DNA of 43,942 bases, taken from NCBI GenBank assembly GCA_015654795.1, contig JAATGF010000171.1:1-43942 (forward strand), read 5' to 3'. Shown here one piece after another: positions 1 through 43,942 of the stretch. Below the pieces are notes generated by a model, which saw only the letters and a list, made by a program, of their open reading frames with translations, was not told the DNA's origin and did not search any database. Position 1 is the stretch's first letter, and every line of letters starts with the position of its first letter. This stretch comes from Bacteroidales bacterium (lineage in GTDB: Bacteria > Bacteroidota > Bacteroidia > Bacteroidales > Prolixibacteraceae). The position numbers and the translations under genes are program-made.

Positions 1-231
1 AAGATTCTTTAATGACTCGCCTCATCGCCCTTGCGCCCCATCATTGTATTTTCCTGCTCTATGTTTGATTCTTGTTTGGTCCATATCGAGTCTGGACCTT
101 TTAATGACGGCGAAGCCAATGACCTTTTCAATGACTATTTTAATAACACTCCCTCAGTCTCTCCTTCTCCCTATCGCCCTTGCGCCCTATCGCCCCCATC
201 ATTCTATTTCCCTGCTCTATATCAGGGTAGG
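1..231 (-). repeat. Dispersed intergenic repeat, copy 1 (inverted, runs off the window edge)
   Basis: Read on the minus strand, this stretch has the same modules as the copies near 6.6 kb and 31 kb. These are a purine-rich tract of GGGCGA/AAGGGAG words, a block of GTCATT words around TTGGCTTCGCCGTCATT, and a block containing CAGACTCGATATG and AAACATAGAGCAGG. The GAGCAGG-AAATA-AATGATGGGG junction occurs twice (about 23-60 and 190-222), so at least a second partial unit is present. Short open frames here look like by-products of the repeat. The left end is not visible. The remaining bases up to 357 show nothing I can name. Confidence 0.75.
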
Positions 232-357
232 GTTCAAAACAATAAATTTCTTTACCTGAAAAAAATCCGGGTTGTATCAAACGAGTCATTTTTATTGATC
301 GAAGATTCATTTTTATAAATCTCCACAACAATTCAATGTAATCCGTTTTCTCCGAAG

Positions 358-1248
358 TCAGGATTGCGCATAAACGGCTGCGAACACAGGCGCAAAATCC
401 TCCAGTTTTGTTTTGCCAACGATTGAAGGTCGGAGGGCATTATATTCAGCCGCCATTTCGCCCGTACGCACAGCGACACCCATTTCTGTATAGTTTTCAG
501 CTACTTCCTTGGATAATCCGGCTTTTACAAGACTATTAAAGGTGTCCTCATCCTTAAAGTCAATCCATGGAAGTTCCGGTTTTCCAATGGCTTTTCCTAA
601 AATAAAGGCAATTTCATTTGTCGTTTTTTCTTCACTTACGATATACTGGATGCTTTTACCCCGAAATGAAAGTGCGAGCAATTCCTTTGCTGCAGCCTCA
701 GCTATATCGTTGGGATGAACAAGAGCCAATTTGGGGCTTTCACCATAATTCCCGCCAATAATACCCAGATGTTTAATCATCCCGATATTGCCAAAAAAGT
801 TGGTGAAGAAAAACCCGGCCCGAAGATGTACAACGTTCACGCCTTCCAAACCGTCCAATGCCTTTTCAACAAAGTACAAACCGCTTACCGGACCGCAGCC
901 ATCGGGCATATGTGCACCCAGACTGCTTAGGTTAACTACATTTTTAACGCCCGAAGCTTTAATAGCAGCTGCATAATTTTCGCCAACACGGGCAATGTCT
1001 TTTTTCCAATTGACAGCGCCGAAATTTGGAGGAACCATTGTATAAACACCATCAGCTCCCTTGAAAGTCTCGGTCAAAAAGCCGATATCATGTACAGAAC
1101 CAATTGCGGCAATGGCTCCAAGCGCTTCAATATGAGCTGTTTTCTCAGTGTTGCTGCTTATCACAATTACACTGTGTCCTTCTCTGACTAATCTTTCGGC
1201 AAGTGGTTTGCCGATATTTCCCAATGAACCTGTTACAACGAATTGCAT
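358..1248 (-). CDS. NmrA-like / atypical SDR NAD(P)-binding oxidoreductase
   Basis: A 296-residue soluble protein with a Rossmann fold from residue 1. The nucleotide-binding motif is G7-x2-G10-x2-G13, following the strand MQFVVT. It has the NmrA-family layout: a beta-alpha-beta start, an acidic or polar second strand (VIVISS), then GADGVYTMVPP. The residues VVNLSSLGAH occupy the usual SDR active-site region, but the Tyr-x3-Lys pair is not obvious, which is typical of atypical SDRs. Family members include quinone/NADPH reductases (QOR2-like) and redox-sensing regulators, so the substrate cannot be assigned. No signal peptide, so it is cytoplasmic. It is transcribed divergently from the fucosidase gene across a 181-bp gap and appears monocistronic. 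Confidence 0.8.
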   Translation of the reverse strand: MQFVVTGSLGNIGKPLAERLVREGHSVIVISSNTEKTAHIEALGAIAAIGSVHDIGFLTETFKGADGVYTMVPPNFGAVNWKKDIARVGENYAAAIKASGVKNVVNLSSLGAHMPDGCGPVSGLYFVEKALDGLEGVNVVHLRAGFFFTNFFGNIGMIKHLGIIGGNYGESPKLALVHPNDIAEAAAKELLALSFRGKSIQYIVSEEKTTNEIAFILGKAIGKPELPWIDFKDEDTFNSLVKAGLSKEVAENYTEMGVAVRTGEMAAEYNALRPSIVGKTKLEDFAPVFAAVYAQS

Positions 1249-1429
1249 AGCTATTACTGTTTTTAATTGTGTTGGATATTAACGTCGATCCGACAAAAAA
1301 GTTCATCTATGAATAAAGTACGGAATTGCCATGACACAAGGTTTCATTGCAACTTATGCACTCAAATCTATTATGCTATTGAAATAGTTCTGCTTAATTT
1401 GTATTTTTCGAAATATTAAATCTACAACT

Positions 1430-2815
1430 ATGCGATTAAAAATGTTTTTTATTTGTTTGATGATTGGCGCCCTTTCTTCAATGAGAGTGACGGCGCAGGG
1501 GCCTTACAAGCCGACATGGGAGTCGCTTGACAGTCACAAAATGCCTCAATGGTACGACAATGCCAAAATCGGATTAAGTATGCACTGGGGTGTTTATTCT
1601 GTTCCTGCATGGGCTCCCCGTGATAAGGGAATCTCATACGCCGAGTGGTATGGCAACCGCATGAAAGAGCCGGGAAATCCAACAGTGGCTTATCACAAGG
1701 AAAACTACGGAGAGAACTTTACTTATGACGATTTTATCCCCAAATGGAAAGCCGAAAACTATAATCCCGCCGAATGGGCCAAATTTGCTAAGAAGATGGG
1801 GGCTAATTATATTTTCATTACCTCGAAACATCATGACGGATTCTGTTTATGGCCGACGAAATACACTGACCGGAATGCAATGAAAATGGGTCCAAAGAAA
1901 GATTTGCTTGGAAAGTTTTTCGAAGTCGGACGCAGGGAAAATTTAAAAGTCGGACTGTATTACTCACTTTATGAATGGTATAACCCAATGTACACGGGTA
2001 AAGATATTCCTTATGCCGGGTTGAAAAAGGTGAATAATTATGTCGATGACTATATGATCCTGCAGATTAAGGAACTTATTAATTTGTATCACCCCGACTT
2101 TTTCTACTTCGATGGGGAGTGGGATCATCCCGAATCGTACTGGAAAATGAAAGAGGTTGTCGCTTATTATTACAATGAGGCTGCCAAACGGAACCAGGAA
2201 GTTTTTGTCAATGACCGGTTTGGTAAAGATGAACGGGGTAAACACGGCGATTTGTACAATGTGGAATACGATTTCGAGAAAGGAACCGAAGGTTTGCTAA
2301 CGCACAAATGGTCATACTGGCAGGGAATTGCGAAAACTTTTGGGTACAATCAGGATACCGATCAGGAAGATTGCATGTCGCCAAAGGAGTTTATCGATAA
2401 GGTCATCAAGGGAGTTAGCAAAAATGGTAATTTTGACATCAATGTAGGACCTACTGCGGCTGGTGTAATTCCTGATTACGAGCAATATCCATTGCTAAAG
2501 TTGGGTGAATGGCTTAAAACGAATGGGGAAGCGGTTTACGGAACCCGATTCTGGAAGGTTCAGCAGGAGGGCGATGCCTGTTTTACTTCGAAAGATGACG
2601 ATGTATATGCGATCTTTCTAAAATGGCAGGGTGATCAGTTCAATCTGAAATCGGTAAAGCCTGTAGAGGGTTCGAAAATTACAATGCTGGGCGTTCCGGG
2701 CGACCTTAAATGGGAATGGAACGAAACCAATGGATTGACTGTCTACTTTCCGCGACAAAAAGCACGATCAACTTCATGCAGTTATGCCTGGTCATTCAAA
2801 ATAAAGGTAAAGTAA
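1430..2815 (+). CDS. Secreted alpha-L-fucosidase, GH29
   Basis: A 461-residue glycoside hydrolase expected to release alpha-L-fucose from glycans in the periplasm or outside the cell. An N-terminal signal peptide ends near residue 23 (VTAQ-G). GH29 hallmarks are visible: WYDNAKIGLSMHWGVYS (41-57), the HHDGFCLW motif (134-141) and YFDGEW (226-231), in which Asp228 is the expected catalytic nucleophile. The barrel is followed by a small C-terminal beta region. Length is normal for a short GH29 without an added carbohydrate-binding module. The acid/base residue cannot be assigned by eye. The next gene is another secreted glycoside hydrolase, but a terminator-like hairpin and a new -7 element lie between them, so they are probably separate transcripts. 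No SusC/SusD pair is present in the window. Confidence 0.92.
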   Translation: MRLKMFFICLMIGALSSMRVTAQGPYKPTWESLDSHKMPQWYDNAKIGLSMHWGVYSVPAWAPRDKGISYAEWYGNRMKEPGNPTVAYHKENYGENFTYDDFIPKWKAENYNPAEWAKFAKKMGANYIFITSKHHDGFCLWPTKYTDRNAMKMGPKKDLLGKFFEVGRRENLKVGLYYSLYEWYNPMYTGKDIPYAGLKKVNNYVDDYMILQIKELINLYHPDFFYFDGEWDHPESYWKMKEVVAYYYNEAAKRNQEVFVNDRFGKDERGKHGDLYNVEYDFEKGTEGLLTHKWSYWQGIAKTFGYNQDTDQEDCMSPKEFIDKVIKGVSKNGNFDINVGPTAAGVIPDYEQYPLLKLGEWLKTNGEAVYGTRFWKVQQEGDACFTSKDDDVYAIFLKWQGDQFNLKSVKPVEGSKITMLGVPGDLKWEWNETNGLTVYFPRQKARSTSCSYAWSFKIKVK

Positions 2816-2837
2816 GCATTTGATTTAAAGATATTAC

Positions 2838-2873
2838 AAGAGGTGTTCCGGAAATGGGACACCTCTTTTTTTT
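2838..2873 (+). terminator. Rho-independent terminator after the fucosidase gene
   Basis: The arms AAGAGGTGTTCC (2838-2849) and GGGACACCTCTT (2856-2867) form a 12-bp stem with one G-U pair, followed by a run of T to 2873. It lies 22 bp after the stop codon. Confidence 0.85.
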
Positions 2874-2883
2874 ATGGGGCCCG

Positions 2884-2914
2884 GACCTGTCAGGTTTCTG
2901 AAACCTGACAGGTC
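2884..2914. repeat. Perfect palindrome with 14-bp arms
   Basis: GACCTGTCAGGTTT (2884-2897), loop CTG, then AAACCTGACAGGTC (2901-2914). The arms are perfectly complementary, and TTTTGTTTT follows. It sits 17 bp after the fucosidase terminator, so a second terminator is not needed there. It resembles REP-like intergenic palindromes. No second copy is present in this window. Confidence 0.7.
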
Positions 2915-2974
2915 TTTTGTTTTGGCAGATATCCCGGATACAAAAGGCGATACAAAATATTTGCATTCTTTTTG

Positions 2975-2982
2975 TATTTTTG
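2975..2982 (+). promoter_or_regulatory. Bacteroidota -7 element upstream of the GH-D-like gene
   Basis: TATTTTTG matches TAnnTTTG exactly and ends 25 bp before the ATG at 3008. No convincing -33 TTTG was found at the usual spacing. Confidence 0.5.
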
Positions 2983-3007
2983 AAATGCGACTGACAAAAA
3001 GACTTTT

Positions 3008-5176
3008 ATGAATAAAATAAATTTCACACTCTTATCTGTTTCTCTCCTTCTTGCATCGGTTGTTAATGGCCAAACGGCCAATAATAAGCAATCAAACGAT
3101 TGGCTGGTGAATGGTAAAGGATACACTGCCAGTATTAAGCTGGCGGAGAATGGGAAAGACCTTGTCCTTACAAATGGATTGGTGAAACGGGACTTCCGGA
3201 TAAAACCTAATCTGGCATGTATCGGTTACGAGAATTTAATCAGCGGACAACAATTGCTGCGCGCTGTAAAACCCGAGGCCGTTTTAATGATTGACGGGAA
3301 AAAATACAACATTGGCGGATTGTATGGACAAAAGGAAAATGCCTATTTAATGCCTGAGTGGATTGACGCTTTTACTGCCAGTGAAAATGATTTTCAGTTC
3401 GACTCGTATTCTGTAGCTCAGGTATCCCCTTACATCAATTGGAAACAAACAAACTGGGCGCGCAATATCAAACAAGCAAAAGGAAAGGCGCTTACGTTTA
3501 AGTTCCTTTCTAATAAATTAAAAGGGATCGATGTGCTTGTTCATTACGAATTGTATGACGATATTCCGTTGATTGTCAAGTGGCTTTCGGTTTCAAATAA
3601 TAGTGGGGTCCCGATCATTATAAACAGGGTCGTCAACGAAATACTTGCTTTGGTTGAGGAGGAGAGCGCTGTTGTTGGAACGCCCGAGCAAATGAAAAAG
3701 CAACATGGCATTTATGTAGAAACAAATTATGCTTTCAATAACGCCATGCGGTACGATATCAGCGATCAGACCACACACTGGAAAACAGATTCGACTTACA
3801 CTTCGCAGGTCAATTATAATTATCAAACTCCTGGTTTGCTGGAAGTTTATCCTGAAAACGTCACAGCAGTTAAACTTCTGCCGGCTGAAGTTTATAACTC
3901 GGTTCGCACGCACGAACTTTTGCAGGATAGTTATGACAGGGAAAGGAGAGGGCTGGCAATCAGGAAGATGTACGCGACAGTTGCTCCATGGACTGCAGAG
4001 AATCCGATTTTCATGCACCTTGTCAGCAGCAATGATGAGCAGGTGAAAAATGCTATTGAACAATGTGCTGCAACGGGTTACGAAGCCTTGATCCTTAGCT
4101 TTGGAAGCCATTGCAATATGGAAGATACATCGGTTGTAAATATTGAGAACTGGAAACGTCTGGCGGATCTTGCTCATCAGAAAGGATTAAAAATGGGCTG
4201 TTATTCACTGTTCAGTTCGCGTCGTATCAGCGATGAAGATGATGTAATTGACCCTGTTACAGGCAAACCAGATGCTGCTGCTTTCTTTGGGAATGCTCCG
4301 TGTTTGGGTAGTAAATGGGGCCTTGCCTATATCAGCAAGCTGAAATATTTCCTGGAAAGGACAGGGTTTGACATCTTCGAAAATGATGGTCCCTATCCGG
4401 GAGACCTTTGTGCTTCGACAGCGCATCCCGGGCATACAGGCTTAGCAGATTCGCAATGGCGGCAAATGGAATTGCAAAAAGGGTTGTATCGCTGGTGCAA
4501 CGAGCATGGCATCTATGTGAATGCGCCAGACTGGTATTTCCTTGACGGGACAAACAAAATAGGACTGGGATATCGTGAAGTAAATTTCTCTCTCCCGCGT
4601 GATCAGCAAATGATCCTGAACCGGCAGAATATTTTTGATGGTACATGGGAGAAAACGCCTTCGATGGGATGGGGATTTGTCCCGCTGACGCGCTATCAGG
4701 GTGGGGGAGAAGAGGCAGTCCTTGAACCACTTGCAGATCACCTAAAGGATTACGAACAACTTATGATACAGTATTACGGATCGGGCGTGCAGGCATGTTA
4801 CCGGGGTCCGCGTCTGTATGATACTGATAAAACAAAAGAGCTGGTTATTAAAACAATTTCGTGGTATAAGAAATACAGGGAAATTCTTAATTCCGACATT
4901 ATCCATCTTCGCCGCGCAGACGGGCGGGACTGGGACGGTATCCTGCATGTGAATCCTTCAGGTAAAGAAAAAGGGTTACTGCTTGTTTTTAATCCGCTGA
5001 ATGTGCCGATCACCCGAGATATTAATGTTCCGGTCTATTACACTGGCTTAAACAGCAAAATACAGGTTGAAGACCCGGATGGTAAGGTGAAAGTCGTGTC
5101 GATTAACCGCGAATATGAAATTACGCTGAACGTAACTATCCCTGCAAAAGGATACACATATTACATCATTAAGTAA
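3008..5176 (+). CDS. Secreted glycoside hydrolase, alpha-galactosidase-like (clan GH-D, GH36-like)
   Basis: A 722-residue exported protein with a signal peptide ending near residue 22 (VVNGQ). It appears to have an N-terminal beta-sandwich (about 30-310), a (beta/alpha)8 barrel (about 330-640) and a C-terminal all-beta domain (GLLLVFNPLNVPI). Barrel strands include EALILSFGS (359-366) and LKMGCYSLF (394-402). FDIFENDGPYPGD (454-466) sits where clan GH-D enzymes carry their nucleophile strand, so Asp460 is the likely nucleophile; APDWYFLDG (506-514) may contribute further active-site residues. The fold call is from layout and motifs; it lacks the textbook KWDMN motif of GH36, so a divergent or unclassified family is possible. 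It probably acts on an alpha-linked sugar in the same glycans as the neighbouring fucosidase. Confidence 0.6.
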   Translation: MNKINFTLLSVSLLLASVVNGQTANNKQSNDWLVNGKGYTASIKLAENGKDLVLTNGLVKRDFRIKPNLACIGYENLISGQQLLRAVKPEAVLMIDGKKYNIGGLYGQKENAYLMPEWIDAFTASENDFQFDSYSVAQVSPYINWKQTNWARNIKQAKGKALTFKFLSNKLKGIDVLVHYELYDDIPLIVKWLSVSNNSGVPIIINRVVNEILALVEEESAVVGTPEQMKKQHGIYVETNYAFNNAMRYDISDQTTHWKTDSTYTSQVNYNYQTPGLLEVYPENVTAVKLLPAEVYNSVRTHELLQDSYDRERRGLAIRKMYATVAPWTAENPIFMHLVSSNDEQVKNAIEQCAATGYEALILSFGSHCNMEDTSVVNIENWKRLADLAHQKGLKMGCYSLFSSRRISDEDDVIDPVTGKPDAAAFFGNAPCLGSKWGLAYISKLKYFLERTGFDIFENDGPYPGDLCASTAHPGHTGLADSQWRQMELQKGLYRWCNEHGIYVNAPDWYFLDGTNKIGLGYREVNFSLPRDQQMILNRQNIFDGTWEKTPSMGWGFVPLTRYQGGGEEAVLEPLADHLKDYEQLMIQYYGSGVQACYRGPRLYDTDKTKELVIKTISWYKKYREILNSDIIHLRRADGRDWDGILHVNPSGKEKGLLLVFNPLNVPITRDINVPVYYTGLNSKIQVEDPDGKVKVVSINREYEITLNVTIPAKGYTYYIIK

Positions 5177-5307
5177 TTGATTTACAATTATAATTGGTTT
5201 ATATTACTTGTCATACCATAGAAGTTAATTAAGAACTATTGAGCCACAATCCTGTCAATATAACAATCTCTTAAACCAGGGAAAAACCTGATTCCCTGAT
5301 TAATTTT

Positions 5308-5315
5308 TACTTTTG
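5308..5315 (+). promoter_or_regulatory. -7 element upstream of the M24 peptidase gene
   Basis: TACTTTTG matches TAnnTTTG exactly, 18 bp before the ATG at 5334. Confidence 0.5.
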
Positions 5316-5333
5316 TATCTCAATTAATGAACG

Positions 5334-6527
5334 ATGCAGATAAAAGTACCCTTAAGCGAATTGGACTCACGCATAGCGCGTTTCAGAAAAAAAATGGATG
5401 AAAGTAATCCCGGTTGGGAGATTACTGTTGTGTTTAGCAAAATCAATCTCTACTATTTTACGGGAACCATGCAGGAGGGGATATTGTTTATTCCGCGGAA
5501 TGACGAGGCAGTTTTCTGGGTACGACGCAGTTACGAACGGGCTGTTGATGAATCGCTTTTCCCCGTGATCAAACCCATGAATAGCTATCGCGATGCTGCT
5601 GTGACGATGAAACATCTGCCAAACACGGTTTATCTTGAGAAGGAGATTATTCCTGTCGCAATGTTACAGCGGTTTCAGAAGTACTTCCCCTTTTCGGTTG
5701 TTGAATCAGCTGATCTTCAGATTGGTGCAACACGCGCGATTAAAAGTAAGTATGAGCAGGAGTTAATGGAGCGGGCGGGGAAAATTCATCAGCGTGTTAC
5801 TGAAGAGATTGTGCCCGGAATGCTCAGAGAAGGGATGAGCGAATCGGAATTTTTCTGTGACCTATATACTGTGATGATGAATGAAGGTCATCATGGTGTG
5901 GCGCGTTTCGGAATGTTCGACACCGAAACAATTCTTGGTCAGGTTGCCTTTGGCGAAAGTTCTATTTACCCCACCTCTTTTAACGGGCCGGGCGGAAATT
6001 ATGGTATGAGTCCGGCTGTTCCAATTATGGGTAGCCGCAACCGAAAGCTCCGGAAAGGGGACCTGGTTTTTGTGGATACGGGCTGTGGTGTTGACGGTTA
6101 TCACACTGACAAAACGATGACCTATATGTTTGGGAAATCACTGCCCGATGAAGCGATCAAAATCCATTTGCAATGTGTGGATATTCAAAATAATATCGCC
6201 TCTATGCTGAAGCCGGGAGCCATTCCGTCAGTAATTTATAATGATATTTTAAATGGCTTGAGTCCTGATTTTCTTGAGAATTTTATGGGATTCGGGACAC
6301 GAAGCGTGAAATTTCTGGGTCATGGGATAGGATTGACAATCGATGAATTGCCTGTGATTGCCAACGGTTTTGACGAACCTATCCAGGAGGGGATGGTCTT
6401 TGCCATTGAACCTAAAAAGGGAATCCCTCATATTGGAATGGTAGGAATTGAGAATACTTTTTTTGTTACTCCCCAGGGCGGGCGCAATATCACGGGGAAT
6501 CATCCGGGATTGCTGACAGTGTATTGA
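5334..6527 (+). CDS. M24-family metallopeptidase (Xaa-Pro aminopeptidase-like)
   Basis: A 397-residue cytoplasmic pita-bread-fold peptidase. Residues 1-135 form the creatinase-type N-terminal domain ([14 protein letters not shown]) and the rest is catalytic. All five dinuclear-metal ligands are present: Asp248 (FVDTGC), Asp259 ([10 protein letters not shown]), His330 ([12 protein letters not shown]), Glu359 (AIEPK) and Glu373 (IENTFFV). It is therefore probably active on N-terminal Xaa-Pro or Xaa-Pro-like dipeptides, although prolidase and creatinase relatives share these ligands. The segment [16 protein letters not shown] (206-221) is typical of a Bacteroidota and Deltaproteobacteria M24 subgroup. 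It has its own -7 element and is followed by the repeat at 6.6 kb. Confidence 0.88.
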
Positions 6528-6569
6528 TACAGAATTAATTGTGGTTAAATTATGCCGTATTTAAAAAAG

Positions 6570-6902
6570 CTGAATGGGAGAGGAGTGATGGGGCGAGAGG
6601 GAGATGTAAGGGTCATTAAGAAGTCATTGAAAAGATCATTGGCTTCGCCGTCATTGAAAAAGTCATTATGGTCATTAAAAATCTTTGTTTGAGGATCCGA
6701 TGCTAATATAGGACCTGATACCAGAGCAAACATAGAGCAAACATAGAGCAGACATAGAGCGGGTACGAGGGAAATATGGAGCAAACCAATCCGGGCTGTT
6801 TGTTTCAATTACGAGAGATATGTATTAAAGGTGCACTGCGCTTCAAGAGCCCACAAATCCCGCATTGGCAAAAGACGACATTTATTTATTCCCATTACTT
6901 AA
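6570..6902 (+). repeat. Dispersed intergenic repeat, copy 2 (most complete)
   Basis: It fills the gap between the M24 peptidase gene and the small-protein gene. Modules in order: a G/A-rich tract (6570-6605), six GTCATT words around ATTGGCTTCGCCGTCATT (6612-6679), GTTTGAGGATCCGATGCTAA (6687-6706), an 11-bp tandem AGAGCAAACAT / AGAGCAAACAT / AGAGCAGACAT (6723-6755), GTACGAGGGAAATATGGAGC (6763-6782), and a tail CACAAATCCCGCATTGGCAAAAG to CCCATTACTTAA. Modules recur near 31 kb, at 41.2 kb and, inverted, at 1-231. No transposase or flanking target duplication was seen. Confidence 0.8.
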
Positions 6903-6917
6903 TATCCATTCGCTGTA

Positions 6918-6957
6918 AAATAAAAAGCGGCTGATTCTTTGAAAAGAGCAGCCGCTT
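6918..6957 (-). terminator. Terminator for the small membrane-protein gene
   Basis: AAGCGGCTG (6925-6933) pairs with CAGCCGCTT (6949-6957). Read on the minus strand, the stem is followed by a T-rich run (TTTTATTTTA). It lies 29 bp after the minus-strand stop. Confidence 0.8.
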
Positions 6958-6985
6958 GTCTATTCGGTTCAAAAGAATTCCCTTG

Positions 6986-7243
6986 TTAGTTTTTCTTTTT
7001 CTTCACCATAAAATAACCACCAGCAGCAACTAACACAACGGCACTGGCAACCAAAATATAGGTTGTGGTTGAGTTTTTAGGTGCTTCCTCGGTAGCGGCA
7101 GCATCGTAGAATACCGGTTTTGCTGCCTGATCGGCATTGACTGAATCTTTTGTTGCAGATGGCTGATCCTGTGCTACTGCTAAACTTAAACCACTCAGGA
7201 ACAACATTCCTGTCATCGAAATCATTAAAATTGCTTTTTTCAT
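6986..7243 (-). CDS. Small exported single-pass membrane protein
   Basis: An 85-residue protein with three parts: a signal peptide (MKKAILMISMTGMLFLSG, cleavage near AVAQ-D at residue 25), a short hydrophilic acidic middle with Ala and Ser, and a C-terminal membrane helix (about 60-80, YILVASAVVLVAAGGYFMV) ending in KKKKN. The helix plus basic tail resembles a stop-transfer anchor, so the middle part should face the periplasm. No sorting motif such as LPxTG was found. It starts 20 bp after the stop of the GT-C gene on the same strand with no terminator between, so it is probably co-transcribed with the glycosyltransferases. I do not recognise a family. Confidence 0.65.
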   Translation of the reverse strand: MKKAILMISMTGMLFLSGLSLAVAQDQPSATKDSVNADQAAKPVFYDAAATEEAPKNSTTTYILVASAVVLVAAGGYFMVKKKKN

Positions 7244-7263
7244 ACTTCAATTATTAAAATCTA

Positions 7264-9327
7264 TTATTTATACTTGTTTGCTAATTCATCATATTTCCTT
7301 GCAATTTGGGGATCCGATTTTCGGTACGAATCTGCAAGAGCCAGAATTGCCGGCAAATAACTGGGATTCAGTGTTAAACAGGTTTTTAACAAATCTCTCG
7401 CCTTTACGATATCTTTCCCAATGAGTAACTTTGACAATCCAATATAAGCCTCGAAATATTTGCGGTTGTATCCAATAAGCGTTTCGTAGTATTGGATTGC
7501 CTCGCCGGTGTTATTTTGGCTGACCGCGATATTCCCCAGGTACATTAGAGCAGGTTCGTAAACAGGATTGATTTTCAATGCAGATTGAAGTACTGTTTTT
7601 GCACTGTCAATTTTTCCTTCTGTTACAAGCGCCGCCGCAAAATTATAAAAGATTAATTCATCCTGAGTATTAATTTTCAGTGCATCCTCAAAAAACTTTA
7701 CTGCCCCGATTGTATCACCCCCTTTTAAAGCTTTATATCCTTGCAGGTCGAGTTTTGTCTCCCGCTTCAGAACCGCACAGACAGGAACCTGATCGGCGTA
7801 AATCACATGAATAGCATTCTTTGGCGGCCATATTTTGTCTTTTAACTGGTTTACAGGTATATAGCTGTTGGCCACAATCATGTAGTCCCAATCACTTTGG
7901 CTTCTTTCATCATACCGGCAGTAAAATGTTTGAAGCTCAGGACGATCGCGAAAATACCAGTTGACAGAGAAATTGGTTCCAATCCTCACAGAATCTTCTT
8001 GTTTATTATTTAAATATCGTGCCAGCCATTCCGATCCTCCGCGTATGGTGTGATAATAGTAGTCAGTTTCATATTTTCCATATGCCCCGTTAATACTACC
8101 AACCAATTGATTGTAGTAGAGGTAATAATAAGGGTGGTTCCGAATCATGAATTTGATTGGATGAAGCGCCGGCAACAATCCTAAAATAAGTGCCGCGGTA
8201 ATTAAGTATTTGTTCTTAAGGTATTTGATCAGGTACGAAAATCCTATAGCCGCTAACAGGATGATTGACGGATAGATAAAAAGAAAATGGCGCCACGATC
8301 CGTAAAGATTTGATTTTTCGTAGATAACGAAGACAACGGGAAACAGAATGGAGAAAATCAGGAATCCGTATTTTAACAGATTATCTGGGTTCATGATCCT
8401 TTTCGATAAAACGACAAAAACAGCAAGTCCGGCAAAGATGATCAATGGAATTGTAATTGCCATATATTTAGGCAAATAATACCAGGGCATGAAATCTGAC
8501 CATTCCATCTTTCCTTCAAAGAGTTGCTTTAGCGTGGTCGGAAACTGAGTCATCACCTCATACGACTTCCAGACATTAAGAAGGGGATTTAATTGAGCAT
8601 AAGGCCATAAGAGTATGCTAAAGAACCATGCAGCAGCTGAAATAAGAAAAATCAGTATCAGCTTTCTTCGAAATAAAAGTGATTTAAACTGATTGAATTT
8701 TAGATATTTATAGATATAGAAAAGGAAGAGAAAAAAGAAAAGATAGCAGATCAGGAGCAAACCGCCGGGACGGATACTGATTGAAAAGGCGATACTTGCA
8801 GTGAGCAAGACTGTGTCGTAAAGCTTTACCTTATTTTCGGTAAAGAGAATCTTCTGGATAAAGAAGATGGCAGCGATATAGCTTAACGCAAAGGGGATAT
8901 CTTTCAGGTTGTTTTGTGCGTGACCAAGGAAAGTGGGCGAGAGGGCGAATAATAAAATCACAATGATTCCGGCTCCGTAACCAGCAAGCCAAACGGCAAA
9001 GAAAGCTGTAACAATTACCGTCAGCCAGCCAACCAAAGAGCAGGATAAATGACGGAAGAGGAAAATATCTTCGATATTGAAACATCTTATTAAAATAGTC
9101 GTCAGATTGTCAAAGGATTGGCCGTAATATTTTAAGTGCGTTACTGGTGTATCGATTGCAGAAGTATCTTTCCCAAGGGAAGCGAAATAATCATATACAT
9201 AAACCGATTGATTATAATGGAGATATTCATCTCCCGATATTCCTGCATCGATACCGCCTTTTATCATCAAAAGAAGAAGCAGTCCGGCAATACAATAGAA
9301 GATATATTTCAAGCGTTTGTTGGTCAT
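7264..9327 (-). CDS. GT-C membrane glycosyltransferase (PMT/ArnT-like) with C-terminal TPR domain
   Basis: A 687-residue polytopic membrane protein. After the first membrane helix (about 8-23) comes SGDEYLHY, with Asp33-Glu34 matching the acidic pair found in the first external loop of GT-C lipid-sugar-dependent glycosyltransferases. Roughly ten more hydrophobic segments run to about residue 400, including a YGSWRHFLFIYPSIILL segment. A soluble loop follows, then about four TPR units (about 527-687; NFAAALVTEGKIDSAKTVL, NPVYEPALMYLGNIAVSQN). It probably transfers a sugar from a polyprenyl-phosphate donor. Its start overlaps the stop of the GT2 gene by 4 bp (ATGA), so the two are translationally coupled and likely work together: GT2 makes the lipid-linked sugar and this enzyme uses it. 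The acceptor is unknown. Confidence 0.8.
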   Translation of the reverse strand: MTNKRLKYIFYCIAGLLLLLMIKGGIDAGISGDEYLHYNQSVYVYDYFASLGKDTSAIDTPVTHLKYYGQSFDNLTTILIRCFNIEDIFLFRHLSCSLVGWLTVIVTAFFAVWLAGYGAGIIVILLFALSPTFLGHAQNNLKDIPFALSYIAAIFFIQKILFTENKVKLYDTVLLTASIAFSISIRPGGLLLICYLFFFLFLFYIYKYLKFNQFKSLLFRRKLILIFLISAAAWFFSILLWPYAQLNPLLNVWKSYEVMTQFPTTLKQLFEGKMEWSDFMPWYYLPKYMAITIPLIIFAGLAVFVVLSKRIMNPDNLLKYGFLIFSILFPVVFVIYEKSNLYGSWRHFLFIYPSIILLAAIGFSYLIKYLKNKYLITAALILGLLPALHPIKFMIRNHPYYYLYYNQLVGSINGAYGKYETDYYYHTIRGGSEWLARYLNNKQEDSVRIGTNFSVNWYFRDRPELQTFYCRYDERSQSDWDYMIVANSYIPVNQLKDKIWPPKNAIHVIYADQVPVCAVLKRETKLDLQGYKALKGGDTIGAVKFFEDALKINTQDELIFYNFAAALVTEGKIDSAKTVLQSALKINPVYEPALMYLGNIAVSQNNTGEAIQYYETLIGYNRKYFEAYIGLSKLLIGKDIVKARDLLKTCLTLNPSYLPAILALADSYRKSDPQIARKYDELANKYK

Positions 9328-10256
9328 TGTTTTACAGGTTTCCCATCGTAGAATTTCTTAACGAAATAGATTGGCCTGTTTTGCGATTCTTTATAAATCC
9401 GGTAAACATACTCACCCACGACACCCAATGAAACCAACTGGATTGATCCCAGAAAATAAATGCTTAGCAATGTGGAAGACCAACCAATTACTGCAAATCC
9501 AACGGCTTTGGCAATCAACACATAAACTCCTGCACACATAAATACAAAGGTGCCGATAAGTCCAAGGGATAAGCAGAATCTGATCGGAAATCTCGAAAAA
9601 GCAAATATGGCATCAGATGCAAGTATAAACAGTTTTGTGAGGCTCATTTTAGGTTCTCCTTCAGAGCGTTCATCCCTTATAAATTCGACATATCCTTGCC
9701 TGAAACCGATGAATGAACGGAGTCCGGGCAAATAGCGGACTTTCTCTCTCATCTTCAAAAGTGCATCAACGGCTTCGCGTTTCATCAGCGAAAAATTGCC
9801 CGTATTTTCCATATTCCGGATGGATGCTGTATTCCGAAAAAACAGATGGAAGAGAAAAGTATAGAAATTTCGGCTGCTGTAGCCCTTTCGCCCGCTACGT
9901 GTTCCGCTGATAATGTCGTAATTTTCTTCTGTGATTTTGCGGTACATCTCCTGGAATAACTCAGGAGGATCCTGTAAATCGCCATCCATCATTCCTACAA
10001 TTTCGCCGGAGGCATGCTCCAGTCCGGCGGTAAAAGCAGCCTGATGACCGAAATTTTTGGAAAGTGATAATACTTTGATTTTTTGATTTTTATTTTGCCA
10101 GTTAAGGAGATTCTGAAGACTCCGGTCTTCGCTGCCATCGTCAACAATAATGATCTCATAATCTGATATAAATGCTTCCAATGCCGATACTGTTCGTTCC
10201 AGTAGATCGTCGATCAATCCTTCTTCGTTATAGATGGGAATTACGATTGAGAGCAT
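9324..10256 (-). CDS. GT2 polyprenyl-phosphate glycosyltransferase (DPM1/ArnC/GtrB-like)
   Basis: A 310-residue membrane-anchored GT-A enzyme that should transfer a sugar from a nucleotide sugar to undecaprenyl phosphate on the cytoplasmic face. Seen: the N-terminal strand MLSIVIPIYNEEG, VDDGS (38-42), the metal-binding DGDLQDPPE (91-99), the loop SGTRSGRKGYSSRNFYTFLFH, and two C-terminal membrane helices (about 225-253 and 258-290), which is the architecture of GtrB/ArnC. It is the first gene of a three-gene minus-strand set with the overlapping GT-C gene. No TAnnTTTG element was found in the 136-bp upstream gap, which contains a terminator for the preceding ThuA gene. Confidence 0.88.
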   Translation of the reverse strand: MLSIVIPIYNEEGLIDDLLERTVSALEAFISDYEIIIVDDGSEDRSLQNLLNWQNKNQKIKVLSLSKNFGHQAAFTAGLEHASGEIVGMMDGDLQDPPELFQEMYRKITEENYDIISGTRSGRKGYSSRNFYTFLFHLFFRNTASIRNMENTGNFSLMKREAVDALLKMREKVRYLPGLRSFIGFRQGYVEFIRDERSEGEPKMSLTKLFILASDAIFAFSRFPIRFCLSLGLIGTFVFMCAGVYVLIAKAVGFAVIGWSSTLLSIYFLGSIQLVSLGVVGEYVYRIYKESQNRPIYFVKKFYDGKPVKQ

Positions 10257-10303
10257 TGTGTTGATGTTTTAGACAATGATTTGTAAATATACATTAAAAA
10301 CTA

Positions 10304-10332
10304 AATAACCCCAGTCTGAAACCGGGGTTATT
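10304..10332 (-). terminator. Terminator after the ThuA-like gene
   Basis: AATAACCCC (10304-10312) pairs with GGGGTTATT (10324-10332). On the minus strand the stem is followed by AGTTTTTAATG. It separates the redox operon from the glycosyltransferase operon. Confidence 0.8.
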
Positions 10333-10392
10333 GTAACTCATCTTATTGTGTGCCTTCTAATGGTCAGAAAAGCAACAATTTAAAGTATGTTA

Positions 10393-11604
10393 TTATTTGG
10401 CAGGCTGTAATCGTTCCAAAGTAAATTCAGCTACATCTTTTAACTGATCGTTTTTAGCCAGTTCTTTAATCACAGGAACGGATAAATCAGAACCCATCCA
10501 GCTGAGTTCGCGGAGGATTAACCGTTTAGCGTCGTCGGTTGCCGCTTTGTTTTCGAGAACTTTAATCATAAGTTTCTCAAACTTTTGAAGCGCTTCCGGC
10601 GTTTTTCCTTCGGCGCGGATTCTACTTTGCAAATCAGTGAAATACTTTGTGCTTTTAGTAATATCATACATTGCGATTTTGGCAAGATCGTCTTCAAGTG
10701 TCAGCTCCTTAAAATCAGTTCGTAAAGAGGCGCCTCCGGCATTCGGAAAATCATTCGGGATTTTTTGCGTTACTTTTCCCGAAGCAGCCCATTCGGCTCC
10801 ACGCTGGAAAGTAACTATAAATCCGACACACTCCATGGCCGGACCCCCATCTTCATCCACATGACCAAGAGCAGTATGAAAAATTCTCCCTCTCCCGTAA
10901 CTGATGGTCATCAATATAGGTTCATCGCGTCCTGTGCCGCCGCCGGTTGTATCGGCGTAAGCAGTAGCCAGAATCTCCATATTTTTGCCGGGTCCGCGTA
11001 ACTGACTGTATAATTCGTCATTGCCGTGAATCCAACGTGCGGGTAATCCTTTTGTGACAGGATGTTCGGCATTACGCATTTTCACTTCAAATTCATGACG
11101 TCTGGCATGTGATCCGCCACGGCCGGCTGTGGTGTCGATAATCATTGAATCTTTTTTGTAGTAGACATAGGGACCATCTTTTTCTGAACGGTCTCCCCAG
11201 CCACCCAATCCGGCCATCAGATTAAACGCTTTCCATTCGGGAAAAGAATTATTTGCTGCATGATATAAGACCACACCGCCCCCGTTATTCACATATTCAA
11301 CAAAGGCCGTTTTGGTTTTGTCGGACCATGAATCGCCATTATAGTCGATAACGACTACGTTGTATTTCGTAAAATCGGGATTGAAGGTATTCATGTCTCC
11401 TCCTTTGGGAGGAGTTTTGACAATGTCGGCAGTAAACAAACCGGTTTGTTCGAGCAGTTGCTTTAGAATTGGTGAACTTGCTTCCCATTTGTGATTATTT
11501 TGCCCGGTAACAATTAATGCCTTGTACTCAGTACTTTTCTGGCACGAATTAAAAATAGCTAATAGTCCTGCAAAAACGAATACTAACAGATATTGCTTCT
11601 TCAT
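10393..11604 (-). CDS. ThuA-domain lipoprotein
   Basis: A 403-residue protein with a lipoprotein signal peptide (lipidated Cys21 in AIFNSC-Q). Residues 28-270 form a ThuA-like, class I glutamine-amidotransferase-type fold: ALIVTGQNNHKW, VVVIDYNGDSW, GGGVVLYHAANNSFPEW, RHEFEVKMRNAEHPVTKGLP, HGNDELYSQL, ILMTISYGRGRIFHTALGH. The C-terminal third is helical and HEAT-like (ALQKFEKLMIKVLENKAATDDAKR). ThuA proteins are linked to trehalose and other sugar utilisation but their reaction is poorly defined. It is the last gene of a four-gene operon, starting 12 bp after the stop of a Gfo/Idh/MocA gene. ThuA and Gfo/Idh pairs are common in Bacteroidota and Planctomycetes. It probably sits in the periplasm or on the outer membrane. 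Confidence 0.88.
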   Translation of the reverse strand: MKKQYLLVFVFAGLLAIFNSCQKSTEYKALIVTGQNNHKWEASSPILKQLLEQTGLFTADIVKTPPKGGDMNTFNPDFTKYNVVVIDYNGDSWSDKTKTAFVEYVNNGGGVVLYHAANNSFPEWKAFNLMAGLGGWGDRSEKDGPYVYYKKDSMIIDTTAGRGGSHARRHEFEVKMRNAEHPVTKGLPARWIHGNDELYSQLRGPGKNMEILATAYADTTGGGTGRDEPILMTISYGRGRIFHTALGHVDEDGGPAMECVGFIVTFQRGAEWAASGKVTQKIPNDFPNAGGASLRTDFKELTLEDDLAKIAMYDITKSTKYFTDLQSRIRAEGKTPEALQKFEKLMIKVLENKAATDDAKRLILRELSWMGSDLSVPVIKELAKNDQLKDVAEFTLERLQPAK

Positions 11605-11616
11605 TTTGATTTCAGA

Positions 11617-12927
11617 TTAAATAGTTGGTAAGTTCCAGGGTTGACGGTAAGGGCGACTCAATAAGCGGCTTGCGATAGGATTTCCAATAATCTCCTGTTT
11701 TTCAGGATCCCACTGAATTTTTTGTCCGGTAGTCATGGCAATTTCGCCCAGTAAAGCAACTGAAATGGCACGATAGGCAACCTCAATTGGTGCGATTGTT
11801 TCCTTCCTTGAACGGACGCAATCGATAAAATTCTGCCAGTGGTTATCACTTTTATAAATCTGTACCTCGTTTGCGCCAATTACCTCCTGAAGAATTTTAG
11901 GGTCTGAAGCAGATAACCTGCCCCGGTCAACGTTGATCCACCCTTTCTCACCATACCAGGTGGCACCGCCTCCATGAACCAACCGGGAACTATTTGCTAC
12001 CCGCATTTCGAGGCCATTGGCATATTTGCAAAGGAAATCGTATTCAACAGGAACATTGTAAATGCCGTCCCTTGGATAAACACCTTCTCCCGAAATCTCA
12101 ACAGGGCCTGTTCTTTCAAGATCTGCACCCCAATTGGCAATATCAATGTGGTGACCTGCCCAATCGGTGAGCTGACCGCCTGAATAGTCGAGAATCCAGC
12201 GCCAGTTCCAGTGGCTTACGCCTCTGTAAGGAACCTTAAGCGCAGGTCCGAGCCACATTTCCCAGTTGAGTTCTGCAGGCACTTCCACAATTGGAGGCGT
12301 TCCGATACCTTTGCTTCCATTTGGTAATCCTACTTCGATATTTTTTATTTTCCCGATTCTGCCATTTCTGACGAGCTCAACAGCACGATGGAAATTAGGT
12401 TTAGATCGCTGCCAACTACCTGTCTGCCAGATGATATTATTCTTTTTAACTGCACTGACAATGGTCTGCCCATCTTTTATTGTACGGCAGATAGGTTTCT
12501 CACCATAAACATCCAGTTTTTTATTTGCTGCCTCAGTATATATGATTCCATGCCAGTGATCCGGCAGTGCTATACATACTGCATCCAATTTCTCTTTTTC
12601 AAGAAATTCCCGGTAATCGCCATAGACGCGGCAATCTTTGTTTTTGTTGGCCTCGTCAGCATAACCTTTTGCTTTGGCCTGGTGATTTGTGTCAACATCA
12701 CAAACAGCAACAAATTGCACTTGATCTTTAAGCGCTAAAAAATCCCTCATGTTGCTTTGTCCTTGCGATCCGACTCCGATAGCTCCCATTACAATCCTGT
12801 CGCTGGGCGGAAGTTTCCCTCCCATGCCCAGAGCAGTTGAAGGGATAATCTGTGGGAGGATCAATGCGCCGGTTGCGACGGTCGCTGATCGTTTCAGAAA
12901 ATCTCTTCTGGTAGATTTGTCAAACAT
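11617..12927 (-). CDS. Tat-exported Gfo/Idh/MocA-family oxidoreductase
   Basis: A 436-residue NAD(P)-type sugar oxidoreductase with a twin-arginine signal (RRDFLKRS, residues 7-14, then a hydrophobic stretch to about 34). The Rossmann motif is GAIGVGSQG (48-56). The family EKP motif is at 143-145 (VYGEKPICRT). The C-terminal alpha/beta domain contains WNWRWILDYSGGQLTDWAGHHIDIANW, whose DWAGHHID segment supplies typical active-site His and Asp residues. Tat export implies that a tightly bound cofactor is carried folded into the periplasm. Family members oxidise or reduce sugars, including at C3 of glycosides; the substrate here is unknown. It lies between a second Gfo/Idh gene (33 bp upstream) and the ThuA gene. 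Confidence 0.9.
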   Translation of the reverse strand: MFDKSTRRDFLKRSATVATGALILPQIIPSTALGMGGKLPPSDRIVMGAIGVGSQGQSNMRDFLALKDQVQFVAVCDVDTNHQAKAKGYADEANKNKDCRVYGDYREFLEKEKLDAVCIALPDHWHGIIYTEAANKKLDVYGEKPICRTIKDGQTIVSAVKKNNIIWQTGSWQRSKPNFHRAVELVRNGRIGKIKNIEVGLPNGSKGIGTPPIVEVPAELNWEMWLGPALKVPYRGVSHWNWRWILDYSGGQLTDWAGHHIDIANWGADLERTGPVEISGEGVYPRDGIYNVPVEYDFLCKYANGLEMRVANSSRLVHGGGATWYGEKGWINVDRGRLSASDPKILQEVIGANEVQIYKSDNHWQNFIDCVRSRKETIAPIEVAYRAISVALLGEIAMTTGQKIQWDPEKQEIIGNPIASRLLSRPYRQPWNLPTI

Positions 12928-12960
12928 TTGAATTAATTTTAGTTTTTATTAGTTGATTAT

Positions 12961-14310
12961 CTATATATTTACAGCCGTTCCAGGCATAGGTGTTTCAAAA
13001 ACCATGTCGACGGGACCAAATTCAATCTTGGTAGGACCAAGATCCATATCCGATTTCATAATGGCATCCCAGGTTATCATCTGTCCGGTATAAGCTGCTG
13101 TGCGTCCCATAATTGCTGTAAGCGTTGAAAGGGCCGTTTGCTCTGCTTCGTTTACATATTTACCCGTTCTGATTGCATAAACAAGGTGCATATGTTCCTG
13201 TACATAAGCCGGAATTTTCAGCTGGTTCATCGGATTACCATTTTCGTCCTTTGGATATTCGAATTGCCATTTTATGCTTCCATCCAGATTCCAGATTGTG
13301 TTGACACAATTTGTGTAACCTTCTGTTCCATTGATAATTTCTCCGGTTCCATTGGCGCAGCTATCCATCTCACGGCACATGCTGTGTGAACTGACGCCAT
13401 TTCCATAATCGAAATCAATGCTGAAAAAATCATATTGGTCACCTGTTACTCTGCGTACGCGACCTCCATAACCAATCGCCTTTTCCGGACATTTACCCAT
13501 GAACCAATTTATTACATCGATATTGTGAACATGCGTATCGAGAATATGGTCGCCACAAAGCCAGCAAAAGTTATTCCAGTTCCGGATCATGTATTCCATA
13601 TCGTTCCATCCTTCCTCCCGCGTACGGAACCAGACATGGTCCTGATTCCAAAATGCCTTTGCAGAGACTAATTTACCAATGGCTCCGTTGGCGACCCGTT
13701 TGTAGGTTTCGATGTAATCTTCCTGATGACGTCGTTGTGTTCCCGTTACGACACAAAGTCCGAGTGCTTCAGCTTTTTTTGCTGTGGCAATCATCAATCG
13801 TGCACCGACTGGATCAACACAAGCTGGTTTCTCAAGAAAGACATGTTTTTTATTGGTGATCGCTTCAAGAAAATGTTCCGGACGAAATTGTGGCGGAGTA
13901 GCCAGGATTACAACATCAATTTCAGGAATTGCCATAAGTTTTTTATATGCATCAAAACCAACAAAGCAATTCTCTGCGGAGATAGGTAATTTGAAACCCG
14001 CAAACCTTTCCCGACATCCATCGACCTTATCCTGAAATACATCAGCAAGTGCGACGATTTCGAGGTCGGGACCTGCGCTGATAAAATTAATCGCTGCGCC
14101 TGTTCCTCGGTTTCCACAGCCAACAAGGCCTGCACGAAGCTTTCTCCCTTTTGGAGCTCCTTTCAGAATGGGAGGAAGTCCCATTGCTTCGTTGCTTATC
14201 TCTTTCTTACAGGATGAAAGGATAGCTCCGGCACCGGCAACTGTTATTCCTGCAAGTACACCAACTCCTAAAAATTTCCTTCTGTTGATATTTTTTGACT
14301 CGTTTTCCAT
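12961..14310 (-). CDS. Tat-exported Gfo/Idh/MocA-family oxidoreductase, putative lipoprotein
   Basis: A 449-residue second Gfo/Idh/MocA protein. I start it at the ATG at 14310 (MENESKNINRRKFLG) rather than the frame-open ATG at 14355, because the later start puts the Tat motif RRKFLG at residues 10-15 and avoids overlap with the upstream gene. The hydrophobic stretch ends in LSSC34, a possible lipobox, so it may be a Tat-exported lipoprotein. The Rossmann motif is GLVGCGNRG (61-69) and the EKP motif is at 160-162 (FLEKPAC). The C-terminal domain includes CGDHILDTHVHNIDVINWFMG. It is only moderately similar to its neighbour, so the pair may act on different substrates or in sequence, for example oxidising and later re-reducing a sugar. 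Confidence 0.88.
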   Translation of the reverse strand: MENESKNINRRKFLGVGVLAGITVAGAGAILSSCKKEISNEAMGLPPILKGAPKGRKLRAGLVGCGNRGTGAAINFISAGPDLEIVALADVFQDKVDGCRERFAGFKLPISAENCFVGFDAYKKLMAIPEIDVVILATPPQFRPEHFLEAITNKKHVFLEKPACVDPVGARLMIATAKKAEALGLCVVTGTQRRHQEDYIETYKRVANGAIGKLVSAKAFWNQDHVWFRTREEGWNDMEYMIRNWNNFCWLCGDHILDTHVHNIDVINWFMGKCPEKAIGYGGRVRRVTGDQYDFFSIDFDYGNGVSSHSMCREMDSCANGTGEIINGTEGYTNCVNTIWNLDGSIKWQFEYPKDENGNPMNQLKIPAYVQEHMHLVYAIRTGKYVNEAEQTALSTLTAIMGRTAAYTGQMITWDAIMKSDMDLGPTKIEFGPVDMVFETPMPGTAVNI

Positions 14311-14324
14311 TATAATGTTCTTTT

Positions 14325-15860
14325 TTATTGACCAACAATACTGTCTGCTTCGCACACAACCCTGAACCCGTTATCGATGCAATCGGAATACCACCATACA
14401 CTTTTGGGCATTTGCGGATCAGTAACCAGCCAGGCCTTTGTTTTGGTGAAATCTCTCGCAGCGCTTCTCACATCTTTGGCGTCGCTTTTAAACGAACCGC
14501 CTCTGATTACATGTTCTTCACCTGTTCTTGGTCCTTTGGGATTAACCTGGTCACCAGTTTTATATGCATTGGGTGAGTAATAATCTGAGCAGAATTCTGC
14601 AACGTTTCCTGCCATGTTTTTCAGTCCGAAAGGATTTTCCTTCATTTCCGAAGGATCTTTGGTTCTTGAAAAGCTGTTTTCGGTATAAACGATTCGTGAA
14701 CTGATATTTGTGGTATCGCGGCCGAAAATTTTCTTGAAGATTCCTTTTGAAGTGAATTTTTTTGGATCTCCATCAAAGAAATAAGGGGTCGTTGTATTTC
14801 CGCGGCAAGCATATTCCCATTCAGCTTCGGTTGGTAAACGGTATTTTTTACCGGTGACTTTGGTTAACCACTGACAGTAAGTGTTTGCAGCACGCCACGA
14901 CATTGTGATGGCAGGCTTTGTTCCTTTGCCCCAACCCTGATCAGGAGCACCCCATGGCGGAGTTGGTCCGGTGATAGCATCAACATTCTTATTTTTGAGA
15001 ACTTGTCCTTCTGTCCGCCCTTGTGATCCCGTTGCCTGGAAAAAAGCCAGGTATTCGTTCCATGAAACTTCAATTTTAGCCATCCAAAATTTCGAAATCT
15101 TCACTTTTCTTACAGGACCTTCATCGGGTTTGCGCAACGGTTCGTTATCCGGACTTCCCATGTTGAACGTTCCCTCCGGGATGGCAACCATCTCGAAAGC
15201 AACTGTTGTACCTGGAATTTTCTCGGTGAAATTTTCGAATTTGTCAACTTTGGTGGGCTCGGTAAATATTTCTTTACTGGCTGCTGCATCAACACCAAAG
15301 TTTGTATTATGCTCGTGTTTGGCGTTTTTGTCGAAATGTCCGACATTCAGATGACAGTTAAGGCAGTTTGGTTTTGGCTCCTCTTTGGAATTTATATAAG
15401 CCAGATGAGCATTGCTTCCATTCACAGAAAGTGTTACCGGAAAGAGATTTTGATGACATTTAATGCATGATGCTTCGTAGGTAAATCCTTTTGCATTTTC
15501 AAGCAGTTTTTTTGATTCCCAGTTAATTTTTGCACTATCCTTAAAAAGGAAACCATAAACGTCTATTGCTCCATGCTTTGCTTTTGCGAGCAGGTAACCT
15601 TCTCCTTTGGGAGGTAAGTGACACTCAACACAATGCACGGTGACACCTGTCCTGTTATTATGGTGTGCCGACAATTTCCAGGTTTCTTCAGCCCAGGGAT
15701 GAACATGGCACGACATACAATATTTATCGGTGGAAGTGTAAGACGATACCGTATTAATGGTTGCAATAATTGCCAGACCAAGCAAGACTCCAAAGGTTAT
15801 TATCCAATTTCTTGACCTCGGTCCTTTCTTCATCCGGTTAATAAAATCTTTAATATTCAT
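14325..15860 (-). CDS. Fusion of NapC/NrfH-type tetrahaem cytochrome c and SUMF1 (formylglycine-generating-enzyme-like) domain
   Basis: A 511-residue fusion protein. One N-terminal membrane anchor (19-40) is followed by four haem-c motifs: CMSCH (48-52), CVECH (77-81), CIKCH (132-136) and CLNCH (166-170). This is the NapC/NirT/NrfH layout, which usually takes electrons from menaquinol to periplasmic enzymes. From about residue 218 comes a SUMF1 fold (VAIPEGTFNMGSPDNEP, RLPTEAEWEYACRG, NPFGLKNMAGNVAEFCSD, IRGGSFKSDAKDVRSAARDF, NGFRVVCE). The Cys pair of active formylglycine-generating enzyme is absent from the RGGSF region, so sulfatase activation is unlikely; GldJ/GldK-like structural or binding roles fit better. 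It is the first gene of the operon with two Gfo/Idh/MocA proteins and ThuA, suggesting it links periplasmic sugar redox chemistry to the quinone pool. Confidence 0.88.
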   Translation of the reverse strand: MNIKDFINRMKKGPRSRNWIITFGVLLGLAIIATINTVSSYTSTDKYCMSCHVHPWAEETWKLSAHHNNRTGVTVHCVECHLPPKGEGYLLAKAKHGAIDVYGFLFKDSAKINWESKKLLENAKGFTYEASCIKCHQNLFPVTLSVNGSNAHLAYINSKEEPKPNCLNCHLNVGHFDKNAKHEHNTNFGVDAAASKEIFTEPTKVDKFENFTEKIPGTTVAFEMVAIPEGTFNMGSPDNEPLRKPDEGPVRKVKISKFWMAKIEVSWNEYLAFFQATGSQGRTEGQVLKNKNVDAITGPTPPWGAPDQGWGKGTKPAITMSWRAANTYCQWLTKVTGKKYRLPTEAEWEYACRGNTTTPYFFDGDPKKFTSKGIFKKIFGRDTTNISSRIVYTENSFSRTKDPSEMKENPFGLKNMAGNVAEFCSDYYSPNAYKTGDQVNPKGPRTGEEHVIRGGSFKSDAKDVRSAARDFTKTKAWLVTDPQMPKSVWWYSDCIDNGFRVVCEADSIVGQ

Positions 15861-16466
15861 GTTTTAAAATGGTTCAATGCAAAAACGTAATTTTGAAATT
15901 ATAAATATGGAAAGGTTTATCCTGTTTAGCGATGTTTTTTGTTCACACTGTTCTGTTGCGTTATGCTTAATTTATTTTACTAAAATATTTCTGAAATCGA
16001 ATCCAAACTTAATTCGTAGACTTAATATAGAAAGCAGGAGGTTTGATAATACTGACAGTAAGTTACGGTAAATGTCTGTAACAAAAGACATCACGAATAT
16101 TTTGAAATAATACTGCCAGCTATTTGGTCGGGAAAATTTGAAAATATATAGCAGTAAATTTTCGCCGGATCTGTCAGCAGATCTCGTTTTATGATTTAGT
16201 GAATCTGCAGCAGCAAAACGAACCGAATTCAGAATCATGGATAATTTATTTGATGATATACTACACGAAACCAAAACACTACACATGAAAATAAACATGT
16301 GATTTTTGACGAATCGCTGTAATGAATACAATTTTGAGCTAAAAATGGACTATACAATACATTTGCTCTGCCGGCCTTAGCGAAATATCTGTTCTGATCC
16401 GTTCTGCAAACATAGTTTGTTTTTTTATACACCAAATGAAATAATTTCATGTTTTACAACATCAAA
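15861..16466. other. Gene-free AT-rich stretch between polA and the cytochrome operon
   Basis: About 600 bp with no supported gene. Open frames here (for example 15972-16331 on the minus strand) lack a family signature and have AT-driven composition. The promoter of the cytochrome-SUMF1 operon must lie here, but I see no exact TAnnTTTG close to its start. A small TTTG-type hairpin around 16408-16428 (CAAAC-ATA-GTTTG then T-run) points the wrong way to end polA. Confidence 0.5.
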
Positions 16467-19241
16467 TTAATGTGCAAGCAACCAGTTTTCAGCAGCATCC
16501 ATTTCTACTTCGAGCGGAACTGCTAATTTTACAGCGTTTTCCATCTCGTACTTCACAACCTTTTTTACCTCTTCAAGTTCAGTTTTCAAAACATCAAAGT
16601 TTAATTCGTCATGAACCTGCAGAATCATTTTAGAATGAAATCCTTTCTCCTCGAATCGCTTATTAATGTTAATCATAGCGACTTTTATAATATCTGCAGC
16701 CGAACCCTGTATCGGAGCATTAATTGCATTGCGCTCGGCAAAAGCTCTTACCGAGGCATTGGCAGAATTGATATCGCTCAGGTATCGTTTCCGCCCCATA
16801 ATTGTTTCAACATAACCCCTTTCCCGTGCGAGCACAAGCTGGCTGTCCATATAATCCTTGACCATTGAAAAGTTGGCAAAATAGTCATCAATCAGCTGTT
16901 TTGCTTCGCCTCTTGGGATATTTAGCCTTTGAGCAAGGCCAAATGCAGAGATTCCGTAAAGAATTCCGAAGTTCGCAGTTTTTGCTTTACGTCGCATTTC
17001 GGAGGACACTTCGCCAATGGGTATTCCAAAAATCTTCGAAGCTGTGGCAGCGTGAATATCTTCGCCATTGCTGAACGCTTCAGTCATTACTTTATCGCCG
17101 GAAACGGCGGCCATAATCCGAAGTTCAATTTGAGAATAGTCAGCAGATAAAAAGATATGATCATCATCGGTCGGGATAAATGCTTTACGGATTTCGCGTC
17201 CGTTTTCGGTCCTGATAGGAATATTCTGAAGATTTGGATTTGTGGAACTTAATCGACCAGTGGCTGCAATTGTCTGATTAAAAGACGAATGTATCTTGCC
17301 AGTTTTGGGATTGATCAGTTTAGGAAGTGCCTCGACATAAGTCGAAAGCAATTTTTTTAATCCCCTGTGCTCCAATATCATATTGACGATAGGGTGTTTG
17401 TCCTGCAAATTGACCAGCACTTCTTCACCTGTCGAGTACTGTTTTGTCTTGGTTTTCTTTGCTTTAGGATCAAGCATCAGTTTGTCGAAAAGAATGTATC
17501 CAAGCTGTTTTGGTGACGAGATGTTAAAGTGTTCGCCGGCCAGTTCGATGATGCTGTTTTCGAGTTCGATAATTTGCCCCCGCAATGTCACTGCATAATC
17601 GTCAAGAACCTTTGGATCAATTCTTAAGCCCGCCAATTCCATCTGAACCAGTACTTTCAATAAAGGCATTTCAACTTCTGTAAACAGATTTTTTACAGTT
17701 GCTTTGTCTAATTCGGCTTCTAACAATGACTTAAGCTGAAATGTAATATCAGCATCCTCGCAGGCATACTCCTTGATTTGTTCCAGATCGACTTGTCGCA
17801 TATTCAGCTGATTTTTGCCATTCTTGCCAATCAGCTCTTCAGTTGCTACTTTTTTATAGCCAAGATAAATTTCACTCAGGTAGTCCAGGTTATGACGAAG
17901 TTCCGGTTGAATCAGGTAATGAGCGACCATCGTATCGAAATAATTGCCTTTGACTTCAATGCCATATTGCGAAAGGAAAAGAATATCGAATTTCATATTC
18001 TGACCGATTTTCCGGATCTTTTCATTCGCAAATACTGTTTTAAACAGCTGAACTGTTGCAATCGCTTTATTTTGGTCTGCTGGTACCGGAATGTAATATG
18101 CCTCCCCTGATTTGAAGCAGAAGGATAATCCAACCAGCTTATCCGAATGAGGATCGAGTCCGGTAGTCTCGGTATCGAAGCAAAAGGCGGGTTGTTCCTC
18201 CAATTTGGAAACCAAATCTTTTATTTGCTCTTCACTATTAATTAAATGGTACAAGTGAGCGGTTGACCGAATATCTTCATGAATACCTACCGATTCGGTC
18301 TGCGTTTGTTCTGGCATACTGAAAAGTGAACCCTGCTCAAATGCAGGAGCAGGAGTTGGAGCTGATTTCGTCGCAGCGGGTAATATTCTTTCGGCCAGTG
18401 TCCTGAATTCGAGTTCTGTGAAAATATCACGCAAATGGACGTAATCAGGATCGCACATTGTTAGTTCTTCCTGATTGAATTCTATAGGTACGTCAAGTAT
18501 GATGGTAGCCAGTGTACGCGACATTCGGACCTGATCTTCAAATTGTTGAAGGCTCTCTTTCTGTTTTCCTTTTAATTTATCAATGTTCTGGTAAACACCT
18601 TCAATACCTCCGAATTCGCTCACGAGTTTCATCGCTGTTTTAGGTCCAATTCCGGGACATCCGGGAATGTTGTCGGACGAATCACCCATAAGGCCCAGAA
18701 CATCAATCACCTGCAATGGATTTGTTATTTGGAAATTCTCACAAACCTGTTCAACGCCTAAAATCTCTATTTCGTTGCCCAGCCGCTTTGGCTTGTACAT
18801 AAAGATATTTTCCGACACCAATTGTGCGTAGTCCTTATCCGGAGTAACCATGAAAACCTGAAAACCCTCTTTTTCTGCAGTTTTTGCCAACGTTCCAATC
18901 ACGTCATCGGCTTCGAAACCTTCTTTTTCAAGAATCGGAATTTTGTATCCCTTGATAATCTCACGGATGTAAGGAATGGCTTTTCGGATGTCTTCAGGCA
19001 TTACTTCGCGCTGAGCTTTGTACTCTGGAAACATATCATGACGAAATGTAGGCCCTTTCAAGTCGAAGGCAATGGCAATATGGGTCGGTTTCTCATTTCT
19101 AATGAGTTGATCGAGTGTGTTTACAAATCCCAACATTGTTGAAGTGTTGAGTCCTTTGGAATTGACCCGGGGTGCATTAATAAATGCAAAATAGGAGCGA
19201 TAAATCAATGCGTATGCATCAAGCAAAAACAATCGGTTCAT
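16467..19241 (-). CDS. polA: DNA polymerase I
   Basis: A 924-residue, full-length Pol I used in Okazaki-fragment processing and repair. Residues 1-290 form the 5'-3' exonuclease (FEN) domain (FLLDAYALIYRSYFAF; GLMGDSSDNIPGCPGIGPKTA). The 3'-5' exonuclease domain retains its catalytic acids (FDTETTGLDP, Asp356 and Glu358), so proofreading is likely intact. The polymerase domain has motif A (SADYSQIELR), motif B (RRKAKTANFGILYG) and motif C (QVHDELNFD). A Bacteroidota -7 element lies upstream at 19266-19273. It stands alone, with the ArsR gene upstream separated by a terminator. Confidence 0.97.
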   Translation of the reverse strand: MNRLFLLDAYALIYRSYFAFINAPRVNSKGLNTSTMLGFVNTLDQLIRNEKPTHIAIAFDLKGPTFRHDMFPEYKAQREVMPEDIRKAIPYIREIIKGYKIPILEKEGFEADDVIGTLAKTAEKEGFQVFMVTPDKDYAQLVSENIFMYKPKRLGNEIEILGVEQVCENFQITNPLQVIDVLGLMGDSSDNIPGCPGIGPKTAMKLVSEFGGIEGVYQNIDKLKGKQKESLQQFEDQVRMSRTLATIILDVPIEFNQEELTMCDPDYVHLRDIFTELEFRTLAERILPAATKSAPTPAPAFEQGSLFSMPEQTQTESVGIHEDIRSTAHLYHLINSEEQIKDLVSKLEEQPAFCFDTETTGLDPHSDKLVGLSFCFKSGEAYYIPVPADQNKAIATVQLFKTVFANEKIRKIGQNMKFDILFLSQYGIEVKGNYFDTMVAHYLIQPELRHNLDYLSEIYLGYKKVATEELIGKNGKNQLNMRQVDLEQIKEYACEDADITFQLKSLLEAELDKATVKNLFTEVEMPLLKVLVQMELAGLRIDPKVLDDYAVTLRGQIIELENSIIELAGEHFNISSPKQLGYILFDKLMLDPKAKKTKTKQYSTGEEVLVNLQDKHPIVNMILEHRGLKKLLSTYVEALPKLINPKTGKIHSSFNQTIAATGRLSSTNPNLQNIPIRTENGREIRKAFIPTDDDHIFLSADYSQIELRIMAAVSGDKVMTEAFSNGEDIHAATASKIFGIPIGEVSSEMRRKAKTANFGILYGISAFGLAQRLNIPRGEAKQLIDDYFANFSMVKDYMDSQLVLARERGYVETIMGRKRYLSDINSANASVRAFAERNAINAPIQGSAADIIKVAMININKRFEEKGFHSKMILQVHDELNFDVLKTELEEVKKVVKYEMENAVKLAVPLEVEMDAAENWLLAH

Positions 19242-19265
19242 GATAAATATGAATTAAGACCAAAT

Positions 19266-19273
19266 CAAAACTA
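19266..19273 (-). promoter_or_regulatory. -7 element of polA
   Basis: On the minus strand this reads TAGTTTTG, an exact TAnnTTTG match 24 bp before the polA start codon. Confidence 0.5.
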
Positions 19274-19281
19274 CGTAAAAT

Positions 19282-19314
19282 TTAATAAAAAAGCCGACAA
19301 AATTTTTGTCGGCT
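19282..19314 (-). terminator. Terminator of the arsR-type gene
   Basis: AGCCGACAAAA (19292-19302) and TTTTGTCGGCT (19304-19314) form a perfect 11-bp stem around one base, followed on the minus strand by TTTTTATTAAA. It separates the regulator from polA. Confidence 0.85.
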
Positions 19315-19338
19315 CACAATATAGTATTAATCAAACGA

Positions 19339-19641
19339 TTATTTCTGACACCCGCATTTTTCTATACAAGTGATTATTCCGATTAACGCCGAATGCTTCA
19401 AAAAGTAGTATGTATTTTTTCCATCCCGCTTTGAATTTAAAACTCCTTTGTTTTTGAGAATACCAAGATGATGTGATGTTGTTGATTGCTCAATTCCAAG
19501 ACGTTCATGAATCTCGGTAACGGTAAGTTTGACTCCGCCGTCCAGGTAACCAACAATGGCAATTCGCATGGGGTGGGCAATAGCTTTTAACATCTCGGTG
19601 GCAAAAGTTAACTTCTCGAGATTTAACTCAGAATAGTTCAT
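19339..19641 (-). CDS. ArsR-family winged-helix regulator with C-terminal cysteine cluster
   Basis: A 100-residue small winged-helix protein. The helix-turn-helix covers about residues 38-65 (LTVTEIHERLGIEQSTTSHHLGILKNKGVL), and the beta-wing is RDGKNTYYFL (73-82). It ends with Cys92, Cys96 and Cys98 (CIEKCGCQK), a possible metal or redox site. The usual ELCVCDL site on the DNA-recognition helix is missing, so it is not a classical arsenite sensor. Neighbouring genes (polA, polyprenyl synthase) are housekeeping, so it may control itself or a distant gene. An AT-rich region with ATATAT-GA-ATATAT (19703-19716) overlaps its probable promoter and could be an operator. Confidence 0.88.
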   Translation of the reverse strand: MNYSELNLEKLTFATEMLKAIAHPMRIAIVGYLDGGVKLTVTEIHERLGIEQSTTSHHLGILKNKGVLNSKRDGKNTYYFLKHSALIGIITCIEKCGCQK

Positions 19642-19699
19642 TATCTGACGAAGTTTAAGATATTAATCTGATAATTTTCGACTTTTCAAATCATGGATA

Positions 19700-19707
19700 C
19701 AAATATA
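19700..19707 (-). promoter_or_regulatory. -7 element of the arsR-type gene
   Basis: On the minus strand this reads TATATTTG, an exact TAnnTTTG match about 58 bp before the start codon. It overlaps the ATATAT-GA-ATATAT inverted repeat at 19703-19716, which would suit autorepression. Confidence 0.45.
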
Positions 19708-19846
19708 TGAATATATATTTTATTAATTGTTTGAGTTAAAACTCTGTAAAAACCCGGATATGATCATAACATTGTTAAAAAAATTGTTACCTACTCATAA
19801 TTAGTGATTTAAATTTATCATTGTCAATATCTAACAAATTGAGGAA

Positions 19847-19942
19847 ATGCAATTTAGAATGGCTAAAAACAATAATGTTGAAGTAAAATTAATTCTTACC
19901 TTTGGCCGGAAGGAGAATAAAAAAGAAGAATGCAATTTTTAA
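19847..19942 (+). CDS. Candidate 31-residue small ORF or leader ahead of the polyprenyl synthase gene
   Basis: An ATG preceded by GAGGAA opens a frame starting MQFRMAKNNNVEV and ending KKEECNF, with the stop at 19940-19942, three bases before the next ATG. The product would be basic and hydrophilic with no membrane segment. The purine-rich start context and tight spacing suggest translational coupling or a leader peptide. It could equally be chance in an AT-rich upstream region. I do not recognise the product. Confidence 0.3.
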   Translation: MQFRMAKNNNVEVKLILTFGRKENKKEECNF

Positions 19943-19945
19943 AGG

Positions 19946-20920
19946 ATGTCATCTAAAGAACGGATTGTCGAGCCCATCAGGGAGGAGCTTATTAAATTTG
20001 AACCTTATTTCCAAAAAGCGACTAAGAGTGATTTGCCACTGTTAAGTACCATTATCAATTACATCCTTCGCCGTAAGGGGAAACAGATGCGTCCGATGAT
20101 GGTTTTTCTGGCAGCTAAACTAAATGGCACCTTCAACGAGCGAACCTATCACGCAGCATTAACCATCGAATTATTACATACTGCCACACTTGTTCACGAC
20201 GATGTCGTGGACGATTCGTATCAGCGCCGCGGATTCTTTTCGGTGAATGCGGTCTGGAAAAATAAGATTGCTGTACTTGTTGGCGATTTTATCCTCGCCA
20301 AAGGGCTGCTATGGTCGATTGAACACCGCGATTATGATATATTGGATCACATTTGCACCGCAGTTCGGGATATGAGCGAAGGTGAAATTCTCCAGATTGA
20401 GAAAGCCCGAAAACTTGATATTACCGAAGAGATCTATTTCGAAATTATCCGGAAAAAAACGGCCTCGTTACTTGCAACAAGTGCTGCAGTTGGAACTTGT
20501 TCCGTAACGACAGACAGTGAAGTAATCGAACGAATGAGGCTGTTCGGCGAATATGCCGGAATGGCATTTCAAATTAAGGATGATCTTTTTGATTACCAGA
20601 AATCGAACCTGATCGGAAAACCTACCGGGAATGACCTCCGTGAAAAAAAGATCACACTTCCGTTACTCCACGCCCTGAACAAAGCGAGTAGCAGCGATAA
20701 ATCGCATATTCTCAGGATTGTAAGGAAACGATCAAAATCGGCGGCTGATCTTCGCGAGGTTAGTGATTTTGTGGAAGTTCATGGCGGATTTAAATATGCA
20801 GAAGAGGTGATGTACCGTTTTAACGAAAAGGCAATTGCCCAATTATCGGCATACCCCGACACCGAAGTCAAGGCCGCATTAATCGAGTACGTTAATTATA
20901 TTACTTCCAGGGTCAACTAA
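19946..20920 (+). CDS. Long-chain polyprenyl diphosphate synthase (IspB/HepT-like)
   Basis: A 324-residue all-helical trans-prenyltransferase that extends allylic diphosphates with isopentenyl diphosphate. The first aspartate-rich motif is at 85-89 (LVHDDVVDDS) and the second at 212-216 (QIKDDLFDYQ). GKQMRP (45-50) supplies the diphosphate-binding residues. Length and motifs match octaprenyl/heptaprenyl synthases that make the menaquinone side chain; chain length cannot be read reliably by eye. It is convergent with deoC and preceded by a possible 31-codon ORF. Confidence in the family is high, in the exact product length low. Confidence 0.93.
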   Translation: MSSKERIVEPIREELIKFEPYFQKATKSDLPLLSTIINYILRRKGKQMRPMMVFLAAKLNGTFNERTYHAALTIELLHTATLVHDDVVDDSYQRRGFFSVNAVWKNKIAVLVGDFILAKGLLWSIEHRDYDILDHICTAVRDMSEGEILQIEKARKLDITEEIYFEIIRKKTASLLATSAAVGTCSVTTDSEVIERMRLFGEYAGMAFQIKDDLFDYQKSNLIGKPTGNDLREKKITLPLLHALNKASSSDKSHILRIVRKRSKSAADLREVSDFVEVHGGFKYAEEVMYRFNEKAIAQLSAYPDTEVKAALIEYVNYITSRVN

Positions 20921-20921
20921 A

Positions 20922-20958
20922 AAAGGCCGCCAGATTTTCGTTGACAGCCTTTCGCGTT
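20922..20958 (+). terminator. Weak hairpin between convergent genes
   Basis: AAAGGCCGCC can pair with GACAGCCTTT with two mismatches, giving a possible bidirectional terminator for the polyprenyl synthase and deoC genes. The flanking T-tracts are short. Confidence 0.3.
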
Positions 20959-20983
20959 TTACTTTGGAATAGTAAAATAGAAA

Positions 20984-21853
20984 TTAAAAATACACAACAC
21001 TTTCCCCCTTTATGGAGGAGAGCAGGTTATTCGCCAAACGGCTGGCTCCGATTCGAAATAGCTTGTTATTCAGCCATTCATCGCCAAGCACTTCTTTCAC
21101 AATGGCGACGTATTTAATCACATCGGAAGTTTCGACAATTCCACCGGCAGCTTTGAAGCCTATTTTCTTATGCGTTTTTTCGTAATAGTCTTTAATGGCG
21201 CTGCACATTACCCACGCAGCCTCGGGTGTCGCAGCAGGCTCTGATTTGCCTGTTGAAGTTTTAATAAAATCGGCGCCAGCCTGCATTGCCAGAAACGAGG
21301 CTTTCCAAATTTTCTCGTAACTCTTCAATGCCCCGGTTTCCAGGATTACTTTCAAATGTGCCTCTCCGCATGTTCTCTTCAATATCGAAATTTCCTGAAT
21401 TACTGCAGGAAAATCACCGGAAAGAAAATTACCCAAATTCAGCACAATATCAATTTCCGTTGCGCCTTTGGCAATACACATTTGGGTTTCCATCACTTTG
21501 ACATCAAAAAAAGTCTGTGAAGAAGGGAATCCTGCACAAACAGAAGCCAATTTTACTCCGGGAGCCCGAAGATTGTTTCTAACAGATTCAATAAGAGTTG
21601 GATAGACACAAATAGCCGCAACATTGGGTAATCCCGGAAATTCATCCGGAAACTCCGAAACTTTTGTCGCAAATTTTTCTCCCTGAATATGATTGTCGGT
21701 CGAATTCAGTGTCGTCAAATCAATACACGAAAGGGCCAGCTCATAAAATTCGCGGCTTTTCAATTCTCCCGATTTTTCAACAATCGCAGCGACAGCCTGT
21801 TCTACTTCTCCCTCCGGGAATTCCCGGTCAACATTACCTAAAAGCCATTTCAT
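20984..21853 (-). CDS. deoC: Deoxyribose-phosphate aldolase
   Basis: A 289-residue class I aldolase that cleaves 2-deoxyribose-5-phosphate to glyceraldehyde-3-phosphate and acetaldehyde in deoxynucleoside catabolism. The Schiff-base lysine is Lys198 in DFIKTSTGK and the second active-site lysine is Lys234 in GFKAAGG. Other family segments are CVYPTLIES (82-90), GFPSSQTFFDVKV (108-120), EIDIVLNLG (133-141) and KVILETG (168-174). It is longer than the E. coli enzyme because of an N-terminal extension, usual for Bacteroidota DeoC. It is the last gene of a minus-strand set yqaA-dtd-mazG-deoC, 20 bp after the MazG-like gene. Confidence 0.95.
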   Translation of the reverse strand: MKWLLGNVDREFPEGEVEQAVAAIVEKSGELKSREFYELALSCIDLTTLNSTDNHIQGEKFATKVSEFPDEFPGLPNVAAICVYPTLIESVRNNLRAPGVKLASVCAGFPSSQTFFDVKVMETQMCIAKGATEIDIVLNLGNFLSGDFPAVIQEISILKRTCGEAHLKVILETGALKSYEKIWKASFLAMQAGADFIKTSTGKSEPAATPEAAWVMCSAIKDYYEKTHKKIGFKAAGGIVETSDVIKYVAIVKEVLGDEWLNNKLFRIGASRLANNLLSSIKGESVVYF

Positions 21854-21873
21854 AGTTTTAATCGTATTAAGAT

Positions 21874-22215
21874 TTATGCAAATAGTTTATCATTGTTTAA
21901 ATGACGAAGTTGGTCCCGCTCTGTTTTCTTCTCCATGTTTTTCATAAATGCTTCGGTCAGATCAACGCCGGTTTGATTAGCAAGGCAGATGATCACCCAA
22001 AGCACATCGGCCAGTTCGTCAGCCAGATCGCTATCCGACTCATTGCTTTTGAAGGATTGATCACCATATTTTCGGGCAATAATCCGGGCCACTTCTCCCA
22101 CCTCTTCAGTAAGAATGGCCATATTGGTTAGCTCGCTGAAATAACGGACTCCGTACTTTGTTATCCAGGTATGGACTTCTGATTGTGCATCCCTGATTGT
22201 AATATTCTCATCCAT
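21874..22215 (-). CDS. MazG-like nucleotide pyrophosphohydrolase
   Basis: A 113-residue, single-domain all-alpha NTP pyrophosphatase. The metal-binding acidic motifs are TEEVGEVAR (Glu37, Glu38, Glu41) and ADELADVLW (Glu67, Asp70), the EExxE...ExxD signature. It should hydrolyse a nucleoside triphosphate to the monophosphate, probably for nucleotide-pool sanitation; the preferred nucleotide is unknown. It is similar in size to the small MazG-like proteins of Bacteroidota. It follows dtd by 54 bp and precedes deoC by 20 bp, so co-transcription is likely. Confidence 0.9.
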   Translation of the reverse strand: MDENITIRDAQSEVHTWITKYGVRYFSELTNMAILTEEVGEVARIIARKYGDQSFKSNESDSDLADELADVLWVIICLANQTGVDLTEAFMKNMEKKTERDQLRHLNNDKLFA

Positions 22216-22269
22216 GAGAAGAATTATTTGTTTTTTAAGTAGTTTCCCTCACATGGAGGAACGCATATT

Positions 22270-22725
22270 TTAAAAATCTTTATTTTTAGAATCGATGATA
22301 ATTGTGACCGGTCCATCGTTAATCAGACCAACAATCATATGAGCGCCAAATATTCCAGTCTTAACCTCTGTACCCAGATTTTCGGATAAAGTTTCGACGA
22401 ATTGATGATAAAGCGGAATAGAAATATCGGGAGGAGCAGCATTGATATAGGAAGGACGATTTCCTTTTTTAGTTTTAGCCTGAAGTGTGAATTGGCTTAC
22501 CGCAAGAATTTCACCTTTAATATCTTTCACGGATAAATTCATTACGCCGTTGAGATCGTCAAAAATCCGCAATTGCGTGATCTTTTTACAAGTCCAATCA
22601 ATATCTTCATGAGTATCGTCAGTTTCGAAACCCGCCAGCACAAGCATACCCTGGCGAACCGACGATTTTAGTACACCGTCAATCGTAACGGATGCTTCTG
22701 AAACACGTTGGATAACAACTCTCAT
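22270..22725 (-). CDS. dtd: D-aminoacyl-tRNA deacylase
   Basis: A 151-residue enzyme that removes D-amino acids mischarged on tRNA. Seen: the N-terminal MRVVIQRVSEASVTIDG, the SQFTL motif (Ser-Gln-Phe-Thr, about 96-100), the loop KGNRPSYINAAPP, and the C-terminal NDGPVTIIIDS carrying the Gly-cisPro element used for chiral proofreading. Length is standard. It lies 17 bp after the yqaA-like gene. Confidence 0.96.
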   Translation of the reverse strand: MRVVIQRVSEASVTIDGVLKSSVRQGMLVLAGFETDDTHEDIDWTCKKITQLRIFDDLNGVMNLSVKDIKGEILAVSQFTLQAKTKKGNRPSYINAAPPDISIPLYHQFVETLSENLGTEVKTGIFGAHMIVGLINDGPVTIIIDSKNKDF

Positions 22726-22742
22726 ATCAATTAATTACTAAA

Positions 22743-23186
22743 TCACATCACCGTTTTTAAAAGTCCGATTACGGCCAGGTAGCGGACAATCTTACCGATT
22801 GTCATGAAAAAAATGGTAAGCAAGGGAGAAATCCGAAAGAACCCCAAAGCAAGAATTACGACATCGCCAACGATGGGAACAAATGAAAGTGTTGCCGCCA
22901 AAGCGCCAAATCGTTCCAACTTTGGAAGTATGGCGTGGATTTTCTCCTTTTTCACCTTCGCATATTTTTCAATCCATTCCATTTTACCAAGATATCCCAG
23001 GTAATAAATGGAGATTCCTCCTAATGTATTCCCGGCAGTAGCGATTACCAGTGAACTAACCACATCGAAACCCGAGTAAATCAGCAAAGTCAGTACTGCC
23101 TCCGAATTAAACGGAAAGATGGACCCCGAAAGAAACCCGGCGATAAAAAGTCCGAATAAACCGTATTGATAAAAGAAATCGACCAT
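22743..23186 (-). CDS. YqaA-type DedA/VTT-domain membrane protein
   Basis: A 147-residue integral membrane protein of the YqaA branch of the VTT (DedA-like) superfamily. Seen: an N-terminal YGLFGLFIAGFLSGSIFPFNSEAVLTLL segment with a re-entrant-type Pro, AGNTLGGISIYYLG (about 50-63) and a final hydrophobic hairpin. VTT proteins are linked to lipid and envelope homeostasis; a lipid-scramblase or transporter role is suspected for relatives. It heads the operon with dtd, the MazG-like gene and deoC. A -7 element lies very close to its start codon (see the next feature). Confidence 0.87.
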   Translation of the reverse strand: MVDFFYQYGLFGLFIAGFLSGSIFPFNSEAVLTLLIYSGFDVVSSLVIATAGNTLGGISIYYLGYLGKMEWIEKYAKVKKEKIHAILPKLERFGALAATLSFVPIVGDVVILALGFFRISPLLTIFFMTIGKIVRYLAVIGLLKTVM

Positions 23187-23193
23187 TAGACGT

Positions 23194-23201
23194 CAAAGAT
23201 A
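23194..23201 (-). promoter_or_regulatory. -7 element of the yqaA-dtd-mazG-deoC operon
   Basis: On the minus strand this reads TATCTTTG, an exact TAnnTTTG match that ends 7 bp before the start codon. If used, transcription would begin at or next to the ATG, giving a leaderless or nearly leaderless message. Confidence 0.45.
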
Positions 23202-23949
23202 ATTGATTGGAAGCAGATATTACGATAATCTCCCGGCAAGTTAAGGGAAAGATAAATAGCTTGTTATATGTAAAGGGTAAAAATTTAGGAAAACAGTATT
23301 TTAGCGCTCCCCGTACTTTATTTTAGAACCCGCAGCAAAGCGTGATTTTACCCGTTTAGTTTCAGAACATAGGTCTCCCCAATATAATTTTAGGCATGTT
23401 TTCAAAAATGAGATAAAACGTTTCAGAAAGTATGCCGGTCCAAATCGCCTTGCTATTTAAAGTAAACGAACTGCTGGTCTTGTTCGTATTTTAGTCTGAT
23501 CAGGTTTATACCAACATCGGACTTTGTGTGCACTAACCGTGTAGTATATATAGACTAACTGTACAGTTTTTGTGCAATTTTAGCACAGATAGTGCACAGA
23601 TGGTGCACAGATACTACACAGTTAGTAATAGGTTGGTATACTCCTGACAGGAAGAGAAACCGGTATTGTTTCGTAAGGAAAGTAAGACAAATAAACACAC
23701 TCGCACCCTTTGCATTAACGACGGAATGACTAAAGATCGGGTTGACAGGTAAGGCATATGCTGCCTGATAATTATAGATGATGAACTTACTTGTCGAATT
23801 TGTCAAATGATCAGTAAATATTTTAGGGCGTTCCGGTACTCAGAACAGAATGAAACCGATCATTTGAATCAAAAAATAACCGATTGAAGACAGCTCTCGA
23901 GGTAATCCCTCAAGGTAAGGGATTGACAAATAAATGGAGGAACAAAATT
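23202..23949. other. Long gene-free region upstream of the yqaA operon
   Basis: Nearly 750 bp without a supported gene. It contains the phased 11-bp tandem repeat at 23583-23626 and a small hairpin AATCCCT/AGGGATT (23904-23924). An 83-codon minus-strand frame at 23555-23806 runs through the tandem repeat and has no family features. An unannotated small RNA or remnant gene is possible but not shown. Confidence 0.5.
23554..23626. repeat. Phased 11-bp tandem repeat with an outer inverted repeat
   Basis: Four consecutive 11-bp units: GCACAGATAGT (23583-23593), GCACAGATGGT (23594-23604), GCACAGATACT (23605-23615) and ACACAGTTAGT (23616-23626). The last unit also forms an inverted repeat with ACTAACTGT at 23554-23562. 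The period is close to one DNA turn, as in iterated protein-binding sites. No bound protein can be named. Confidence 0.7.
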
Positions 23950-23980
23950 AAGGGGAAGCAGTAGTTTACCGCTTCCCCTT
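23950..23980 (-). terminator. Terminator of the hexokinase gene
   Basis: AAGGGGAAGC (23950-23959) pairs perfectly with GCTTCCCCTT (23971-23980), followed on the minus strand by AATTTTGTT. On the plus strand ATTTTATT follows, so it could work both ways. Confidence 0.85.
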
Positions 23981-24002
23981 ATTTTATTCAATCTGCAATG
24001 TA

Positions 24003-25211
24003 TTAAGAAAGGGCTGCAATTCCCGAACCAATCATATTGGCGCTTTCAATCTCGGCAATATTCACCTTAACGTTTTTATGTTCCATATTGCTTAACAACT
24101 CTTTTAGCGTGCTTTTCACAACTTTATTATAGTCTTTACAATCAGTTACTTCGCTCCAGAATAAGCTTCCTTCGGCGGTAATTCTGACTCTTTTAATTGA
24201 TTTGTCATGCAGAATCAGCATGTCGATTAGTCCGGCAAGGGATGCGGCGACTAATTTGGCAGACCTTTTATAAATGGCTTTAGCAGCTTTTACGTGCTTG
24301 CCTTTATGTTGATCGGGGGCATTGATAATATCTGTAAGTGCCTTGCCATCGGTGCGTTCATCAAATCCGTCTTCCGGAAATGCTTCCCGCAGGATTTGCC
24401 CGATGTACATTCCCGAAACTGCTTTCTCAAAGCGCTGCGATCCTTTATTATTTGATTTTTCATCAACCAATTCATCATATTTTGTCAGATGAGGTGGATT
24501 GAAATTCCCCGATTCGAGGTTTACGGGTGTAAGACCTTGCCAGTTGAGGCTGCTTTCAATCTTTGGAATTTTGTCGGCATTAATAAATGCAGCCATATTT
24601 GTTCCGGTACCAACGATCAATCCGATATATGCATCAAAATTAGGATTTGTTAATCCGGCAAAGAGGCTGGCAACGGTGTCGTTAATTACTTTAATTCCTG
24701 TGAACTCTGTTTTTCCGGCTTTGTTAAGTTGGTCAAGAAGCGGTTTTCCGACAGGATTGCCAATCATCTCTTTAATATCGATTCCCTTGGTCCATCTGAT
24801 CAATTCGGCATCGCCGTTTGGCATACAATCGGCCGGATATGAGAAACAGTAACCAATGGGTGCTTTAGCCGGAAGTTCGATTTCGTTTACAAATTCACAT
24901 TGTTTGGCTATAAGATCTTCCTGCGAAAACCCTTTGGTGGTTGTGGCCGACAGATCGATACTTCCCGCTTTCTTTGGAGAAATATTGGCAACACCACCTG
25001 CAAAATTAATCACTGCCGCACGGTAGTTTGTACCTCCCCAGTCAAGAACAACTGCCTGTCCTTCAGCGCCACACGAAAGCGGATGAATGTAGGTTGGGAT
25101 ACTTTTGATCTCTGTGTTGTCGTTTTTAAGACCGTTCTCAATTTTGTCTTCGAGATCGAGTGCAATGTGTTTTAATTGCGAGGGTTTGAGCTTGAATTCG
25201 CTTTTTTTCAT
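24003..25211 (-). CDS. Hexokinase (eukaryotic-type HK family)
   Basis: A 402-residue sugar kinase, related to the hexokinase/glucokinase family of eukaryotes and Bacteroidota rather than to ROK glucokinases. Phosphate-1 loop: VLDWGGTNYRAAV (55-67). Sugar-binding segments: YCFSYPAD (121-128), RWTKGI (139-144) and VINDTVASLFAG (175-186) with catalytic Asp178. The phosphate-2 loop is LIVGTGTNMAAF (198-209), and ESGNF supplies further sugar contacts. It should phosphorylate glucose or related hexoses with ATP in the cytoplasm. It has its own -7 element and terminator, so it is monocistronic. Confidence 0.92.
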   Translation of the reverse strand: MKKSEFKLKPSQLKHIALDLEDKIENGLKNDNTEIKSIPTYIHPLSCGAEGQAVVLDWGGTNYRAAVINFAGGVANISPKKAGSIDLSATTTKGFSQEDLIAKQCEFVNEIELPAKAPIGYCFSYPADCMPNGDAELIRWTKGIDIKEMIGNPVGKPLLDQLNKAGKTEFTGIKVINDTVASLFAGLTNPNFDAYIGLIVGTGTNMAAFINADKIPKIESSLNWQGLTPVNLESGNFNPPHLTKYDELVDEKSNNKGSQRFEKAVSGMYIGQILREAFPEDGFDERTDGKALTDIINAPDQHKGKHVKAAKAIYKRSAKLVAASLAGLIDMLILHDKSIKRVRITAEGSLFWSEVTDCKDYNKVVKSTLKELLSNMEHKNVKVNIAEIESANMIGSGIAALS

Positions 25212-25240
25212 TATGTTGAATTTTTAATTTTTCTTTCAGT

Positions 25241-25248
25241 CAAAGATA
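25241..25248 (-). promoter_or_regulatory. -7 element of the hexokinase gene
   Basis: On the minus strand this reads TATCTTTG, an exact TAnnTTTG match 29 bp before the start codon. Confidence 0.5.
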
Positions 25249-25300
25249 TTAAAAAGTTATTAAACACCTCATTTTTGAAGAATTCTGATATTATTTTATG

Positions 25301-25804
25301 TCATGTGCGTGTAATTATCTGCCAGATTGCAAGTTTCTGTTCCCATTTTATGGCATGTGCCGGACTCGTTGAAGGGAGAACCTGGTTTGGCAAGTTGATG
25401 TCAGTAAAATACTTGCTGAAAAATCTTGCGGCGCCTTTCCCATTGAAAAATATATTTGAAATACCGGGATGTGATGACAGAAACATGTGAAGATCATTAG
25501 GTCCTTCCATTCGGATATCGGTATCAAGACTCGATCTTCTTTCGCAAGTTCGCAGAACATCCCAGAGGGCGATCCCATTTTGCAGAAGTACGTCTCTTTT
25601 GACCTGGTAGTCTGTCGAAAACGGAATGTTGTACAAATTGAAAATAATCTTCCAGAATGCATTTTGCGGGTGAGCATAATACTCCGCCATTCGTAAAGAT
25701 TCTTTTCCAGGCATCGTTCCAAGAATGAGCACTTTGCTCCGGAAATCGGCTATGGGTGCAAATGAATAAATTGATGAATCTATTTTCTGAATCTCGCTCA
25801 TCAT
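25301..25804 (-). CDS. DNA-deoxyinosine glycosylase (uracil-DNA glycosylase superfamily)
   Basis: A 167-residue base-excision-repair enzyme of the UDG superfamily. Motif 1 is LILGTMPGKESL (26-37, with GTMPG in place of the GQDPY of classical UDG). Then comes YYAHPQNAFW (42-51), then motif 2 near LPSTSPAHA close to the C-terminus. This pattern matches the hypoxanthine/deoxyinosine DNA glycosylase group. It should remove hypoxanthine formed by adenine deamination. The start could be either of two adjacent ATGs (25804 or 25801). It is divergent from rbfA, and both have a -7 element in the shared gap. Confidence 0.88.
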   Translation of the reverse strand: MMSEIQKIDSSIYSFAPIADFRSKVLILGTMPGKESLRMAEYYAHPQNAFWKIIFNLYNIPFSTDYQVKRDVLLQNGIALWDVLRTCERRSSLDTDIRMEGPNDLHMFLSSHPGISNIFFNGKGAARFFSKYFTDINLPNQVLPSTSPAHAIKWEQKLAIWQIITRT

Positions 25805-25842
25805 TGTTTTGTAAAACCGGGTTTTCTGTTTTTAACTTGCTA

Positions 25843-25850
25843 CAAAGGTA
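25843..25850 (-). promoter_or_regulatory. -7 element of the deoxyinosine glycosylase gene
   Basis: On the minus strand this reads TACCTTTG, an exact TAnnTTTG match 38 bp before the start codon, back to back with the rbfA promoter. Confidence 0.5.
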
Positions 25851-25902
25851 GCGTTTACAGGGAAAGATAATTTTTGAATCGCCAGAACCCGCTGATTTTA
25901 TT

Positions 25903-25910
25903 TATTTTTG
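25903..25910 (+). promoter_or_regulatory. -7 element of the rbfA operon
   Basis: TATTTTTG, an exact TAnnTTTG match 19 bp before the rbfA ATG at 25930. Confidence 0.5.
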
Positions 25911-25929
25911 TAGCAAATTACAAGAAAAG

Positions 25930-26271
25930 ATGGAAGAATATACAACAAGACAAAATAAAATCGGAAGGTTGATTCAAAAAGAATTGAGTGAGCTTTTACG
26001 ACGCGACACCAATATATTGGCAAAAGGGAGGATTCTTTCTCTTACAACCGTCAGGGTTACACGCGATATGTCGCAGGCAAAGTGCTACTTAAGCATTTTT
26101 CCTTCGGAAGGAGCGGCAACGGTACTGGCCGATATTAAGTTGCATAAAAGTAAGTTAAGAGGCGATCTTGGAAATATTGTCCGGTTTCAGTTACGACATG
26201 TTCCTGAACTTGAGTTTTTTCTGGATGACAGTCTCGATTATATTGAGAAAATTGACAAACTTTTGAAATAA
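25930..26271 (+). CDS. rbfA: Ribosome-binding factor A
   Basis: A 113-residue KH-like protein that helps mature the 30S subunit and 16S rRNA. Seen: the N-terminal TTRQNKIGRLIQKELSELL, then SLTTVRVTRDMSQAKCYLSIFP (the central strand-helix with the family VRVTRDMSQAKCYL signature) and the C-terminal FRHVPELEFFLDDSLDY-type ending (LRHVPELEFFLDDS). Length is standard. It heads a likely operon with a methyltransferase (42 bp later) and a LolC/E-type permease (18 bp after that). Confidence 0.96.
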   Translation: MEEYTTRQNKIGRLIQKELSELLRRDTNILAKGRILSLTTVRVTRDMSQAKCYLSIFPSEGAATVLADIKLHKSKLRGDLGNIVRFQLRHVPELEFFLDDSLDYIEKIDKLLK

Positions 26272-26313
26272 AATTTTAGTCCTGACTAATCACTGAATTA
26301 AGAAAAATTCGTT

Positions 26314-27138
26314 ATGGAGTACGATCCGATCAAAAGGAGACTTGGAGTTGTCTTTAACCGCACCCCGTTTTTGCGAAAAGTCTTTTACACGTTGCTCGAT
26401 CTGTTATTGCTTCGGGCATGGCACGTCAACCGGGAATTACGGTTGCTAAAAAAGAAATCCTTTCCCGGAAAGATTCAAATTCTTGATGCCGGGTCGGGAT
26501 TTGGACAGTATAGTTTTCGCATGAGCAGGATTTTCGCCGGTTCCATTATCAAAGGGGTCGATGTGAAGCAAGAGCAGATCGATGACTGTAACCGGTTTTT
26601 TAGTTCTACCGGATTACAGGAAAGGGTGAGTTTTGAATATGCAGACCTGACAAAATACATTGAACCTTATAGTTATGACCTGATCCTCTCGGTCGACGTG
26701 ATGGAACACATTGAAGAGGATGAGCTTGTTTTCAGTAATTTTCACACATCGCTTCGAAACAATGGTGTGCTGCTGATTTCAACGCCGTCCGATCAGGGAG
26801 GTTCTGATACACACGAACATGATAAGGATGCGGTTCATGGTTTTATCGAAGAACATGTACGTGACGGATATGGAATCAAGGATATTACCCGGAAATTAAA
26901 TAACGCCGGGTTTAAGGATGTTGATGTGCGTTATACTTATGGTTTTCCCGGTTCGCTTTCGTGGAAATTTTCGATGAAATATCCCATTGTGATGCTGGGC
27001 AAATCGAAAGCATTTTATATCCTTCTTCCGTTTTATTACCTGATAACCTTTCCGTTTTGTGTTCTTCTTAATTATTCGGATGTAATTTTCCGGCATAAAA
27101 AAGGAACTGGTTTACTGGTGAAAGCATATAAAAAGTGA
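26314..27138 (+). CDS. Class I SAM-dependent methyltransferase, membrane-associated
   Basis: A 274-residue protein. SAM-binding motif I is ILDAGSGFGQYS (56-67). The acidic residue of motif II follows at KGVDVKQEQID, and the post-II region is YDLILSVDVMEHIEEDE, in the pattern of Methyltransf_11/UbiE-like enzymes. The C-terminal part has a hydrophobic stretch (AFYILLPFYYLITFPFCVLL, about 234-253) that could anchor it to the membrane. The substrate is unknown; a lipid or quinone-like acceptor is possible given the membrane segment. It is the middle gene of the rbfA operon. Confidence 0.85.
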   Translation: MEYDPIKRRLGVVFNRTPFLRKVFYTLLDLLLLRAWHVNRELRLLKKKSFPGKIQILDAGSGFGQYSFRMSRIFAGSIIKGVDVKQEQIDDCNRFFSSTGLQERVSFEYADLTKYIEPYSYDLILSVDVMEHIEEDELVFSNFHTSLRNNGVLLISTPSDQGGSDTHEHDKDAVHGFIEEHVRDGYGIKDITRKLNNAGFKDVDVRYTYGFPGSLSWKFSMKYPIVMLGKSKAFYILLPFYYLITFPFCVLLNYSDVIFRHKKGTGLLVKAYKK

Positions 27139-27156
27139 TTAATAATCGACAACGCA

Positions 27157-28386
27157 TTGAATCTCTCCTTTTACATAGCTAAAAGATACCTCTTTTCGAA
27201 AAAGAGAACCAATCTGATCAATATCATTTCGGCAATTTCGGTGGCCGGAATGGCCATTGGGACGATGGGTTTAATTATCGGACTCTCGGGATTTAATGGT
27301 TTCGACAGCCTCATAAAATCACTTTTTTCATCTTTTGATCCCGATCTTAAAATCACCCTCGCCGAAGGTAAGAGTTTTGACGCAAACAATCAGGCGTTTG
27401 ATGAGATTCGCAAGATGAAAGATGTGCAGTATTTTGCCGAAGTAATTGAAGACAATGCGCTTCTTCGGTACGAAAACAGACAGGTTCTTGCTACGATAAA
27501 GGGAGTAAGTGATGATTACAGCAAGATGACAGGACTCGACACGATGATTGTTGACGGCAAATTTAAACTGAAAGAGGGCAATGAGCAATATGCTGTTATT
27601 GGTCAGGGCGTCGCGTATTTCCTTTCCTTAGGGGTTAAATTGCTTAATCCAATCAATATTTATGTCCCACAAAAGGGGAGGAGTACGGGTTTGGCGCTGG
27701 AAGGTAGCTTTAATCAAGGATACATTTATCCGTCGGGAATATTTTCCGTTCAGCAGGAAATAGATACAAAGTATATTATCGTTCCCATTGCCTTTGCCCG
27801 CGAAATTTTTGAAATGTCGGAAAAGGTTAATTCGGTAGAACTGAAATTAAAGAATGGCGTATCGGAGAAAGCGGTTCAGAAAGCGATCGCTACAAAGCTG
27901 GGAAGCAGTTTTGTAGTGAAAAACCGCTATCAGCAACACGACTACCTTTATAAAACAATGCAGAGCGAAAAATATGCAGTTTACCTGATTCTCATTTTAA
28001 TTCTGATCATTGCATCGTTCAATATTATTGGTTCGCTTACCATGTTAATCATCGACAAAAAGGAAGATATCGGGATATTACAGAGTATGGGGGCTGATAA
28101 ACCGCTGATCCGTAATATTTTCCTTTTCGAAGGATGGTCTGTTTCTATTTTTGGCGCAGTGATCGGAACTGTAGTCGGGCTTGCAATCTGTCAGGCACAA
28201 ATCGTCTTCGGATTTGTTAAACTACAGGGAGGGGGAGGTTCGTTTATCGTCGATGCTTATCCCATGACAATTATTCCGGTTGATATTCTTCTGATTTTTT
28301 GTTCCGTCGTACTGATTGGTTTTGTGGCAGCCTGGTTTCCGGTTAAGCATATCTCCGGAAAGTTTCTCGAGGATGAAGCACATTAA
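27157..28386 (+). CDS. LolC/LolE-type ABC transporter permease (MacB/FtsX fold)
   Basis: A 409-residue inner-membrane permease in the family that, with LolD, releases lipoproteins from the inner membrane. Topology is 1 + 3: a helix at about 20-45 (INIISAISVAGMAIGTMGLIIGLSGFNGF), a large periplasmic MacB-type domain (about 50-265), then three helices (about 273-300, 325-350, 372-395). The N-terminal SLYIAKRYL-like start (SFYIAKRYLFSKK) is the family signature. The start is TTG at 27157; the next in-frame ATG lies inside the first membrane helix, so TTG is the better start. No partner ATPase lies next to it, so LolD is presumably elsewhere. Confidence 0.88.
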   Translation: MNLSFYIAKRYLFSKKRTNLINIISAISVAGMAIGTMGLIIGLSGFNGFDSLIKSLFSSFDPDLKITLAEGKSFDANNQAFDEIRKMKDVQYFAEVIEDNALLRYENRQVLATIKGVSDDYSKMTGLDTMIVDGKFKLKEGNEQYAVIGQGVAYFLSLGVKLLNPINIYVPQKGRSTGLALEGSFNQGYIYPSGIFSVQQEIDTKYIIVPIAFAREIFEMSEKVNSVELKLKNGVSEKAVQKAIATKLGSSFVVKNRYQQHDYLYKTMQSEKYAVYLILILILIIASFNIIGSLTMLIIDKKEDIGILQSMGADKPLIRNIFLFEGWSVSIFGAVIGTVVGLAICQAQIVFGFVKLQGGGGSFIVDAYPMTIIPVDILLIFCSVVLIGFVAAWFPVKHISGKFLEDEAH

Positions 28387-28468
28387 ATACTGATTCAGGT
28401 TTCGCAAATCTCAACTTCTCATAACCTGTTTTATTGTCTAACCTTATATTTATCAATAAATCACAGTG

Positions 28469-29155
28469 TTACAGGTTGTTGATTTCAATAAATTGAAATC
28501 CGATACCTCTCACGGTTTCAAGGAAATCACCTTCAATAAATTCGCCCAGTTTTTTACGCAGATTCTTGACATGGACATCGATATAATTTGAGTTGTAATT
28601 TTCTTCAATGATGTCGCCCCAGATGTGTTCCGAAATCTGCAGACGTGTCACAACTCTGTTTTTATTCAGGATCAGGAAGCTTAAAATATCGTATTCTTTG
28701 CGCGTGAGCATAATTACATTTTCACCGAAAGAGACCTGCCGTTTATCGAGATCGATTTCGAGTCCATTGATTAATATGATGTTGGCCCTGAATCCATGTT
28801 TGCGTCTCATGACTGCCATGATGCGTGACTTCAATTCAAGCAGCGAAAATGGTTTGGGCAAATAGTCATCCGCTCCTACGTTTAGTCCTTTAATCCGATC
28901 CTCCAATGCACTTCTGGCCGAAAGTATAATCACTGCTGTGTTACTATTATTGGCAATCGATTCTTTGAGCAAATCGATTCCATCATAATCGGGAAGCCCT
29001 AAATCAAGAAGAAGAAGATCGAACTCATTTGAAAACAGTTTATCAGAAGCGATCTTTCCCGTATGCGCCTCTTCACACGAAAATCCCTCTTTTTCAAGAT
29101 AGTTTCTCACTTCGTTAGCCAAAGGGATCTCATCCTCAACAATTAGTATGTGCAT
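28469..29155 (-). CDS. OmpR/PhoB-family response regulator
   Basis: A 228-residue two-domain regulator. The receiver domain (1-120) has the acidic pocket (IVEDE, 5-9), phosphoacceptor Asp51 (LLLLDLGLPDYDG), the conserved Ser/Thr in ILSARS and Lys99 (LPKPF). The C-terminal winged-helix DNA-binding domain (about 130-228) has LTRKEYDILSFLILNKNRVVTRLQISEHIWG and DVHVKNLRKKLGE. It is divergent from a sensor kinase across a 96-bp gap and almost certainly forms its partner. Targets are unknown. Confidence 0.94.
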   Translation of the reverse strand: MHILIVEDEIPLANEVRNYLEKEGFSCEEAHTGKIASDKLFSNEFDLLLLDLGLPDYDGIDLLKESIANNSNTAVIILSARSALEDRIKGLNVGADDYLPKPFSLLELKSRIMAVMRRKHGFRANIILINGLEIDLDKRQVSFGENVIMLTRKEYDILSFLILNKNRVVTRLQISEHIWGDIIEENYNSNYIDVHVKNLRKKLGEFIEGDFLETVRGIGFQFIEINNL

Positions 29156-29251
29156 AATTCAAAATAATTCATGAAATTTGATGATTCAAACCTAATTGAA
29201 AAAATAGTAATATTAGCAATTTATTGAAATATCTTATTGTAATTTGAAATA

Positions 29252-30598
29252 ATGAGACTTGAACTAAAATTGGCCTTAATAGGCGCGCTCTCTAAGATTG
29301 TTATATTTTTTATATTGTTGATGCTGCTTCAACGGATCATCGACAAAGAAGCCGTGCAACATACCGATCGGGCCCTGATAAAGATGAAAGAAAAAACAAT
29401 GGCCAACGTTGCAAAGATTGGAATTAATTCTTTCCTGAATATCGAAAAAGACAGCGCTTTTGCCAGTTATAATATACTCAAGGATGAATATATCACCATT
29501 GATCTGGATACAATAAAAAGATCAGGAAAGATTCTTTTTTCCGATGAAGCAAGAATAATTGAGGGCGAAGAGTTTGATTACCGGATTCTGAATTATTCAT
29601 TTGATATTGATGATCAGCATTATATTCTGGAAATCGGCAGAAATATACAATTCGTTAACGCTCTTAACAGAACAATGAGAAATATCTCCATATCAATAAT
29701 TCTTTTAGTTCTCCTAAGCACGATTATATTCGATATAGGGATCAATAAATATTTGTTGTATCCGCTTAACAGGATGATAATTCCCAAGTTAAAGACGATT
29801 ACAAATCCCGAAACTTATGAATTCTCTGAACTGGCCAGTTCAACGTCTGACTTTGTTTATTTGAATAACGCCCTGAATGAACTTATGCATAAAGTTACTG
29901 CAATTCTTAAGAACCAAAAGAAATTTACGGCTGATGTTTCGCATGAGTTATTTACCCCGATTTCGATTATGCAAAGCAAACTTGAGAATCTCTTGACCAA
30001 CAGTAATATACCTGAACAATTTGCAGCTAATGTAATGGAACAACAGAATCAATTGAATCGGTTGCAGCAAATTATTAAGGCCTTGCTTTTGATCGCGAGA
30101 ATTGAAAATGATCAGTTTTCAAAAAACGAGACAGTTGTTGTTCGCGATATTGTTGAGGAGATCATCCTGAATATCGAAGACCGGGCGGAAATGAAAAACA
30201 TCGAAATTGAAAATCTGGTCGATCAAAACGATTCATTACCAAATGTCAATAAATCACTGTTGTACATTCTGATATTTAATCTCGTTAGTAATGCGATAAA
30301 GTATAATAACGAAGGCGGATGGATACGAATATCGACAATTGTAAGTGGCAGTAACTTCTGTATCGAAGTAAGTGATAATGGGATAGGAATAGATTCGGAG
30401 CAAATAAACCAGGTTTTCGATCGTTTCAAAAGAGCAGATCCCAAATCGGGCGAGGGCCATGGATTGGGACTTTCAATTGTGAGTAGTATTGTTCGTTTTC
30501 ACAGTGGATCGATTGATGTAAAATCGGTAAAAGGGGAAGGATCTGTATTTAGGGTTCAGTTTTTGTTAAAAAATGTTAATTCTATTTCTGTTGCTTAA
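29252..30598 (+). CDS. Membrane sensor histidine kinase
   Basis: A 448-residue kinase. Two membrane helices (about 7-28 and 145-165) flank a small periplasmic sensor domain (29-144) with no recognised fold. A HAMP-like stretch follows, then HisKA with the phosphorylated His231 in FTADVSHELFTP. The Arg of the usual SHELRTP is Phe here. The ATPase domain has an N-box (LVSNAIKYN), D-box (SDNGIGI) and G-box (GEGHGLGLSIV). It should phosphorylate the divergent OmpR-type regulator. The signal cannot be read from the sequence. Confidence 0.93.
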   Translation: MRLELKLALIGALSKIVIFFILLMLLQRIIDKEAVQHTDRALIKMKEKTMANVAKIGINSFLNIEKDSAFASYNILKDEYITIDLDTIKRSGKILFSDEARIIEGEEFDYRILNYSFDIDDQHYILEIGRNIQFVNALNRTMRNISISIILLVLLSTIIFDIGINKYLLYPLNRMIIPKLKTITNPETYEFSELASSTSDFVYLNNALNELMHKVTAILKNQKKFTADVSHELFTPISIMQSKLENLLTNSNIPEQFAANVMEQQNQLNRLQQIIKALLLIARIENDQFSKNETVVVRDIVEEIILNIEDRAEMKNIEIENLVDQNDSLPNVNKSLLYILIFNLVSNAIKYNNEGGWIRISTIVSGSNFCIEVSDNGIGIDSEQINQVFDRFKRADPKSGEGHGLGLSIVSSIVRFHSGSIDVKSVKGEGSVFRVQFLLKNVNSISVA

Positions 30599-30628
30599 AT
30601 CTTCACGATTCCTTCATAGTTGGGAGAA

Positions 30629-30636
30629 TACTTTTG
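30629..30636 (+). promoter_or_regulatory. -7 element upstream of the small Lys/Ala-rich protein gene
   Basis: TACTTTTG, an exact TAnnTTTG match 30 bp before the ATG at 30667. It implies a transcript independent of the histidine kinase. Confidence 0.5.
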
Positions 30637-30666
30637 ATGCGTAAACAATATTAAAAATTTTCAATT

Positions 30667-30885
30667 ATGAAAAAGTTAGTACTCGCATTAAGTTTTTTAT
30701 TTGTATTAGGTTTGGTTTCTGTTAACGCACAGGACAAGAAAAAAGAAGTTAAAAAAGCTCCTGCAAAAACTGAAGCAGCTGCACCTGCAGCTAAAGCAGC
30801 AACTGCACCAGCAGCTACTCCTGCAGCAAAACCAGCTGTTAAAGCTAAAAAAGTAAAAAAAGAAGCAGCTCCGGTAAAGAAGTAA
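30667..30885 (+). CDS. Small secreted Lys/Ala/Pro-rich protein
   Basis: A 72-residue protein: a signal peptide (MKKLVLALSFLFVLGLVSVNAQ, cleavage near residue 22) followed by a strongly basic, low-complexity body of Ala, Lys and Pro runs (APAKTEAAAPAAKAATAP, VKAKKVKKEAAPVKK). The body should be unfolded and positively charged. Such peptides occur widely in Bacteroidota without a known role; binding to nucleic acid, lipopolysaccharide or peptidoglycan by charge is a guess. It has its own promoter element and a strong terminator, so it is likely a well-expressed monocistronic gene. Confidence 0.75.
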   Translation: MKKLVLALSFLFVLGLVSVNAQDKKKEVKKAPAKTEAAAPAAKAATAPAATPAAKPAVKAKKVKKEAAPVKK

Positions 30886-30906
30886 GCTTCCGTTAAATTA
30901 AGAAAA

Positions 30907-30937
30907 ACCGCAGAGTCCCATCTGCGGCTTTTTTTTT
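30907..30937 (+). terminator. Terminator of the small basic protein gene
   Basis: CCGCAGA (30908-30914) pairs with TCTGCGG (30921-30927), followed by C and a run of T to 30937. Confidence 0.88.
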
Positions 30938-30938
30938 G

Positions 30939-31270
30939 CCCGAATAATGATGGGGCGAAGAGGCGATGGGGAAATGGGGCGATAAGGCGAAGAGGGTGAG
31001 AAAGGGAGATAGGGAGAAGGGGCGAGGGGGAGAAAAAGGAGAGAGGTTATTATTAAAATAGTCATTGAAAAGGTCATTGGCTTCGCCGTCATTGAAAAAG
31101 TCATTATGGTCATTAGTCATTAAAAATCTTCGTTTGAGGATCCGATGCTGATTAGGACCTGATATCAGACTCGATATGAATTAAACATAGAGCAGGTACG
31201 AGGGAAATATGGAGCAAATCCGCCCGGGATGTTTGTTTCGAAAGTCCACAAATCCCGTATTTGCAAATAG
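30939..31270 (+). repeat. Dispersed intergenic repeat, copy 3
   Basis: Same module order as the copy at 6570-6902: a long G/A-rich tract (30946-31046), GTCATT words around ATTGGCTTCGCCGTCATT (31060-31120), GTTTGAGGATCCGATGCTGA, CAGACTCGATATG, AAACATAGAGCAGG, GTACGAGGGAAATATGGAGC, and CACAAATCCCGTATTTGCAAA. The purine tract is longer than in copy 2 and the 11-bp AGAGCAAACAT array is reduced to one unit. The final CCCATTACTTAA segment is missing. The remaining bases to 31529 show nothing I can name. Confidence 0.8.
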
Positions 31271-31529
31271 TTTAATCGCATGTCTTTTATTATGTTTGGC
31301 TCTCTTGTGAAATCAACATGGAATTAACCCGGAGGAATCATTTCCCTTTATTATTGACGTTGCCAATGCGAATTTACAAATCTATTGGCACATTTTCGCA
31401 AATAATCTCAAAAAGAAAGTGGCACCTTCCTTGCGTTATATTTCTCAAGATCATATACGTTAGAAAATACCACTGACGTTTTCCTTTTCGGGAAGAAGAG
31501 GCATAAAGTAATGTTAGAATTTGCCTCAG

Positions 31530-33563
31530 CTATCTCACCTCAGAGCCATCTTTTATTTTAGTGACAGGTGTAACAAATACCAGCGATCCATCAGCATTCT
31601 CCGCCATTAGGATCATCCCTTGCGATTCGATCCCCTTGAGGGTTTTCGGAGCGAGGTTCATTAATACGGAAACTTGTTGCCCGATAATCTTTTCAGGTTC
31701 AAAATATTCGGCAATTCCTGATACAACAGTACGCTGATCGATACCCGTATCGATGGTGAGCTTTAATAATTTCTTTGTTTTGGCGACTTTCTCGGCAGCT
31801 ATTATTGTCCCAACACGGATGTCCATTTTGGCAAAATCCTCGTATTCAATGTTTTCCTTGACGGGATTAGCTGTTACTCCTTCAAGATCATTTGCTTTTT
31901 TTGTTGCCAACAGTTTATTAACCTGCGCCTCAATTGCTTCGTCTTCGATTATTTCGAAAAGAAGTTCCGGTGTATTTATCTTGTGACCTGCTTTAATAAG
32001 ATCTGTACGACCGAGTTCCTGCCAATCAAATTTTTCCAGGTTCATCAGCCCACGCAGTTTTGTCATTGTGAACGGAAGAAATGGTTCGAATACAATGGTG
32101 AGGTTTGCCGTAATCTGAAGCGCAATATTCATAATTGTTTTTACACGCTCAGGATCAGTTTTTACCACTTTCCATGGTTCCATGTCAGCAAGATATTTAT
32201 TTCCCAGACGAGCCATGTCCATCGCGTTTTTCAATGCTTCGCGGAAATGGAATGTTTCTATCGATTTTTCAACCTCAGTTTTGAGGCTGGTTATTTCATT
32301 CAGCGCATTTTTGTCATATTCCGTTAATTCGCCGCATTCAGGGACTTCGCCATTATAGTATTTGTCCGTCAGAACCAAAGTCCGATTTACAAAATTACCG
32401 AGAATTGCAACAAGCTCACTATTGTTCCGTGCCTGGAAGTCTTTCCAGGTAAAGTCGTTATCTTTTGTTTCGGGAGCATTGGCGGTAAGTGTATATTTCA
32501 GAACATCTTCTTTTCCAGGGAAATCGATGAGATATTCGTGTAGCCAAACTGCCCAGTTCCGTGAGGTAGATATTTTATCACCCTCAAGGTTCAGGAACTC
32601 ATTTGCCGGAACATTTTCGGGTAGAATATATGATCCCTCTGCTTTAAGCATTGCCGGGAAAATAATACAGTGAAACACGATATTATCTTTCCCGATGAAA
32701 TGTATCATCTTCGTTTCGGGATCTTTCCACCATTTTTTCCAGTCAGGAGTCCATTCCTTTGTGGCTGAAATATAACCTATTGGGGCATCGAACCATACGT
32801 AAAGGACCTTCCCTACAGCTTCTTTAACCGGAACAGGAACACCCCACTCAAGATCCCGCGTAACGGCGCGAGCGTTTAACCCGCCATCAATCCACGACTT
32901 ACACTGCCCGTAAACATTGGGTTTCCATTCTTTGTGCCCTTCAAGAATCCATTCCCGTAACCATGGCTCATACTGATCGAGTGGCAGAAACCAATGTTTC
33001 GTCTCCTTCATCACGGGTTTATTTCCGCTAAGTACCGATTTGGGATCGATCAAATCGGTTGCATTGAGCGTGCTTCCGCAGCTTTCGCACTGGTCGCCAT
33101 ATGCTTTTTCGAAGTTGCATTTCGGACAAGTGCCTGTTATATAGCGATCGGCCAGGAATTGGTTGGCTTCTTCGTCAAAAAACTGCTCGGAAGTCTGTTC
33201 GATAAAGGCACCTTTGTCGTAAAGTGTTTTAAAGAATTCGGAAGCGGTATCATGGTGAATTTTTGAACTCGTTCGCGAATACACATCAAAAGATATCCCA
33301 AATTTTTCGAAGGAATCTTTGATCATTCCATGGTATTTATCAACCACGTCCTGTGGTGTAATTCCCTCTTTTTTAGCTTTCAGGGTGATCGGAACGCCGT
33401 GCTCGTCGGAACCGCCGATAAATGCAACGTCTTCACCTTTAAGGCGAAGGTAACGTGCATATATATCGGCAGGGACATATACTCCTGCAAGATGGCCAAT
33501 ATGTACAGGGCCGTTGGCATACGGTAAAGCCGAGGTGATCAGCGTTCTTTTAAAATTCTTCAT
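31530..33563 (-). CDS. metG: Methionyl-tRNA synthetase
   Basis: A 677-residue class I synthetase with the HIGH motif (VHIGH, 20-24), a zinc-binding insert with two CxxC pairs ([18 protein letters not shown]), the KMSKS-equivalent KISTS ([10 protein letters not shown]), an anticodon-binding helical domain, and a C-terminal OB-fold tRNA-binding domain (about 570-677; [28 protein letters not shown]). The KISTS form is usual in Bacteroidota. The gene is monocistronic, with a -7 element at 33607-33614. Confidence 0.97.
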
Positions 33564-33606
33564 CGAATGGAATCTTCTTAAATATATTGTATCGGAAATC
33601 GAGGTG

Positions 33607-33614
33607 CAAAGATA
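33607..33614 (-). promoter_or_regulatory. -7 element of metG
   Basis: On the minus strand this reads TATCTTTG, an exact TAnnTTTG match 43 bp before the start codon. Confidence 0.5.
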
Positions 33615-33706
33615 ATACTATCAGAGAGAAGAATCAAGGAATTGGTACTATAACGGATTGATAAGTGAAACAGGAGGTTTTGACCGGTCGGAGGGAAATA
33701 TAGAAT

Positions 33707-33772
33707 GTGTGAATGATGTAACTTTTTCACAGAAAGTTGTAACATTTTTTCTGTAAACGGAGCTAATATTTG
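33707..33772 (+). promoter_or_regulatory. Shared regulatory promoter, site A (small envelope protein)
   Basis: GTGTGAATGATGTAAC (33707-33722), then TTGTAAC (33737-33743), so GTAAC recurs exactly 21 bp later, then a TTTG core at 33769-33772. Sites B and C (34602, 40469) have the same spacings, 21 bp between repeats and 51 bp from first GTAAC to TTTG. The TTTG lies 35 bp before the ATG at 33808. The downstream repeat covers the position where a -33 element would sit, the usual place for an activator. Confidence 0.8.
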
Positions 33773-33807
33773 TGACTTAAATTATTCACTTTTAATAAAT
33801 CTGTAAA

Positions 33808-34158
33808 ATGAAAAAATTAACACTGGGTATATTGGCGGCGCTCATTTTTATACTGTTTATTCCAGGCTGCGTATATGCTGAAACGGAAAGTACGACCGTT
33901 GAAATCGCAGCAAATAAACCAGTTGCGTCAGTTGATGCGACTATTTTAGTTGCGAGGGTTGAGGCTATAAAGGCGATGGATTTTTCAACATTGAATTCAT
34001 CCGAAAAGAAAGAATTACGAAAAGAACTGCGGGCTATAAAAACTGATCTTAAAAAAAATAATAAGCGAGATATTGTTGCGACTCATGGTAATGGCGGCAT
34101 CTACCTTTCAGTAGGTGCGATCATTATTATCATCCTGCTGTTAATTCTTATTCTCTAA
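33808..34158 (+). CDS. Small envelope protein, paralogue of the protein at 40572
   Basis: A 116-residue protein with a signal peptide (MKKLTLGILAALIFILFIPG) followed by Cys21, a possible lipobox. The body has one conserved segment, EAIKAMDFSTLNSSEKKELRKELRAIK (about 52-78). It ends in a hydrophobic C-terminal helix (GGIYLSVGAIIIIILLLILIL, 96-116). The same layout and the core motif IKAMD-S-L--SEKKELRKE-R-IK recur in the 128-residue protein at 40572, so the two are paralogues. I do not recognise a named function. It shares its promoter architecture with the AraC/kinase operon, so a stress-response envelope role is the best inference. Confidence 0.8.
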   Translation: MKKLTLGILAALIFILFIPGCVYAETESTTVEIAANKPVASVDATILVARVEAIKAMDFSTLNSSEKKELRKELRAIKTDLKKNNKRDIVATHGNGGIYLSVGAIIIIILLLILIL

Positions 34159-34208
34159 TTCGTAAGGTAAAACAGTAAATAAAGTTGAAATATTTCTCTT
34201 ACATGTGG

Positions 34209-34254
34209 CTTAGGTGAACTTATTTTAAATTTAAGTTCATCTAAGTTTTTTTTT
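34209..34254 (+). terminator. Strong terminator of the small envelope protein gene
   Basis: CTTAGGTGAACTTA (34209-34222) pairs with TAAGTTCATCTAAG (34232-34245) over 14 bp including one G-U, followed by nine T residues. The rest of the gap up to 34601 has no supported gene; just before the promoter motif there is a small inverted repeat TTGTTTG/CAAACAA (34559-34579). Confidence 0.9.
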
Positions 34255-34601
34255 AAGCTAGAAAACAGAAAACGTCGTTGTTGTGATGAGCTATCAGCCG
34301 GGAAAAGTATCCCCGGAATGATTTTTCCTGTTTCGCCGGAAACAAAAGTTCCACGACTCTGATACTTGATTTATTCTCCTCTTTGTGGAGCTAACAGACA
34401 ATGTAATTGAATATTACCTAAAAAAATATACCTTGAATGGGTGAAGAATAGTTCTTATGAATTGAACTCAATATTGCGTTCATAAACATATACTGAACAA
34501 CCTTGGCTTTACGAGTGTATATAGTTAGCGAATGAATAATAATGAGATAACGGCTTAATTGTTTGCCTAAACCAAACAAAAGATATTACAAATGCGACAA
34601 T

Positions 34602-34667
34602 GTGTGAATTATGTAACTTATTGTTGAAGTTGTGTAATGTATGTTTGGTCTAAGTTGTGCATCTTTG
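34602..34667 (+). promoter_or_regulatory. Shared regulatory promoter, site B (AraC/hybrid-kinase operon)
   Basis: GTGTGAATTATGTAAC (34602-34617), second repeat GTGTAAT (34632-34638), so GTAAY recurs 21 bp later, then CATCTTTG with its TTTG at 34664-34667, 51 bp after the first GTAAC. It lies 30 bp before the TTG start of the AraC-type gene. Its presence here suggests that the system controls its own operon. Confidence 0.8.
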
Positions 34668-34697
34668 TCCGAATCTATTTAAAAAACAAAAATCTAT

Positions 34698-35279
34698 TTG
34701 AAACTCTACATCAAATACATGGTAAGCACCCGCTGTAAAATGGCGGTGAAAAATGCCTTGAAAGAGCTTGGTCTTCATTTTATCCTTGTTGATTTAGGTG
34801 AAGTGGATATCATGGAAAACATTACAGCTGAGCAACGCGAGCATCTGAAAGTTGCTTTACTCGATTCCGGACTTGAATTAATGGATGACAAACGAGCGGT
34901 TTTGATTGAAAAAATCAAAAATGTAATTGTCGAAATGGTTCACCATAACGGTGAATTAATCAAAGTAAATTTCTCGGAATATTTAAGTGGAAAACTGAAT
35001 CACGACTATACGTATCTCGCGAATTTATTTTCAGAAGTACAGGGAACGACTATTGAGCAATTCATTATCTCTCATAAAGTTGAGCGGATAAAAGAGCTGA
35101 TCATCTATGATGAATTGAACATTACAGAAATTGCATATAAGATGAATTACAGCAGTGTGGCCCATTTATCCAATCAATTTAAAAAGGTTACCGGACTCTC
35201 TCCTTCGCATTTTAAACAATTGAGGGAAAAAAGGAGAAGTCCGATTGAAGAAGTTGGTAATTCGATGGGCACAAATTAA
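34698..35279 (+). CDS. AraC-family regulator with a small ferredoxin-like (HMA-like) N-terminal domain
   Basis: A 193-residue protein. The N-terminal MKLYIKYMVSTRC resembles a heavy-metal-associated fold, but the CxxC is degenerate (Ser10-x2-Cys13), so metal binding is doubtful. Residues about 90-193 hold the AraC HTH domain: LANLFSEVQGTTIEQFIISHKVERIKELI and LNITEIAYKMNYSSVAHLSNQFKKVTGLSPSHFKQLR. The start is TTG at 34698, chosen because this places MKLYIK at the family-typical N-terminus. It sits 16 bp upstream of the hybrid kinase gene. AraC proteins often bind direct repeats 21 bp apart, matching the sites at 33707, 34602 and 40469, which makes it the prime candidate regulator of this promoter set. 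Confidence 0.87.
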   Translation: MKLYIKYMVSTRCKMAVKNALKELGLHFILVDLGEVDIMENITAEQREHLKVALLDSGLELMDDKRAVLIEKIKNVIVEMVHHNGELIKVNFSEYLSGKLNHDYTYLANLFSEVQGTTIEQFIISHKVERIKELIIYDELNITEIAYKMNYSSVAHLSNQFKKVTGLSPSHFKQLREKRRSPIEEVGNSMGTN

Positions 35280-35295
35280 TTTTTACAAAGGTTTT

Positions 35296-38200
35296 ATGAA
35301 ATTCATATTAGAAAAAAGAGTAACGCTCTTCTATTTCCTTTTAGGTGCTGCATTGGTGTCGATATTGGTATTTTTCTATTACAACAATAAAAAGGTAAAG
35401 GCGGCAAGCGATTTAGTAGAACATACACAGGAAGTACTTCGCAAAAGTGATAGCATTCTTTTGGATATACTTGACATTGAAACAGAGTCAAGAGGCTATG
35501 CATTAACGGGTAACGAAATATATTTAGCGTCATTCGACAAAAAAACAAATCTAATAAACAGCAGCCTGTCAGAGTTAGCCTCGCTTACCAAAGATAATCC
35601 AAGTCAACAGGTGCGCATAAATTCATTGAAAAATGCTGCGGACGAAAGATTGGTTTTTATAAAAAAACTGATTGAAGCCAGTAAAGAGAAAATACTGGAT
35701 GAAACAGAAAAAGCATATCTTATTGGGAATGATAAGAATCTTACCGACAAGATCAGGAGCATTATTTTAGCTGTTAACTCTGAAGAGTTTAATTTGCTAA
35801 ATGAAAGAAAAGTTGAAATTGAAAAGAACAATAAAAATTCAGAATTGATATTTTTAGTGCTTCTTGTTTTCATCATCTTTATTTTTGTACTTATTTCTAT
35901 TATTATGAAAAGTCAAAAAGTCAGGAATGATGAATTAGAAGCGTTTACCTCTTCGAAAAAATTACTTTCCAATTATTCGCTCAGCCTGATTGAAGCAAGT
36001 CTTGATCCTTTGATTACCCTCAACACCGAGGGTAAAATCACCGATATGAATGAAGCATTGGTGAACATCACGGGAATGACACGCGAAAAACTCACCGGTA
36101 CCGACTTCTTCAATTATTTCACTGAGCCACAAAAGGCGCGCGAAGTTTATAAGGAAGTGTTTGCAAAAGGATCTGCTGCCGATTCGCCACTTACGCTTCG
36201 GCATAAAAACGGCAAACTGACCGATGTATTGTTCAATGGATCGGTTTATAAAGATGATCATGGAGACGTATTGGGTATTGTAATTGTCGCCAGGGATGTT
36301 ACCGCACAAAAATTACTTTCGAAATATTCGCTTAGTCTGATTGAAGCAAGCCTTGATCCATTGATTACGATCAATACCGAGGGTAAGATAACAGATATGA
36401 ATGAGGCATTGGCAAACATTACGGGGATGACGCGCGAAGAACTCACAGACTCTGATTTCTTCAGTTATTTCACTGAACCACAGAAAGCACGTGAAGTTTA
36501 CCAGGAAGTATTCGCGAATGGATCGGTTGCCGATTCTCCACTTACACTTCGGCATAAGGACGGCAAACTAACCGATGTATTATTCAATGGGTCGGTTTAT
36601 AAAGATGATCGCGGGAATGTGCTTGGTGCGGTGGTTGTGGCAAGAGATGTTGCCGAACAAAAATGGGCAACAGAATTAAGAATTGTTAATAAAGAGCTTG
36701 CTTTTCAAAACGATGAGAAAGGAAAACGTGCAGCAGAGTTATTTATTGCCAACAAAGAACTCCTGTTTCAGAATGATGAAAAACAAAAACGGGCTGATGA
36801 ATTAAGTATTGCGAACGATGAACTTGCTTATCAAAACGATGAGAAAGAAAGACGCGCGGCAGAGTTATTCATTGCCAACAAAGAGCTCGTATTTCAAAAT
36901 GACGAAAAACAAAAACGGGCTGATGAGTTAAGTATTGCGAACGATGAACTTGCTTATCAAAATCAGGAGAAAGAGAACCGTGCAGCAGAGTTAGTTCTTG
37001 CAAACGAAGAGCTGGCCTATCAAAACGAAGAGAAAGAAAATCGTGCAGCAGAGTTAATCATAGCGAACAAGGAACTTGTATTTCAAAATGATGAAAAAGA
37101 AAAACGCGCGGCAGAATTATCGATTGCCAACAAAGAACTTGTATTTCAGAACAATGAAAAAGAAAAACGAACAGCAGAATTAATCGCTGCGGATAAGGAA
37201 TTAGTTTTTCAAATCGGCGAAAAAGAAAAGCAGGAGATTGCAAATGTTGAACTTGAGGCAATCGGCGATTCTTTAAAATTAGCTTCTCAATATTCGCTTA
37301 GTCTGATCGAAGCTATTCGTGATCCGTTGGTAACGATTAATACGGAAGGCAAGATCACCGACATGAATGAGGCGCTCGTGAGCATTACCGGCATTAAACG
37401 CCATGAACTTAAGGGTACCTACTTTTTAGATTATTTTACAGAACCGCAAAAAGCGCGTGAAGTTTACCAGGAAGTGTTTGCCAAAGGATCGGTTGCCGAT
37501 TCTCCACTTACACTTCGCCACAAGGCTGGCAAGCTGACCGATGTATTATTTAATGGATCGGTATATAAAGATGATCGTGGAGATGTATTGGGTATTGTAA
37601 TTGTCGCCAGAGATGTTACCGCACAAAAATTAGCCTCCCAATATGCAAGGAGTTTAATAGAAGCAAGTCTTGATCCACTGTTTACAATTAATCCGGCAGG
37701 AAAAATTACCGATATCAATAGAGCATCGGTAAACATAACCGGAATATCGCGCGAGAAATTAATTGGGACCGACTTTTTTGATTATTTTACGGAACCACAA
37801 AAAGCCCGCGAGATTTATCAGGAAGTTTTTGCGAATGGTTTCGTGACAGATTATCCGCTTACAATCAGGGATGGGGAACTTACCGATGTTTTGTTGAACG
37901 GTTCGGTTTATACAGACGACAGAGGAAATGTACTTGGTGTCGTTGTTGTGGCAAGAGATATAACAGACCAAAAAAGAATTGAAACAGAACTGATAGAGGC
38001 GAAAGTATTTGCTGAACTGGCGACATTAATTGCAGAAGAAGCAAAAGGCAAGGCTGAAAAGGCAACCGTAATAGCGGAAAATGCAGTAAAGGCGAAACAG
38101 CAGTTTTTGTCGAACATGAGTCATGAAATCCGTACCCCCATGAATGCGATCATCGGATTTACAAAAGTCGTGCTGAAAACAGAGCTGACATCAAAACAGA

Positions 38201-39618
38201 AAGAATATTTAACCGCGATAAAAATGTCGGGGGATTCATTGATTGTGCTTATTAACGACATTCTCGATTTGGCTAAAGTTGATGCCGGGAAAATGGTATT
38301 TCAGCAAACACCTTTCAAAATGGCATTGTCGATATCGGCCATGCTTCATTTGTTTGAGACAAAAATACAGGAGAAAAACCTTGCATTGGTTAAAGAATAC
38401 GATCATAACATTCCTGATGTTTTGGTTGGTGATCCCGTGCGTTTACACCAGATTATTCTAAATCTTGTAAGTAATGCGGTTAAGTTTACGTCAAAAGGAA
38501 AAATAACCGTAAGTGTTCGGTTACTGACCCAGGATGAGGAAAAAGTAGTTATTGAATTTTCGGTAACAGATACGGGAATCGGAATCCCGGGTGATAAGAT
38601 AGAAAGGATTTTTGAAAATTTCCAGCAGGCATCGAGCGGGACTTCAAGGCTTTATGGCGGAACAGGATTAGGACTTGCCATCGTTAAACAACTCGTAGAA
38701 CCACAGGGAGGAAGTATCAGTGTAAAAAGTAAAATTGATGAAGGTTCTACTTTTAGCTTTATATTGAGTTTTCTGAAAACAACCGACGAAGCTGAAATTG
38801 TAACAGAAATTGAGGAACAGGATACAGAAATTAAAAACATAAAAGTACTGGTGGTGGAAGACATTCCGCTCAACCAATTACTAATGAAAACATTATTGGA
38901 TGATTTCGGATTCGAACGTGATATTGCCGCCAACGGAAAAATAGCGATCGAAAGAATGAAAGAAAAAAGCTACGATGTTATTTTGATGGATTTGCAGATG
39001 CCCGAAATGAATGGGTTTGAAGCCACTGATTACATTCGCAATAAATTGAATTCCAAAATTCCGATTATCGCCTTAACAGCTGATGTAACCACTGTCGATT
39101 TGGCAAAATGCAGGGCGGTGGGGATGAATGATTACATTGCAAAGCCTGTAGACGAACGATTACTATATAATAAAATAGTTGGGTTAGTTAAAAAGCCAAC
39201 ACTTGTAGAATACGCTGAACACAATAATGATGAACAAATTGAAGGCAAAAAATCACGATGTATCGACCTGGAATATTTAATTCGCCGCACAAAATCGAAT
39301 CCGATCCTGATGATGGAAATGATTTCACTTTACCTGGAACAAACTCCACCTTTAATAAGTGCAATGCAACAAAGTTTTCAGGATAAGAACTGGAATTTAT
39401 TGTATTCAGCAGTTCATAAAATGATACCTTCATTTTCAATAATGGGTATCAATGCAGACTTTGAGAACATGGCAAAAACAATCCAGGAATTTGCCAGCAC
39501 ACAGAAACAATCTGAGGGAATAAACGACCTGGTTTTTCAGCTTGGAAACGTTTGTAATCAGGCTTGCAGGGAATTAGAAGAAGAATTATTAGAACTAAAG
39601 GAACAAAACCATGAATAA
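35296..39618 (+). CDS. Hybrid histidine kinase: CHASE3, four PAS, coiled-coil repeats, HisKA, HATPase, receiver, HPt
   Basis: A 1440-residue kinase. I start it at ATG 35296, which has AAAGG just upstream, rather than at 35245 inside the AraC gene. Domains: membrane helix 10-30; periplasmic CHASE3 (about 35-180, ILDIETESRGYALTGNE); helix 184-204; PAS1 (223-339) and PAS2 (340-456); nine 21-residue coiled-coil repeats (458-646); PAS3 (662-778) and PAS4 (779-893); HisKA with His943 (MSHEIRTP); HATPase (N1060, DTGIGIP, GGTGLGLAIV); receiver with Asp1232 and Lys1283; C-terminal HPt with His1374 (AVHKMIPSFSIMG). The full relay His-Asp-His is present, so it probably passes phosphate to the one-domain regulator that overlaps its 3' end. 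Confidence 0.93.
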   Translation: MKFILEKRVTLFYFLLGAALVSILVFFYYNNKKVKAASDLVEHTQEVLRKSDSILLDILDIETESRGYALTGNEIYLASFDKKTNLINSSLSELASLTKDNPSQQVRINSLKNAADERLVFIKKLIEASKEKILDETEKAYLIGNDKNLTDKIRSIILAVNSEEFNLLNERKVEIEKNNKNSELIFLVLLVFIIFIFVLISIIMKSQKVRNDELEAFTSSKKLLSNYSLSLIEASLDPLITLNTEGKITDMNEALVNITGMTREKLTGTDFFNYFTEPQKAREVYKEVFAKGSAADSPLTLRHKNGKLTDVLFNGSVYKDDHGDVLGIVIVARDVTAQKLLSKYSLSLIEASLDPLITINTEGKITDMNEALANITGMTREELTDSDFFSYFTEPQKAREVYQEVFANGSVADSPLTLRHKDGKLTDVLFNGSVYKDDRGNVLGAVVVARDVAEQKWATELRIVNKELAFQNDEKGKRAAELFIANKELLFQNDEKQKRADELSIANDELAYQNDEKERRAAELFIANKELVFQNDEKQKRADELSIANDELAYQNQEKENRAAELVLANEELAYQNEEKENRAAELIIANKELVFQNDEKEKRAAELSIANKELVFQNNEKEKRTAELIAADKELVFQIGEKEKQEIANVELEAIGDSLKLASQYSLSLIEAIRDPLVTINTEGKITDMNEALVSITGIKRHELKGTYFLDYFTEPQKAREVYQEVFAKGSVADSPLTLRHKAGKLTDVLFNGSVYKDDRGDVLGIVIVARDVTAQKLASQYARSLIEASLDPLFTINPAGKITDINRASVNITGISREKLIGTDFFDYFTEPQKAREIYQEVFANGFVTDYPLTIRDGELTDVLLNGSVYTDDRGNVLGVVVVARDITDQKRIETELIEAKVFAELATLIAEEAKGKAEKATVIAENAVKAKQQFLSNMSHEIRTPMNAIIGFTKVVLKTELTSKQKEYLTAIKMSGDSLIVLINDILDLAKVDAGKMVFQQTPFKMALSISAMLHLFETKIQEKNLALVKEYDHNIPDVLVGDPVRLHQIILNLVSNAVKFTSKGKITVSVRLLTQDEEKVVIEFSVTDTGIGIPGDKIERIFENFQQASSGTSRLYGGTGLGLAIVKQLVEPQGGSISVKSKIDEGSTFSFILSFLKTTDEAEIVTEIEEQDTEIKNIKVLVVEDIPLNQLLMKTLLDDFGFERDIAANGKIAIERMKEKSYDVILMDLQMPEMNGFEATDYIRNKLNSKIPIIALTADVTTVDLAKCRAVGMNDYIAKPVDERLLYNKIVGLVKKPTLVEYAEHNNDEQIEGKKSRCIDLEYLIRRTKSNPILMMEMISLYLEQTPPLISAMQQSFQDKNWNLLYSAVHKMIPSFSIMGINADFENMAKTIQEFASTQKQSEGINDLVFQLGNVCNQACRELEEELLELKEQNHE
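36667..37233 (+). repeat. Nine 63-bp tandem repeats encoding a coiled coil
   Basis: Inside the hybrid kinase, residues 458-646 are nine consecutive 21-residue units of the form AAEL-IANKEL-FQNDEKEKR. The 21-residue period is three heptads, so the segment should form a long coiled coil between PAS2 and PAS3. Alternating unit types (ADELSIANDELAYQND versus AAELFIANKELVFQND) suggest duplication of two-unit blocks. Confidence 0.92.
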
Positions 39619-40042
39619 CAAAAAAATCAAGCTTTTTTTGGTTGATGACGATGCCGTATTTTTAAAATCATTAGAGATTGATTTTCTCGAACGTGCTGAT
39701 TTTATAATTGAAACATTTGCAACGGGCGAACTTTGCATGGCAAATTTATCACATGAGCCTGATGTGATCATCCTGGATTATTATCTTGACGGGATTGATA
39801 CCACTGCGATGAACGGAATAGAAACATTAGATAAGATTAAGGCTTATAATCAGGATATTCCTGTTATAATACTTTCTTCGCAGGACAAAATTGATGTAGC
39901 GGTAAACTGTATGCATCACCGGGCTTTCGACTATGTTGTGAAAAGCGAAACAGCCTTTGTACGTTTGCAACAAATCATTACAACCATTTTCCGTTACAAA
40001 AAAATGGAAAAAGAATTAAGCTGGTACATGCAGAGAATGTAG
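39611..40042 (+). CDS. Single-domain response regulator (CheY-like)
   Basis: A 143-residue receiver-only protein. Acidic pocket: VDDD (11-14); phosphoacceptor Asp56 (VIILDYYLDG); conserved Ser in IILSS (87-90); Lys111 (VVKSE). A short helical tail (IFRYKKMEKELSWYMQRM) follows with no DNA-binding domain. It overlaps the hybrid kinase gene by 8 bp, so it is translationally coupled and likely receives phosphate from the kinase HPt domain. With no output domain it must act by binding another protein, the AraC-type regulator being an obvious candidate. Confidence 0.92.
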   Translation: MNNKKIKLFLVDDDAVFLKSLEIDFLERADFIIETFATGELCMANLSHEPDVIILDYYLDGIDTTAMNGIETLDKIKAYNQDIPVIILSSQDKIDVAVNCMHHRAFDYVVKSETAFVRLQQIITTIFRYKKMEKELSWYMQRM

Positions 40043-40468
40043 TTTCGGGCAAACAATTTGTTCCTTTTTGAGGACTACTTTTCTACAATACCATATCACC
40101 TACGGAGAAAGACAAGATCGATAAGTTAATGGATAATAGATATTTGTGAAAATCTTATTTTATTCAAAAAACTTTAGCAGTTTGATATCAACAAAAAAAC
40201 CTAATCTTATTAAACAACATAAAATGAGGTTAGGGATTGAGAAGGATAATCTTTGTTACTGAGGTTCAAGAGAATCAGAAAATAAGGTTTTTCCAGGCAG
40301 GAAAAGGTTCACGCAAAGGTACAGAGATACAAAGCGCGGAAAAACCTTATTTACCTTTTTCCCAATTCTTCAAATGAATACGGTTATTCGTCCGTAGTAA
40401 TTCAATTGAACCAGGATATTTAAAAGAGGCTGCCGCAAGGTTAGCCTCTTTTCCTTTATACATAGCAT
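40043..40468. other. Gene-free gap after the response regulator
   Basis: No supported gene. It contains a stretch TTCACGCAAAGGTACAGAGA (40307-40326) with ATACAAAGCGCGG after it, of a sort often seen dispersed in Bacteroidota intergenic DNA, and ends with the hairpin at 40422-40452. Confidence 0.45.
40422..40452 (+). terminator. Terminator hairpin ahead of promoter site C
   Basis: AAAAGAGGCT (40422-40431) pairs perfectly with AGCCTCTTTT (40443-40452). It lies 380 bp after the response regulator stop, so it may end a long 3' untranslated region or insulate site C from read-through. Confidence 0.7.
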
Positions 40469-40534
40469 GTGTGAATGATGTAACTAATTGCAAGAATTTT
40501 GTAACGCTTTTGGGGTGAAAGGTAGTGATATTTG
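40469..40534 (+). promoter_or_regulatory. Shared regulatory promoter, site C (paralogous small protein and lmo0937-type gene)
   Basis: GTGTGAATGATGTAAC (40469-40484) is identical to site A over all 16 bases. TTTTGTAAC ends at 40505, giving GTAAC again 21 bp later, and the TTTG core lies at 40531-40534, 51 bp after the first GTAAC and 37 bp before the ATG at 40572. Confidence 0.8.
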
Positions 40535-40571
40535 CTATGTAAAAATTTACTCATAAACAGAAATTATTAAA

Positions 40572-40958
40572 ATGAAGAAGTTCACGTTTTGCATAATGAC
40601 AGCATTCATGTTATTGTCAATTATTCCCACAAAATTGAATGCGGCGACAGAAACGAAAGCAGTATCAGTTGCCGCAATTACAACTGCTGAATCAGTAAAA
40701 GACAATGCTGATCTTGCCAGATTAAACGAAATCAAGGCGATGGATCTATCGGCACTTAGTCGGTCGGAAAAGAAAGAACTGCGTAAAGAAGTTCGCGAGA
40801 TAAAAGATAGTCAGGACGGCAGAGGAAGATATCATCAGAGACATGGGAGGCATCACGACGGAGGTAATGACTATAATAGTCATCGCGGTGGCGGAACAGT
40901 CTATTTTATGGGTGGTGGCGGATTGCTTGTAATAATCCTGATCCTTCTTTTGATTTGA
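40572..40958 (+). CDS. Small envelope protein, paralogue of the protein at 33808
   Basis: A 128-residue protein: signal peptide (cleavage near LNAA, residue 25), the conserved segment RLNEIKAMDLSALSRSEKKELRKEVREIK (about 50-78), then a Gly/His/Arg-rich stretch (GRGRYHQRHGRHHDGGNDYN) absent from the paralogue, and a C-terminal hydrophobic helix (GGGGLLVIILILLLI). The His-rich stretch could bind metal. It is followed after 58 bp, with no terminator, by the 51-residue lmo0937-type gene, so both should be transcribed from site C. Function unknown. Confidence 0.8.
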   Translation: MKKFTFCIMTAFMLLSIIPTKLNAATETKAVSVAAITTAESVKDNADLARLNEIKAMDLSALSRSEKKELRKEVREIKDSQDGRGRYHQRHGRHHDGGNDYNSHRGGGTVYFMGGGGLLVIILILLLI

Positions 40959-41016
40959 TCATTAAGCTTGAAATAAATAAGAAACATAGATTAAATAACA
41001 AATAAAATTAATTATC

Positions 41017-41172
41017 ATGGGAAATTTACTTTACCTCGTAGCCGTCATATTAATTATTGCATGGCTCATCGGATTTGTAGGTTATGGTACCGGAGGCATC
41101 ATTCACATTCTGCTCGTTATCGCAGTTATTGCTGTTTTGGTGAGAATTATCCAAGGGAATAGGGTACTGTAA
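41017..41172 (+). CDS. lmo0937-family small membrane protein
   Basis: A 51-residue protein, almost entirely membrane-embedded: MGNLLYLVAVILIIAWLIGF, then VGYGTGG, then a second helix IIHILLVIAVIAVLVRII ending QGNRVL. The two-helix hairpin with GGxIHILLVIAVI matches the lmo0937 family (DUF5670), found widely near stress-response genes. No function is established. It probably shares the transcript of the paralogous envelope protein at 40572 and so belongs to the promoter set controlled through site C. Confidence 0.85.
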   Translation: MGNLLYLVAVILIIAWLIGFVGYGTGGIIHILLVIAVIAVLVRIIQGNRVL

Positions 41173-41225
41173 AAAATTGCGTTTTTATACCAACAACCTG
41201 TTTGTGATAAAACCAGCAGGTTGTT

Positions 41226-41352
41226 GATATGGGACGAGATGGTGATGGGGAGAAAAGGAGATGGGGCGCAAGGGAGAAGAAGAGAGGCAATGCGCTTCGA
41301 AAGTTCACAAATCCCGTATGGCAAAAGGCGATATTTATTCCCATTACTTAAA
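41226..41352 (+). repeat. Dispersed intergenic repeat, copy 4 (short form)
   Basis: It keeps the two ends of the family, a purine-rich tract of GGGACGAGATGG/GGGGAGAAAAGG words (41229-41284) and the tail TGCGCTTCGAAAGTTCACAA, ATCCCGTATGGCAAAAGGCG, then TTTATTCCCATTACTTAAAT. The GTCATT block and the CATAGAGC block are missing, so it looks like an internally deleted copy. Confidence 0.7.
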
Positions 41353-41409
41353 TCGATCCCGGGCAATAATTTACTTTACACATCGTAACACGTTTAAAAA
41401 TTCAAATAT

Positions 41410-41628
41410 ATGTCAAGAAAACCTATAGGAATTGTCCTCATTATTATTGGGGTAATTATGATTATTTACACGGGATTCAACTATGTAACTACTGAAAAAG
41501 TGGTTGACTTAGGGCCGCTAAAAATAAACGCTGAAAAGAATCATCCAGTACAATGGTCTCCTATTGTGGGCGTCATATTACTTGTTGGCGGTATTGTGGT
41601 TCTGGTGACAAGCAAGGATAAAGGTTAA
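41410..41628 (+). CDS. Small two-helix membrane protein (DUF3185-like)
   Basis: A 72-residue protein with two membrane helices: IGIVLIIIGVIMIIYTGFNYV (about 6-26) and IVGVILLVGGIVVLVTS (52-68). The 25-residue loop VDLGPLKINAEKNHPVQWSP carries the pattern seen in small DUF3185-like membrane proteins of Bacteroidota. No signal peptide is needed. It stands alone between repeat copy 4 and a terminator-like hairpin. I do not know its role; its position next to the lmo0937-type gene suggests a related stress or envelope function, but it lacks the shared promoter motif. Confidence 0.7.
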   Translation: MSRKPIGIVLIIIGVIMIIYTGFNYVTTEKVVDLGPLKINAEKNHPVQWSPIVGVILLVGGIVVLVTSKDKG

Positions 41629-41757
41629 ATGGCAAACGTTAACCTTTATCCTTATTTTAAAAATGTTTAAAGTATTGAGCTTTATGATTTTATTAAACAC
41701 TTTTTTAAAACGCCATTTCGTCTGTTATTTTAGAGCGTTACTTACCTTCCTGGAATA

Positions 41758-41778
41758 GGCGGCCTTATTTATGCCGCC
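41758..41778 (+). terminator. Possible terminator after the DUF3185-like gene
   Basis: GGCGGC (41758-41763) and GCCGCC (41773-41778) form a GC-rich 6-bp stem, followed by GTATTTATTT. It is 130 bp after the stop. Confidence 0.45.
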
Positions 41779-41822
41779 GTATTTATTTATCGATAGGTGT
41801 TTTAATTGAAATAGGTACCCAG

Positions 41823-41872
41823 TTAAAACACAAAAGTCTATTTCTGTAAAGAAGTGGGCTTTTGTGTTTTAA
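41823..41872. other. Long perfect hairpin in a gene-free gap
   Basis: TTAAAACACAAAAG (41823-41836) and CTTTTGTGTTTTAA (41859-41872) are perfectly complementary over 14 bp around a 22-base loop. It could be a bidirectional terminator or part of a structured RNA; no gene ends close to it. Confidence 0.6.
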
Positions 41873-41991
41873 AGCGATTTTACCTTATCCAATCTATCCA
41901 GGATTCAGGTTCAAACATTTCTCAAAAAAATCGAAATTTACTCCCGTCAACAAAGAGATTTTCCACGTATTATGCAGTAAATAAATGTTTT

Positions 41992-42023
41992 AATATGAAC
42001 TTCCGGTCCGCTAAGTTCATATT
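41992..42023. other. Inverted repeat upstream of the GH130 gene
   Basis: AATATGAACTT (41992-42002) and AAGTTCATATT (42013-42023) are perfect 11-bp arms around CCGGTCCGCT. It lies 95 bp before the GH130 start and has no T-tract, so an operator is more likely than a terminator. Confidence 0.55.
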
Positions 42024-42117
42024 TAAATAAATGGCTGGCAAAAAATGCGAATAACGTCTATGGAAACGTTACCTTCGCAAAACAGAATTTTTTAACTTCT
42101 TTTTAAGACTGAAAGCA

Positions 42118-43710
42118 ATGTTAGTAGCTGTGACCAGAAAAAAATTTACATTTTCTCCCGATTCATCAAGAGTAATCGCCCGTTTTCTATATTTGAATGA
42201 TGAAAGATCGGCTGACATAATCAGAAAGGTATTGGCAATGCCCAAAAAAGAGGTAAGTATTGCCATGAGTCAGTTACTCAGAGGGTATTCGCGGCGACAC
42301 AGGAATATTTCACGAATTTTTGATAAACATTTTGCTAAACTCGCACCCATATTTGATAAGATTGAGGTGAACGAAGAGGATCTTAGCGCCGCCCAGAAGA
42401 CACTGATAGGCTCGTACTTCACAATGGAATATTCCATCGAATCAGCTGCTTTTTTTAATCCATCCATTATAGAAGATCCCGATCAGTCAGAAATAGGAAC
42501 TGATGAAAAAAGGGTGATTTTTAGTTTCCGAGCCACCGGCGAAGGGCATATTTCCTCTATCGTTTTCCGTTCTGGAATTCTTGACAAGAATAATAACCTC
42601 ACGATCGATCCTGTTGGTAAAATGCTGGCCGAAGCTGATGTAATCAAACGAAATTCTTACGAGAAAAAAGCTTTCCGTGAGAAACTTGATGAAATGCAAA
42701 GCCATGGGAATATTATTTCACCTGCTATTCTGGATAAACATGATGAAAAACCTGATCAGGGAAATGTTATTCCTCCTGTTGTACTGGATATGCAGAGTGA
42801 GACTCCTGACCATAAAAATGTTGTTTCTCCGGCTTTTATTCTCGATAAACTTGGTGATAATTTTACCTATGGCGATCTGATGAGGAATATTGAAATAGCC
42901 AAAAAAGGTTCTGATCTTACCGAAGATCAGGTAAAAATAATCAATCAAATGATGTGGCTGGCTTCCTCGCACTACGAGATTTATTTCTCGATTGATTCAG
43001 CTATTTCCGAGAGAGTTATTTTCCCAATTTCAGCAACTGAGCAAGGAGGTATTGAAGATGCCCGTTTTGTTAAATTCACTGATGAAAAGGGTGAAATAAC
43101 TTATTATGCAACCTATACTGCTTACGATGGGATGAATATTCTTCCGAAATTAATCAAAACAACCGATTTTTATAATTTCCAGATATTACCTATCAATGGT
43201 GAGGTTGCCCGAAACAAAGGCATGGCCCTTTTCCCCAGAAAGATCAACGGAAAGTATGCAATGCTGTGTAGGATTGATGGTGTAAATAATTATATTGCTT
43301 ATTCTGATAGTATCAATATATGGCATGAAGCGAAAATAATACAGGAGCCCAAATACCCATGGGAACTTGTGCAAATAGGCAATGCCGGTTCTCCGATTGA
43401 AACGGAAGATGGTTGGTTGGTTATTACCCATGCGGTTGGTTCAATGAGGGAATACACGCTGGGAGCATCCCTGTATGAACTTGAAAATCCGGAGAAAGAA
43501 ATTGGAAGACTGCGCAGCCCGTTGATGGTGCCAAACGAGTTTGAAAGAGAGGGTTATGTACCAAATGTAATTTATTCATGTGGATCTATTGTTCATAATA
43601 ACAATCTAATTATTCCATATGCAATGTCCGATCATTCATCTACTTATGCTACTGTTGATCTTCGGGAACTACTGAACGTGCTGAAGACCTCAGGAACCAA
43701 TGACAAGTAA
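42118..43710 (+). CDS. GH130-family glycoside phosphorylase or hydrolase
   Basis: A 530-residue cytoplasmic protein with the five-bladed beta-propeller of GH130, which act on beta-mannosides, mostly as phosphorylases. Seen: the N-terminal region MLVAVTRKKFTFSPDSSRVI; YFTMEYSIESAAFFNPSI (100-117); SFRATGEGHISSIVFR (136-151); FVKFTDEKGEITYYATYTAYDG; MALFPRKINGKYAMLCRIDG; GSPIETEDGWLVITHAVG; and YVPNVIYSCGSIVHNNNLIIPYAMSD near the end. Residues 197-250 are three imperfect 18-residue repeats inserted in a linker. No signal peptide. No glycosyltransferase or mannose-processing partner lies next to it, so its substrate is not indicated. It is followed by a strong terminator. Confidence 0.88.
   Translation: MLVAVTRKKFTFSPDSSRVIARFLYLNDERSADIIRKVLAMPKKEVSIAMSQLLRGYSRRHRNISRIFDKHFAKLAPIFDKIEVNEEDLSAAQKTLIGSYFTMEYSIESAAFFNPSIIEDPDQSEIGTDEKRVIFSFRATGEGHISSIVFRSGILDKNNNLTIDPVGKMLAEADVIKRNSYEKKAFREKLDEMQSHGNIISPAILDKHDEKPDQGNVIPPVVLDMQSETPDHKNVVSPAFILDKLGDNFTYGDLMRNIEIAKKGSDLTEDQVKIINQMMWLASSHYEIYFSIDSAISERVIFPISATEQGGIEDARFVKFTDEKGEITYYATYTAYDGMNILPKLIKTTDFYNFQILPINGEVARNKGMALFPRKINGKYAMLCRIDGVNNYIAYSDSINIWHEAKIIQEPKYPWELVQIGNAGSPIETEDGWLVITHAVGSMREYTLGASLYELENPEKEIGRLRSPLMVPNEFEREGYVPNVIYSCGSIVHNNNLIIPYAMSDHSSTYATVDLRELLNVLKTSGTNDK
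42706..42867 (+). repeat. Three 54-bp imperfect tandem repeats within the GH130 gene
   Basis: They encode three 18-residue units, GNIISPAILDKHDEKPDQ, GNVIPPVVLDMQSETPDH and KNVVSPAFILDKLGDNFT (residues 197-250). The last unit is the one that resembles the linker of ordinary GH130 proteins; the first two look like added copies. Confidence 0.8.
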
Positions 43711-43741
43711 TATGATTTCTTTTAAGTAATTGCCAGTCAGG

Positions 43742-43791
43742 GATGTCGCATTTCATTCCATATGTACAGGAAGAAATGCGACATCTTTTTT
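43742..43791 (+). terminator. Terminator of the GH130 gene
   Basis: GATGTCGCATTTC (43742-43754) pairs perfectly with GAAATGCGACATC (43773-43785), followed by TTTTTTG. The last 150 bp of the window show no gene. Confidence 0.92.
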
Positions 43792-43942
43792 GTCACAATC
43801 ACCTGAAATATCCTTCCCGACGTCCGAAATACTATTTAATATATTATTAAAAACTTTTATGCAATAGCTATGCTTTAATTCTTCTTTTATCGTCATAAGT
43901 GTCACTATTCCAGTATTGTAAACTCCAAATTATTTATGCAAA

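Follow-up and report, generated by a model that had tools for sequence, protein, structure and literature searches.

A 21-bp direct repeat at a fixed distance from a primary-sigma-type -7 element precedes genes in Bacteroidota and is linked to a small AraC-family protein

How do three separate genes in one stretch of Bacteroidales DNA come to share an almost identical upstream sequence, and which protein would read it? The stretch, hereafter the window, is the whole 43,942 nucleotides of contig JAATGF010000171.1 (assembly GCA_015654795.1, Prolixibacteraceae), and an earlier note made from its letters alone had pointed to three places with a common 16-base box, followed by a second GTAAC or GTAAT 21 bp after the first and by TTTG 51 bp after it. 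Pattern and profile scans place these direct repeats on the plus strand: site A at 33707..33743 (left half 33707-33722, right half 33728-33743), site B at 34602..34638 (34602-34617 and 34623-34638) and site C at 40469..40505 (40469-40484 and 40490-40505), with the downstream elements AATATTTG (33765..33772, plus strand), CATCTTTG (34660..34667, plus strand) and GATATTTG (40527..40534, plus strand), respectively. When re-read to the base, the coordinates, the identity of the box in A and C over all 16 bases and its single difference in B proved exact, as did both spacings: the second half-site reads GTAAC at A, GTAAT at B and GTAAC at C, and TTTG begins at 33769, 34664 and 40531. The pattern GTGTGAATKATGTAAC-N16-GTAAY matched the window three times (33707, 34602 and 40469) and never matched in 100 dinucleotide shuffles. 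A 70-column profile, from which the three window sites were excluded and in which other sites of the same genome were included, scored them at 56.3, 58.5 and 59.5 bits, with a runner-up at -14.2 and a best score of -4.8 in the reversed window. The three-site observation is real.

The architecture recurs in the rest of the genome, for which a 3.7-Mb assembly, 69% complete, was available. A long pattern at up to three mismatches gave 10 matches (three in the window, four on contig C41 and one each on C100, C137 and C72, the last with 3 mismatches) and none in reversed controls, while the 16-base box alone at up to two mismatches gave 13 against 2 in reversed controls. Nine of these 13 show the architecture, one of the nine with TTTG one base early and another with GTAAA as its second half. 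The other four (on C69, C77 and C141, and at 11766 on C41) look like chance matches and were set aside. Across an order sample of 149 genomes from 119 families, the double box at up to one mismatch was found at 145 places in 31 genomes, with none in the reversed control. The box together with the -7 element, at the same limit, was found in 13 of 395 phylum genomes, with none in the controls, which makes it sparse outside the order at this limit. Exact matching against named genomes gave at least 117 stretches; among the 80 matches listed, the labels are Bacteroidota or lower taxa except for one Ignavibacteriota MAG and "uncultured bacterium" records, and the isolates are Flavobacterium xueshanense, Emticicia aquatica, Robiginitalea sp. 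and Sunxiuqinia indica. The match in the MAG labelled Ignavibacteriota (L206) is an exact box-plus-promoter match and could reflect transfer or mis-binning. The tens of hits expected from a genome scan were not seen: box genomes hold 1 to 12 matches each at up to one mismatch. A separate scoring step over the genomes took at most 8 candidates per genome. Clustering of boxes on a single contig was also seen in other genomes (G145 C53, G062 C85, G119 C23 and G138 C4).

The period of the repeat is fixed at 21 bp, in support of the earlier reading as a direct repeat of two helical turns. When gaps of 4 to 34 were allowed between the two parts of the pattern, 64 of 67 matches fell at gap 16. Of the three exceptions, two are extra matches at sites where a gap-16 match exists as well, and one has GTAAA in the gap-16 position. 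The +21 partner, at up to one mismatch, accompanies 51 of 52 exact left boxes, and the remaining one has TATAAA at the partner place and TATCTTTG at the -7 place. The core that is actually repeated reads AAT..TGTAAY. Columns 5, 7 and 10-14 carry the same base in both halves in 84-100% of sites; agreement is lower at column 6 (54%), column 9 (41%) and column 15 (51%), and the GTGTG part, where it drops to 6-24%, belongs to the left half only. The bases between the shared elements had been described as unrelated, which is not wholly so: over the 145 sites several are kept, namely T at +19 (85%), A at +26 (85%), T at +28 (90%), T at +29 (81%) and T at +40 (76%), and the left half is preceded by A at -3 (74%), A at -2 (92%) and T at -1 (76%).

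The downstream element is a sigma-A-type (primary-sigma) -7 element of the TAnnTTTG form. Counted from the start of the box, TT stands at +62/63 in 144 of the 145 sites, A at +59 in 93% and TTTG in 95 of the 145;.A..TTTG stands at offset 62 in 91 sites, at 61 in six and at no other offset from 56 to 69. As the double-box search did not demand this element, its presence is an independent test, and in a second set of 65 further boxes from named genomes TT is at +62 in 61. The full TAnnTTTG is seen in only 42 of the 145 sites, T being the weak base. The suggestion that the downstream half-site occupies the place of the -33 element is likewise supported. In PMC7366714 and PMC9723704, primary-sigma promoters of Bacteroidota are described with TAnnTTTG at -7 and TTTG near -33. 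The present sites share with them a -7 element, (t)AmCTTTG, at a fixed place, and differ in having a predicted AraC half-site where the -33 TTTG would be. By direct reading the -33 TTTG is absent from all three window sites. Its absence from the 145 sites adds no evidence, because the search pattern itself fixes the -33 bases, and since the pattern thereby excludes TTTG and F. johnsoniae yielded no -33 motif at all (PMC7366714), the missing TTTG is weak evidence.

The sites lie before genes and on the coding strand, as the earlier note had predicted: 109 of 145 sites have a gene-like start 15-105 nt past TTTG. In the opposite direction the same holds for 12 of 145, and of 2900 places drawn at random from the same loci 293 have such a start. 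Six of the 145 have no ATG ORF of 45 aa within reach, one of these being at a contig end. The median distance from TTTG to ATG is 44 bases. If the register given in PMC9723704 applies, in which the -7 box lies at -12 to -5, transcription would start at the fifth base after TTTG and the leader would be about 36 nt long; the start 6-8 bp after TTTG proposed before is near this register and differs from it.

Site B precedes the gene of a 193-aa AraC-family protein with a TTG start (34698..35279, plus strand), which is the candidate activator and would be autoregulated through this site. Its C-terminus matches HTH_18 in Pfam (E 5.8e-16) and contains the double helix-turn-helix of the AraC/XylS family. 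The predicted structure (mean pLDDT 82.9) combines an N-terminal domain of ferredoxin-like beta-alpha-beta-beta-alpha-beta fold, as in HMA domains, with the C-terminal AraC DNA-binding domain. In a PDB fold search with this model AraC-family domains rank top, and the N-terminus gives weak fold matches to Atx1-like copper chaperones (E 0.02-0.05, TM by target 0.61-0.65); a sequence search of solved structures returned 6 matches, all to the AraC domain, and no NCBIfam family scored above its cut-off. The CxxC motif is absent from the N-terminus, which reads S-T-R-C in the window protein. The first Cys of the motif is replaced by Ser in 41 and retained in 16 of 58 non-paralogue rows, and is Cys in 18 of 18 paralogues, while Cys13 is invariant among 16 aligned homologues. 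This combination of an invariant Cys13 with Ser in place of the first CxxC Cys suggests that the N-terminus may be a changed metal or thiol sensor. The aligned start codons are TTG in 29 rows, ATG in 29 and GTG in 4, and a weak start codon seems to be kept.

Occurrence of the box is linked to this AraC subfamily. In the order sample an AraC protein of at least 200 bits is found in 25 of 31 box genomes and 9 of 118 others (p 1.5e-15), and with one genome per family in 17 of 21 and 7 of 98 (p 1e-11). The phylum sample gives 9 of 13 against 43 of 382 at the same score (p 3e-6), and 8 of 13 against 10 of 382 at 250 bits or more (p 4e-9), a threshold picked afterwards. The link extends to position: box genomes hold 39 AraC genes of at least 200 bits, of which 15 have a box within 200 bp and 30 have one within 10 kb. 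For 15 more distant homologues (130-200 bits) these counts are 0 and 3, and for 13 below 130 bits they are 1 and 1, the single case being an AraC piece at a contig end. Before the AraC start, a box at up to two mismatches lies at -85 to -113 in 12 rows and at -198 in one; in 16 rows it lies over the AraC stop codon, the GTG of the box being the last codon and TGA the stop. Some of the loci in these placement counts were fetched for their boxes, and the fair comparison is that of loci chosen by AraC similarity alone, among which a box lies within 250 bp in 10 of 26 rows against 1 of 19 paralogue rows. These 26 rows stand for 30 top-hit loci because of excluded rows (L048, L078 and L167_MVCS in this group, in addition to L257_PIFYYK75, L302_DFSIVG144 and the duplicate L002, which were left out of the placement, CxxC and AraC-similarity comparisons alike).

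The strongest test of the link is that of drift. Of 19 AraC loci from genomes without a box match, 17 hold a place that beats the best of 20 reversed loci, and 14 of these 17 places are, by reading of coordinates, within 250 bp of the AraC gene; L324 and L335 showed no drifted box when scored in this way. Box and AraC protein have drifted jointly, the box letters having become, for example, TTTTTAATTATATAAT in L325 and CTGTGATATATGTAAG in L331 and L337. Drifted boxes adjoin the AraC genes in L325, L326, L331, L337, L342 and L343, which could be used to pair half-site letters with AraC residues. The correspondence is incomplete in both directions. An AraC protein of at least 200 bits was not found in 6 of the 31 box genomes (G004, G031, G046, G140, G107 and G122), of which G046 has 4 sites, G107 has 10, together with a 65-residue AraC piece, 54% identical, behind a box at a contig end, and G122 has one poor site. 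Conversely, no box was seen at the mismatch limits used in nine order genomes that have the AraC protein, nor in most of the phylum genomes that have it. The box-linked proteins do not form one clean clade, with 19 label changes against a shuffled mean of 26.1 on a quick tree with many open forks, many rows of which were fetched because they bear boxes. The AraC places used numbered 117, down to 87 bits plus one of 68, with weaker rows matching only the HTH part excluded; the tree kept 79 rows, after removal of those shorter than 165 aa, longer than 260 aa or containing X, and of copies under another locus.

Downstream of the AraC gene are a CHASE3-PAS hybrid histidine kinase with a receiver (35296..39618, plus strand; the ORF is open from TTG 35245, and ATG 35296 is the likelier start) and a stand-alone receiver protein (39611..40042, plus strand), in which only the receiver domain was found. 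The three genes probably form one operon. The AraC-kinase gene order recurs: in 24 of 58 AraC rows a kinase domain is matched on the same strand no more than 6 kb downstream, and 8 rows show the receiver too; the weaker matches may be other kinases, and many AraC loci are too short to decide this. No DNA-binding domain was detected in the receiver or, among its ten best Pfam families, in the kinase ORF (35245-39618).

Based on these observations we consider it probable that the box, with its -7 element, is the promoter site of a class II-type activator, that the activator is the small AraC protein, and that it serves both its own operon and a scattered regulon. Two AraC monomers would sit on the same side of the helix, one on each half-site of the 21-bp direct repeat and with the downstream half over the -33 region, and would together bring RNA polymerase carrying the primary sigma factor to the fixed -7 box. 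The protein would thereby control the genes for itself, the hybrid kinase and the receiver, as well as scattered genes of stress and envelope type, and the signal would come either from the kinase/receiver pair or from the N-terminal domain with the conserved Cys13. Binding of the box by this protein, activation and the source of the signal are inferred. A further reading concerns the sign of the effect, namely that the protein binds the box and represses, with transcription coming from elsewhere; a half-site at the -33 place and at an exact distance from the -7 element is, however, what class II activation would give, and we hold repression to be very unlikely.

It is also conceivable, although in our view unlikely, that another DNA-binding regulator, such as an HTCS-type AraC domain, a LytTR protein or another response regulator, binds the box, the AraC protein being a mere target or neighbour. 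LytTR proteins bind direct repeats of about 21-bp period. In favour of this reading, many of the AraC genes are preceded by a box, as would be expected of targets, a kinase and receiver adjoin the AraC gene, and some box genomes have no strong AraC match. Nevertheless, the adjoining kinase and receiver have no DNA-binding domain by Pfam, the AraC gene is a neighbour and not a target where the box overlies its stop codon, and the box letters drift in AraC loci that keep the box places. The remaining readings were rejected. An alternative (ECF) sigma promoter with GTAAC as its -35 box is suggested by the resemblance of that motif to ECF -35 elements, but we know of no 37-bp two-half site as a feature of such promoters, and the downstream.AmCTTTG is primary-sigma-like, CTTTG standing where the F. 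psychrophilum ECF-type motif (PMC9723704) has a CGT-type -10 box; we allow this reading a very slight chance. A self-spreading mobile repeat or RNA element would explain why one genome holds near-identical copies at several places, and yet it has next to no chance of being correct: conservation is confined to about -4..+40 and +56..+66, with differing flanks and spacer, the orientation to genes is fixed, no Rfam family scored at or above its gathering threshold in the window, and the box precedes the -7 element and would therefore be missing from a transcript made from this promoter.

If the AraC protein is the activator, its targets in the window include two small proteins, one of 116 aa behind site A (33808..34158, plus strand), with, by eye, an N-terminal signal-like stretch and a hydrophobic C-terminal tail and with no Pfam match, and one of 128 aa behind site C (40572..40958, plus strand); both fall into one cluster with a box-led gene on contig C41 of the same genome. 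The latter is followed by genes for a 51-aa DUF5670 protein (41017..41172, plus strand) and a 72-aa membrane-type protein (41410..41628, plus strand), both probably on the same transcript, and by a GH130 gene (42118-43710). A cluster with a DUF5670 member stands directly behind boxes in 5 other genomes, the 72-aa protein is 39% identical over 69 positions to a directly box-led protein of G136 (L124), and GH130 genes follow boxes in G140 and G069. Single-link grouping of 139 ORFs downstream of boxes gave 62 groups, the largest being ice-binding-domain (14 sites in 10 genomes), CsbD-like (10 in 9), OmpA-like (10 in 10) and AraC (7 in 7) proteins. Other scanned members or single ORFs match DUF5670, hybrid kinases, Usp, DUF6600, MlaE, YtxH, SOD, DnaJ, rubrerythrin-like, DUF3943 and GH130 families, one to three members having been scanned per group and several scanned ORFs being without a family. 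By gene content these families suggest a regulon of stress-response character, in which several box-led targets are not stress genes.

Similar arrangements are known in other systems. At araBAD of E. coli, AraC binds two half-sites 21 bp apart, the downstream one touching the -35 region; the present sites share this spacing and differ in sequence, in the sigma factor and -7 element, and in that the protein has no arabinose-binding domain. The sigma-B and sigma-S general stress regulons include CsbD, Usp, YtxH, small membrane proteins, SOD and DnaJ, target families similar to those seen here, where control would instead be by an activator with the primary sigma factor. For the hybrid two-component systems (HTCS) of Bacteroides, PMC3878776 describes an AraC-type domain and direct repeats with a period averaging 21 bp, HTCS_Man having two 16-bp sites with a 5-bp spacer. 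An AraC-type DNA-binding domain and a repeat of about 21 bp are thus common to both. However, HTCS (PMC3878776) unite sensor, kinase, receiver and AraC domain in a single polypeptide, while here the AraC protein is a separate 193-aa chain with an HMA-like N-terminus and no HTH was found among the ten best Pfam families of the kinase ORF (35245-39618); the HTCS described there control polysaccharide genes, and the targets here are largely of stress and envelope type. The promoter logic, being that of AraC-type regulators in Bacteroides (PMC3878776), is therefore already known in kind, and the earlier proposal of an undescribed promoter class is not supported as regards the architecture. Searches of the open-access PMC literature found no description of the box, the regulator or the regulon, which does not prove that none exists; as far as these searches show, a small stand-alone AraC protein with an HMA-like N-terminus, a repeat coupled so rigidly to the -7 element and a broad regulon of stress- and envelope-type genes in many families are undescribed.

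To our knowledge Bacteroidota have neither sigma-B nor sigma-S. We tentatively raise the possibility, which we rate somewhat below an even chance, that the system described here provides much of the phylum with its missing general stress response, in which an HMA-like/AraC activator, under the influence of a CHASE3-PAS hybrid kinase, a lone receiver and a conserved cysteine, would take the part of sigma-B/sigma-S through one rigid promoter architecture. With a box that can be found by a simple pattern and a named likely regulator, regulon members can be listed at once in many genomes, many small proteins of unknown function can be grouped by their shared regulation, and the master-regulator hypothesis becomes testable.

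Two further observations concern the arrangement of box-led genes. Contig C41 (L014) of the same genome carries a box-led cluster of DUF6600 and small coiled-coil-like proteins, beside which are ORFs resembling, by eye, DnaJ, CbpM, MarC and L,D-transpeptidase. In L195, L209 and L227 a stretch of about 180 bp holds two boxes on opposite strands, pointing away from each other, an arrangement that would suit divergent genes.
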